Assembly: GCA_023078555.1 (NCBI GenBank)
Contig: CM041197.1
Coordinates: forward strand, 8,402,842 to 8,466,841
From: Ulva prolifera
Lineage: Eukaryota > Chlorophyta > Ulvophyceae > Ulvales > Ulvaceae
DNA: 64,000 nt
Direction: 5' to 3'
This document shows, piece by piece, positions 1 to 64,000 of this stretch; position 1 is the stretch's first letter; every line of letters starts with the position of its first letter. The notes under the pieces were generated by a model, which saw only the letters and a program-made list of their open reading frames with translations, was not told the DNA's origin and ran no database searches. The translations under genes and the position numbers were made by a program.

Positions 1-1970
1 GAGCGCGACGCGGGAGACCGACGCGGGCGCCTTGGACGGCATCGGCACCGGGTAGCAGAACCTGCCGCCGTCGCCGCGCCAGACCGGCCCCCGCGGGAAC
101 GGCAGCGCGTCCGTGAGGCGCGCCGCCGCCGACCCCGGGGCAGAGGTCGCCGGCGGCACAGGGGAGCATCGGCTGTTGTGGTTGAGGTGCGCGTTGAAGC
201 CGACGGCCTCGAAGTTCTCGTTGACGGCGGGCATGCCGTCCCTGTGCATGGCACATGCATGTTGACCATGCGTGTGACTTGGGCGACTGCACACGGCACC
301 GCGGGGAGGGGGCATACCGGAACTCAAAGTTGTGGGGGTGCATCGCGATGTTGGAGACAAAGAGGGTGTTGACGATCGTCTTGATGCCCTCCGCGCCGCG
401 GCCCTCGCACTGCGCGTACTGCCGCAGCACGCCGCCAGCGCGCGGCCGCGCGACGCGCTGCGATGGCCCGACGATGACCCAGTGCACCGCGAGGCCCGGG
501 TAGCCACTGTATGCCCGCAGGAAGTCCGGGAGCTTCTGGTCCGGCCTGCTGTGCGGACGTGGTCGGAAGGAGTGTGCAGATGTGCGTTGGTTGCGTGTGC
601 ATGTGGTGCTGTGACACTGTAGTGTCCAGGTTACAACAGAGGTGGTGTGAGCCCGACGCACGCGGCCTCCGGCGTGGTGACAGGTGCCGCGTCGGGGTTA
701 AGAATTTCGAATGGGCGGCCAGGAGTTCACAATTGGTGTTTGTTGTGTGCAGATTGAGCGTGTGCGTATGCTGTGTGGATATTCGGGGCGATGTTTCGGT
801 TGCAACGCCTCAAAGTATGTTTTGGTGGCGTGGCTCTGCTATGCAACCGGCCAGGCTCGTGTGGTGCATCTCGGTCTTCAGCGTCACAATCATTGCTTGG
901 ACGGCATCGGGGCCCCGGCAGGGCAGCACGCGTACGGCGGGCGCGAGATCCCGAGGGATAGAGTCAGCAAGCATGAGACAGATACACTGCGTCAACATTG
1001 GCATCATATCATATCGGCATGCGGTGCTGGGGGGATCAAAGACGATCAAGCATGCACGCTGAGGCGGGGGCCGGGGGGAAGGGGTGACAAGATGGCCAAG
1101 ACTGCAGCACACCTCGAGATCAGCACGAGGAACTCATCCACATCAAAGAATGCCATCCAGTCGTGCTTGTGGGCATGCTGGGCCAGGCAGTCGTAGTAGA
1201 TCTTCATCTGCGCTTGAGGCAGCGGCTCGTGGGAATATTTGACGAAGCCATCCGAGACAAAGTCGCGCAGTTGCTGCGCTGTGGTCGGGTCTGGATCCGC
1301 TCGATTCTCGGTGAGGTAAACGTGTTCGACGCCCAGCCACCTGAAGGAAACAGGCACTGTCGAAGCAGGCAGCTGGATGTGCGGGTGAGCCTGAACTTTC
1401 TTCTGTGCTGGATTTGCAAGTGATGAACCGTGGGACTGAGATAATAACGACTCGCGGCTGTTCAGCGTGCGTGTATCGGACTGGCCAGACGCAAACATGT
1501 ATGAACTTGGCCTGTCTCGAGATAGCTCGCTCGGCATGTCATTCTTGCCGCTGATCCACGCGGTCGATTTAACTCGAGCGAGACGCTGTCACATCGCGCG
1601 CAGAGAGATCTCGGTGGACATCGTGCCTACAACTTGTGGTCTTGTTGCACGGGAGAAAGCAGATGGGAATAGCAGATCACCTGTAATACAGAAGCCACTC
1701 TCGGACGTCGGTCATGTTTTCAGACTTCATTGCGGCGCAAATTGCCACTGATAGACTTCGAGAGGAATTTTGCAGCTTAGCGTCCATATCTTTTGGCTCT
1801 GATATATGACCAGCTTCATGCGAACGCAGCCATTGGTTGCCTGCCCATTCGCGCACCCTGCCCTGCCCATGAGCCGCGAAGGCCCAGCACAAAAACATCA
1901 AGATGGAGAATAAGCATATCCTGTGCGCTACTGCTGCTCTCGAGCCGACGCTTGCGGAGTAAGCGTTCAT
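1..1970 (-). CDS. GT92-type (DUF23 / Glyco_tranf_2_4) glycosyltransferase, 3' end off window
   Basis: Membrane-anchored glycosyltransferase that probably acts in the secretory pathway; the substrate cannot be told. Minus-strand exons read 1970-1681, 1340-1113, 545-318 (or 548-318) and 241-1 (continuing off the window). All junctions are GT-AG and all keep one frame (phase 2 throughout). The ATG at 1970 starts a short basic stretch, then a hydrophobic segment (about residues 18-35, ICLFSILMFLCWAFAAHG), as in type II Golgi proteins. The catalytic domain opens with VAICAAMKSENMTDVREWLL, continues with WLGVEHVYLTEN across intron 1, and carries the DxD-type motif FFDVDEF at the end of exon 2. Exon 3 has the family's GGVLRQYAQCEG and SNIAMHPHNFEFR, and exon 4 has AVGFNAHLNHNSRC. 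Family assignment is strong; the donor sugar and acceptor are unknown. The last visible residues are still open, so the C-terminus is missing. Confidence 0.85.
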
Positions 1971-2805
1971 TTATGCTGAGCACGCAAATCGCTCGGGATA
2001 CCCAACCGCCCTGACAGAATAAAGCACTGGCGTCATGCACAGCACACGATGTAAGAGCCCGAACATTATTGTCCGATGCTGTGGTCCATCATGGCGTTGC
2101 GGCCCGATGCGCCGTCCCACCAGCGAGTGAGAGATATCGAAGCAGCAGTTACATGCTTGATTTGACAGAATTACACCCTCGATCGTGTCACACCTGTACC
2201 ACAATTTATGCACAAAGCGTATTTGGACCTACAGCTACATGACGCACGGCTCTCAAAGTACAGACTTTTGTTGAGTGGCATAACACCGTTAACGTCATTG
2301 CACTCTCCAAGTGACTGTTGCCACCACACATCCCCTGTGTCTCCAAGGCACTCTTTCTCTTCCGTCTCGTACAGGGCGCTATGATGGGCTGCATAATTTT
2401 ACAGCAGATGTGTGTTCCGACATGTGGTCTTTGTCTCGCCCAACAGCTGATGCTATTGGTTGTCTCCATGAACACAAGGTGACATCAACCTGTCTGTGCT
2501 CACATTCACCTTGGCGTGGTATGTTGTCACGTACAGATAGTTGGCACGTAATCCGTTGCCAAAATCCTCACACAGTCAATCTTCTACAGGTCATGGCTTT
2601 CTGCTGCAGGTCAATACTGAAGCTCTGCTCTGGCTTCTGACTACCATCCATCCTTCAGACCCCTATTTGATCAAACTTGTGCATAGATGGAGATCCATTC
2701 ACTGTCTTGGACGGTGATGTATCTCGGGATAGTATGCTCAGGTCAATGTCCGGACTGTCATGTACACAGCTCGACTCAAAAGAAACATCTGCAGTACGGG
2801 CTTCT
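1971..2805. other. Intergenic stretch between GT92-type gene and LRR gene
   Basis: Lower GC than the neighbouring exons. Only short frames are present. A minus-strand frame at about 2846-2655 (acidic/serine-rich, ending KFDQIGV) could be an alternative last exon of the LRR gene to its right if the donor near 2875 (AGG|gtgcga) is used, but the phases I tested did not match, so it is not modelled. Confidence 0.4.
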
Positions 2806-5800
2806 TCAGCTACAATGTGGGGTGCTCTGGGCGTGACAGGATGCACTGCGTGCTCTCCATAGAAGCCATGCTCTTCGCACCCTTGGGATGTAAGGGTCTA
2901 GGAGCTGATTTTTTGCTTGTACAACCTCGGGACGCACACCTGGGCTCTCAAGAGATCGCTCGCAGAACTGCAGAAGCTCCGGAGAGGGCACCACATGACC
3001 AGCATGGAAATTGAATCCCAGCGAATCTGATATCGAAATATTGCTCGAATCTTTGCTCCTTCCCTTGATCCATTCTGCTGGAGCCTCCACTGACATCCGG
3101 TATCCAGTCGTTGCATCATCCGGATCATCCGACAAGACTGCTTCTGCACATCGGACAGCTGTTTCCTCAGCTGCATTCAGATCAGCGAAATAGTCAGGAA
3201 TAGGTGGTTCGCCTGGCTGATGGCCGCTGTGCGCTGGTAGATGCCATGGTCCCTGCGGATCTGTCTGCTTTCCTGGCTGGAATGACCAGTCAATCAATTG
3301 GTATGGGCGGCGACCATGCGCAATTATATCACTTGGTTTGTGTTGCGCGCTGCGGCCGAGGCCGGGCGGCGAGCCTATGGAAGGCTTTGGTGCGTCCAGA
3401 ACTTGTGTTGCATTGAGGTGGCCGGGTTGAGGTGGTGCTGGTGGATGAGGAGGGCAATTGTCAGCTGCACGCTGGGGCACGGGTCTCTCAGTGACATGTG
3501 TCTGAGTGGGCATGTTTGTCGGGTTGGGAACTGCAGGTTGTGGAAGAGGCCTGCGGCCAGCCGGACGGACAGGGGTGGTTGGCTTGTGAAGATGCGGAGC
3601 GGGCCGTGGATGGACAATCGGGTCACATTTAGCAGCTCGGCGATGCAGCCCTGGAGGTTGCTGTTTCTGGGGCCCCGCAAGTGGACGAGCGCTGGACCCA
3701 GGCACAGAAGGTTTGTATGGGATGAAAGGCTGTGCGCTGGGATTCCTGCAAACAGCCTGTGGTTGCGGAGGATAGCAGCCGACATTATACATCATTCCTG
3801 CTTGTGCCTGGGCCGCCTTGACGTTCCTCGAGTGCTGCGATTGTGCATTGAGCATTTGTGCCATTGCCTGAGCAGATGTCCGGTACGCCTTCAGATTCGC
3901 CATGTCATCTGCTGTAGACGTCGACCTGGGGGTTGTGGGCTCGCGCATCGTCTCTGCAGCGGCTGTACGACACTCGTGTGCAGTGGCTGTGGTTGGTCCA
4001 CCACTGGTGATGATCACTCCATGGCGCAATGGGAGTGCACGGACTTGTTCCCGCACAATTTGGCGCAGCTCCTGATTGTCCTCACTCTGACACAGACGCA
4101 GCCGCAGCAGCTGGAGCTTTGAGAGTGGTGTGAGCTGTGTGGCAAGATCCCGTGCGTATGGCCATGGAAACTCTACGCACAGTTCCTGCAGTAAACTTGC
4201 ATCATTGCAGGTTCACAGGACGCGAAGAGGGCGTGCCCCCTCTTGTGATGGCATGTGTTGAAAGCAATAGCTATGGGTGAACGTAGGATGCCACCATCAC
4301 GTCACGAGCATGTTTCTGGCTGGTCAAGCATGATATGGTGCACCTACGCGACAGCAAGAATTTGCTTGTAGCAGAACGCACATGCAGTGTTATCAAGTCT
4401 GAGAATCCCTGGTGTAGGGCAGGAACTCCAGCACAGTTTGGGGGCCAGGCTTGATTCCAGACCAGAGTATCGTACATCACAAAATCCAAAGGAGGGACAC
4501 CCAGATGCAATGAACGTAGGTTGTTCAGCTTGCGAAGATGATGTACTGACGCACTGAGAGAGGGCAGGTTGTGCGTAAGCTTTAGAACCTGCATGCATGC
4601 TCAATCAGGGCATTCCAAGCTGGCATAGCTGCTGTGTGGAGAGCTTCATAAACCATGCTGGCCTCATAGATCACCCTTCCATCATGCAAATTCTGATGGT
4701 GCATGGAGTCAGATTGTTCATGCACTCCAAGCTCAATTGGACCCATGCATGCTTGCCATTCTAGATTTGGCGTGGGCGTACCACCAAGTGTTCCAGCTCT
4801 GCCAGTGCTGGCAACGACGGATCCGCTGAGTGTTGCAGTGCAAGGTCCAGATGGGTCAGATTTTCAGCTCGTTGCAGTGCTGAATTCAGGCATTGCGGAA
4901 GGCACTGAGGTGCAATGACCAGGTGCTGTAACTGTGGCATCGCAGATAATGAAATGCAGAGGGCGATCGAGAAGTCTTGTGAAGGGGCCCTTGTTGTCGG
5001 GGCGTACTTTGGCAGTCCAGACAGATGTAACTCTGATAGCCTTGTCAGGCAGCTCAGCTGTGATGCCACGCGATAGCCAAGTGTTGGCTGGTCAAGCTCA
5101 ATCTGGTTGTTCCTTGGACTGTTTGGATCATCCAGATTCATCAAGTTATTATCTTTGGTGTTCGTTTGCCTGCCATTCAGTTTCGGAGAATCTGGTGATG
5201 CAGATGCGCGGACCGCTGCTTTGGTCATGAACCCGTTGGCTATCTGCAATCGAAGAGTTCGAAGGTGCTGCGCGAACGGCCAGTCAGATATATCACCAAA
5301 TCGATCTTGATGACACAGACGTGAGCATGACTCTCCAAGTTCGGCAGGAGGCAGGTCAGTATGGCGCCGACGGCCACGCTGGCCTCCACGAGTCGCTGCC
5401 TGCACCAGCCAGCCCTTCCCTCCCCCTCCACCAACAGTGAGACGCAAATGTTGCAGGCGGGACAGGTGCTTGAGGTGTGGTACGTCCGGGAAAGGGATGA
5501 ACAGATCCAGTTTGGTGAGAGCAGGTGACACAGCCTGCGTCACTGCCAGGGCATCTCGCCACTGCCACGGGGGCCACTGCAAGAGGATTAGCTCTTTGAG
5601 TCCAACCATTTGTTCAAGAATGCTGCACGAAAGTGTAGGATCCCAGCGCTCATCATCACACGCTTTTGGAAACCCACACAAGACAGGTCCTGTGCCAGTG
5701 GGGAGGCCAGCGGATGGCAACCTTTCTGCTGCCGGCAGCGTGAAAGTATGGTTTGACAGTCCCAGCTGGAGAGCTTGTATAGCTTGAAACTTCGGGCTCA

Positions 5801-7771
5801 ACATCTTCTCCATTTCTGGAAGCCGCCTGACGTCCAGATTGGCAGACATCAGCTTGATGCATGTCAGCCTGCTCATCGAGAGGGCTGCTTCGACTAGGCC
5901 ATCAGCAGCAGGGGTATTGGGCGCAGTAACCCGAATGCTTCTCAGTGAGGTCATCGCATTCAGACATCTGTGCAGCTTCCTCAACGCTGTTGCTTTCTCA
6001 ACACATGCACCTGGAACGGATCTGTTGTCATGTGCGAATACAGCACAACTACAGCACAACTGCATGGCAACAACAACAATAACAGGAACCTTTTCGAGAG
6101 CAGCATAAATGCCAGGCAAATGTCATGATTTCTGAAGGCACTACAGAGTCCTATAGCATGAAATGAATAGCATGTGCGGATTCAGGCAGCTCTTACGAGA
6201 CTCCAGCCCTCCAAAATGTCACGCAATGCAGCTCACTAGTGTTCCCACATGCAATACTGCAGTCAGCCTCAGCATCCAGGATGACAACTGCCAATTGCCA
6301 AACAAGCCAGTTTGCTTTCAGTGCTGCTGTCATGATGCGCTGCTTGTCACACAGTATGCAGATGACCGACTATGCGCATTCTAAACAGCATAAAGCTTTC
6401 ACCAGCCTGGAGATTTCAAGGTTGCAGCACACCGGTCGAGATGACATCTATTTCCAGCGTCCGAAGTTGATCAAGCCTGCCCAGGGCACGACTCCATTCA
6501 TCAATTCCTGACATGTGCAGTGCTACACCACGAAGAACCAGACATTTGAGCTGCTGGCCATACTTTGGCAGGGCATCGAGCATGGACACGATCGCCTTTG
6601 TCTCGATGACACCTTTGAAGCCGGCGCTCACATTGGCCCTCAATGCCGCCATGCCTGGGTATTCAAGGGCTAGATGGTACCACGGATACTGAGGAGCTCC
6701 AAGCTCATCATCAACAGCGAGCTCAGGCAGCTGGAGCTGGCGATAGACTTCAGGCGCATCGATGACCAAATGGCACAAAGATTTCAGGGAGGGTAGGATC
6801 GAAGGGAGTACGTGCATGATGTCATGGTTCAAGTCAGTGCTGTGCAGCATCAGACGGCACACCCCAGCGAGAAGGTGTTGCAGTGGTGTAGAGGTCATGC
6901 ATTCCAAACGAGAGAGCAATGTGGGACAAACAGGATTCCTGACAAGTTCTGCCCGTCCCTTGCATGCTTTCCTGTCATGCTTCTGCAGGAGAACATTAAA
7001 AAAGTGCGCTGCAGCGTCCATTTGCCAGTATGGACGTGCGGGAGCCAGGCTCTCTCTCAAGTCCAGAATCTCGGGCCAAATTGTGCAGCGAGAAGCGATG
7101 GCAGCAGCACGCACTGGAAGCGACATTTCGAGCACTTCCGTGAACGTGCAGTCGAGCAGAACTGCGGCGAGTGCACCGGGCCTCAGTGTTTGCAGTGCCG
7201 TGTTCAAAGAATCGGTGATAGACTCAGCGATTGCTGGCTGCACAGGCCATGGAAGAGACCGGAGATGTTGGTGTGGGTCGTCAGCGGCCTGGCGCAGAGC
7301 AGCACGAACATCCTGACGCAACCTCGCCACGAGCAATGTTGCCGTATCAATATCTTCCACAGCATAAGCGGCCTGCATTTGTGCGAAGTAGGTAAGGGGA
7401 AAGGCACGCTGTCCCGTGAATTCTGCACAGGTGAAAGGTGCTACGAACGGCAGTCTCGTAACGACCGAACGTCCTTCCCAACGCCATACCTCAAGCGCTA
7501 AAGCAACATCCTCCGACAAGTACTGCCTGTGTATGCTCCACTGCAGCCATCTTCCGAGTGACTCTGGTGATAGCGGAAGCGACGCAAGACCAATATGGGA
7601 CGCTTGGATCGACACAAGCAGATGGCTCTGCTTCAACTTGTCTTCTGGCACCGGCTCGTCACAGAAATATACTACTGGATCTGACTTTGAGGGGTCCAGG
7701 ACAACTTCAATCAGAGCATCAAGGCACGTCCCTTGCTGCGCGGTCGTGCAACTCTCCACGCAGTCCTGCAT
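2806..7771 (-). CDS. Large leucine-rich-repeat protein with proline-rich C-terminal tail (LRR paralogue A)
   Basis: Ribonuclease-inhibitor-like LRR protein, presumably a protein-protein interaction scaffold; no ligand can be inferred. Exons: 7771-6433, 6010-4785, 4588-4344, 4195-2806. Phases 1, 0 and 2 match across introns, giving about 1399 residues. The ATG at 7771 is the first in frame after a stop. Residues 1-95 are related to the N-terminus of the 15-18 kb paralogue (shared VYFC, then a hydrophobic/serine pattern), possibly a degenerate BTB/SKP1-like domain (inference). Irregular LRRs follow in exons 1-3, for example LRTLEID, LTRLSELHLSGL, LNNLRSLHLG and LSKLQLLRLRL. About 400 residues after the last LRR are Pro/Gln/His-rich and low in complexity. 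The exon 2 donor could be 4785 or 4782. An insert of unclear origin (GGGGGKGW onward) interrupts the LRR pattern near 5440-5290 and could be an unspliced intron. The stop is at 2806. Confidence 0.7.
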
Positions 7772-10198
7772 GTTGCACTGGCGGAGTATGGCGAACAATG
7801 CACGCTTGTGAACCTCGATAGCGCCTCAGTGATTCTGAAGCCGTATGGAAGGGCGTTCAAGCTACCCTAGAGTGTGTCTGACCCCAATTGAGCTTGGTAA
7901 AGTATTTGAGCGCGTGTCGATGTTACCGTGATGGCAAACATCGGCTGGTGCAGACGGTCGTGCACATCGTGCTTTTAAGCTGCCGTGAGTGCAGAGCGCA
8001 GTTTGCTATTGCGGCTTCAACAATAGGAAAAGGGAACTGGACACGTGCTAGAAGATCTCATGCATTGGGATCAGACTGAGCCGCGTCACGGGCCGACTGA
8101 CTCACGGCCCTTCTCAGCAGAAGCTGAACACAGATGTGTCGCCTGCTATTTGTTATACGGCAGGGCTCTGTTCCTCTGCTCATCAGCATCGCGTGTACGG
8201 CAATAAGCGTCTGTACGCACCTCTTTGGGAGCGCGGACAGACCAGTCAATGAACTGCCGGTGGCGAAGAATCAGCAGCCTTACGTATCGCCGGTGGCGAA
8301 TGGTTCACGTTGAATTCGCGGGTGCAGCCAGCCTGCAGTAGAGCGAATGGATATCCGGTGCGACCACTGTCACGCAAGCAAGCGGCGAACTGGCGTCAGA
8401 TCTTACCGGCAGCGTTCGCAGATATAAACCAGGAGCAGCACGCACTGACGGCATGCCAGATGTCGAAATCGTATATGTTATGGGCAGGCACGCGATTGGG
8501 CTTTGCGGTCCGGCCAGTATTGGCTCTGGGCTGCCATCTCAATCTGTTGCCCTCACAGGGAGGATTTGTCCAGAAGCAAAGCTCCACTGTTCTGACACCA
8601 GACCCACGCGAACCATATCGTCAGGGCTTCCGTAGCGTAGACACGACCGTCTCTCGGCGGCAATACGTTCCCCGACCTCTTGGCACACTCAGCGGCCCCA
8701 GCCAATGTGGAACACAGCCAACTTTGACAAAGGTTGCTTCGAGATGGTGCTTGACCCATACATACACAAACAGCGCGAGAACAGCTTGATGGCAACAAAT
8801 CAGCTGTTCATGAAGGTGCCCATCCAATGTGGAGTCAAGTCACAGCTTTACCTCCTCATGCAGCACTGAAGACAGCAGATGGAATTCTGATCTTCGCGCG
8901 TCAGACATTTTCTCAGATACATGAAGGCCACGGCCGAATGGAGCTTGGTACACTGTATATTCATTTTGGGTCTGCATTGCTGCGCACAGGCCATGTCCAA
9001 GCATGCACAGTAAAACTGGAGTTTGCAGCAGGCTTGGGTGGGGGGAAGGTCAAGTATCCTTTCCGTTGATGTGGTAAGAATACTGGGGGTCAAACTTATC
9101 TTGCTACAGCAATGATTGCGGGCATCTCTCTGGGACAACATGTGTAGATGCCAGGTTCCAATGGTAAGGCCATCGATGCGAAGGAATGGCAACACCTTTG
9201 CAACTTTCTCGCAAGCATTGTCATGTGAAATCACAATATGACGTAGCACATGCCATGAATTAGCAGATGAAGCTGACCGGTCCATTCTGTCTCGGATATG
9301 GCAGGCCTGGATCACGTGGGACCCCATTGTGGGTGCTTCTGTTGCAACTGCATACTGTAATGCTTGTGATACAACTACACACTTCGAAAGCCACCCGAAG
9401 GTGTGTGATGCACCCAAAACTCAACCTCTGCGCAGAGGTTCGAATGGAAGAGTTGGGCAGACGCAGCAGCACAGTTATACCTGCTGATCACAATCCATAA
9501 ATCAATAAGGCAACTATGCACAGCTGAGCCGAACAGAACCCCATACAGAAAAGGGGGAGAGAAGAAGGAAAATCAAGAGTTTCATCACGACATATGGTCT
9601 TCAAAACTGCCGTGATGCCATGTGATGAATGCGACATCCCTGAGATTCATGGAGATTTACTTGACTGCACAGGCATAAGCAGGCCGCTATAGATGACACT
9701 GGCGTGATAAGTAATATTTCATTTCTTGTTGCATCCGGAGTCTGCCTGTTGGCAATGAAGCAGGCACCGTTCGCATGCAGCTTGCATTCACAATCATCTC
9801 GCGTACGCCGAGTCTCTCCAGTGTATTGGCCTAGGAGATGTGTAGCTTGTATGCGACGGGCCAGTCGAGGGCACGCAGCGAAAATTGGCATTGAGCCGTC
9901 GCGCTGTGCCTGGCCAGCTGTGTGGCGCTGGGTGCAAAACAGCGCATCTGCATTCATGCAGACAGCAATAGGGCACTGCCATCTCGCTTGGAGAATCGAT
10001 AGACACGGTCACGATGAGAATCCAACGGCAACAGGGAGAACTCAGGTCTGAGTGAGTGGGCACACAGGCTGGCGTACGTGCGCGCCTTGCATCCATACGT
10101 GTGAAGAGGCTCGCTAGAATGTCACGCTGTGCAGCCAGCGAACATCGCAGCCGGGGTGGAGTCTTCGTGTGATCACGTCAACATCCTGATAATACAGA
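7772..10198. other. Gene-poor stretch between LRR-A and LAS1, with a possible decayed LRR fragment
   Basis: No complete gene seen. On the minus strand around 9300-9090 a frame reads VLRHIVISHDN..VAKVLPFLRIDGLTIG, which resembles an LRR segment of the neighbouring gene but has no flanking exons with matching splice sites; it may be a relic. A 12-base direct repeat (gccggtggcgaa) occurs at about 8260 and 8291. Nothing else supportable. Confidence 0.35.
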
Positions 10199-12782
10199 AT
10201 GTCTGGCCGTCACGTGCCCTGGGCGTCATGGCGCGAGTGGGAAGACGTTCGTGACTTGCTGTTTGCGGAGGATGCGTCGTCAGTGCGAGATGGCTTGACG
10301 AAGGTCATGGGATGGCGCCGCCGTGGCAAGCTGCCTCTCGGAGTCGACGTATCAGCTTTACTACTAGGTACATCCCTCAAGGACCCGCACGGCCCTGGGC
10401 CTTCGTCCGCGCTGGTCGCAGCCGCTGAGGTGGAGGCGTCCCTGCAAGCAGAGTACTCCCTTACGATCATCAGGCTGGTCAATGGTGTCAGTGATTCGTG
10501 CCAGAAGGGGAAGGTCGCAGGCTCTGTTTCCAAGAACGCTGACAGCGCTGGGCTGCATCCCATGCTGGTTGACATTCGACATGAAGCTACCCACAACCAC
10601 GTTCCTAGCCTGCACATGCTCCGCCTTGCAGCCTCACACTCCCTGTCATGGCTCCACACCAACTACTGGACTGCCCAGAGTGATCGAGCGTCAGCAGCAG
10701 CAACAGAGACTTCCAACGTTATTGAGCGTCTGCTGTTGAACCAATCAGCCAGAGCAGCTGTGTCTGCCCCATCAGGACTTTCCTCACAGCCATCCGACTC
10801 TGAAGCAGATGAAACAGATTTGATTGACCCCAGCATGTCACCTGCAGCATTGAAAAAGCAACAGAAAGCTCTCCTTGGGGAGCTCAAGCCGCTCATCCCG
10901 TCGTCCCATCCCGCAGACCTGGCAAATCAGCTGCTTCATGGTGCGCCTGGCCCTGGAGCATATGCGGAACCATGCAGCCAGGCCCTCACTGCAAGGAATC
11001 AAAGCAATGCTGCCACCACATTGTCGCTTCTCAGCAGCACGTACGACGATCTCCTCAGCCATGTTCTCGTCCAGTGCGTCAACACTCTCAGGGATGCAAA
11101 GATTGCGCTGCAGCTCGACAACACACAGCCGCAGCCAGCGCTTCTCCCCACAAACGATACCACAGCCATTCCACCACCGTCTGCCATCGAATCAGCAGCC
11201 ATGTGGGCTGCAGCAGCGCTGCAAGCGTCAGAGCGCAGTGCAGACATGGCTGCACATCAGCCTCGGCTGGCATATGCGCTGCAACAGCTCTTCAAGCCTG
11301 AGGCGCTGTTCCCTGGTCCGCAACCAGCTCAGCAGCAGCAGACGGGCGCTCAACATCCCCATCCCAACCTTGAACCGCTCCAGGCTCTGTACTCGACTGC
11401 GGCTTCTGGTTCTGGTGGTGCTTCTCCTCCGCCAGGGGAATGGAAGACAGGAGCTGTGAAGCGCGAGTCTTCAAAGGGAGCCTCTCCTGCGAACAGTAGT
11501 CAGAAGCAGCCACACAAGCAGGGCGCAGCAGCTCTGGAGAGCAGCAAGGGCGCCTCATCAGCGGTGCTGGCGATGCTGAGAACCGAGAACATGCTGCTGC
11601 AGATGTGCAAGGTGTGTATCTTCTTCCTGTTCCTCACGGCTTCCCGACCGCCACTTCCTCCCGCCCACCAATGCCTCTCGTACCCACACAGCTCCTTGTC
11701 CCTCACTGCACTCATCATCGTGCCACGCTGCCTCGTGCATATCCACAGCAGGCCCATGCAAGCGCATGCGTGCCTCCAATTCCCAACCTGCCCCAGATCG
11801 ATGCTACAAGCTGCGGACGCGCATGCCCCCGGTGCCCGTGTAGCCGCCGACAGTGACTCAGCCGCATGTCTGTCTGCAGGGCAGTGGGGACAGAGCCACG
11901 CGGGCGACGGCTCACCTGGTCGGCAGCCTCGTCACGGCGCTGTCGCATCCAGATGACAGCGCAGCGGCCGTGCCGCCGCAGGCGAATGCTCCCCGCACGG
12001 CTGCGGCGGCTGCGAAGCCGCCCGGCGCCGCAGCGGCAGGGCTCACAGATGCCTCACACACGAACGCACTGCAGCGGCTCCGCAGCTACACGCAGCCACC
12101 CGCCGCACCCCGCGCCCCCGAGGCCGCCGCGGGCACGACCGCTGGCTCTGTCGGTGCAAAGCGGCCGCGCCCCGCAGCCGCGGCCGTGCCTGGGCCCGGC
12201 GCGCAGCCGCAGCTGCAGCGCTTCGCGGCCGTCGAGGCCTGGTGTAGCTGTCCGGTGGGAACGCTTCCCAGTGGCGTCCCCCGGGTCGGCATCACGCCCC
12301 AATTCCGCCGCCGCGTCACCGACGCTGCAGCCACAGCTGCCGTGGCGTCAGGCGACGCGCTTGAAGTAACGGACGGCGGGCGCGTGGAGGCCGCGTCAGA
12401 CGGGCCGGGCCGCTGCGTGATCGACGGTGCAGCGGGGGCGGCAGCGGCGGGTCGCAGCGGGGGAACGGCTGATGCTGGTGGCGCATCTGACGACGACAGC
12501 ATGCATGCAGTGGAGATTGCAGCGGAACGCGACATCCTCAGTGCGCTCAACGAGGCGCCTGTGACGGTAGAGGAGGAGTGCGGCGGCGTAGAGGGTATGG
12601 AGGGTGGGGAAGGTGGTGGGGAGGCAAGCGCGAGTGCGGCGGACGCCGGGGTGGGGTCCGGGCCGGGGGGCGTGGGGCTGCTCGGGCTGCACTCTCTGTG
12701 GCAGGGGCAAGCAGAGAGCCCGGTGCAGGATGCGGAGCTGCGGGAGCGCATCAAGCGCGCGTGCGCGGCAGTGCTGCGGTGA
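10199..12782 (+). CDS. LAS1: LAS1-like pre-rRNA (ITS2) endoribonuclease
   Basis: LAS1 proteins carry a HEPN nuclease domain and cut ITS2 in pre-60S rRNA processing together with the Grc3/NOL9 kinase in the nucleolus (family knowledge). Two exons are seen: 10199-11611 and 11880-12782, joined in phase 0 (AAG|gtgtgt ... ctgcag|GGC), giving 771 residues. The N-terminal Las1 signature is clear: VPWASWREWEDVRDLLF at residues 6-22, then EYSLTIIRLVNG near 85-96, and the catalytic HEPN motif RHEATH at residues 127-132, followed by VPSL. The C-terminal exon is much richer in GC and mostly Ala/Gly/Pro low complexity, but keeps WCSCPVGTLPSGVP, a block like the conserved C-terminal patch of LAS1/LAS1L. 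The ATG lies immediately before the conserved domain. The middle (about residues 190-470) is Ser/Ala/Gln-rich and probably disordered. Nothing suggests loss of activity. Confidence 0.9.
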
Positions 12783-15224
12783 AGCTCGAGTCACTCACAC
12801 ATCAAGAACCGAGGGGGAGGGCGTGTGTGGTGTTGGCGGTTGAAATGTCGCTGTTGCCCAGCAGGTGATTCTGGCGAGGGGGCCAGGCCGTTTCCCTCTG
12901 TCACGGGTTTCGCTGTTTGGGTGTCCATGAGATACGCACTGGTGTCTCAATGCAAAGTTTATGGAATGATCCGGTTGTGGGCATGGCTGTTATGATGCAG
13001 TTGCGACGTGCTGCTGTGCATCTTGCCACATACCATGAGCCTTTGTGCTTTAGCTTGCCGTCGATGTATGCGGCCATATATCCTCGCGAGCGCTGTGGCA
13101 ACATGCTGCAGTCCTTCCATTACTGCAAAAATGCACAGATGAGATGCAGGACAGGACATGTGGGTACAACGACAGTGTCCCAAGCAATGCACCTGTGAGG
13201 CCCATAACTGAACACAAGCCTTCAGATATGATCTTGAGCGGACAGAGGCAACTACGGGCCAGACCATGTGAAGTGGCCAAACTTGTTGGTAGCTACTGCT
13301 TGCTACATTTGCACAGACACTGTCTACGCCTATTCCCTGCACATGACTTTATTGTTCCACTTCTGATTGCAGAAGTCTTTCATTGTCGACCTTGTCTGGT
13401 GTCTCGCCGTGGCTTGAATTCGTGCAGCGGCTTATATGCTTCGAGCCATTGAGGACTTGCGAGCCTATAAAGTGAAGCATGATCCTGCATCTTGCAGCAT
13501 GTGTGTAGTGTGTTTCCTGGAGCCTGTGCACGATGGTACCATGCTGTGGCAATCCAGTGGTATAGCGGCCATATCAGTGTTATCATATCACTGAATTGCC
13601 ACATGTGCCAGTCAGAAACGGGTCTTGAACAGCAGGCACTGGTTGGCAAACACACCAGGCTTGCAGCAGCTAGCAATGGTCATCTTGAAGCCAGCATCTC
13701 TCTGCACGCCCAAGCAGCATGTCCCTTGGACCGTCACGGCGACTTTGAGGCAGCGACATTAGGATTGCCTTACTTTTCGTCTCAACAGACGCTTGCACTG
13801 CGAGCCCAAGAGACCGATCATGCTCAAAACGTGAGCGCCCAGAAGCAGCACCCAGAGTCAGAGTTATGTGGCGTGGCCGTGGGAATGCATGGTCAAAAGA
13901 ATTGAGGTGCATGAAAACAACAGGAACGATCCATAATCGGTGTGTTGGTGACACAAACAGGCTCCAACTGTGGAGGCGCAGGGACATTGGCAGACCACAA
14001 AGATGTAGGTGCTGAGCTGCACCTCCCTGGTACATGCAACATTGTTCTGGGGGGGAATCATCAGATGGTCACCCACAGTATCAAACACACCGCCTATGGA
14101 TCCTTGACCGATGGTCAACTTCGCATGGTGAGATGTCCAATGTCTGTCTCTGTGCTTTCACGAGCAAGGAGCTGTGTAGTTGATCACCACACTTCCCCAT
14201 CGCAAACACCGCCCAGGGACTACATGCGAGAAGCTTTCTGCGCCACCAATGACCAGCACCGGTTACACTATGCAGCCCGTTTTGCACGACCACGAGCCAC
14301 TACCACATTCGCGATGTCATACGCGGAATCCAGGGCTAGACGTCCGGTACCTCGGGCGACGGAAAGCGATCAACAGCTAAGGATCGCCCAAGAGAGCTGC
14401 TTGACTTTGCCCATGCAGGGCAATCAGTCTGCGCGGAAAGCACACGTTCACCTGGCATGAGCGATCAACATCCTCACCTGTTCAACATATGCCACCGCAC
14501 TCACGCCCAGGGCTGCTATCTCTGAGATGCCCCGGCAACTCCACGACGGCCCGCTGCTCTGCGCCAGCAGCAACTCCTCACCTCTCACGGCAGACGGAGG
14601 GGGCTTGCGCTCCATGCATGTGAAGCGCGCACTGCTGGCGCCCTTCTCAGACGGCAATCTGCGAACCGCCGCCGATGCGCTGCCCCGCGCCGCCGGCCTG
14701 CTGGCGCACAGCATGTGTGGCAGTCATGGGTGTGTATGCACCGCCGCTGCAGGGATACAGGAGGGCCGGCACCGGAATGCCGGCACAAGGGCGGGCCCGA
14801 GCTCTACACGCAATGCATGCACTCTGCAACTGCAACGTCACCGTACCCTGACCCCTGGCCTCCGCAAATACTCCACAACGACACCACAGCCGTGACATGG
14901 GCTCCGTATCCCGCCATAGTTGGCGGGGCTATCGAGGCCTGGGTCCCGTCGCACGCACTCTTCACATTCACAAAGGTCTTCAGCGAGCTGACACCGCAGC
15001 CCCCGGCGCGAAACACTCTGGCCTCTGCAATCCCAAGCTCATGGGCACTCGGGCCACGGCAGCCAGCAGCCCTGCAGCAACGAGGGAGCACAGCGGAACA
15101 CCGCCGCTCTTCATACGCAGTGGCCTCGACGGTGTTCTTCTGGTCTTTGCGTGGCACTGCCGCCTCCTCCTCAGCTCTCACGCGACGTGTCGCCCCGTCC
15201 GACCCCGCGTCACACGCCGCGGCG
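12783..15224. other. Intergenic stretch with a small inverted-repeat element and an unassigned GC-rich block
   Basis: Downstream of LAS1 the composition falls to background. A MITE-like element sits at 13545-13603 (listed separately). From about 14480 to 15180 GC rises and both strands are open: a minus-strand frame at 15181-14804 (VSSLKTFVNVKS..VVSLWSICGGQ) and another at 14714-14448 (FTCMERKPPPS..VAYVEQ|gtgagg) could be exons of an unidentified gene, but I could not connect them with confidence. Confidence 0.35.
13545..13603. mobile_element. MITE-like inverted-repeat element, copy 1
   Basis: Terminal inverted repeats TGTGGCAATCCAGTG (left) and CACTGAATTGCCACA (right, one mismatch) enclose a short core containing TAGCGGCCATATCA. 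The same termini and core recur at 23131-23175 and, extended, at 34536-34635. There is no coding capacity. Confidence 0.6.
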
Positions 15225-18085
15225 CTAGAGCTCGCGCGAGGGCAGCGCGTCGAGCGAGAGCGTGACGGAGCGCGCCGCGAGCTGCGCCTGCACGGCCGCG
15301 ATGTCGGCGTCGAAGTCCTCGTCGATCTCGTTCATGCCGAGCTCGGCGACGCGCAGCCGCGGCAGCGCGCGCAGCGCGCCCGCGACCGTCAGCGCGCCGC
15401 CGCCGCCGAGCTGGTTGCCTTCGAGGTCGAGCGCGGAGAGGGCGGAGAGGGCGGGCAGCACGGCCGCGAGGGGGGCCGCCTCCGCCTCGTCCACCTGCAT
15501 ACGGCTGGCGCATGAAGTGCCGACACTACGTGCGTCTCATGAGATATGCGTCAAAATGAACCCAAATAAAATCAGCCAAAGCCACCATGCCAATGTCAAC
15601 ATGAGAGTTTCTTCAAGGCAGCATCAAAGGGGCTGTGGTCGGCAGGATCCACGGCTCATGGGGCGCACAAGTGCACAGGTGCAGTGCCGGGGTCAGGGGT
15701 AGCTGATGAGACAGCGGTTTCCGGGGGCACCTGTGGCCACCCACGCGGTGGACACCTGTAGCCGCGCACCTGGCAGAAGGACACACGCAGCTCCTGCAGC
15801 AGCGTGAGGCCGCGCAGCGCGCGCCACAGCTCCCCCGGCACGACCAGCCCCACGTCGTGCAGGCCCAGCGTGCGCAGCGCAGTCACAGCACGCAGCCCCC
15901 GCGCAAAGATGTCGCAGCGCAGCACGGGCATCTCCCCGCCGTCCGCGGCGCCCCCGCCCTGCAGCGACAGCTCCGTCAGCTTCCGGAAGCTTCTGAGGGC
16001 CTCCGTGAGGCGCGCGGTGAGGCCCTGCGAGGCGGCGTGGTAGGGGCGCAGGCGCAGCCGCTGCAGGCGGTGGAGGGGGGAGAGGGCCCCGAAGAAGGCG
16101 GCCCAGGCGGGGGGGTCGGAGTCGGCGGCGAGGGCGTGCAGGAGGAGCGCGGTGAGGCCGGTGCGGCGGCGCAGCTGCGGCGACACGGCGTGGATGGCCG
16201 CGGTGGCGTTGCAGCAGTCGACGCTCAGGTGCTCGAGGCCCGGGCACGGCCACAGGCTGCCTGCAGTGCGGGGACTGTTGAAGGGGTGCACCGGGCACCT
16301 GTGTTACTGTGTACTTCCTGCACTGTGGCTGCGTTTACGATACTAGCCTGCCATGCGGCCGGTGCGAGATGTCTCGCGGGTGGTCGCGTTTCACCCGCTG
16401 TGTTGATGCTCGTGCATTGGACTCTGGCAATGTTGCACGTGATCGTGCATAAGCACAAACATGCATACAGGATGTAAGACAGTCACAGCGTGACACAGCG
16501 GCGCAGCGCAAGAGGGCGCGCTGAGACGGCCTCGAGAGAGTATGGGGAATCGCAGCCACACCTGCGAGGGCGCCCCACATCGCCTGCTCGTAGTCGTCCG
16601 CCCCCTCCGGCTGCACCCGCAGCCCAAGCCATCGCATCGCAGGACAAGCCGCGCTCTCCGCATGCAGCGGCAGCATGCGTTGCACCGCGGACGCGCTCCA
16701 CCGCGCCACCCCCGCGCCCGCATGCAGCCGGAAGTCCAGGCGCGTCAGCGCCGGGAACTGCGGGTGCGCGGCGGCGGCGCCGGGGGGCGCGAGCGCGGAC
16801 GGCGGCGCCGTCGCCGGCCGCGGCGCCGGCGCCTCGGCAAACGCGAGGCTGAGGCTGAGGTGGCGGAGGGCCGGGAAGTCGCGCGGGTAGAGGGCGCTGG
16901 AGAACGCGACGTCCTCGGCCGTGAGGGACAGCCGCGTGAGGGCGGGGTGGGCTGCGACCGCATGCATGAGGTGGCGGAGTGGGCGCTCGGAGGGGGCGGC
17001 CTCGGGGGGGGAGTCTATTTCCAGCGCGGTGGGGGTGATGGTCGAGATGTCGAGGGAGACGAGGTGCGGGAGGTACGGGAGGGCGGTGGTGAGGTGGCGG
17101 AGGGACGACTCGGTGAGGTTTGTGTGCGCGAGGGAGAGCTCGAGGAGGGACGGTGCGAGCGGGAGGACAGATGCCAGAGCTTCCAGGCAGCCGAGGCTGA
17201 TGGTGCCAGTGTCCGTGAGGTGGAGAAAGAGGCGGGTGAGGCGGGTGTGGGTGGAGAGTGTTTGGCCTAGGAGGTGGCAGGAGCTGGGGGAGAGGGAGGA
17301 TTTGGAGAGGTCAAGGGAGCGCAAGGTGGGAAGGCTTGCAGCTGGGAGGCTTGGGAGATGAGTCAGCAGGATCTGAAGGGCGGAGGCACGGTACATGGCT
17401 TGGGACAGCGTGCCGCAGGGAGAAATGAGGGCTGCTGTGAGGGAGGAGTGGAGAGTTGGAGGGAGCGTGAGGAGCGCTTCGGCTGGGGACTGCATCGAGA
17501 CGAGGGCTTGCATCACTGCGTGGCGAATGGGGTGCTGCAGGCTGAGAAGCGCGCAGTGGATGTCTTCGCAAGTCTCTGGTGTGTCCCAGCTGGTCGCTGC
17601 TACACGTTGCGCGAGGACGTGAGCCCACTCGGGAAGGCGTGCGTCTGCCAGTGCGTCAGCTACCTGCACGATCGCTCGTGGATGGGCTTTTCTTGCCGCT
17701 ATTGACGGCGTGGTTGTAAACAGTAGCGAGATAACATCGAAATTATGATATTTTGCGCTGTGTTTCAGCAGTCATAAGCGACTCGAGAATCAGCGTTGGG
17801 GAGTCTCGAGGTCACAGCCCGCACCTGCAGGATTCGAGCGAGCTGCGTGGTCGACAGGGTTGTCGTGTTGGGAGAGCTCTTCTCCCAGAGCAAGAAGTCT
17901 TCATTGGATATGCCACTGGGAAGCGTGGCCATCCCATGCGTCTCTGATAGCGCTTCCAGTACGTTAGCACGATGCAGAATTGCGGGAGACAGTCGGATAC
18001 AAAAGTACACTGATGGATGCCCATCCTCCTCGACGAGCGAGTCCTCTTCAGCAGTTATAAACACACTACTGCCTGCGTCGACCAT
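15225..18085 (-). CDS. Leucine-rich-repeat protein (LRR paralogue B)
   Basis: Paralogue of the 2.8-7.8 kb LRR protein, but complete without the proline-rich tail. Exons: 18085-17825, 17663-16562, 16260-15770, 15494-15225. Intron phases 0, 1, 0 all agree, for 707 residues. The ATG at 18085 opens an acidic N-terminus, then the shared VYFC block. The exon 1/2 junction makes LARILQ|VADALADARLPEWA, a pattern seen at the end of BTB/SKP1-type domains (weak, inferred). RNI-type LRRs fill the rest: LRSLDLSKSSL, LLELSLAHTNL, LRHLSLSLAF, LTRLDFRL, LEHLSVDCCN, LTALLLHAL, LTELSLQGG, LRTLGLHDVGL, LLQELRVSF and finally LSALDLEGNQLGGGG and LRVAELGMNEI in exon 4. GC climbs steeply from exon 1 to exon 4. The likely role is a cytosolic interaction scaffold or ubiquitin-adaptor-like protein; this is unproven. 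Confidence 0.82.
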
Positions 18086-18480
18086 GTTTCCTTCCTAGGC
18101 AACAGACGCGGACGTCTACGCAACAGTTCGTCTGGCTGATCTTAGTCAGATGCATCCCGCGATCTGAAGTGCTTAGCTCAAGCACAATCTTGCGGTGTGA
18201 TCAGTAGCAGTTCCTTCATGTGTGTTGGTAGGTAATGTGCTCAGGCGTTTGGGGAAATCTCATGCCCAAATAGCAACGTATCACGATAACACAGTGTTTT
18301 AGGGCGATGGCCTGTGGCCACTCTCCCGGCGCAACGGGAGGTGTGCCGCTGTACGGAAGAAATTACTTCCAGCTGGGCTAGGCTGCGAAATCTCATCACG
18401 AAAACCGCTCGTCTCAAAATCTTGCAAGCGGCTGCTAGTCACCTGGTTTCGTGCAACATGCGCACGTAGACGATACTCAC

Positions 18481-18813
18481 CAGTTCGAGGCCTTGTGGAC
18501 TGGTCACAGCCCACCCCCATATTGCAAGATTGCCATAGTCGTAAAACTGCAAAGCAATTGAGCTGGAGACGTGCAGAGGCAGCGAATTGCTATCAGCATA
18601 TTTCGAGATCTCCCTGGCTAGGCGTTGTGAAACGGCCAGCTTCATGCTGATACAGCCACGGTGCCTCTGGACGTCGTCGAAAAGACCTAGTATGGATGCA
18701 GACGGACCCATACGGTCCCGCGTTCGATAGGTGTTCCAGCAAGCGTAGCAGGGCCTGCTGTCTGCCAAAGCACATTCACTCACCTCCTCCGGCTGCATTG
18801 CAATGGCAGCCAT
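18481..18813 (-). CDS. Possible first exon of an unidentified gene
   Basis: An open frame starts at ATG 18813 and runs 111 codons to a strong donor (CTG|gtgagt) at 18481/18480, phase 0. The translation is soluble, with an amphipathic stretch near the middle (KLAVSQRLAREISKYADS) and an aromatic segment near the end (FYDYGNLAIWGW). I do not recognise the family and found no convincing downstream exon before the LRR-B start at 18085. The donor quality and clean start are the only support; it could equally be a fortuitous frame. Confidence 0.3.
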
Positions 18814-19853
18814 GCGAGGCAGTGTGAGGTGCTGCGACTCGCTGCATGTGACCTGAAAATTTGCTTACACTATTCTTACCTTCGGAAGGGCCCAGCCGTT
18901 TGGTTTGGCATGTGGTCTCGGTGTTCTGGTGAGTCGACAAGTTCCAATACGGTCATGGCTAAGGAAAATCGAATATACTTTACCTTGCTGTACACACTGT
19001 GCGTCAGGTCCACTAATGGAGCTATCACAGCCATCTTTCAATTACTAAACCAGTGAAACAAGGTGGCCCAGTACCCGCGTCGCTCATAGCCTGTGGACTG
19101 CAAACACTGGGTCGGACAACCTGATATTTGTGATCTAATCATACATGCTCAGCTTCACTGGCGCTGCTGCATTGAGACCTTGAGCCAGCGCAGCCTCAGC
19201 CGAGCTGGGCCCACCGGTGCCTCCACTGCAGCACCCACAGTAGTTCTGCATCCATGTAGTTCTCACACGACGCCTCATGCTGGCGGGTGACATCCCACCT
19301 GCTTCCAGCTGCAGGCTGATGGTGCCAGGCCGTGGGTGTGCCTCTTGTACATGCCTTGTGCCTCCCTCACCACTGCGAGGCATCCTCCACAAGCCACTCT
19401 CCTATCAGTGGCTTAGGCTACCACACGAGGCTACTGCATCTGCATCGTCATCGTCCAGAGCGATCCTGCACACATTTTGAAATGATGTGACTCACAGCAG
19501 CTCTGATGGTGGTGATAATCTGTCCTGTCATCGTCTAAAGGCACAGCAGCCCTTTGGTGTTGAAACAGCACCTACAGGTCTAGCATGCACATAGCATCTG
19601 TAGTCATCCTGTGTGCAAAGGACACTCCACCATACATCAAGCCACATCCTACTTGGCGCCTGAGCAGAGTGCCAAGCTGCAACAGACTTCAGTTGCTGCC
19701 ATTGCTTCCACACGGGGGCGCTGCGCGCGAAATCCTGTCGGTGGCAAGCAGGCCACCCATGGCACAGCAGTGCTTGCCAGTGACAAGCAGAAGCAAACAG
19801 TCACCGATAAACGGACACTGCGCCGCGCATGCTGATTCGTACCGTATGCACTC

Positions 19854-20677
19854 TCACTGCGCTGCAGCCGGCCTGCCGCGGCCGGAGCGTAAGACCTTTG
19901 TCAGGGCGGGCACTTGAGTCCGCTGCCGCTGCCGCCGGGCCCGCGTCAGGCCGCCCGCCGCATCCGACGCGGCGGCGTGTGTCAGTGTAGCGCCACAGGC
20001 GCCCGCCGGTTTGCCGCGAGTACATGCATGTGCGTGGGCATGCGGGGGGGAATGCTCTGCCTGCTCCAGATCTGCTGCGTCGGACTCAGGCACACCGGCG
20101 CGGCACCGCTTCTTGCGCGGATCAGTTGCATTGACGTCAGGTGTACAGCCCTCGCCGCTCGCTTGCGCAAGGGTTGTGTGTTGGACGGGATGTTCGCCGC
20201 GGCCACGCTTCAGTCCGCGACCGGCCGATGCAGTGCGGCCAGGCAGAGCCAATGCGGTAGCCACATCTATGGCAGCAGGGGGGCTGCTTGGGGTGGGCGC
20301 AGCGCTTGCGCCCGCGGTCGCTTCTGAGCCTCGCTCGGAGGCCTTCTCCCGGTCAAGCTCGTCCAGAAGGGCTTGTGGGGGGCCGGGAGCGGCTGCCACA
20401 TCAGCTGCATCCTGTGTGGGTGTCATCTGTGTGGTGCTGGTGCCTGAATTCTGCAAGTGTGGAGCATGGGGTTGAGTTGCAACTGCATGCAAGAGCCTCG
20501 TGTTTGAACAGGTCGCCGTGCAGGCGCTTTGAGGCGGACGGAGCGTGCCTTTCGCTCTTCAGCAAATTGCATCGATGCTGCACAAGCCAGCAGCAGCATG
20601 TCAATGCAGTCGGTCCCAGACTTGTTCGAGTCGTCGCTCACTGCGCATTGCATGGAGTGTGCATCTGCCGTGTGCAT
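19854..20677 (-). CDS. Unidentified low-complexity, probably nuclear protein
   Basis: Tentative two-exon model: 20677-20510 (ATG at 20677) and 20450-19854, both phase 0, about 254 residues. Exon 2 has a good acceptor (cacttgcag|AATTC), is clearly GC-biased and ends in a stop at 19854; the donor of exon 1 (CCT|gttcaa) is poor and the intron would be only 59 bp. The exon 1 product is KSGTDCIDMLLLACAASM followed by a basic patch (RKARSVRLKAPARRP). Exon 2 is Ala/Ser/Pro-rich with basic clusters GLKRGRG, RKKRCR and RARRQRQR near the C-terminus, so a nuclear location is plausible. No domain recognised. Confidence 0.4.
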
Positions 20678-23130
20678 TTTTCCTGGCTTGATACCTGTTT
20701 GAACAGCATTCACGTTAGTATGCTGTCCTGCGAGCCGTTGTAAGCACAGTCTGCTGGCTGCAACCAGCTAGACATCTGGGAACTCTGGTCCAACTCGATC
20801 AAATGGAGCTGATGCTGGCTTTGGGGAGGGAAGCAGTGCGACCCAGCTTACCTTGACAACGCAGCGACGTCTGATAGTCTTGCAGCCTAGCTGGTGCTAC
20901 TCGTTCGCGTCGCCCTCTTCCGAGACCTGATTTGCAGCCTGCACCGACAGTGCTCATCAGATACAGCGTTCGGATCAAGTACAAGTGGTGCCAAGAGGCA
21001 TACTGAGCGCGGCTGTTTGCGCCACTGCATGATCGGAATGGACACTGGACTTAAATTAAGTCGCGGGTGTAACATCAGTGTGTGCCAGTAGATGCCGCAG
21101 AGGCATGCCACATGCACTGCTCAGGCTGCGATCGAACAGCATCGCCATTGTCTTTCCAGGACGTCAACGCTTCTTGTCACCAAACGTGTCAGATAGCACA
21201 TTGCCCTTGCATGCATTTGACAACGCTCTGTCCTACGTTGTACATGTGTGGCAAGTATTCGAAGCAACACTAGCGAACGCGGAGCTGCTTGTGTCGGCAT
21301 GCACGTGCGTGTAACAAGCAGACGTTGCTGTGATGTCCTAGAAATGTGACATGTGATATCGGTAGATGGCGTACAGAACCGGACAATCATGCTCGCGTGA
21401 CGTTTTCGGTGCAGCAGCACATGATGGTGATCGAGACAGGAAAGGGACATCGCCAAGCACAAACTGTCGTCCTGAAAATACGCACCAGAAGTCATGATCG
21501 CAGTGGAGTCCTTCGATGTTATCCTCTTACGACTTGTCAAGCTGTATGCTCTCGGGTGAGCAGTAGATCTGAGCTCTCGAGTGCTCGAGTCGATGAGACA
21601 AACGATCAAGCGCCTGTTGCCGAAAACATGTAGAAAAGGGGGAATCTATTCACCTCTACTACTCTCTCTGGCCTGAATTGCTCACGAGTGACGGGGGAGC
21701 ACGATCATCTACGAACTGCGTATTTCAGTGATGCCGATACATCGCGATTGATACACTCCAGTGCGTGTGCGAACATTGTCAACCGGCTACGTGAAGAAAA
21801 CAAGCAGTCGAGAAGCAAGAAAACAATAAAATGGTAGGGACATATAGTGTATACGCGCTGGACAATATGGTTCGCCTCCGCAACGGAAAGGTTGACAACC
21901 GCGTAGCAACGTCGTCGAGTCAAAAGGCCTCGCGAGCAGGCAGGGAGACATGTGCAGCCGCTAGCTATGCAGCAGCGATCATTCTCCAGCTGCCGTAGGT
22001 GCTGCTCCACGAAGCAGCAATCTTGGTACGTCGCTGCCACTGTAGGCCATATGAGCTACATCATTTGGCCCTCATCGTTGCAGTGGCAATCGCCGGTACA
22101 CGCCGGCACGCGAGTGTTGACACGACCACAAGAAAGGCGCGTCCCTCAATCAAACTGTCGAATTTATTGAACTGATGTTCTCTCCCTGAGGACTGCCCGC
22201 CTGTGCAGCAAACATGTATGAAGGTAGCATGTCTCACTGCCAACTGCGACAGCCGTGGTGGCACAAGCCATGCACAGACCGCGTAATATGACTTCAAAGC
22301 ATAACACGCTTTATGGCGGGACTGCGCAGTTCCTCGATGCGGTCAGGCTGTTGGTGTTGAAATCTGGCTACGACGCAGCTTCCAGCTGTGCCAAAGGGAT
22401 GAGGTAGGGACGCTGAGTGCATAAGCAAAATTTCAAGACCTGAAGTTTGTGGCACTTGGCACAATATAGCAAATTCGGCCAGGAACTCCAACAGAACATC
22501 GGAGAGCCTTGTCACCGATATCGTTTCCATATGGAAACACAAAACCGCCACAGCCCTGGTGATCATACCAATACCCCTCTATCTAACTCTCTCATGCAGT
22601 AGGCACGACCATTCTACTGTCCTTGATGACGGAGATGTGCTTCAGTTCGGCTGATCGCAAAGCTGACCTCATTCTCAGAATGCACACTGTGGCCAGTGGC
22701 ACAGCGCTGTGAATAGTGCATGTTATTTTTCTTTATACAGCTTGAGGATTGGGGGTGCGTGGCGCTGGCACAGCTGCCTGCCTTGAGGCAACTCGCCATC
22801 ACTACTGCATGAAACAGAGAAGTACCTGCAGCTTCAGACGGTACAGTATGGACCCCTGTTCTGGGCAAAACCAGTTGCTGGCGAGACAACACTCCCAGGT
22901 TGTTTACCCCTCCGGCACTCCCGGTTATCGGGAGTTGTCAATGTCCCAAACGGCTACAGCTAGTGAAGTTGGCTGTTCTTGACTGTACATTGGCGGCCAT
23001 GTGATGAGTGTTCGATCATGGCCAGCAATTCAATTCAATGTGCTAGATTTGAAGTACACTGAAGCGAATTGGCAAAGCCATGCTCAGCACAGCCAAGCCA
23101 TAGACTCCATCATGAGCTCATGCCAGCATG

Positions 23131-23175
23131 TGTGGCAATCCAGTGGTGTAGCGGCCATATCACTGGATTGCCACA
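23131..23175. mobile_element. MITE-like inverted-repeat element, copy 2 (shortest)
   Basis: A 45-bp element with a perfect 15-bp terminal inverted repeat (TGTGGCAATCCAGTG / CACTGGATTGCCACA) around a 15-bp core gtgtagcggccatat. The flanks gcatg and acatg match at four of five bases, which may be a decayed target-site duplication. The same core is present in copy 1. Confidence 0.65.
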
Positions 23176-25279
23176 ACATGATACGATGCTGTCGAATTCC
23201 CAGATGCCACCTAATTTTACACCACTCCAAGCCAATGCCTGCGTCAGCTGTCATGTCGTAGCTATGGGCGCTGGCAACCTGTTTGAATTGGTGACTCTGT
23301 GCTGATCCGCTCGAATCTGCAGATGCGCAACATGCGTGCTGGCCAGGACCTGTTTGACTTGTCTCACATACACTGACCTAAGAGCTTGGAAGCCACATAC
23401 ACATGGCAATCAAGCACTTGAACATACCACGCACCATTGCTGTATAGTCGTCATACACTAGGAACCCTTTCCGTTTATGCTACATGCTGAAATATGTGAA
23501 ACCCTAGCTAGAGCAGGCATGAAGGCCAGTACACATGCTTTCAAAACCACCTTACACGGGTTGTTGAAACCCCAGTAAACACCAATTCCGCCATCATGCC
23601 TCACCAGACGGGCATATGCGGTATGGGGCTCAGCACACCAGTCGCCTGCTTTAAGGGTGGCCACTGGCTACGGCACATACGTAACTACGAAAAATACCAT
23701 GACATCAAGGTGGAGCTGGCACCGACTCATGCATGCTGGATTTCCGATCCTGCCGCGGCATGCAGCACGTGCACAAGTCCTCGCTGTATGTGGCACTTTG
23801 TGTGAACGAAACTTGCAAGCGAATCTGCACATGCAGAATGCCCATCCTTTCCCCACGTACACAGGCGCATGCCATTCTGACCGCGTCGCTAGCGAGCACA
23901 AGCGGCATGTGGGCCAGTCGTCTACAAACAAAGCGTCTACGTCTATCATTCGTGGGAACCGCATTCACAGGGGTCTGGCAACATATGCGCACAGCGTTGA
24001 TCATATGATCATATGAGCTGCAGACGTACCCAGTTAATTACAGACAGGACATATGTGAATCCAACGCTATGGCAATGTGATGCTGCACGTCCCCAAAGAG
24101 CGTTATTGCCGTAGGTCAGTTAACGTTGCCCGCCAGCGCACCTACGAGCAAGCCACGTTGATGGATCCGGATGCCTTCCTTGCAACCAGCCTGCGCAGTC
24201 TTGCCGCTATGGCCATCATGAGGAATCAAAAATTGATTTTGTGAGATCTAGGCCCACGGTGTGTTTCTGCAGCTTCTTCGGCCTACGTTGTCTGCGTGTG
24301 TACTCTGCACCATGTGCACGCATGCAGCGCCGGACAGCTCCTGATCGCACGCCAAGCCATTCCCACATGTATGCTCGCTGTGCAGAAATCGCGCAGCTGA
24401 CTTGCTGTGTGAAAGTTCTGTGTTCCTGGAGCATGTTCTGTATTGTTCGTCCTCCGATGTAGGGAGTGCCTCCAGCTGCCGAGGCCCGCGCGCTGCAGTG
24501 TCGTTGGATATCAGGCCTATTCGGGCACAGCACGACAACAGCAACCACCGATCGGAAGCAATGCTGATCTTTTTTGACAGATTTCGTGACTGAAAGTCCT
24601 GTGCGATCTGCGCGTACCTTTCCTATGCGCGGCTGAATATTCTTTGACGGAATTCGCCCGCATCGTCGGACCGAACAACGCTGCTTGCAACTTGCAGCGA
24701 TATGCTACTACTACTGTATAGAGTTCACATGCTACTTGGAGAGACTTAAACGGTGTCCCACAGATGGCTTGTCGAGAATGGTATGCATACTTCCCCGGGG
24801 TCAAGGGCACTCCCACCGACGTGCAACACACGACGGCCGATCAAACAGCACCAGCGCTACCGCCGAGTGCTCCTTGCATCTGTACAAAAAAAATTATTCT
24901 CAGCTGTGTTTGTGATAGCACCGCTCAGGCCCAGGCACGAAGCCGACATCAGCAAGCACCTTCTGCATCGACTCGGTTGGCCCACGTCTCATGCGGTCGC
25001 AGGCACGGCTCGTCAGCCTTGAGGTCAGACACAACATGTCCATCTAATTGAGACGAGCATGATGGTAGGACCACGCTCTCTCGGCTATGACATGCAGTAG
25101 CATGCTTCCTGCATCAGTCACAGGACATCAGATGGTCGAATATAGTTCATTCCTGGCCCACGCACGCTATCTCCTCCGACATACTCAAGCAGCCATCAGC
25201 ATTTGCGCTTGTTCATGATGTTCTCCATACGCTCGTTGAGCTGAGAGCTTGTTGCAGGAACTTGAGTGACTGACTCTCC

Positions 25280-26426
25280 ATGACTGGAAGGAGCCAGCAT
25301 GCTGGCCATTCGAGAGTGCTGCAGCACGATGAAGGCACGCACGCCACCTCGGGGAGCAAGCCTCGGCCAGTTGACACTGTACAGCAGCTGCTGACGGCAG
25401 TCACGGCTGGAGCCTCGCACATCGAGATTCGCCAGCACATGGACCTCTCAGCTCTGCCACTGCAGCATTCGCACAGAAGCCAGGATCATCAGCAGGCACA
25501 CTCCATCCTCGGAGCTCTGCCTGCAACAGTACAGACAGTGCGGGTACGCTGAATTTCTACCACTACCCGCTCGTATGCTCTGCTGCCTGTCGCAGCAACC
25601 TCACAGAGCTGCACGGGCCAAAAGCAATCAGCAACCTGGGGATACATCAGTACAATAAGTGCAACAGTATATCACTCCATCAAATTACCTGCATGCTCTG
25701 AGAGTCTGGCTGAGTAGGGCTTGGCACGTGGCATGAGGCACATACCATCGCAGGCACGCACACAGATCACAAATGCCAGATCACTCCCCAGCCCCTCGGC
25801 AGACGCACATTCCCGTGTCCCAAAGGTGCAGGCTGACGTCAGGCAGTTGACGTGTGATCACGGTCTCGGTACATACAATCCTTCCACCTTCCATGCAGCC
25901 CATGGGCAGCTACCCGGTGCCTGTGCGCTTGAGAGGATAGCGCATCTGAATCTTGACTGCTGCAATACAAAAATGCCACTGGTACACTGCACCACCACTG
26001 CTGCCATATCATCACAATATGCATCCTCACTGCTGCAGCATTGCTTCTTGACTGCATTACCACTGCTCCCGGGCTGCGGCATCACTTCTACCTGGCTGCA
26101 TCCTCACTGCATGCTCAAGATCCCTGGCTGCGTCCCCACTGCTCCCACACGGTGTCCCCACCTCTTCTTCGACTGCACGCCCTCACTGCGCCCTCACTGC
26201 GCCATCCCGGCATCGCCACTGCAGCATGCTCCCAACATGTCTGCACGCACCCCCCTCCCCGCCTGCTGCACCCCCCTCCCCGCCTGCTGCACCCCCCTCC
26301 CAACTTCATGTCTACGCCCCGCTCTGCCGGACCGCTGTCGCTGGCTGCGCTTTCACACCGCTGCCTCATACGCACAAACCACAGCATCGCCCGTCACCAC
26401 ACTCCTTACCAGCCCCCCCTGCTCTC

Positions 26427-26465
<39 letters not shown>

Positions 26466-29400
26466 ATTCCACTGTCAAACGACCATTCTGAAAATGAGCA
26501 AGGAAAGCGTCCATGCAGGGGAACTGCAGCGGCACCACGCCCACCACGGAGGCTCTGCTGCATGCTGCGGCGGAGCTACAGCCGCCGCTTCCACCGCTCG
26601 CGCCCGGGCAGTGCCTGATCCTCACCGACGCCAACGCGATCGCCGCCTGGCACACCCTCTGGCTCGACAGCCTCCTCCTCCGCCACGTGCCCTCACGGCG
26701 CTCCCCCGGCGCCGCATGGCTGCTCGGCGGTGGCGCTCCTCCCGCCGCCACTGCCCCCGGCCCTGCAGCAGCGCTGTATCTCACCCGCACGACCCTGCAG
26801 GGCTCCGTTGCGGTGCCCGCCGACCAGGAAGGCGGTGCAGGCGGCAGAGGAGACAGGGGCGCGGCGGGCCAGGCGCGGCCAAGCCTCTCGCAGGAGCTGC
26901 ATCGGGACGGGAGCGGCTCGGTCGGGGTGGTCCTGCGGGACTCACTTTTTGCTGGTGGTGCGCTGTGCTCTGAGCGTTATATGTATGGTGTACTCGTTGC
27001 GTTCTACCTGCATGCGGACTGTGGCCGCAGTGCGGACGCTCGAGCCCTTGAGTCGAACCCTATACATGCACTCTTCCGTCATTTGAGGCTTTACATACAA
27101 CTTGATACAACAAGACAGCCCGCACTTGCGTGTGTGCTGCTCCACTGCCGCATTTGATTCTGCCTGCATAGCTATGTGCCGCATGCTGCTCAGCGATGCA
27201 TTCTGTCCATGCCCTACATGCTGCACCTGCATGCAAGCATGTCTGCAGGTTGCACCTTTGCAAATTTCGGCGGTGGCCAGGCGGCCGCCGTCCTCGCAAC
27301 ACACCCCGCCGCCTCCGCGTCCTTCACCAACTGCACGTTTCAGAGCAACACCTTCCCCCCGGCCCCGCCCGCCAACACCCTGCCTGGAGCCCCTGCAGCC
27401 GTGGAGGTCCCCACCACGGCCGTCCCCCCCGCGGCGATCCGCGTGACCACAACCCCGGCCGCAGTGCGACTCGAACAGTGTCTGTTCCGCGGCAACGCAC
27501 AGGCGGGGGGCCGCGGCACCGGGACAGCGGTGGAGGACTGCGCCGATGTCGCCGTGGCGGACGGCGTCAGGGTTTACGCAGACACACAGAGCTCTGCCAC
27601 GTGGCGCGCGCGTGACGGCGGGGGCTGGCAGGTGGGGGGAATGTGGATCGATGGCGTCAACACGCAGCCGCTGTCCGCCGCCCACGCCGGCGACTTCCTG
27701 TCCGTGGGTGATGACTGGCTGCAGGCGCGGCTGGAGGTGCGTCCCGCGGACGCAGTCCCGGCCCCCTGGGCCTCATGCAGCGGCTTGAAGCATGCTTGCA
27801 CACAATCTTCTGAGGCTATACTGCATACTGTAGTATCTGTGCTCTGCAGGTGGACTGGGCCGCGCACTTTCCGGTTGCGCCGCCACAGGGGGCCACGGCA
27901 GGAGCTCCCGCCGCGAGCCTACAGAACGAGGCCAGGGCACAGCCCAGGGCAGCGATGGAGATCGGCGGCGGCGCGATCGCGCTGTTCACGGTCTTCTCCT
28001 TTGCCGCCGTGATGTGCGCCTCCCTGATGATCTTCTGGTGCTGGTGGCGCCTGAACCGCGCACCGCCGCTCACGGGCGAGCTCCCGGTGCGAACCCCGTA
28101 GTATCGCCGTGCACGCCTGTGCATGTAGGCTGCGCCCTGTACTCGCGCATACGCCTGCAATGTATGTCAAGGGCACCAGAGCTGCAGTGTTTGTCGTCGG
28201 TCTATCTCTGCTGCGGTCTAATGCTGACGCACATATGCCGGCAGTGCTCTACACCCCACCGGGACTCTACATCCCGCCAGGACTCCCGCTGAAATAGAGC
28301 TTCTGTCTGAAAATCCCGCCACGGGTGAGCTGAAGGCATCGGACGGCCCGCTGAAAACGGGCTGTTAAAGCAGATGTCAGCGGGCGCAGCCCGCTGGCAT
28401 CTGTATGTCGCAGCGGGCTTTCCCGCTGGAATATGCATCACGCGAGGCAAGCGAGCGGGATGTTGTGACAGCACGAGCGGAGTGAGCAACCCTCCTCGCG
28501 AGTGAAGCGAGCGCTAGCTTGGGCAGGTCCACACTGTGCAGCGCAAAGTGCCATTAGGGTTACAGTGCCGTTAGGGTTACAGTGTGCTTGGTCGTCAGCG
28601 CCGCATGTATAGCATGCTAACACTCCACTGCTACATATATATTTGATGCTCGATCGTCTTGTAATTCAACGCTGTTTGTCTTCTTAGCTGTGTACAATGC
28701 TTCGTCGATTCGGTTTCACGGTTGTGATCCCAGAGGGATGCATCGCATCGGGAAGGCCCTCCGGAAATGACAAGGCCAGAGGGGTAATACCACTGGGATT
28801 AGTCATGTACAGGGGGAAATCCCCCCTCCAAAAACTGGCCGTGCAGAGCACTGTATGCCAGAGTCAAACCACATACTATGCAGCCTGTGCAATGCCCGCA
28901 CCCTGGGACATGCGCGGCTGATGCCCCTGCAGCGGGAGGCAGAGTCCGTCCCTCCAGCACAGCCACGCATGTGCTGTGCAGGCCGCGCCGGTGACCCCTG
29001 TGAAACCCCCCCTCAAGCTGCACCAGTCGCACACCGCGGTCGTGCGCACAGCCGGAAACACGAACCCTGTGTTCCCCCCTGCACACCCCTCCGGTGAGCC
29101 GGCGCGGCCCGGCCGCATCCAGAAGTTCAGCACGTTCCCGCAGCCCCACATCGCCGCACGGCCCGCGCTCACGCACAGCAACCCCTTCTACGACGCCGCG
29201 ATGCGCTCCCCGGACTCGAGCCCGACGGCCGCGGACTCCCGCGCATCCTCCTCCGCGGTGTCCGCGGCGCTGCTGCACGCGTCCCGCACCGACGCCGCGG
29301 CGGCGCTGCCGCCACCGCCGCCGCGGCTGCCGGTGTCTCTGCTGCGGCTGCAGCTCGGCGCAGCGGAGGCGCTGCGGCAGCGGCGGCCGCCGCCGCTGCC

Positions 29401-31452
29401 GCGCGCCGACACCGTGGCGGCCGGCAGCTGGGAGGAGATGCCGGACTCCGAGACCACGGCGGCGGCAGCCATGCGGCTGCCGCCGCTGGCACCGGTGCCG
29501 CCGCCGGGCGCGCCGGCGTGGCAGCGGCTGGAGTTTGTGCACCAGCAGCTTGACAGCATCGCCGGGTGGGAGGTGCTGGAGGGGCTGGTGCTGCAGCCGC
29601 AGCGATGCAGGCGACTGCAGGGCGGTGTGTGTCCATCTCTTCCACCGCCTGCACAGGCGTAGCTTAGCCAGCAGACAACCCAACAAGCTCTCCCCACCCC
29701 ACAGTCCGCTTCAGTGCCGCAAAAAACCAACCAGACTCTTCAATGCACCGTTTGCCTGTGTTGAATCGCTCCGCTCGCGACACTGTTCTTGCAATGCATC
29801 CCTGTTTGGCATTGTGCACGCATGCATTCAGCCACAGAAATTTGCACGTTTGTGCCCCTCTCCCCGGGGGTTACCCAAGGGCCCCATTGCAACACGAACG
29901 CCGCGGCGTGCTTCTGCAGGCCAGGCGATCATCCAGCTCGCCACAGACCGAAAGACGGGCCAGCTGTGGGCGGTCAAGTTCTTCCTGTCGGCCAGAGGCT
30001 TCGAAGACGAAGCCACACTGTACCGCGACCCCGGCTGCCCGCTGAGCCCCTTCCTACCGCCCGTGCGCAACATCATCGGCGGCGGCGGCGGCGGCACCGG
30101 AGGCCAAAGCAGCCCCGCGGCCGCCGCCGAGGCCGGGCGGGGTGCACTGGAGGGGCGGATCGTGGACGTGTTTGGGCGGCCGCTGCCGCCATGCATTGTG
30201 ATGGAGCACGGGGAGTCCCTGGACGTGTGGCGCACGCGCAACGCTGCCGATGGGATCGATGTCTTCACCGCGCTACAGGTACGCTGCGCGTGATGCGTTG
30301 CGGCTCTCCCTCGTGGCGTCTGTTGCACGTTCGACATTCGCACCGATGCGTTTACACCAGTGTTGGGTTGCGGTGCAGCATTTCCAGTGCTGCCACCCGG
30401 AAATTAGACCTGAATCTTCGGAATTGTTCCATACGATCGGACCCGACGACCCAACACCGGTTCACACCCGCGATGTACGTCAACGCTTCACAGTATCCGT
30501 CTCTTGTGGGAGGGTGGGCACGTGATGTGCCTGGTAGCCTCCAGGAGAGTTCCCCGATTGCTATCTCATTTGTGTCGGGAGTATAATGGTGGAAAGCAAA
30601 ATGTGGCGCGGGGCGCCGGTGGAGTGCGCTCACGTGCCCCTCGGCTGCAGATTGTGAACCACATCGCCGAGAGGCTCGCCGCGGTGCACGACGCGGGGTT
30701 CGTGCACCGCGACCTCAAGCCCTCCAACGTCATGTGGCTGCCGCGCCGCAGCCGCTGGACGCTGATCGACTTCGGCTGCGCGGCGCGCGCCGGCGCCGCC
30801 GCGCCGCTGTCCTTCAGCCCCGCGTACGCTGCGCCGGAGGTGGCGCGCGCGCACCGCGCGGGGCATGGCAGCCTCGCCGCCGACCCCAAGGCTGACGCAT
30901 GGTCCCTCGGCATCGTTGCCATCGAGGTCTTCTGCAACCGGATGCCCTTGGACCTGATGGAAGGCGAGGACATGGTACAGCCCCCCAGCCTGTGTCAACG
31001 CAGCGGTGTGATTTATATTATGGCAGTACAGTGTCTTAGCGCAGCAAACTGTTGCGCGCATGCGGCAGGAGCCAAATCCGCCGTCGTTCGGAGTCCTGAG
31101 GCCCCCCGCATGCATGGCGTGCCTTGCGGTGCAGGTCATGCGGCGCATCGTCGGGGAGCTGCCGCTGCCGTGGGAGGACGTGCAGACGGGGGCGCCGATC
31201 GCACGCGCGCTCGGCCGCTACCGCGGCACCATCATGTCCCTCTTGCACCGCGACCCGGCCCGTCGGCCGACCGTCGCGGAGTTCCTCCGCACCTCGCGCG
31301 ACATCGTCTCCCGCGTCTCCACGTCCGTGCCCGCCAGGGTCATCGCCCTGTCCGCGGCAGACCATGCTGCGCGTGCTGCGCCGCCGAGCAGCCCCCCACG
31401 CATCGCTCTGCGTATGGAGCTCGGCCACGGCACCGTGTCGGGTGCTATGTGA
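25280..31452 (+). CDS. Receptor-like Ser/Thr kinase with pectin-lyase-fold (beta-helix) ectodomain
   Basis: Predicted single-pass receptor kinase. Exons: 25280-25543, 26519-26954, 27249-27736, 27850-28086, 28982-29624, 29920-30278, 30651-30974, 31135-31452; all seven junctions are GT-AG with matching phases, giving 1022 residues from ATG 25280. Residues about 38-396 look like a right-handed beta-helix: VDTVQQLLTAVTAGASHIEI, then TVR|GNCSG across intron 1, LYLTRTTLQG, GCTFANFGGG and FTNCTFQSN. A TM segment lies at about 435-462 (AIALFTVFSFAAVMCASLMI). A Pro/Ala-rich juxtamembrane stretch follows. The kinase (about 690-980) has AVK (Lys709), HRDLKPSN (Asp830), DFG (Asp849), APE (Glu872), DAWSLGIVAIEVF and LLHRDPARRPT, so it should be active. 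The glycine loop is degenerate (LQGGQAIIQLA). No signal peptide is visible from ATG 25280, so an upstream exon is probably missing. The ligand is unknown; a carbohydrate or cell-wall polymer would be a guess from the fold. Confidence 0.82.
26429..26464. repeat. C36 homopolymer in receptor-kinase intron 1
   Basis: A run of 36 C on the sense strand, 54 bases before the intron 1 acceptor at 26518. The preceding 200 bases are also C-rich, with a 20-base tandem unit (cacccccctccccgcctgct) near 26250-26290. The exact length may be unreliable in sequencing. Confidence 0.8.
28320..28584. repeat. Cluster of GC-rich hairpins and a TTAGGG-containing tandem pair in receptor-kinase intron 4
   Basis: 28371-28403 is a 15-bp inverted repeat with one mismatch and a 3-base loop (cagatgtcagcgggc gca gcccgctggcatctg). 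28411-28428 is a second perfect hairpin (cagcggg cttt cccgctg). 28430-28515 carries gagcggagtgagc and gcgagtgaagcgagcg, the kind of palindromic filler common in green-algal organelle DNA (general knowledge). 28551-28584 is a 17-bp unit repeated twice (cc[a/g]ttagggttacagtg). Confidence 0.6.
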
Positions 31453-34400
31453 ACGGGCGGCCCGCGCATGATGCACATGCATGAGCCACATGCATGAGGC
31501 AGAAGCAGGCCGGGGAAGAGACAGCGGAGTGAGGCCGAGCCGAGGAGGGGGTGGCGGCTGCAGCAGGGGTTGAGAGTCTCCACTGGAGACGGCACCCGCA
31601 GCTGCGCTGGTCGCGATTATGTTCCTGCATGGCTGCTTCCATGGCTTGCACCGGCTGCCAGGGTGCCTTTCTTACTTATTTAAGTAAGAATCATATGAGT
31701 AAGAATCATACACATTCGATGACCAGTACATATGTGCGCCGTGTGTATGCTGCCAGCCAACTCAGCAGAGGGACACCCCTGTGAATAGAATTGTCCGAGG
31801 GGCCAGTGTCAAGCATTGTCATGAACATGCTGTCATGTCGGGCGCTGGAGATCACTGCGGTCTGGACCCCTCATCGCGCTCGGGTCCCCGCAGCGACGTT
31901 CCCGCCCCCGACCATTCCCGAGTCTCGTGAATGTGCCGCGCAGTGCGCTGCCCAGGCAGACCCGTTGCCAGACATCCACTGCCCCAGCGGCAAGGCAGCG
32001 GTGTCTCGGACCCACAGTGGTGTAGGTGGCGTGGGTGGTGGAGCCGCGGATGCTGAGTAGATGTAGTGCTGCCGGCGCCGTCGCGTCGCAGGTTTGTGTG
32101 GGCCAATCTGCAGTCTCCAATCTCCATGGAAAAATGCGTACAAGCGGAGTATGTGTGGGGAAACAGAGCGTACATGCGAGTGGAGGCCGGGGCTTGTCGG
32201 TGGCCCCCACAGCGCTGTCAGGCGTCTGAAGCAGGCACACGCAGTTCGCAGTTTTGAACGAGGAGAGGAGCAGCGGCCCTGATGTGGCGACGCTGAGTCA
32301 GCGAGCGACGCTGAGTCAGCGGCATCAGCTGCAGGGTGCCGCAGATGCCACGTGCACATGTGGCCCGTGTACAACAGAACAACGGCAGTGCACCACAGCC
32401 ACTCCGCATCACCCCCCAGCATACAGCAGATGGCTGGTGCGGCTCATGTGGCCACTGGTGCAGCTGCTGGCTGCTGTGCTGGCAGACTGTGCATGTGCTG
32501 GCAAAGCAGCCGTGCAGGCCTGCCTCAGTTTGAGGGGCATGGGCATGCGGCCAAGCATGGCACGCATCCCTGCCTGTTCATAACAGCATCGTTCAGATCA
32601 AAGTAGACATCTTTCAGACAGTAAGTAGCCGTGTAGAGGAGAATGCGGGCAGTAGCTCCAAGGTAGCTGTATGCACGATGATGCAGAGTGGGGGCGACGT
32701 GCACTGTGGCGTGGGCCACCACACAACCTGAATCGCCAGATGTTATGTATGTTGTGATCTGGAGGTGAGCAGCGTCACTGGAATCGTGCAGGTGCGCATG
32801 CACGCCTGATGAGACTCGAGATAGCTGGGCGTAGAGAGAGAGAACGGCAGCCTTCCGCCTGATAGTTTGCACCGCAGGCAGACTGTCACATACAGGGGAG
32901 TTTCGATCATTTGCACTGCTCTGAGATTCTCCGAGGAGTTCCCATCAGCGGTGTCTCAAGCACAATCGTCAATTGCACTGTATGTAGTCGTGAATTTAGA
33001 GCAGCGGGCAGATTGACATGAATTCTCGTCAAGTTGGCTCAAGCTGCAGCAGCCCGAGCTCATCACTACAGAACAACCACACGATGCCCTGAGCTGCTCT
33101 GCTGATCCAAGCTGCCGGTTCGGACTACAGCTGTGTCGCGGAACCACGCAGTCAGTACATACACCACTTGAGCAACTCACCCTACGGTTTGCATACTCGC
33201 TGTGCACAGGCCGCACGAGCGAGAGCAGACCGCTCAATAAGTAAAGGCCCGAATTGCAAGTCGGATCTCGACCAGATCACTCACATTGAGACCGTATATA
33301 AGGACACTACCTGTTATGTCCTATGGGGATTATTACTGTAATTCTGGTCAAGTCACTTCGCCTCACAACACAATGACTCCAGTGTCGGCAGGGAGGCAGG
33401 AGTTGACTCAGAGTTCTGGTGCAGCTGCACCGCTGGAAGGCCCTGCAGCATGGCATTTGCTTGCGCAAGAAATATACAGTAAAAGTAGAGCATGCCTTGC
33501 CCACTCGATCGGGTTTCTCAAGCCTGTGTGATCACGCATAGCGAGGAGAGAAGCAGAGGTGCAGGGCTCTTCATGTGACACCACCTCGGAAGCATGGGAG
33601 ACCCGCGCGCTGATGCAGCTGGCTGCTGCTTCAGAGACAAAGGTGTGCTGCAGGCTGCAGTTTTGTACTCCCGGGCCGGCTGAATTGGACTCCGTGAGCT
33701 GTGTCAAGGCACTTCTCGAGACCTTGTTCTACGACATTGCCCCTTTTTCTTAACTGATTTGCACTGGTAGTGTTGTCTGCAGACGTGCAGGTACAGATCC
33801 TCTGTGGATCGAGCCAGCCTGAAGAGTATATCAACATGTAAACATCACGTTTAAAACATTGCAACCAGGTTCAGGGACAGCAGGTGGTGCACTGTATCGC
33901 ATGCCAGCATACCTGCATCGCATGCCAGCACACAGTACCTGATCTGGGCACCTGAACGGGAGTGGCCATGCGATGCAGGACCACGCATGCGATGCCAGCA
34001 TTTGTGCTATATATGAGATGCATGTACATGCATGCATCATCCGTTTCAGACACAGTGGTTGCCGGTGATAGTTGCATGTACGGAGGTCTACATGGTCGCA
34101 ATCACTGTCTCGTTGTCTTTATGATTTTGTGTTCCGTTCGGAATATGTAGTGACGTGGCAGAGGTTGAATTGCGTGTATATTGCATACAAGTGTGTGGGC
34201 CACACTCGACTTTGCCTGCTACCACATGGTGGATGTGCCTCATATGGTAGATTTGGTGACAGTGTCTGGTACGTCCTGCCGCTCCGACTGTCTCCATGTG
34301 ACATACCCTCAAGTAATGTGGCTGCCTGTTTCATGCACCAAGTCATGTGGCTGCACATTTGTGCCACAAAATACAAGGAACGATAGGTAAACTATAGTCT

Positions 34401-36524
34401 GTAGCACATCCACACTGCCTGCACACATGGAATGATCACATGATCCTGTGTGCATGTCAGCTCATCGCTTGTATCTGTTGGCCATTGGATCTGTCAGATC
34501 TGGTTGATTGATTGGTGGATTGGCACATGCAATGCTGTGGCAATTTAGTTATATATGACATGTCCACTGTTGCACTTGATCCTTGCAAGCCGCGAGGATA
34601 CAGTGGTGCAGCAGTCATATCACTGAAGTGCCACAAATGCACTGCACTGCACTTATGGTCTTCCATTGTTGCCATGTGACATGACCAGATAGCACCACAC
34701 TGAAAAACTATCTGCTTGTCCTGGCCAGGACAAAAGGGCTGGATCATGACTCAGGCCAGGCCAAAACACACTCAACCGCGCGGATTCAATCAAGGCCGCA
34801 TTGTGGCTCTGCATCTGTGCTGAGGAAGCGCACGTGCACGCAAACGCCGTGAGGCGCGGGCACGGCGGTCACAGAATTGACAGTGGCATCTTGCAAGGCC
34901 TTGCTCCTGGACGACATCTCGTCACAAATCTGGCAGCTGCGAAGTGTTGATCAGCACCACGTGACCGTACTGTGCTGTGGTGCATTGATGCGTTGATGCA
35001 ACGTTTGCATACCCGCATGTTCAGCCCCGTTCCGGAGCCCGAACGAGCTTACAGCGGATTGATCTGCGCCAACATGTCTCCGTGCTCACACGATGAAGAC
35101 GCACTGGAACTGTTCGAAATGGCATCCTCGGCCGCAAAAACTTGTCACAGTGCGATGAGTTGACGTCGGTAGCCGTGATTACGGGTATGGCTCTGGACAC
35201 TCTGCGCTGCCTCGCACTGCACGAGCTGGCACTGCTCCACTCGGATCATCCACTCGCAACCGCATGCACGACTGCCAACGTACTGCCCTGCACATAGTAT
35301 GCACGTCGTATGACACTGAAGGTATCTTCAAAGGTCCCGAGCAGCTCGTCGATATGCTCTTCCGGGGCCTGTCCACGGCAAGTCGGTCTCGCGGTGGCAT
35401 GTGCACTGTTGCGCAGAAAACAAATTTGCAGTTCTTTTGCGATCTTGTGCAAGACAATTTGAATCCATCAGATATACCATGATTGAAGCAATGACATACG
35501 CGCGCTGCCGCGGGTGTTCTGCGGAATCTCTGCGACCTGTGCTGCAGCTGGCCATCATCGCGGCATGTTCGTCAGCTGTGTGCACGCCGGCGAGACACCA
35601 GCACGAGTGCACATCTCACATGCTTAACGCCAATTACCGATGCAGGTCAATTTTACTGCTTGCATATTGCCGCGCTGCCGTGAGACAGGGCTTCAGAGCA
35701 CGTTGCACCAGTTGACTGCACAGGCGTAGGGAAACGCATCAGCACCTGCAGCATGTGCATCAGTGCTGTTATCTTGCACGCTGACAGCAGGACCAGTAGC
35801 CGCAGCGCGGCCGTCCCCTCCCTTGCATACTGCCCCGCAGCGACGAATCCACCTCGACGGAACTCGAGCCTGCCCGAGCCGACGCATGTGCCACTTGGAG
35901 GGCTGACTGCGCTGATCGAGCTGGCGCGAGGCCCATTCACACATGCAAGCTGGCTATGCTTTGTTGCTGCGCGGTTCCTGCGCTGCTACCTGCCTCCCTG
36001 GCGATGTGCCTTGTGATACTTGCACGCCACCAGCTGCAGCACACGTGCCGTGCGGTTCCTGCCTTGCCCTTGTAACACATGCAATCGGGAGTCCTGAAGT
36101 CGTCAATGGCAAGTATTGCAAGAGGTTCAAAAACTGCGATATCCTTCTCTCCTCCATCTGCGCTTTTGTGATCATTGAGATGCAAGGTTGCGTCGAGACT
36201 TGCGGGAGATTCAGGCGGGGTTACGATCGACCTGGCCAGATGTGTATGCATGCACTCGTCGATGTGAAGATGCTGACCATGGCCGCACGCGTGGGCATGT
36301 CTACGACAGGAGATGTACAAACCAGCAAGCCCGATGTGTCACCAAAACAGTATCTCTGACCGCCGTGCACATTCGTTTTGTGGGTCATTGCTCAGCACTG
36401 CACTCCTTGCGGTACCTTACGTTTCGAACTCGTGTCGAACTGAGATTGCGGAATATCCATACAAAGCGTGAAAACGGTGTCTGCAGCCATTCAACGTGAT
36501 TATATCCTGTCTGTGATTCTGAAA
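31453..36524. other. Gene-poor stretch downstream of the receptor kinase
   Basis: Fragmentary coding potential only. A minus frame at 32872-32525 (LQITTYITSGDSG..YSYLGATARILLY) reads like protein but has no supported splice partners. Plus frames at about 35120-35300 (CDELTSVAVITGMALDTLRCL) and 35264-35482 (GPEQLVDMLFRGLS) suggest an unmodelled gene. Short repeats occur: gcgacgctgagtca twice at 32287-32318 and tcgcatgccagca twice at 33897-33930. A TATA-like tatataag lies at 33294. A MITE-like copy is at 34536-34635. Confidence 0.35.
34536..34635. mobile_element. MITE-like inverted-repeat element, copy 3, with target-site duplication
   Basis: A 100-bp copy with termini TGTGGCAATTTAGT and CACTGAAGTGCCACA. 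Its right half (cagtggtgcagcagtcatat) aligns with the core of copies 1 and 2. It is flanked by a perfect 5-bp duplication AATGC (34531-34535 and 34636-34640), which indicates insertion by transposition. Confidence 0.65.
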
Positions 36525-37055
36525 ATGTCGAGTGCTGGGTCCTGCACGACCCCGGTTCCTATGTTCACAGCTGACCCTCTTACTTCAGCTGGCTTCTGTG
36601 CAATTCGCGCCCGGAGTAGTATAAGCGCTGCCTTGGCACAAGAAATTGAAGATGAAGTTGATAGAGGACAAGGTGGTGCCTGCTGCCCTCCAAGCGCACC
36701 AGACGCACGGGCCGGTGCCACGAGATCGAGGAAGCGCAAGAGAGCCCGGCCAACACGATCTGATGACGGCTGCGACAAGATTTCTTATACCCCATCTTCA
36801 ACAAATTCATCTACAAATTGTCTTCAGCTTTTTGCGTGCGAGCCACTAGCGCAGGTGCCTCGCAAGCATTGCCCTATGCGTCGCAAGGTCACCAAGCGGG
36901 GCTTGACAGCAGCTCAGGCAATTTTGGCTAGCGAGAGGCGCAGGAAGGACAGATATCAAAGGAAGTCTAGCATAAAGTTGTGTGCCGTTATGGTTTCGGG
37001 CATGCTACTGCCGATGACGCCAGTGCCGCAATTGCCAGTCCGGCTAGCTATGTAA
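36525..37055 (+). CDS. Small basic, probably nuclear protein of unknown family
   Basis: A single open frame from ATG 36525 to 37055 (176 residues). It has a short acidic helix-like stretch (AALAQEIEDEVDRG), a classical-looking nuclear localisation cluster RSRKRKRARPTR near residue 65, a Ser/Thr/Asn-rich linker, and a second basic stretch RRKVTKRG..ASERRRKDRYQRK that resembles a DNA-contacting basic helix. There is no leucine zipper or other known domain after it, so a transcription-factor role is only a guess. Composition is lower in GC than the confident exons. It may be one exon of a larger gene; I see no compelling splice sites at either end. Confidence 0.42.
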   Translation: MSSAGSCTTPVPMFTADPLTSAGFCAIRARSSISAALAQEIEDEVDRGQGGACCPPSAPDARAGATRSRKRKRARPTRSDDGCDKISYTPSSTNSSTNCLQLFACEPLAQVPRKHCPMRRKVTKRGLTAAQAILASERRRKDRYQRKSSIKLCAVMVSGMLLPMTPVPQLPVRLAM

Positions 37056-40000
37056 CTTTCTGATTCTCGGCCAAACGACAACACCATATGAGCTTGAGTC
37101 TACTACTAGCACTGTTTGTGTTTGTTTGCCTGTCTCCTCTTCGGCCTCGGGCAATGCTATTGCCAGGTGCTGCGCCAGTTGTCGACCATTGCTGCCGCAC
37201 TGTGTGGACGTGCACATCCCCTTACATGGGACATATATGTGAATAAGACGTCATTTGTGATCGCTTTAGTGGATCCGTTGTTCATTTTCCTGTGGTGCTC
37301 TGTTCGTAGCTAGCTGATGTGTCGGTTTTCTAGAGGCCTGTGACATCCACGCCGTCTCGCACTCCTGCGAACCGGCACCACTCCGGCGAGGTCGACCACA
37401 AGGAAGCCACAATGTCATGGTGACACATTCTGGTGCTTTCTGTCACGCCCGTGGCTTGCTTGCGGCCATTGTAGCGCGCCCGTGGTCGGTCGAGTTTGAA
37501 TATCGGGATGGCCCGGTTGCGTTCATATGCACAGGGAGAGCATGACAAGTCACGCACAGCCCCTTCAACCTGATACCATGACCTTCGTTCGCATGAAAAC
37601 GCAGCCTCAACAAATCTAACTTGCAGACTCGTTTTTGCGCTCCTTGATTGGTTAGATTGTTTGCCTCGCGAGGTCGATCGGCTGGGCTGCATCAGCTGAT
37701 GTACAGCGCAGCTTGACGGGCCGCTGCCAATCCTTATTACCACTTTTGAAACATGGTGGGGCCACATTGGACGCGATTGTCTCTCTGTTGTAGAGCTGCG
37801 CGGGCCAGAGCTGTCGGTGCCGCAGTGTCTGAACTTTGGTGAATGAACGGCCAACCAGCTTGCGCGCCAGCCAGGCCTCAACTGCGGTGCAGGTTCATGC
37901 AGCCGTGGGCACCCCGGTGGTAGGTCGACCGCAAGCCGAGTCATTGTGCCTCTGACTTGGAGAATAGGGAAGTGAAAGATCTGCGGCACGGCGGAGGTGC
38001 AACTTCGAAGCTGACGACCTGTCTGTGCTGAGATGATGCGAACGGCGGCCTACGTGCATTAGCAATCTTTGAAGCAGTGCGCTGGTGGCCTGCGCCCTGT
38101 AAGACCCTCATCACGCACGCCATTGCCTTTCTCCCTGCAAATGTGCTGGTTGCTCCATGGTCTCTGTAGCGCTCCGTTTCGGCCGGCTGCATCTCTTCGA
38201 GATAAATTCTGCAGATACAGTAACATCGACCCCCCTCATGGCCAGCACAACACGTCAAGCGTGTGCATCAGCATGGCTGCCGACATGCAAGTGCCACGTG
38301 CACCACGAACGATCAAAGCCGCTGCGGTGAGGTGACAGACCAAGCGCACGCTCGCGTCTGCTCCATTCCCGGATAGTACTGCATAAAATTTTCTCAGGAA
38401 TGCGGGACCAAAGCTGTCTTTGCGCAGCAAACATGATGCTGACGCCAGGGTTTGGGCAGGCGTGCGAACCGACATGTCGCATCGACCATGCATGTGCATC
38501 AATGCCTGCCCACGGCGAGAGGGAGGCCACGAGCGAAAATATGACCATCTCAAGGACTGCGACTTCTCCGCAACTCGCTTTGAACTGAGCTGAAGAATTT
38601 CTAATTCGGAGATACATGCATACCGAGCGGAGATGCGCATCTCCGATCAACGGCCGGTCTTCCCGAAAGAAAGCCCGCACAAACATGAGCACGGTGACCG
38701 AGAGGTTTTCCTTCCCAGCCGATTGAAGTGCCACTGGGCCCAACATGAATATATTGCAGTGCGACGGGGAGAGGCTAGCTCCTAGGCCCTATTCGTCGCC
38801 CATGCGAAATGGACGTATGCAGTCCGCACTCGCACACTGCGCATGCCACCTGCTGCTCGCACTAACGAGGAGCCACAGCGGCATCTCAGCTGAGCCGACT
38901 TGAGCTGTAGATAAAATTTTCAGATCATACTGATGTCGCTGTGGCGCTCGTGGAATTCATTCAGTACTTCCAGCTTATACCTGCCATTGACCCAAATGTG
39001 GATGTCAGCACAGCTGTCAAGTACCTGGCTAAGCGCCCACACCCTTTTCATGCAGCTGCTTCACGACATGACTGTACAGAAAGCCATCTGCTGAGTTTGT
39101 GCACTGTAAGATTTCCTACTATCACAATCTACACACAGATGGTTTAGTAAATAACGTCAAGGCGCAATTCACCTAATCTCATCTCGGCCTGGTGTCACTT
39201 CACCTGACCCATGACATGGGAAACACCTCACAACTGCACTATTATTATCTGCTTATCCCCTTTTTGCTACAAGACCAATGCCTCGCCTATAGCGACTTGC
39301 AGTCAGCCAGCTCTGCAGCCTCGGCCTGCGTCCTCAGGAAGGATGATCATAAGAACCATCGTCAGCTTTGGCTCGGCATGCAGCCCGGGGATACCCCGCT
39401 CGTTGCACAAGAAATTCAACCGCGTGTCTTTCCCTCCTGTTGAGAACCTCTGGTGAGTGTTGATGGCTGGGCTTGACTCATGATTGATTGCAATGACAGT
39501 AATCTGTGTGCGGACAGACGCCACGTACAGCTATTACGCTCACCTGGCATCTCACTGCTGCACTTCCACATTGAGTTCATACACCGGTTCATAGCGGCGC
39601 CGACTGTTTGACAGTCAGCGCCGCTCAGGCCCCTGCAGCAGCAGCCACCACACAGACCAGGTAGAGTACAACAATCACAAACGACAGCGGCGTGGCACGG
39701 CGAGCATGCGAAACAACGCAGACATCATATATCTGCTTGAAGATCACAGTGCAGCTTTGTTTGCAAGAGGCTGACAATCAAAGCCAAGCCAGGCCAGGAA
39801 CCGCCACCTGCGTGTGAATAATTGCCTTTTGGCAGGTCTGGCACATCTCTGGTGATGCTGCGGGCACTCTAATACATGAGCTATGTACATCCGTTTTCGA
39901 GCCGGTTTTCTGGAGCTGCCGTTTTGGATGCAATGCTTTTCCACTGGCTCCTTGATACATGTTCGAAAGCCAGCGTCAGCAAGAGCCCTCCTTGCATTGT

Positions 40001-40547
40001 TGGATACCAGACATGCTCAATTTCCGAGACATGTCAGTTTCGAATTTGCGGCGGAAATATGCTGTAATGCCTCCTTCCGTTTCGTTTTGGAGTCCCCATG
40101 GCTATGGTCAGCATGCATACATGCAATCATTCACTATCATTTCGTGTCGGAAGTACACGAGCATGTTACACTGATGTGCTGAAACGCATACTGGGTAGCA
40201 CTCGTAATGAAGTCCGTGTACTGTCACTGACAGTCTGTCAGGGCGATTTAAGCTTGCATGAGGATGTACTCTATGAATTGTGAGATTCTATAGTTACCTG
40301 AAATTCTATTCTACGTTTCATGTACGAGCACATCAGAGTCAATAGGCACCCATCATGATGTGGCCATCAGCCCGCACCTTGGCTCGACAGGAAACACCTG
40401 GGTCGAGTGCCCTTCCCCCCTGCCTTACACCCGCCCAAGCTGCCCGTCCAAGCTCTGAAGCGAACAACAGCTTGCACAGCTACAAATCGTAACTTTGGCG
40501 TCGCAGCTACATCCGAGTCACAAAGCCCCTGGGTGCTGAAGATATCC

Positions 40548-40595
40548 GATGCCACCAGCTGCACACCCTCCGATGCCACCAGCTGCGCACCCTCC
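40548..40595 (+). repeat. 24-bp tandem repeat, two copies
   Basis: gatgccaccagctgc[a/g]caccctcc occurs twice in direct succession with one difference. The unit is a multiple of three and would encode DATSC[T/A]PS twice if translated on the plus strand, but no gene is established here. Confidence 0.7.
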
Positions 40596-41135
40596 GGCCC
40601 AACACAGGATCTGCGCAGCCTGCACCCTCGTGAAGGTAGATTCACGAGTGGCGGCACTTCACGCGTGCCGGCAACACAGCTACGTCAGTACACAGCTACG
40701 CCAGCAACCTAGGTACGCCTCACATGCCGCATCGTTTTGCCGAAGCCCCGGGCCGCTAGGTCGCCGCACCCCCCGCGGCCTCGGCAGCATGCCCCCCCGC
40801 ATCGCAACACGCAAACATGACACAATGTTGAACCTGCTGATCTTGGGTGATCCATCTGCCACAACGAAAGGTGCACGCAGCCTTGGCCCCGCAACAGGCG
40901 GTGCCTGTAGCCACTCTCCCACAGCTCAGGCTGAATCGCCCCTGCAGCTCCCTATATGAACTCTCCCAGGCACAGCTCAGCACACAGCGTGGTGGGAGAG
41001 GATGGATGGCCCCCTGCGGTGTACGGCCCTGGCGAGCGCTCACAGCCCCCACTCCTGTGCCTGGGGCCGCGGAGACACACGCTGTCGCGGTGTTTGACGG
41101 ATCAAGAAGTGGCTCAACTCCATGCTGCGGATATG

Positions 41136-41139
<4 letters not shown>

Positions 41140-41169
<30 letters not shown>
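41140..41169. repeat. G30 homopolymer
   Basis: A run of 30 G on the plus strand (C30 on the minus strand), about 185 bp before the 73-bp minisatellite. It is not inside any gene I can model; the nearest is the minus-strand gene ending at 42033. Confidence 0.8.
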
Positions 41170-41353
41170 CGGCGGCGGACGGCAGCATGCGACCGTCTGC
41201 TTGTCGCCATGCTGCACTGCGGGTGTGTGAGCAGGCGCCGCAGGACTCTCCCGTGGAGCAGTCGTGGGACCTTCATGGCGGCCGCGGAGAGGCGGACGTG
41301 GACAGTGGGGGGGCGGAGGGACACACGGAGCGGCGCGGCTCCGGAGTGCGGCG

Positions 41354-41745
41354 GTGGGCGGCACGGCTGCGCATCCATCGGGCCCAGGCATGCATGCAGG
41401 CAGCGGCGGACCCCCGCACGGCGGTTGTGGGCGGCACGGCTGCGCATCCATCGGGCCCAGGCATGCATGCAGGCAGCGGCGGACCCCCGCACGGCGGTTG
41501 TGGGCGGCACGGCTGCGCATCCATCGGGCCCAGGCATGCATGCAGGCAGCGGCGGACCCCCGCACGGCGGTTGTGGGCGGCACGGCTGCGCATCCATCGG
41601 GCCCAGGCATGCATGCAGGCAGCGGCGGACCCCCGCACGGCGGTTGTGGGCGGCACAGCTGCGCATCCATCGGGCCCGTCTCCTGCGCCTCCATGGCCCA
41701 GGCATGCATGCAGGTGCCGGCGGACCCCCGCACGGCAGCGGGGGG
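41354..41745. repeat. 73-bp GC-rich minisatellite, four near-identical copies plus one diverged
   Basis: Unit starts are at 41354, 41427, 41500, 41573 and 41646, spaced exactly 73 bp, each opening gtgggcggcac[g/a]gctgcg and containing ccaggcatgcatgcagg. The fifth copy carries an insertion of about 20 bp (tctcctgcgcctccatggcc) and diverges at its end. The first four are almost identical, so recent expansion is likely. Because 73 is not a multiple of three, each copy is read in a new frame, and long open frames on both strands here are a by-product of the repeat. Confidence 0.9.
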
Positions 41746-42032
41746 CTGCGCAGGTGCGCAAGCACCGTGAACAGCTGCGGTGACGGCCCGCCAGCCTCAC
41801 CTTGCACGCGACAGCGCGCGGCAGCGACGCAAGCAGCAGCAGGGGCGGCCGTCCGGAGGCCGTCGGCCCCGCACCGCGGCGCAGCATGGCGAGCACACCC
41901 GCCTGCCTGCCGCGCACCCTGCCCTCGCATGCGCCGACGCGCCGTGGCCGGAGGGGGCACCGCATGGCCGCCCCGGCTGCGCTCGCGGGCGGCGAGCGGC
42001 GGGCGGCGCAGCGGCGGCGGAGGCGGGAGTGG

Positions 42033-42836
42033 TCAGGGGAGGAGGGTGGAGTAGGCGGAGGTGGCGGCGATGTGGTCGTGCGCGGCCTCGGGCTCCCACA
42101 GCAGCAGCTCCGGGCGGCCGTGGATGCGCACGACCCGCGCCGCCCAGTCGTCCCCAAACATCCTGCACCGGCAGGTCGCGTCACCTTTGCCTCCAAGAAC
42201 ACACTTGCACCCCGCCGCAGCCTCACCTCACGGTGAAACAGGGGTGGGGGGGGGTCAGTTCCTGTTGGGCATGCCGGTCAGGTCGTGGTTTTGCTTGGGG
42301 AACTCCGGACGAGCGGCGCCACATGCCATGCTGGAGGTGTGAGAGCTGCCCCGGGTGCTGTGGATTGCACATGGTCGCTCGAGGCACGATCCCCAGTCAA
42401 GACTGGCATGACACGCACAGGCTCATCTGCAGAGGCACGCGGCGCTGACACCACGCCGGTGCTAGCACACTCCCTGGACATAGGGGTCACACACAGCCTG
42501 CAGGGTCACACGCGTCCATCGTGACTTGTCAACAGTGACTCAGCACGCGCCATGCATGAGCTGTTGACACGGGTAGCCCGGCAGTACATGGCAGCGGCCT
42601 GCCGGGGGTTGCGGGATGCTTGGAGCAACATGCAGAACACGCAGTGGATTGATTGTCACCGCACGGGGCCGCACGGGGCCCAGGGCGGAGGCAGGAGGGA
42701 GGAGGGAGGCAGGGGAGGCGCACTCGTTGCCGGCGGCGATATTGGAGCGCAGCAGCTCGATCATCGCGCACGCGTCCTCCACCGTCTCGAGGTTGAACGG
42801 CCGCAGCTCGCGCTCCGGGCCGATGAAGGTCGTCGC
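42033..42836 (-). CDS. Terminal two exons of an unidentified gene
   Basis: Exon 42836-42724 has a clean acceptor (gttgcag|GCG) and a donor after GA (phase 2), and joins 42162-42033, whose acceptor (cggtgcag|G) restores GAG. The product of these exons reads ATTFIGPERELRPFNLE, an acidic helix VEDACAMIELLRSNIAAG, then MFGDDWAARVVRIHGRPELL, LLWEPEAAHDHIA and a stop. Codon bias and phase agreement support real coding sequence, but I do not recognise the family. The 5' exons should lie between 42850 and 43260 because the exon at 43550-43267 upstream belongs to another gene and terminates. A possible upstream exon reading VFVREASAQK|gtgccc at about 43141-42979 is phase-compatible but unproven. Confidence 0.5.
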
Positions 42837-43266
42837 CTGCAACTGTGACGTATGTGGTTGTAAGAACCGAACGTGTGCTGTGGGTAGGTGTTCGTTTTGT
42901 AAAACGATGTGTTGGTGATTTCTTCATATCCCACATCTACCCATGCATGTCCGACCACAGCGCAGCTGAGCAGGGGCACCTTCTGAGCAGACGCCTCTCG
43001 CACAAACACGGCACCAGTGCGATGCCGTGCAGCAGCAACCGCTCCACGCCACACCGCCAAAGCAGGACACCCCAAAAAGAACTCTGACACGAGGAACCAG
43101 AACAACCAGGCACGCCGAAACCGCACAGATGCATTGTCCACAGCGCACTAAAGCATCCAGAGCGATCAACACCTACATCTTCGGAAGCGGGCGTCACATC
43201 CCCCAGCAGAGCACGGAATCGTTCACAAGGCAATCACTCTGTGGCGCCTCAGATCAGGTCAGGGGG

Positions 43267-45219
43267 TCAGGATCCCGCCGCGGGGCGCGCCTGTTGGATC
43301 GTGGCTTCGGCGGCGTGGCTCAGCCAGGCCTCGAAGAGCTCGACGTGATGGTAGGGGTCCGAGAGCTCGAGGAACTCGGCGAGGCCGATGAGGACGGGCA
43401 CGTTGAGCTGCGAGGCGCGCGCGCTCGGCAGGTAGTGCTTCGGCCACGGCCCGACAAACGCCTTCTGCATGCATATGAGGCCATGCTGCGGCGGCGCGGG
43501 GCCGAACGCGCGGCACGCGCCGATGAAGTGCTCCGCAGCCATGTCAAAGTCTGCAGGGGCGGGGGAGCATGTCGGGTAGCCGTGCGTGATGATAGATACA
43601 CTGTGTGTGCTGCATATCCGTATCAGCCATACCATGTCAGCTATGCCGGATCAGCTCCACCGCAATGGCTGTGCCGGATCAGCGATACCGCGATGGCTAG
43701 GTCGTAACGGGAGTGCCCCAACTCAAAAGTGGCCAAGGGGATCATGATGTGTGGGGGAGTCGTGTGCTGCGTGGCAAGGCAGAAAAGGCGAGGCAGCGTA
43801 AGCTTGGGGAACACTGCACCGAGCCGTGCAGCACTTCTCGGCTTGAACTTCTCGCTACGAACACACATGAGCGCAGCTCCACTGCATCTCACAGCGCTGA
43901 CGCATCACATGACCACAGACACCCTCACACAGCAGGTGTGCATCTGGCTGCTTCAAGACCGCCATCCGCTGGGCGGCGCTCGTGCGGCAGCGATCCCGGA
44001 TACACAGAGATCGGGCGTTTGCCGGCGGCTCCAGAACACAACCGGCATGGTACTGCAGGCCAGTTGCATGGCAGCCCAGAGCAGCACAGACTGAGCAACA
44101 CACACCGAGCAACAGCCGGGCACGTGCAGCCCCAGCGCAGCGGCGCCGGGGGGGCTCGGAGGATGCACATGGGGGTGGCATGCAGCCACGGGGGCGCACA
44201 TTCATCGTCCCAGAGGAAGACGACCGGCACGCGGTACAGCAGCAGCACGACGTCCCGCTGGTCCATGCCGAGGGCCTTGGCCCGCAGCATGCGCATGCCC
44301 ATGTGGCCTGTGGACACTGTCGCCACCTCGGGCACCGCCTCGAGAGCCATGCCCAGCTCCTGCAGCCCACACGCTGCCACCTCAGCGCCAGCACAGCAGG
44401 CCCATATGCGACTACTGTGCTTGTGTGACGGAGCGGAGGGGGGGGGGGGGGGGGGGGGGGGGAGGAGCATGCGTAGAGCAAGGGCAAAGTGCGGGGGCAT
44501 GGGGGGATTCAGGGCTGTCTGAGTGCCACCGACGGGAGTACGCATGAGCATGACTCCACACGGACTGTGCTGGGTGTCCTGGGCGATCCCATCTTCGTAG
44601 CGACTGATAGTGCTGGTGTGGCATCACTCTGGGATTGGACTGTCTCTGGTGTGTGGTGCTGGAGGAGGCATGGATCGTGACCGCAGAGGCTTGGCTGAGG
44701 CGGAACGCACCCTTGGCGAGGCTCCCTGGAGATACAGGAATGAGGCAAGATCTTCCAGTGGTAACGAGGTGTCGATGAGCGGCCATAGCCGCTGGTTATA
44801 CCTGAAGTACCGCCGGATAATTGCCGCAATGCTAGACTGGGTAAACACAGGGCCAAAGCCTGACAGGAAGGTCAGCCGCGCTCGCACGTCCTCTCCAGAC
44901 GCATGGTCGAGCGGCGTATTTCTGATGATCTCTCCGGCGAGAGGGTCGTCAATTCTCAGGGCTGCTAGATAATCCGTGACTGTCCACTCCTGCAACACCG
45001 GTCATGTTCAGGCTCGATGAACCGGAAGCTCCGGCTGCTCCAGCAAGACTGATCGAGTATGGATAGTCTGTCGATCGACGGGCAGCACACCTGCTGTGGC
45101 TGTATGGCTGTGGCCTGGCCACGCTTCCCGCCCAGGACCAGCTCTGGCTGTGACCGGCATCGCACCAGCCTCCCCGACGATCGCGCAATTCGTGATATAG
45201 TAGCTCGTGGGTTTAACAT
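43267..45219 (-). CDS. mTERF-like protein, probably organelle-targeted (paralogue 1)
   Basis: mTERF proteins bind organellar nucleic acid and affect transcription termination, RNA processing or ribosome assembly (family knowledge). Exons: 45219-45091, 44989-44711, 44359-44200, 43550-43267, with phases 0, 0, 1, giving 283 residues. Exon 1 is a basic presequence almost free of acidic residues (MLNPRATISRIARSSGRLVR), typical of mitochondrial or plastid import. Exon 2 has RARLTFLSGFG and IIRRYFRYNQRLWPLI; exon 3 has the mTERF-type repeat VPEVATVSTGHMGMRMLRAK, ALGMDQRDVVLLLYRVPVVF. The last exon is less conserved (HFIGACRAFGP, LPSARASQLNVPVLIGLAEF) and ends in ARPAAGS. Its exon plan matches the gene at 48.3-49.6 kb. 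Only one or two helical repeats are clear, fewer than in a full mTERF, so the protein is short for the family. Confidence 0.66.
44438..44462. repeat. G25 homopolymer in mTERF-like paralogue 1, intron 2
   Basis: 25 G on the plus strand, so C25 on the sense strand of the minus-strand gene, about 78 bases upstream of the intron 2 acceptor at 44360. Confidence 0.8.
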
Positions 45220-48200
45220 TTTACACTATCAACAGCCGCGTGCACGCATCCTCCAGGGATAGCTGAGCGATTCCGTACACAGATCTCCCCACACACAATG
45301 GCGACGGCAGAGAGTAGTAGATCAGATGCAACATTAGTCACGTCTATATGGTATCAATTCATGCGACGTGCTCCTGCGCATCAAGGTTCACTTCGGGCTG
45401 TAAACTGCCTTTCAGTACTCGGACCCACATCACCCTGGTAGACACAGAATCAGCTACCGTGGTTCCAGCTTGAACTAGCTTTTGCCGCCAACACAGTGGC
45501 ACTGGCCCTGCGATGCAGACGACCGTTCGCTGACCAGACAGCTCGGTTGCTCTGACAGATGGGATCCAGCGCTCCTAGCTGCCATTCTTCTTTTGCCACG
45601 CAAACGTAACATAGCTCATGCATAGCTTCACATGCCTTCGCAGGGACTCCTGCTGGACACCATCATGACCGATGCAATACCTGCGACTGGGCGTGCGCAG
45701 GGTTTTTGCTCAATTCGTGTGATGTGCACAAACTGGTCCCGGTTCTCCACCCAAGGCCACGCTGGCAGGGCCCCCTACTCTCCCGGCTGAAACTCCGGAA
45801 CATATCTGCGGCCCCCTGCTACAAGTCCGGACTGCATCTGCGCAGGCTCACACGGAACGTTCTTCGCAAGTGCCGTAACGCTCAGCGGCAGGTCCGGGAT
45901 CCACGCGAGGTTCGGGCAGCCATGGCACTGCAGTCGATCCTCCCCACGGTGCCTGCAGGAACATGTGGCAGGAACACAGTCAGCAGCGCACTGCAGGAAA
46001 ACAGCTTGTGATCTTCCTTTCAAGCTATTTACCTGCCATGTTCTGTGTGTAAATTATGTCGGCTGGAGCACGAGGCTTACATATCTGGCATCAGGTGGGC
46101 CTATAGCTAGCCAGTAGGATGCATACTGTCCCAACCATTACTGGCAGTGGCAAGCTCTCTCTGCTGATGTATAGTGTTCAATGTGTGCTCTTGAGTGCGG
46201 AGGAGATGTTCGTACCAGCATGCACTTGAGCGTGTTGCTGGTCGGCTGTGCCGGAGTGGCCAGGGTGTTCGAGATTATGCTATGTTCGGGGACAGTGGCA
46301 CAGTGATGGGGCTGCGAATGGTTGCGTGTACTGTGTGATGGCTGCAGTGCTAGCTGCCTCTCTGATTGGTTCTTGTAAGACAAGGTCCGAGCTAGGCATT
46401 CGCCAGGACCAGCTGCCAACGGAGTACTTCATCACCCATTAGCAGCTGCAATTTTGCGTTTCTCCCACTTTTCAGCTAGCGGACATGAAGGCACAATTGA
46501 TGAGTGCCCCTCAAATAGTCCGTTGCAGTCCAAGACATGGTTTAACTATGTAGATTTGCCACCAAACCACGTGCCAGAACGAAATTGTCTGGCGTCAATT
46601 GCCCATGTGAGCACACTCCGCGCGCAAATATTTCTTTTCGCAGAGCCAATGCATCATCTGTGCATCGTCGCCACCACATCCACTTCCATGGCAATGCATG
46701 ATGGCATTGAAGCACTGTTGGAAACAATACGTCGATCCACAAGCGCCACCCTGTATGGGTGTGCATCCTAATAAGTGAGCAGCGGACGGCCTCCCTCTTC
46801 CCAGGAGGCATGCGCCCCTCATGTTGAAGTCCGCTGGTCATGCAATTCCAAAGCCTGGCGCAAAGAGAGGTTGTTCAAAAAGCAGTGCTACATCAGATCC
46901 ACAGAAGACTTGTCAACAGAACACTGCCTGTCGTGGTGGACAGCGTTTACCTGCCCAGTTTCTACGCTACAAATGATCACTCTTTGTTGCGCAAGTCGAC
47001 CTGAAAGTGGTGCACATGGCCGTATTCAGCACACACTTCGTATTGTCCTGGAGTGACAACCGTATGGACCGCGGTGCTTGGCCGATCACGTGTCCCCTCA
47101 TTGAACAAATGTATGTGACCTGTGAGCCTTGAGATGCTCATACAGCAGTCAATAATTTGAAGGATTGTTTCTCTCCTCAAAGTACAAGTTGTTGACATAT
47201 GTCTGGTCCACCTTGATTGAAACATGATACGTCCTGCAATACCAGGAAGATCTGTGCTGCCAGCAGATCAGGAATTGTGACAGCCTCAACATTGACATCT
47301 TCAGCCCTCAGAGCTGCAGCCACGTTATGTAGCTGCCTGTGCCCACATTTGTTCCAAGTCATTTACCACGGCACAAATTGGTATCAGTGTGTACCCTGAG
47401 CTTTCCAGGTCCCAGCCCACACATGATGGAAACACAAGCGGCTGGAACCGTTGTCGTCAGTGGATCCATGGGCCATTCAGCATCAGGCCCCACCTGCATG
47501 CAGACAACATCGTGAGCACATGACCACTCATGGAGAAGTACATCCATCGCGGATGCATCCCACCACAAATAACAAACACGCTGAATGGCAATTTCAAGCA
47601 TGAGGGCTCACCCAGAGTGCTGAGCTCCAAGGACAGCTCGCATCAGCTCATGGGTTGCATGGCCTGACACAGCGCTGCCCATGTCCAAAATCTCAGTGTC
47701 TACACCATGAGAGTTCTAATTGAGTGTGGTATCACAACCGACAAGGGCGTCAGCAGGTCCACAGCTGTTGCCAGGCATCGATGCAACCGCCCCTGCATAC
47801 TCCAGTCCATGTGGGAGGGCACCATGATAGAGTGAATTCAGGAGCCAGCTAGTCCCAGCAGTCCTCTCCATCTCCACTAGCATGAGACCGCCAGATTGCT
47901 TCGATGTCACCAGGCTTGTACAGCATCACCCCGACCGCCCCGTACGCCAGCATGATCTCCATGGCACCACCATTACCCACACTGCATTGCAGTTGCATCT
48001 TGCGACAGTGATCTGTCGAAATTGCTGGCCCTGTGGAAGTTTACGACGCCGCAATGGGCAATACAGCAGTGCATTGCCTTTTCTACCAGAGATGGACTAT
48101 GCATGTAGAGAGCATACCGATCAACATGCCTCACATTATTGCTGAGCACACTCACCCACCGGTCCACATCAGCTGCGTTTTGCAGGCCCTGAGGAAGACG

Positions 48201-48290
48201 CAGCAGAGGAGTGTAGGCTCCATACTTGACTGGACTGAAAGAATCCTCACCAGAAGCAACATCCAAGAAAGATGTGAGCAACTACAGGCA
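45220..48290. other. Stretch between the mTERF-like paralogues with an unresolved or decayed minus-strand gene
   Basis: 45220-46900 shows nothing supportable. From 48465 to about 46980 the minus strand has a succession of protein-like but frame-disrupted segments: FDVFCPCGVYGGFPGMVTPR, then DVDRWVSVLSNNVRHVDRYA, then MEIMLAYGAVGVMLYKPGDI, then LEYAGAVASMPGNS, then EWPMDPLTTTVPAACVSIM and NVAAALRAEDVNVEAVTIPD. Some junctions could be introns (TTCTG|gtgagg near 48265), but several frame changes have no splice sites. It may be a pseudogene or a gene with many small exons. No family is assigned. Confidence 0.3.
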
Positions 48291-49572
48291 TCATAGATGG
48301 TTGATTGCGCGGGGTGACCATTCCTGGAAAACCACCATAAACGCCACAAGGACAGAACACGTCAAATTGCACCAATGATAGCTGCTCAGCAGCTTCTTGC
48401 AAAAGATTAGCAAGCAAACCTGTGTCCTTTTGAGGTACAAGTTGCCGATGCCCAGCTCGTGGCAAGCAGCAACGACAACGGGCACGAGATACTGGGACCT
48501 ATACACGTATGGCCTGAATGATTGGCACTGAGATCGACCTGGGAAACGGCGAAAAGCGGAGCATAGACGCTCAAACGAATCCTGTGGGACAGATGGCTGA
48601 AGAGGTGCTGGTTCTGTTTCAGTCCAGGTAAGAGCATTGCAGATTTGGAGTGCCTGGGTCAAGTCTGCAGGTATGGAGCTGCGTTAGAGAATGCAGCAGA
48701 GCGATCAATGACGGTTCGTATGTACAGCACTTGATCATCATTGGACATGAGAGGCGCACATGTGACGTCCCATGAAAACAGTACAGGTGCAGTAAGCAGG
48801 GCCGCCACAATCACTTCACTGTCGATGCCCATGCCACGTAGCTCAAGGAAGCGGGTGCCAATGCGGCCAGGCGACAAAGAAGCTATGTCAGGATGCAGCC
48901 TCAACAGGCGAGCTTGATCCTGCAAGTATTTGAGCGAGGTGATGTGTACTGTCATGGTGTCAAGGAAATAATGCACCAATCGGCGTTGAGGCTTCCTTCC
49001 ACAGCTCAAGACAGCTGACCCCTGTTTCTGGTCACGTGTTGCTGTGTAAGGGATGGGTGGACGCAGATCAACGACTGGGCGACGAGCATGCAAAGATGCC
49101 TTGGCAGTGAAGAGAAGCAACCTTGCTGTCGACACCTAGAGATCCCAACATTTCTTGCAGCGCATTTAGATCATTAAGAGGGTCCATGAGAGGCCAGAGA
49201 GTTTGGAAATTGTCAAAGTCGCGCCAGGTATGCCACCGTACATCACATTCTTTCCAGCCGAGCTTAGTGACTTCGTGCATGCGCTCTTCAGCGAAGTGTA
49301 CACCATAGGAGCAGATGTCAGTTCCGATTGATAGCTTGCATGCCTGGACATTGTCGAAGCCGAGCTGCAACAGCGCAGCTTCTCCAGCCTGCGATGTGAT
49401 GTATGTGATCACCTGGCTTTTGACGACAGCTCAAGCTACGTTCTAGTATAAATCATCCACCAGCACGCACCTTTGTTTGTGTTGCGCAAGGCGCTACCTG
49501 GATGCGCGACCTCCGCGGTGGCCTGTTCGATGTGCCAGAAAGGTGCTCTGGACGTGCTCTCAAAGCGGCCAT
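48291..49572 (-). CDS. mTERF-like protein, probably organelle-targeted (paralogue 2)
   Basis: Exons: 49572-49498, 49412-49122, 48919-48760, 48664-48291, phases 0, 0, 1, about 299 residues. Exon 1 is a short Arg-rich presequence (MAALRARPEHLSGTSNRPPR). Exon 2 contains HEVTKLGW and FQTLWPLMDPLNDLNALQEM; exon 3 carries the mTERF-type repeat LHPDIASLSPGRIGTRFLEL, RGMGIDSEVIVAALLTAPVL. Exon 3 is 160 nt in both paralogues and ends in the same T|gtgcgc junction before an AC-initial last exon. The last exon (QYLVPVVVAACHELGIGNLY) loses resemblance after about 48440, and the frame to 48291 may be read-through beyond a lost splice site or a frameshift; another minus frame looks more protein-like there. 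Sequence divergence from paralogue 1 is large, so the duplication is old. Confidence 0.62.
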
Positions 49573-50884
49573 GGAGGCTCTCTCGGAAGCCTAAAATCTG
49601 GCTCCGATGTGAATCTGGAGAATGGTCGTTTCAGTTGTACGCCTAGTACCCTCCAGATTCTGCAGGCCAGAACGACAATCGAACAGTTGCTGGCTGACTC
49701 CAGTGTCTGGTGAGCATTGCCCGTCACCATGGCATTCTTATTACGACGAACTAGATCGTCTCCTGCCTTCCTGGTGCCTGTGGCGTCTTCAACCCGGAAA
49801 TATCGGCATTTTCAGCCAGGCGCATGCATGCCATGTCATCACAAGTTGTTACCCCTTGTCACCTGTCACACCGTCGCCATCTTCTTGTCGGTTGCAGCAA
49901 TGCCGCCGTAGCCTCTCAGGCAAGCCCTGGTGCGGTTTGGAAAGGGCACATGTGCCACGCTAGTGTAATTCGTAGCCGATGTAGCCTTATCGAAAGCGAT
50001 CCGGGCCGTGGTCCTGGAATTCATCTGCTGATCAGTCGCTAGCGCTGGTGCGGTGCATGCGGTTTCGTTGTGGTTTATCCACTGCCTCATGGCTTGTGCC
50101 CAACTCTCGATGGTCACGTGTGGACTAGCGTGGCATCGACTCCTGGATTAGCAGTTGTTGCTGTATCAGCGGGTGCCAGAAAGAGCTGCGCAAACATCGC
50201 ACTGAACGCGCCTAGGCAAATTATAAACTTCGATGGTGTCCATAGCAGCATCTCTTCAGGAACTAAGGGCGTCAATGCTCGCTCATGAGCAGCTCATGGC
50301 ACGCGGATGGGACTCAGGTTCCACGTCCTCTGATGGCTCCAGGCGATGTTTCAGCCCCGGCGCGATTCGGCGCTCACAGGTCCGACATGCAACGTCGAAA
50401 ATGTATGCTCCTTAGCGTGGCTCGGATTTGCTACTAAGGTTCCTACGAGCTGCAGACGATGCCACAGGGCTCTGGTGCCAAAGCCCAGCCAGATCGTGGG
50501 CATCGAGCCAATCTCACTGAAGCTAGCTTAAGTCACCACAACGCATTATCCAGCGTAGATTGCCCGGGCGCGATTTCTGATAGTGATTTCGACAGACTCG
50601 GCGTAACAACTGTTCCCTACAACCACACAGACTATGTCAGCCTGAACAGAGGTCCTTTCGACCATCAGCAGGAACCTGCTCGTGGCTCGCGAGAGGTCAT
50701 GAGGACGATGATCAGCGCACAAAGACGGCACGTTCTGATCTGTTGCATGTCACATTATCTTGTCAATGTACAGGGGCTGGCATTGCTGCGGATGTGGGGT
50801 ACACGTGGCGCCCTTCTGCCTCACACACAGCTCTTGGTTCATCCCAGCACAACGTGGTCGTCACTCATCTCTCACTTGCTGCAG
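49573..50884. other. Short intergenic or 5' region before the coiled-coil gene
   Basis: A plus-strand frame from ATG 50459 to about 50695 (ISDSDFDRLGVTTVPYNHTD) could be the first coding exon of the coiled-coil gene, ending GAG|gtcatg, but the phase (0) does not fit the next acceptor (phase 2). Otherwise nothing supportable. Confidence 0.3.
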
Positions 50885-53800
50885 GACACGGACCCCTTCA
50901 CCACAAGCATCGCATCCTGGCCAGACCTGCATTTCTGCTCCTGAGATCGAGCAGTTGGATGAGGACATCGTGTCAGTGCAAGCCTTCCTTGAAACCCACT
51001 CTCAACCTCCAGAAACCTCCCCTCAACACGACATTCTCGCTCCTGTTCCCCTCCAACACAGTCACCGCAAACAGATCCAGTCCTCATTGCCTCCACAAAG
51101 CATACACAGCATCCCGGGGAGACCGGCAAACGCTCAAGCTGAGGCTGCCACATACAATCCCGCTTCACATTACCCTCCCGGCTCGCAGCCAGAATCGCAT
51201 CATGCGCACTCTGGCCATCCTCAAGCTCCCGGACAGCACAGATCTCCCAGCCCGCAGCGTCCCGCTGCTGCCGCAGTTCCAGGCCCCTCCCAGGCCATGG
51301 TCCTCTCCCAGCCCCCGCCCGAAGCCGGGCCCAGCTCCGCCCCCCGATCTCGAACCCACAGCCCCCCGAATGCTAATGACATGCGGCAGAGCTGCCGCCG
51401 CAGCCCGCGCGGCCACGTCCACTTCTGCCACGACCGCGACGACCCAGAGGAGCGGAGCCTCAGTAGAGAACACGATCCCCATGCATACGGGGCCGACCCG
51501 TCCTGCTCCGGTACAGTGGTCCCAAGACACAGCAGCTTGTCTCCCTCTGCCCGCGCACATAGCCCGCACGGAGCACTTGCGCAGCGTGATTGCGGCGTCG
51601 CACTGTCTCAGGGGGAGGTGACTCCGCGAAGGCACGGGCGGGATGGGGCGAGTGTGCTGGGGTGGGAGGACACGCCTGAGAGCTGGGCTGAGGAGGCGCC
51701 TCGGCCGCGGCAGGAGGCACGTTCGCGGTCACGCCGCGCGACCTCCCACCGAAGCGTCCGGGGTACCACAGTGCGCGCCTCTGGCCACTCGCTCTGGCTC
51801 TGCTTCTGTGCTGCACCCCAAGCACACAGCAGATAGCAGGATAATGTGTTGCGCCGCTCGTCAGCAGCTCAGCACACACACCACGCCGGCGCATGCGCTG
51901 TGCTCTGTATCCTTGCATAGGGCGTCTTAAATCCCTAAAGCGTGCTCGTGATCGTGCCCTTTGATGTTGGTAGCGACACTATGCATGGGGTACATGCATG
52001 CAGGCCGAAGGGGGCCGGTGGAGCCGGCGGCGGAGCAGGACACGCGGGGAGGCGACCTCCGGGGCGCGTAGCGAGGGCGCAGGGGCGCTCGCGCCGCGCA
52101 GGGTGCCGACCTCAGGGCCGGCCGGCCGCGCGCAGTGCCGCGTTGCGATGCTGCAGAGCAAGCTGCGCAGCGCGGACCTGCGCATCGCCGGGCAGTGCGA
52201 GACGATCAAGGTGCTCGAGGCCGCGCTCGGCGCGAAGGACGACGACCTGCAGCGGCTGGAGGAGGTGCGCACGCATGGTGCCACGCTGTGCGAATGCATG
52301 GGGTGGGTGTGTTTGACCCTCGGGCGGGCTCTGGCGGAGCGACGGTGCAGGTGTTGCTGCACGGTGTGTTGGGCCGGCGAGGCAGGGCCGCTTGGCCGGC
52401 GAATGATGAGGGCATGTCATCGGTTCAGGTGCAGTGTCGACAAACACAGCACGCTAGCTAGGGTATGGGGCATCCTTACCCAGGCGCGGTGCCAGAACTG
52501 TGACCGCCAGCACTGACGTGTGCAGCGCTATGATACCTGCCACGGCGCCACAGCATGAATTCCCTGCATCTGCAGGATGGTGTAAGCCTATGTCTGCATC
52601 CGTCCTCCCCCTCACGCCACTGCATGCAGCTCCCCCGCGGCGTTGACGCTGACGGAACTGTGCAGGACCGACAGGCGGCCCTGGCACTAGTAAAGCGGGT
52701 GCCCGCGTCGCCGAAGGCCCGGCGGCGCAGCCTCAAGGCCTCCCCCGGCACGCTGTCACACACGGAGCCCCTCATGGCTGCGCGCCGCGCCGAGCGCGAG
52801 CTCAAGGTGCGCCTGCGGCAGCTCGAGGAGGACGTGGCGGCGGCGCGCGGCGCGGCCGCGGAGGAGCGCAGCCGCGCCGCCGCACTGCGCGAGGGCGTGC
52901 GGCGCGCGCAGGAGGCGCGGCGGGCCGCGGAGCGGCAGCGGGACGATGCCGTGGCGGCCGCGGAGTCCAGCCAGAAAGCTGCGGGCGGCCTGCGCGCGCG
53001 GGTGAAGGCACTGCAGGCCTCTGTTGAGCAGGTGTGATGATTGCCGTGTGGCTTTCTGGTGAATTTCACAAGCGCACTCCTGATGTCAAGTGGCTATGAC
53101 GTTAACCTCATACCCCGCGATGTAAATTTGCATCGCTGGCGCTGTTTTCAGTGGATATGTATTTCGCACAGCCATGTAATGGGGGGGCGCTGACCGAGCC
53201 ACCCCACGAAGGGCCTCCAGTAGAGCGCATCCTGCACGGCATTTGGAGGCGGTTTCTGCAGATGAGAAAGGCAATCGGTATTTGAGCGGCTCGGCCTACT
53301 TTGGCTGCTCGCTATGCTCTGGCCTGACGTGCTCAAATATTATCACAGCAAGGGCGCTCCTGCTGTATGAGCCGCAGCGATTGTGCCTGTGTGAACGGAG
53401 CGGTGCTGCCAATGAAGCTTGGTGCCCGGTCATCTATTTTCCCAGGCATGCCGGACTGTAGGCAAACACTGCAGCGCCCTGGAACTAATCCGTGCGTGGG
53501 CGCAGGAAGCTCGGGCACGCGCCATGGCGGAGGGCCGCGCTGCGGCGGCACAGGAGGAGCTGGAGGTCGAGCGGGGCGGCGCGAAGGAGGCGCGCCGCAC
53601 CGCGGCGGCCGCCCGGCCGCAGCTGCAGCAGCTCCGCGCCGAAGCGGCGGCGGCGAAGGCGGCGGCTGCCGCGGCGGAGGAGGCGCGGCAGGAGGCCCAG
53701 GGCGAGCTGGAGGCGCTCGCGGCCGCACTGCGACAGACCCGCAACACGTACCTTGCGTGTGCCCAGGTGCGTGGGGCCGCGTGGAATCTGCGCCCGAACG

Positions 53801-55628
53801 GCAATCCATATGGGCAGCTGCACACGTGCTGGACTCGGCTGTGTGTGTACGCGTGTAGGTGCCACGGCGCGCGTGTTGCCCAGGCTCAGCCCATGCGCCG
53901 GGCTCTCCAGCGGGTCCAAGCCTGAGCACCGCTGCACTGCCTTTCCAAACTGCGGTGCTGGACCATCAGGGCACCTCTGCCCGAGCTTGGTAATATGTTC
54001 TGCACTGCCGATGCTCGGTGGCAGGCAGATGTGCGCTTCATTTAGCTAGGAGGTGCTGTGGATGCAGGACAATGCGATGCTGAAGGCCGCGCTGGCACAC
54101 ACGCAGGAGGGGGTGAGGGCGATGCAGGGCATCATCCGCCACCGCGCGGCGGAGGCGGACGCGGGCCCGCTGCCTGCTGGCGGCGGCCACCACGCGATGC
54201 AGGGGCTGCCCGCGGACCTCCCGCCTCTGCCGCCCGCCGCCGAGCTGTCGTTCCGGCACCATGCCAGAAGTCAGTCGGGGCCGCCAGGTGAGGCGGGCAC
54301 CAGCCTGTTTTGTTGCCTCATGATGGTTAGTGCTGCGAGGCCCATGCGGCGGAACTTTCTGCTGCCCGGAGCGCTCTGTGTGCAACTATGCGCATACATG
54401 TTCACAGATTACTCCTCTTTGCATGGACGGCAGCTCAAGTAGCTGTCGTGCCGTGGGCCAGAGGTGTATAGCACAGCTGGCACTAGTGTGGAACACCACA
54501 GTTGCAATTGGTCCTTCACCCTGACTGACCGCTCTGGGCACACTCAAATTCATGGTGGAACTGACGCGGTCGTGGCGGGAGCCACCTGCCGCACGTAGTG
54601 TTCCAGCATCAGCGGCATCCTCACCGCCTGATCTGCCCCTGGCTGCCTCGTCGCCGTCCCACGTCAGTGGCCTGTCATCGCGGGCCCTTCAGGCACCTTC
54701 AGCATCAGCGGCTGTTTAAGGGCCGGGGCACGCCGCTTGCAGGTGCATGCATACTGTGCCGTTGACCTCGCCACCGCCCGAGTCCGCTGTGTGCATGCAG
54801 GGCCACAAACTCCGGCCGCCGGGGAGGGCAGCACGGACGCGGCCGATGCCGCGCTGGCCGCGGCGGCCGCCGCGCTGCGCAGCAGCAGCAGCAGCTGGCA
54901 GCAGTGCGCCCCCGCCCCTGCCTGCACCTGAGCATCTGCACGTGCTGCTTGCTGATGCCACCCCTAGGCAGCTGTGCGGGCCCTGTGATGTATTGCCGTG
55001 TCCTCCGGCCGTGGACAGCCGCTCTCCCCTGTGCGGATCGCCATCGTGATGCCTGCTGCGACATGCGCCGGCTCAGTGTGGTGCACGCAGGCCCGGTCTC
55101 TAGCTGGGGCTGCAGTGCTGCAGGCCATTGTTGCGGCAGTGTGTGTATGCTACACGTACCACGTGAATATGATGGCCATGTCCATGGGGACAGTGCGAAC
55201 TCTGGAATTCGGGAAGGGGTAGTGCCGCCTTCGGCGCTGCCTCGTGGCGCTCTCTGCGGTTGCGAGTGCGCCCGTTTGCCACGTCCGATCCCCAGCTCAC
55301 AATATCTGTGACTACGTCGAGGCACAGGGCGGGCCGCGAGGCATGGTGCCATCGGCCCCTCCACCTCACCCACAAACCTGACATGGGCAGCATCCGGTCC
55401 CATCCAAGAGGCGAGCCTGCCGCATCCGCCACCGCTGCAACACATCTTCACGTGCTGTGTAGGGCAGCCCTGCAGGGGGAGGATTCCTGCGCCACCGGCG
55501 CCGTCGGGGATGCGCGTGACGGCGAGGGCGCCGCCGCGGACGATGACGACGACCAGTCGGTGTTTGACGCCGAGATCCGCAGCATCATCGAGCGCGGGGA
55601 CGCCACCGCGACCGAGGCCTCGCCGTGA
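50885..55628 (+). CDS. Coiled-coil protein of unknown function
   Basis: Multi-exon gene. Well-supported exons: 50885-51617 (5' boundary uncertain), 52004-52264, 52666-53031, 53506-53766 and 54068-54287, all GT-AG and phase 0 until the last (phase 1). Probable further exons lie at about 54607-54712, 54743-54900 and 55476-55628 (stop), but their phases do not all reconcile. The N-terminal part is Pro/Ser/His-rich after EIEQLDEDIVSVQAFLE. Exons 3-5 code long Ala/Glu/Arg heptad-type helices (MLQSKLRSADLRIAGQCETI, RRAERELKVRLRQLEEDVAA, QQLRAEAAAAKAAAAAAEEA), a typical coiled coil. Exon 6 continues the helix (LKAALAHTQEGVRAMQGIIR). The C-terminus is acidic (DDDDDQSVFDAEIRSIIERG). Such proteins are often cytoskeletal or basal-body components, but nothing here specifies that. 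The start codon is not identified; the 50459 ATG is a candidate. Confidence 0.62.
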
Positions 55629-58111
55629 GCAGGCCTGACTCAGGCGCCGTACGCATGCATGGGGCTCCCTGCGGTTCGCCGGGAGCGGCACTTGGCGGGC
55701 GGCAGCTCCGCCCGCCCTCGCCTCTGAGACATCGCTCTATGCAGCCGCTCCTGGTCCCGGCCGCTCCTGATCCTCCGATGTGGGGCTGTAAGCCATGTGA
55801 TGGCCAGCGCAGGCTTGACATGAACACGCAAATCTGCACACAAGGGGCTGACCGAAACCCTAGAGCGCGTGCATACAGCGGGTACCGCTGTCCAGGTGTC
55901 ATGACACCTGGCGGGTGCAGGCGGGAGGATGTGTGAATGTGCCCCTGTGCTGGTCAAGGAGGCGGGCCGTGGCGCAAGCCCTGTGGCGCGGCAGGTGTTG
56001 CGGCCAGCGACTGCCCTCTGGGTTGGGACGGCCCTGGCTGTTCACGCCCCTGATGCTGCAGCTAGCGTGGTGTTGCCTATCAGCGAGGCAGGGACACCCT
56101 CTTGCAGGCACCCTGGTGCACTACCATACATGCTACTGTGCCGCGCCACATCTGCGGCAGTAGGTGTCAATGGGTGGAGCCAGCCGTCCCCAGTTCAAAA
56201 GTTTTCAGAGGCAGGCATCCTGTGCCCGGTTGCCTGCATGCAGGTCCTGTCGCGGCCTGCGCTTGTGCTGTGTGGACAGCGGTGTGTGGTGCTTTGTTGT
56301 GGGCGGAACGGTTGAAGTGGTCGGCTGTAGGAGCTGAGTCTGTGTTTGAGCTGCGCAGATGAGGTTGCTAGGGTTTGCGCCGTCGGTGCTTCGCCGGCTG
56401 TTCTCGCCTCCGGGGCCTCATCGGCGCTGAGGTTGGTGTGTACTTAGCATGCCACCTTGCATCTGGCATCAAGCAGGGCTCCAGAAATGAAGGGTCCAAT
56501 CTGTGACATGGACTGTCTCGACGCTCTGCTAAGCCGTGGCCTTGTAACTCTGACTCACCGTACCTGCTAAGCCGTGGCCTTGTAACTGTAACTCTGAGTC
56601 ACCGTGCCTGTAAGTGCCCATCTTTGCTACAGTTGACGAGTTTAGCAAGGCCATCCAATGTCATGTTGCAGCAAAGCTCAGTGGCTTTGGAAGAGGTCAG
56701 CAACAGTCAAAGTGCAGTGACTGGCTCCATTTCTGGTAATAGTAAAAGCCTGGGTGATCATTTGCTATATTTACAGTTTTGTATGCCCAAGCTGGTCCTC
56801 ATCCTTGAACTTAGACGAGCCCCCCCGGAGCGGTACCTTCTCCGAGACTGGCACTACAGCTGTGACAATTCATTGATTCGACCGCAAAATGCCACTACGC
56901 CCTTGCACGTTGCTATCAGGTGGTTCAGTGGTTGGATCGCTGTGTTGCCACAAGCACTGGTCAATGATGAGTGATGGTGCAGTAGTGATATCTGTCTACT
57001 TGCCCCTGTAGGATGATGCATGAATGGTGCATCGTCACTTACAAAGCTGTGCAAAGTTCCATGCAGCCGTGGGCTGGAAACGTCTCGCTGCACCCGGCTT
57101 GCTGGCGAGATGCAGCTGAGCCTGTGGATGCAAAGATGGGAGCACAGATGAACCTGGCTGCATCAGGCCCTTTCAAGTTTGTGACACCTGTCATCACATT
57201 ATGTATGTCTTGATACAGTCATGGGTGCTGAAGATGACCTGCAGTCCTCAGGTGATGGCCTCACGGCTTTGAGTGATCTTATCCAAAGCTTTGCAAAGCG
57301 AGGAAATTCTCCACGGCGTGTCCAAGTGGACTCACATCTGGCAGCCACTGTGTTGCAACACAGGACTACGGTCCTTCACCTGAGCAGATGTGTACTGCTG
57401 CGTGTGACATGCTCTTGATCAGGCAAACGAGTGACAGTAGCGAGCAAGGCATTTGCCATGTGATGAGCCATTGGGTACCTTGAGCTGGCATCTGGGTGAA
57501 GCCCTGACAGTGCTGCAGCATGGGAAGATTTCTAAGTGCAATGTGGCCGAGATTCGCTTCCTGGCTGGATGCATCAGCAGCATGCCTGTTCATGTTGCGC
57601 AGCAGAGGTCATGTGGCAAACGTGCATACGGCACGTGTTGGACAAGAGGCCAACCGTCAACTGCAAGACATTGAAGGGGCATGCATTCCTGGAGAGATTC
57701 AAGCCTCAAGGCCACCTGCAGCTGCGGTGGTGTCACGCGTGTGAATCTGACTAGGAGTGCCGACTGAACGCAGTATCGGGTTTGGATTTTGTGCTGATGC
57801 TGGCCCATGCTGCCGGATTCACGGGACGGTGCCTCGACCGACAAGGCCCCGATGTGCTACAGTCTCAAGTACGGGGTGCGCTGATGGACGTCTACGGAGC
57901 ACTTTCCTATTTCATCTGTAGCATTTGATCGTCCCTGACCCAGCACTTCACCCCGCTTCTGCGCGCGGTGGCCATACGGGCGTCCGGCTTCTTGCATGCG
58001 GACCACAAATCAGTATAGCGTTAGGCAGAGGTCGGCATATAGATGTCTGCTTGGACTATTTCTGGTCATGGGCAGGCGGGGCGCTACAAGACGTGCTGCA
58101 GAGGCGGGCCT
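55629..58111. other. Gene-poor stretch with a direct tandem duplication
   Basis: No gene supported. A tandem duplication lies at 56527-56608: ctgctaagccgtggccttgt starts each copy (37 and about 44 bp). A weak relative of the inverted-repeat element (gtggttcagtgg ... gttgccaca) is at 56920-56952. Frames around 57220-57740 are short and unconvincing. Confidence 0.4.
56527..56608. repeat. Tandem duplication of a 37/44-bp unit
   Basis: The unit ctgctaagccgtggccttgt...ctgactcaccgtac is followed directly by a second copy with an internal extra gtaact and one or two substitutions. Confidence 0.7.
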
Positions 58112-59124
58112 ATGCATGCGTTTGCGCGTGACGAGGAGAAGCGCCCTTCAGGGACGAGACAGGGATTTTTCAGCACGCAGAAGCAGCGATTAGACAATAT
58201 CAGGGACTCTATAGATGAAGTGTTGGCGTATGCGGATTGCAGCCATACAGCGTTTGAAAGTAAGTCGCAAGCCTGGCAGAACCGCTCATCCATTATCCTC
58301 AGTACTGCGTTTGTCAGCGTGACAAAGACTGACAGGGACAGGTGATTGCGCTTGTATCAATATGGTCATGCAGCTAAGGCTTCAACCAGCAGCCGGTAGC
58401 AGGCGTTTGCGACCCTTCTCTCGCCCTCACAGAGCCTTGACATGCTTCGCACGTGAGTATGCTGACTTGCTGAGCAAATGTCTGACGAAACACGAAGAGC
58501 TGCCGGGGCCTTGCAGTCTGATCTGATGGTACAGACTGAAATTCCCGTGTCGGTGCAGTTCCAGATGCCGAGGACGGTGGAACCGGCGCACCTCGGCGAC
58601 CTAGCAAAGACTTCGGCGTTGCTCTTGGCAGACGACTATCCGCTGATGCTGAAGTAGGAACAGGTGCCGCTCTGTGTCTGTGGTTCGTCAAGCCTGTTTG
58701 CAGCTGAGACATGGATGCTCGCATGTGCGGTTGCGGTTGTGTTTGCAGCGCCGCTGATGTATGCAACAAAGGGAACGCTACGCGACTACGGCAGCGCCCG
58801 TAAACAGAAAGCTGCTGGAGTGTTCTGTGCATGGAGCCCGGGGAATGAAGAATTTCCAAAGTCCTTTTCACCTTTTGGTCCGTGGTCGTCGGTGCCACAC
58901 CTCTCGAACATCGCTCATACCAGAGCCAACAACCTGCTGCGCACGGCACTGCCGCGTTATATGGTATGCTAAAATATGTTGTCGCGTTGCAGGTGCGTGT
59001 GTTCTATACGCTTGCGATTGCGTCGCGCATTCGACCTCAGACATGGCAAGTCATGTCAGTTCCGCTATCGCGACGCTCATACACCACATCAGCTACCCCA
59101 GCCATCACACCTCTGTATGAATGA
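58112..59124 (+). CDS. Unresolved small gene, possibly a membrane protein, with an in-frame TAG
   Basis: Three exon-like pieces. First, ATG 58112 to about 58260 (KQRLDNIRDSIDEVLAYADC), ending at a near-perfect donor (GAAA|gtaagt). Second, 58532-58971, one frame: VQTEIPVSVQFQMPRTVEPA, LGDLAKTSALLLADDYPLML, then TAG at 58655, then a hydrophobic stretch ETWMLACAVAVVFAAPLMYA and WSPGNEEFPKSFSPFGPW, ending ATG|gtatgc. Third, 58993-59124, phase 0 (VFYTLAIASRIRPQTWQVMS) with stop. The TAG could be removed by a 39-base intron (gtagga...tcaag), which is very short, or the gene may be broken. Piece 1 cannot be joined to piece 2 in phase. A 191-codon minus frame overlaps but looks like a shadow. Family unknown. 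Confidence 0.3.
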
Positions 59125-59232
59125 TGCACTGAATGCCTGACGTGTTGGTCCCTCCTCGTCCTTTCACGACGCTGGCCCTGTCACATGGCCAGTGCAACTT
59201 CTCCGTGATCAGCACACATTGACCGATCAGTC

Positions 59233-59847
59233 ATGCCTGCAGACGTCCCAGACATGTCTCGGACTGGCCCCAAGCGTACAGCAGACGGCAACCGCCCGAG
59301 CAAAGGCTTCGGCGAATCTCTGAAGCGCCGCCTCAGCCGCGACCCACAAGCCGAGGAGAAGCCCGTCGAGTCCTATCTCTCCGACCCATTCGACCGTGCC
59401 CCTCCCCGCCCCAACTCCCTCGATGTCGCCAATAAAGGCAGCCCCGCCGCGCCCCCCATCATGGGCATGCGCCCCCGCAACGAGCTCACCTACGACGCCC
59501 CGAAGGAGAAGTACCGCGCCTTCCGGCGGGTCGTGTTTGACTTTGACTACTGGGCAGACACGCGCTGCACGAGCCGCCTGTTCTTCCGCCTGCTGAGCCT
59601 GCCGCGGTCGCGCGTGCTGCGCGACATCCTCGTCCCCGTGCTCTGGTTCACCTCCGTCGCCACCATCGTGGCGCTCGATGTGCCGGAGGCCATCGTCTCG
59701 AGCCTCGGCTTCGTTGCCCCCGCGTGGACACAGGCACGTGCACCCCCCCCCTCTCCGTCCACTCGCAGCTCGCACCCGCCCTGGGCATGACCCCTGCACG
59801 CGTGAATAATGCACGCCTGCGCGGATGCCCAGTGAATGTGCATGGAC

Positions 59848-59880
<33 letters not shown>

Positions 59881-61497
59881 GGGGGGGGGGGGGGGGGGCC
59901 TTGTCCCATCACGGTAGGTCCCCTGGGGTCATGCTTATTGGCACTGACCACACGCTGCTCATGGCGTGTATGACCCTGTCGTGCATGATGCTGGCCTTCT
60001 GCACCCTCAGCAGCCCAGCTCCTTTCTGCGTCTAATCGCGCGCCCCCGACATCATTCGGTGGTTGTTCTGGAACATGCCGTTGGTTGCAGTGCGTTGCTG
60101 TTCATTTTGGTGCTCTGCCATACGCTGGCCCGGTCTCATATAACTACACACGGCGTCAACCATTTGGCGGTCATGGAACCCTATGCTCTACCACATGTAC
60201 AGAGGCCGGGAAGCTCGCCGGCAATCGCCCACTCTCTGACCACCCCCTGCCCGCCCGATCGGCGCCCCGACCCGCACCCGCGCTGTGCTCAGCTCGCGCC
60301 CGCGCTGTGCTCAGCTGTGCTCAGCCCGACCCGCACCCGCGCTGTGCAGGCCTTCCAGTTCACACTGAGCCCGCTCCCAGTCACGCTCACCGGCTCGATC
60401 CTCATGCTGCTCGTCACCTTCCGCACAAACAACAGCTACCTCCGCTTCGACGAGGCGCGCAAGATGTGGGGGCTGATGCTCAACCGCAGCCGCGACACCG
60501 TGCGCATGGCGATCTCGTTCTTCCCGGAGGAAGCGACCCAGCGCAAGGCAACCTTTGCGCGGTGGATGATCGCGTTCACCATCTGCCTCAAGTCGCACCT
60601 CCGCCCCGGGGAGGACCTCCCCGCCGAGGTCTCCAGCCTACTGTCCCCGAACGAGCAGCGGGTGCTGCTAGAGTCTGACCACAAGGTGCGCCACTCCCCG
60701 ACCGCACCCCCCCCCACCCTTTAGCTAGTTGCTTGTCGAACGGAATGCGTTGCGGCGGTGTGTGCCGTTTGCACCCAGCACCCCGTCGGTGGAACCCGAG
60801 TGGTTAGTGTGCCACACGTGGCCGCCGGCACCACTCCAGGGGCTCTCTCGCTCGGGAGACCTAGACGGTGCAGCCACGCTGCTGCTCTTTGGTGCCAGAA
60901 TTGGTACCCGGCTCTGCGCGATGCCGTCACTCAGCCACTCGTCCGTACACGGTTGCCGCTGCCGCCAGCTCGTGCCACCGGCCGAGTGCGCAGCCTTCCG
61001 TGCCCTGCTGCGTGCGGTGGCCAGGTGTGCATCGTGCGCGGACGCTGCCCCTCACGTGTGCGTGTGACCGTGTGCGTGTGACCGCCGCCGCCGTGACGAC
61101 CCGAGTGGCGGCTGCAGGTGCTGACGTGCCTGCAAGTGATGTCGCACATCATCGAGGACGTCGACATGCCGATGGCGGCGCGGCTGCAGCTGCAGCGCGA
61201 GCTCACCGTCTTTGAGGACATCCTCGGCGGCTGCGAGCGGCTGCTGCGCACGCCGATCCCGGTGTCGTACACGCGTCACTCGACGCGCATGATCGTGGGC
61301 TGGCTCACGCTGTTCCCCATCTGGCTGCAGAACCAGGTCGGCCTCGAGCTCATCCCCACCACCGCCTTCATCGCCTTCATCCTCCTCGGTGCGCCCTCGC
61401 AATTACCCCCCCCCCCCCCCCCATTTTGCGCCGTCAACAATGTCCATAGTGCACCCTGCGTGCTGGCCTCGCCACAATGGTTCTTTGTAAACCCCTC

Positions 61498-61529
<32 letters not shown>

Positions 61530-62144
61530 ACACAAACACCGTCCGCAGTGCAAAGTCCAGCGTGTACCCTGCAAGCTGCTGGGGCCATCATGTTGCAGAG
61601 CCGGGCGGGCGTCCACTTGCTATGAAGCCGACGTTCTGGGTCTGCGTGAGCGGTTGTGTGAGGCTGTGCGGTCTACGCGGCTCATACAGTGGTGTGGGAC
61701 GCGTCGCGCTCTGGAGTCATGGGTGCATCGGATGTGGGGATGCATACACAATGTGACCCCGGCGCTCCCGTCAGTCAGCACGTGCCTCGCCTGCCGTGTC
61801 AGGGCTGTGCCGCGCCAGCAGTGGCCCCGGGGTCCTGCGCCCTCACACTACTCCTCCTAGCCCATGCGTGGCACTCAGGCCCGGCACTGGCCCGGGGCAT
61901 CATGCTGCCGGCTGCATGTGCGACATGCATACGTGTCGACACGTGACGGGCGGGCGGCGGTGCAGGCATGGAGGAGATCGGCGTCGAGAACGAGGAGCCG
62001 TTCAGCATCCTGCCGCTCGAGGTGATCGCCGGCAAGGCGAAGAGCGACATCATCGAGCTGATGAACAAGCAGAAGGAGAACCGCAAGTTCGCGGACGTCG
62101 TGTACGATTACTCCGAGGCCACCTCGGCCGTGTTTGAGCTCTAG
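59233..62144 (+). CDS. Bestrophin-family anion channel (plant/algal type)
   Basis: Chloride/bicarbonate-type channel. Plant and green-algal relatives sit in thylakoid or other organelle membranes (VCCN1-type; in Chlamydomonas, BST proteins act in bicarbonate supply); localisation here is inferred. Exons: 59233-59733, 60350-60685, 61118-61388, 61966-62144; phases 0, 0, 1; 428 residues. ATG 59233 opens a basic, polar leader of about 95 residues. Family landmarks: YRAFRRVVFDFDYW, VLRDILVPVLWFTSVATIVA (TM), PLPVTLTGSILMLLVTFRTN then SYLRFDEARKMWGLMLNRSR, FARWMIAFTICLKSHLRP, ARLQLQRELTVFEDILGGCE, PIPVSYTRHSTRMIVGWLTL, and in the last exon GMEEIGVENEEPFSILPL. Intron 1 appears to use a GC-AG pair (ACACAG|gcacgt); no GT donor nearby is in phase. 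Introns 1 and 3 contain long C tracts. Confidence 0.9.
59849..59898. repeat. C30 directly abutting G20 in bestrophin intron 1
   Basis: 30 C (59849-59878) followed without a spacer by 20 G (59879-59898). The junction is a perfect 20-bp palindrome able to form a hairpin in DNA or in the pre-mRNA. It could be an assembly join of two opposite-strand homopolymer reads. Confidence 0.75.
61406..61529. repeat. Two C homopolymers (C17 and C31) in bestrophin intron 3
   Basis: C17 lies at 61406-61422 and C31 at 61499-61529, both on the sense strand, 17 and 110 bases after the exon 3 donor. Confidence 0.8.
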
Positions 62145-64000
62145 AGGTCGACGTAGGCAGCTGTGGCCGCGGCCCAGGCATGCTGCGGGCGGCGGCTGTG
62201 GCCGCATGCATGTGCCACACCGGCCGGCGGCAGAGTGCCAAAGGTCCGGCCAGTGATATCAGTGTCGGGGCGTGTGCAGGGGCCTGGCAGCGGGTACGTG
62301 GCACCCGCGAGCCTCTGCCGTGGCGGCTGGGCGAGTGGATGGCAGCAGGGGCAGGGGCTGGCGGCGGGGCGTGTGTGCATCGGCCCGGTGAGCTGGGTTT
62401 ATGCAGGGGCGATCGCCGCGGCGGCGCACAGCGGCGGCGATGGGGTGTGTGTGTGTGTGTGTGTGTCGCCCGCCTGCCGCGGCTGCCCGGGCCGGTCAGC
62501 CTTGGTGGTGCGGGAGGTGTGTCGTGATATGGGTCGCAGTGGACCGCTGCCGATCCCGGCCGTGTGTTGCGGCAGCAGGCAGAGGGGGAGGTAGCGGCGG
62601 CGCGCGAGCGTGGGCCGCTTGCGTTCAGAGAGAGTGGTAGAGATTCAGGCATGGGGGGCCGTTGGTGCCCTTGTGGAGAGAGCTGGCACGATGCATTGCC
62701 GATATGCGGTCAGGCACGTGTGTTTCTTGTAACTGGCACGGCAGTCAGTGCCATGACATGCTCGGTGGCGCCTCCAGTTTCACGGTGTCGGGCTGGGGCA
62801 TCAGCAGAACCGCTGGAACTTGCGGAATCCAACTCAGCTGTGTCGGTGTGTGTGCGACCTGTATCTTGACATGTGACCGTGCATTGTGGCATTTTCTCAT
62901 TCAGTGCCCATCTGAGCACTGCAGTGCCACACCGTTGCACTGAGTCTGCCCTGTGTCAACTGGCAGACATCTTGCATCGTGTTGCATCATCACCTATCAG
63001 GTCTGCTGCAGATGAAGTTGTTGGATCAATCAAGTCAACCTATGCGCTTGGTTACAAGGTCATAAACGGAGACTCAGGCAGCACGCTGCTGTGTAAAGCA
63101 CTGTTTGGTGTCACATGAGGCGTACTGCAGGCTATGCTGGCCAGGGTGTCACGAGGGGGGCGCTCGTGAGGGGGGTGTGCGATGTGAGGCATGTGCGCGG
63201 CCGCGGGCTGTGATGACTCAGCAACCTGCTCTGGCGCCCGCGCGCCCCGATCGCCCATGCGTGGAGAAGCGATGCTCACCGTGAGTACTGTCGATGGGGA
63301 TCCTGTTTTTCGATGCTGTCTGATGGACAGCGGCAGCAAAAGGGGATGTGACCACGCGGTGTGGCCTGAGTAGCTGAGAGCTCAGGCAGTACGCGAAACC
63401 GTAAGCCCAGTAGTCTTGTAATTTGAGGCACATCACTGTACCGCGCGTAGGGGTCTTCGCCTCGTCATCTGGGAAATGTCGACGGACGGCACGCAGTCAG
63501 TGGCTTTCGGGGTGTTTGCCCGGCCGTGAAGTTGAGTACCGTGTACTCCAGCCCACACGATGCAAAGCTGAGGCACGAGATGCACATTACACCACTGTGT
63601 CTTTTGGGAGCATACCCTGTGTATTTACCAAGTGTTCCCCGCCCTGATCGTGATCTGCTCTCCTCACAGTGCACGTAGCCAGTGCTAGACGACCACAGCC
63701 ATCTCACGAGTACCAAAATAAACTTGGAGAGTTTGTAAGAGGCGTTTCTGAGCAGCTGTAGCGCTGAATAGATCTCGACATGACCATTGGAGCGTTCAGC
63801 TTTGTCGATGAGATGTTCCCTGGCAGCCGCTTCAGAGCTCGACCGTACGCATCCACTTTCGAAATACCTTGTTATTACTGTATATGTGACTGGCTGCCAT
63901 TGCACTGCGGGAAGTCGCGTCTACTCAAAAGATCTTGTGAGACGAGCGCATTACACGTCATGAGCGACGTCGCAGAGGGACATCGCCTGGCATGGATCTA
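62145..64000. other. Right-end stretch with a (TG)n run and a possible minus-strand exon
   Basis: A (TG)n microsatellite lies at about 62447-62466. On the minus strand 63905-63720 a frame (SSEAAAREHLIDKAERSNGH, VEIYSALQLLRNASYKLSKF) looks like an exon ending TTG|gtactc, of a gene whose start lies near or beyond the right edge. No family recognised. The rest is unremarkable. Confidence 0.35.

Follow-up and report, generated by a model that had tools for sequence, protein, structure and literature searches.

Gene structure

In the window, i.e., the whole 64-kb stretch of Ulva prolifera DNA analysed here (overall GC content 58.8%), positions 25280–31452 of the + strand carry a gene of eight exons, which when joined encode a predicted protein of 1,022 amino acids, followed by a TGA stop. 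The eight-exon model had been proposed in a sequence-only reading of the same DNA and was reproduced to the base; all seven introns are of the GT-AG type and their phases are consistent. An ectodomain, one transmembrane (TM) segment and a kinase follow each other in one reading frame of the sequence model, and thus the architecture of a receptor-like kinase is present; gene structure and order of the parts can be read directly from the DNA.

In the ectodomain module, of about 300 residues, three parts can be distinguished: the motif DIEIRxHLDL at the N-terminus, the part APGQCL...WLD and a part with rung-like motifs. Exon 1 as modelled (25280–25543, residues 1–88) contains the candidate start codon and the N-terminal motif (core at 25370–25462); it was matched by the exon 1 query of a paralog (E 0.035) and could be aligned with 11 paralogs, the donor position being conserved. 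Exon 2 (26519–26954, residues 89–233) encodes the conserved part GNCS...LAPGQCLILT...LWLDSLLLR, and a match from the exon 2 query of a paralog on contig C5 started exactly at 26519 (E 2.7e-5); the queries which matched exons 1 and 2 were from two different C5 paralogs. Exon 3 (27249–27736, residues 234–396), which was aligned with two paralogs, contains the rung-like repeats AASASFTNCTFQSN and PAAVRLEQCLFRGN and the module end FLSVGDDWLQARLEV, and is a candidate for a short beta-helix. The single TM segment is encoded by exon 4 (27850–28086, residues 397–475) at about residues 434–460 (27961–28041), with a hydropathy peak at residues 439–457 (mean 2.35); inspection of ORF listings by eye showed a TM-bearing ORF at the corresponding place in the paralogous loci L013, L019 and L028. 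Exon 5 (28982–29624, residues 476–689) encodes a Pro/Ala-rich juxtamembrane region and the start of the kinase N-lobe, and its last part was found in five other loci. The remainder of the kinase is divided between exon 6 (29920–30278; N-lobe with a Gly/Ala-rich insert), exon 7 (30651–30974; catalytic core) and exon 8 (31135–31452; end of the C-lobe and a short tail to the stop codon), the position of intron 7 being common to paralogs.

GC3 values were 0.81–0.94 in exons 2–8 and 0.64 in exon 1; the GC content of the introns was 0.54–0.61. For two Ulva genomes, GC contents of 57.2–57.3% have been reported (PMC9266709), as compared with 58.8% in the window. In intron 1, directly 5' of the acceptor of exon 2, C-rich short repeats and an extended poly-C run are found at 26240–26470. 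A GC-rich, repeat-like stretch is present in intron 4 (28330–28520); a repeat search found no inverted repeat in 28250–28600, and a probe of 20 bases occurred nowhere else in the window.

Kinase domain

A Pfam search with the window protein detected Pkinase (1e-22, residues 771–969), plus overlapping kinase-like families. The catalytic residues which had been named from the sequence, K709 (AVKFF; codon at 29976, exon 6), D830 (HRDLKPSN; codon at 30711) and D849 (IDFG; codon at 30768), both in exon 7, are in place, and the APE motif (AAPEV) is present in exon 7 as well. The glycine loop is unorthodox (LQGGQAIIQLA), likewise in the paralogs L013 and L031. Where they could be aligned, exon 7 of the window gene and the kinase exons of 21 loci retrieved from the genome were 43–62% identical, and HRD and DFG were kept in 19 of the 21 loci in which kinase exon 7 was read. 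In L017, HRN replaces HRD; L031 (with L028, on contig C2 at about 8.19 Mb) has the same gene layout, and its kinase reads HRDIRTGN and GFG, which predicts a pseudokinase.

The family in the Ulva prolifera genome

The genome assembly searched comprised 88.9 Mb in 44 contigs. It encodes chlorophyll a/b proteins of the green lineage, and an LHCII protein matched structures from that lineage (two of the top rows being long chains with summed scores); the RuBisCO large subunit was not found in the assembly. With the window kinase as query, at least 127 matches at E ≤ 1e-5 were obtained, merging into at least 118 loci, a lower bound, since 124 of 562 candidates were scored; the counts are of exon matches rather than gene models, and the weakest of the 118 may be other kinases. 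Three kinase loci on contig C23 mirror three loci on C7 (about 0.62–0.64 Mb) with alike spacing and near-equal scores; they may represent duplicated assembly or a recent copy, and hence some of the 118 are possibly duplicates. Queries with ectodomain exons 1 and 2 gave 118 and 102 matches, respectively, in the genome, at a cut-off of E 10 (E of the weakest matches listed, 0.67 and 0.48). With an HMM built from exon 2, matches were obtained in 17 of 20 regions, three of them seeds (weakest match 0.0025), and none in L014, L015 and L016; a hand-made regular expression for an exon 2-like pattern returned nothing.

Ectodomain and kinase exons occur in a preferred order. Within 8 kb of the 118 kinase loci, a same-strand ectodomain exon was located upstream of 70 and downstream of 21, the latter presumably belonging to the next gene of an array; ectodomain exons on the opposite strand were found upstream of none and downstream of two. 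At 48 of the 118 loci no ectodomain exon was detected within 8 kb, being missed, diverged or different. The order is evident in an array on contig C5, with 40 kinase loci at 7.15–8.75 Mb, where 33 of 42 ectodomain exon 1 matches were followed by a kinase 2.5–8 kb further on, on the same strand; random placement gave a mean of 3.0 (maximum 10 in 2,000) and circular shifts a mean of 2.8 (maximum 12). The size of the family and its arrays are plain from the assembly; the window gene looks intact and belongs to a large green-algal family of cell-surface receptor kinases, part of which is arranged in tandem.

A different composition was found on contig C4, where about 30 ectodomain loci are present at 6.3–6.75 Mb, mostly without this kinase; one kinase locus only was detected in this array with the window kinase query (C4:6626328, E 1.2e-16). 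In one C4 copy, L038, of which 9 kb were read, a hydrophobic leader, a pair of ectodomain modules separated by about 3 kb and a TM segment were seen, and no kinase of the window gene's type was present; L030 likewise has two modules.

Integrity of the gene and start of the protein

That an ectodomain, a TM segment and an intact kinase are parts of one gene, as the sequence-only reading had held, is well supported by common intron positions and by the repeated genomic order of ectodomain, then kinase. Introns were compared with those of two paralogs, namely L028+L031 on the same contig, whose exon 1 motif lies about 0.24 Mb from that of the window gene, and L013 on contig C7, with ectodomain identities to the window gene of 36% and 31%, respectively. 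In L028+L031, both splice sites of six of the seven introns (1, 2, 3, 5, 6 and 7) lie at homologous positions, in equal phase; in L013 this applies to introns 1, 2, 5 and 6, the donor of intron 2 being a few bases off the anchor, and for introns 3 and 7 only the donor was matched. Because intron positions and phases are common to paralogs, the exon model is more than a product of chance. The locus could also be read as two genes, one for an ectodomain-TM protein and another, starting near exon 5, for a soluble kinase, since reading on into intron 4, between the TM exon and the juxtamembrane exon, leads to an in-frame stop (...GELPVRTP-stop, 28099–28101), and since two modules and a TM segment, with no kinase of the window gene's type, were seen in the part of the C4 copy L038 that was read. 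However, plausible phase-0 sites for intron 4 were also seen, by eye in the ORF listings, in L013 and L028, the first ATG in the frame of exon 5 is located about 220 bases inside the exon, and ectodomain and kinase remain paired on one strand throughout the C5 array; a division into two genes appears therefore very improbable.

The start of the protein is doubtful. A signal peptide is absent from the 1,022-residue model, and a simple hydropathy filter (peptides of at least 18 amino acids) applied to 21500–25600 yielded none that was convincing, the one ATG-led candidate, at 21867, being weak. A missed signal-peptide exon is likely, because L028 (strong, by hydropathy scan) and L038 have hydrophobic leaders; such an exon would be easy to miss, since the leader of L038, as judged by eye, has an ORF of its own, upstream of the module. 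The result of the upstream scan, together with the low GC3 of exon 1 and the GFG in place of DFG in the same-contig relative L028+L031, could also point to a decaying or non-secreted copy, which has lost its signal-peptide exon and does not work as a receptor. We consider this unlikely in view of eight exons which are all open, the retained catalytic motifs, the high GC3 of exons 2–8 and the ease with which a leader exon placed as in L038 is overlooked.

Fold of the ectodomain

The ectodomain had been interpreted as a pectin-lyase-type beta-helix extending over residues 30–400. This reading finds partial support in rung-like motifs of exon 3, but neither a Pfam beta-helix family nor a significant PDB match was obtained, and the proposed extent did not hold, as exons 1 and 2 of the window gene scored no better than shuffled sequences. 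The Pfam search found no beta-helix family in the window protein, in five paralog ectodomain ORFs or in two window ORFs; the paralog ectodomain ORFs had weak matches, below the cut-off, to DUF5957, DUF347 and Pentapeptide_3. Genome searches were carried out with PF13229, where the window was not among the matches, and with PF02415, which gave three rows, none over the cut-off and none at the window. In the PDB, no match was found for exon 3 of a paralog, and a profile of the module had one match only, at E 0.21. Profile comparison against two of the genome's own Beta_helix proteins resulted in 4–5% probability and was uninformative. Structure prediction covered exon 3 alone, from the bare sequence without an alignment, and gave a mean pLDDT of 36.4, too poor for a fold search.

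A rung motif of 17 residues was learned from L032 and L033, two loci encoding Pfam Beta_helix proteins, with 67 Cys-centred seeds selected by a simple rule. Exon 3 of the window gene reached a score of 22.9 (best three places), which none of 500 shuffles equalled, while for exons 1 and 2 scores as high were obtained with 274 and 472 of 500 shuffles, respectively. Among 14 ORFs from the exon 3 region, which were hand-chosen stretches and included some close relatives (L009, L012), eight, with the window, were at ≤ 4/500 shuffles and six were without clear excess; none of eight controls reached ≤ 4/500, the lowest being 26/500. The test would support two or three rungs, not a fold, and a short right-handed beta-helix within exon 3 appears plausible.

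Proteins with Pfam Beta_helix matches are abundant in this genome: dozens of long ORFs match this family at C2 0.13–0.98 Mb and in other places (L032, L033), many of them of 850–1,080 amino acids, and they apparently constitute a separate expanded family. At L029 (C1 7165500–7173400), a kinase of the type described here is located about 5 kb downstream of a Beta_helix match (45.9 bits), on the same strand.

It is quite possible, if on the whole somewhat doubtful, that the ectodomain has another repeat or beta-rich fold, and that its CxF motif only mimics rungs. The missing Pfam match, the PDB results for the paralog's exon 3 and for the module profile, the low probabilities in the profile comparisons, the poor prediction for exon 3 and the six ORFs of 14 without clear rung excess are all in keeping with such a fold; on the other side are the scores of exon 3 of the window gene and of seven other ORFs, which were not reached by the controls, and the candidate joining of Beta_helix and kinase on contig C1. 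Compared with right-handed parallel beta-helix proteins (PF13229, pectin-lyase-like), exon 3 of the window gene thus resembles two of the genome's Beta_helix proteins in its rung-like motifs, but differs by the lack of a Pfam match and by having only two or three visible rungs. One scan of prokaryote genomes and one of viral contigs gave no confirmed occurrence of the module, and one scan of viral contigs none of the window kinase; such scans need short peptide matches first.

Sequence constraint

Values of dN/dS for kinase exon 7 and for the ectodomain exons were determined for ten paralog pairs. Kinase values were 0.06, 0.07, 0.10, 0.12, 0.16 and 0.18 in six pairs and 0.41 in L021-L023; those of the ectodomain exons were 0.15–0.74 where unsaturated. 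Values usable on both sides were obtained for six pairs (L019-L021, L019-L023, L021-L023, L022-L026, L012-L009 and L010-L011), and in five of these informative pairs the kinase exon was more constrained than the ectodomain exons, although the pairs are not independent, three of them being drawn from L019, L021 and L023, and the exon 1 comparison of L010-L011 is already old (dS 1.66). The reverse trend was seen in L021-L023, with ectodomain values of 0.32–0.35. In two pairs with the window gene the kinase (0.45 and 0.64) was not more constrained than the ectodomain (0.34–0.50); the partner in the 0.64 pair looks like a pseudokinase. The pair L012-L014 was without a usable ectodomain value, and the nearly identical pair L018-L024 (kinase 1.00, ectodomain 0.92) is uninformative because of its very few differences.

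Purifying selection on coding sequence appears to act on both parts of the gene, and in the pairs compared the ectodomain usually, though not universally, changes faster at the protein level than the kinase. Positive selection was considered and is unsupported by the dN/dS values, the ratios near 1 (L018-L024) resting on very few differences.

Comparison with known receptor kinases

Plant RLK/Pelle kinases, such as LRR-, lectin-, WAK-, LysM- and malectin-RLKs, likewise combine an ectodomain, a single TM segment and a Ser/Thr kinase in one protein, and they are alike also in occurring in arrays and in having a kinase mostly more constrained than the ectodomain. The kinase-less relatives of the Ulva family may be comparable to plant RLPs, and the C4 array, with kinase-less relatives alongside receptor kinases, could by analogy be set beside the split of RLKs and RLPs in land plants. 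In contrast to the plant proteins, the Ulva ectodomain matches none of their Pfam families; furthermore, the best 60 of 1,044 PDB matches of the window kinase bore names such as DMPK, OSR1, PAK4, MELK and TAK1, with no plant receptor kinase or IRAK label among these 60. The receptor-like kinase architecture is, as far as sequence comparison can tell, of a known kind, and the ectodomain module matches no named family tested.

Surveys of RLKs in algae count the plant RLK class, to which the window kinase may or may not belong. A table in a review gives, among the rows listed, 1–4 RLKs per chlorophyte, i.e., about 4 in Chlamydomonas reinhardtii, 1 in Ulva mutabilis and 2 in Coccomyxa, and the distribution is called patchy (PMC10868138). 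WAK-, malectin- and G-lectin-RLKs and an expansion of LRR-RLKs have been described for green algae (PMC10834447). The LRR receptor kinases of brown algae, described as independently evolved (PMC8307928), are likewise algal membrane receptor kinases, but differ in their LRR ectodomain and in lineage. Outside plants, an expanded family of transmembrane kinases is known from Entamoeba (EhTMK; PMC2880585); it shares the expansion with the Ulva family and differs in lineage. A term search of open-licence literature, mostly abstracts, did not turn up any green-algal family of beta-helix receptor kinases.

Proposed function and significance

The product of the window gene is probably a single-pass receptor-like Ser/Thr kinase, one of a family that has expanded in this green alga, with an ectodomain module, a TM helix and an intact cytoplasmic kinase. 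We infer an outward orientation of the ectodomain, a possible beta-helix within it and extracellular ligands of varied nature, e.g., microbial, cell-wall or self/non-self. The ectodomain would then face the wall or the medium, where binding of a ligand or partner would change the state of the kinase, and the cytoplasmic kinase would phosphorylate cytoplasmic targets and so carry the signal; diverging ectodomains could recognise varied extracellular ligands and drive a common kinase output. Arrays in which ectodomains diverge while the kinase is constrained would be in keeping with the recognition of various ligands. Sensing of polysaccharides or wall fragments may be speculated upon, being no better supported than that of microbial or self signals.

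On a larger scale, the kinase arrays and the kinase-less multi-module array, which have in common a previously undescribed ectodomain module diversifying above a conserved kinase, could perhaps be parts of a large system of recognition receptors which evolved independently of land plants and resembles the plant RLK/RLP repertoires for immunity or self-recognition; this we put forward tentatively, as a conjecture with somewhat less than an even chance. The main interest lies in the finding that the window gene belongs to a large family with arrays, something that was invisible to the sequence-only reading. About 70 ectodomain-kinase loci and a mostly kinase-less array would imply a separate origin of a large receptor repertoire in green algae; the family provides a defined set of genes with which to test the sensing of microbes, walls or mates by algae.
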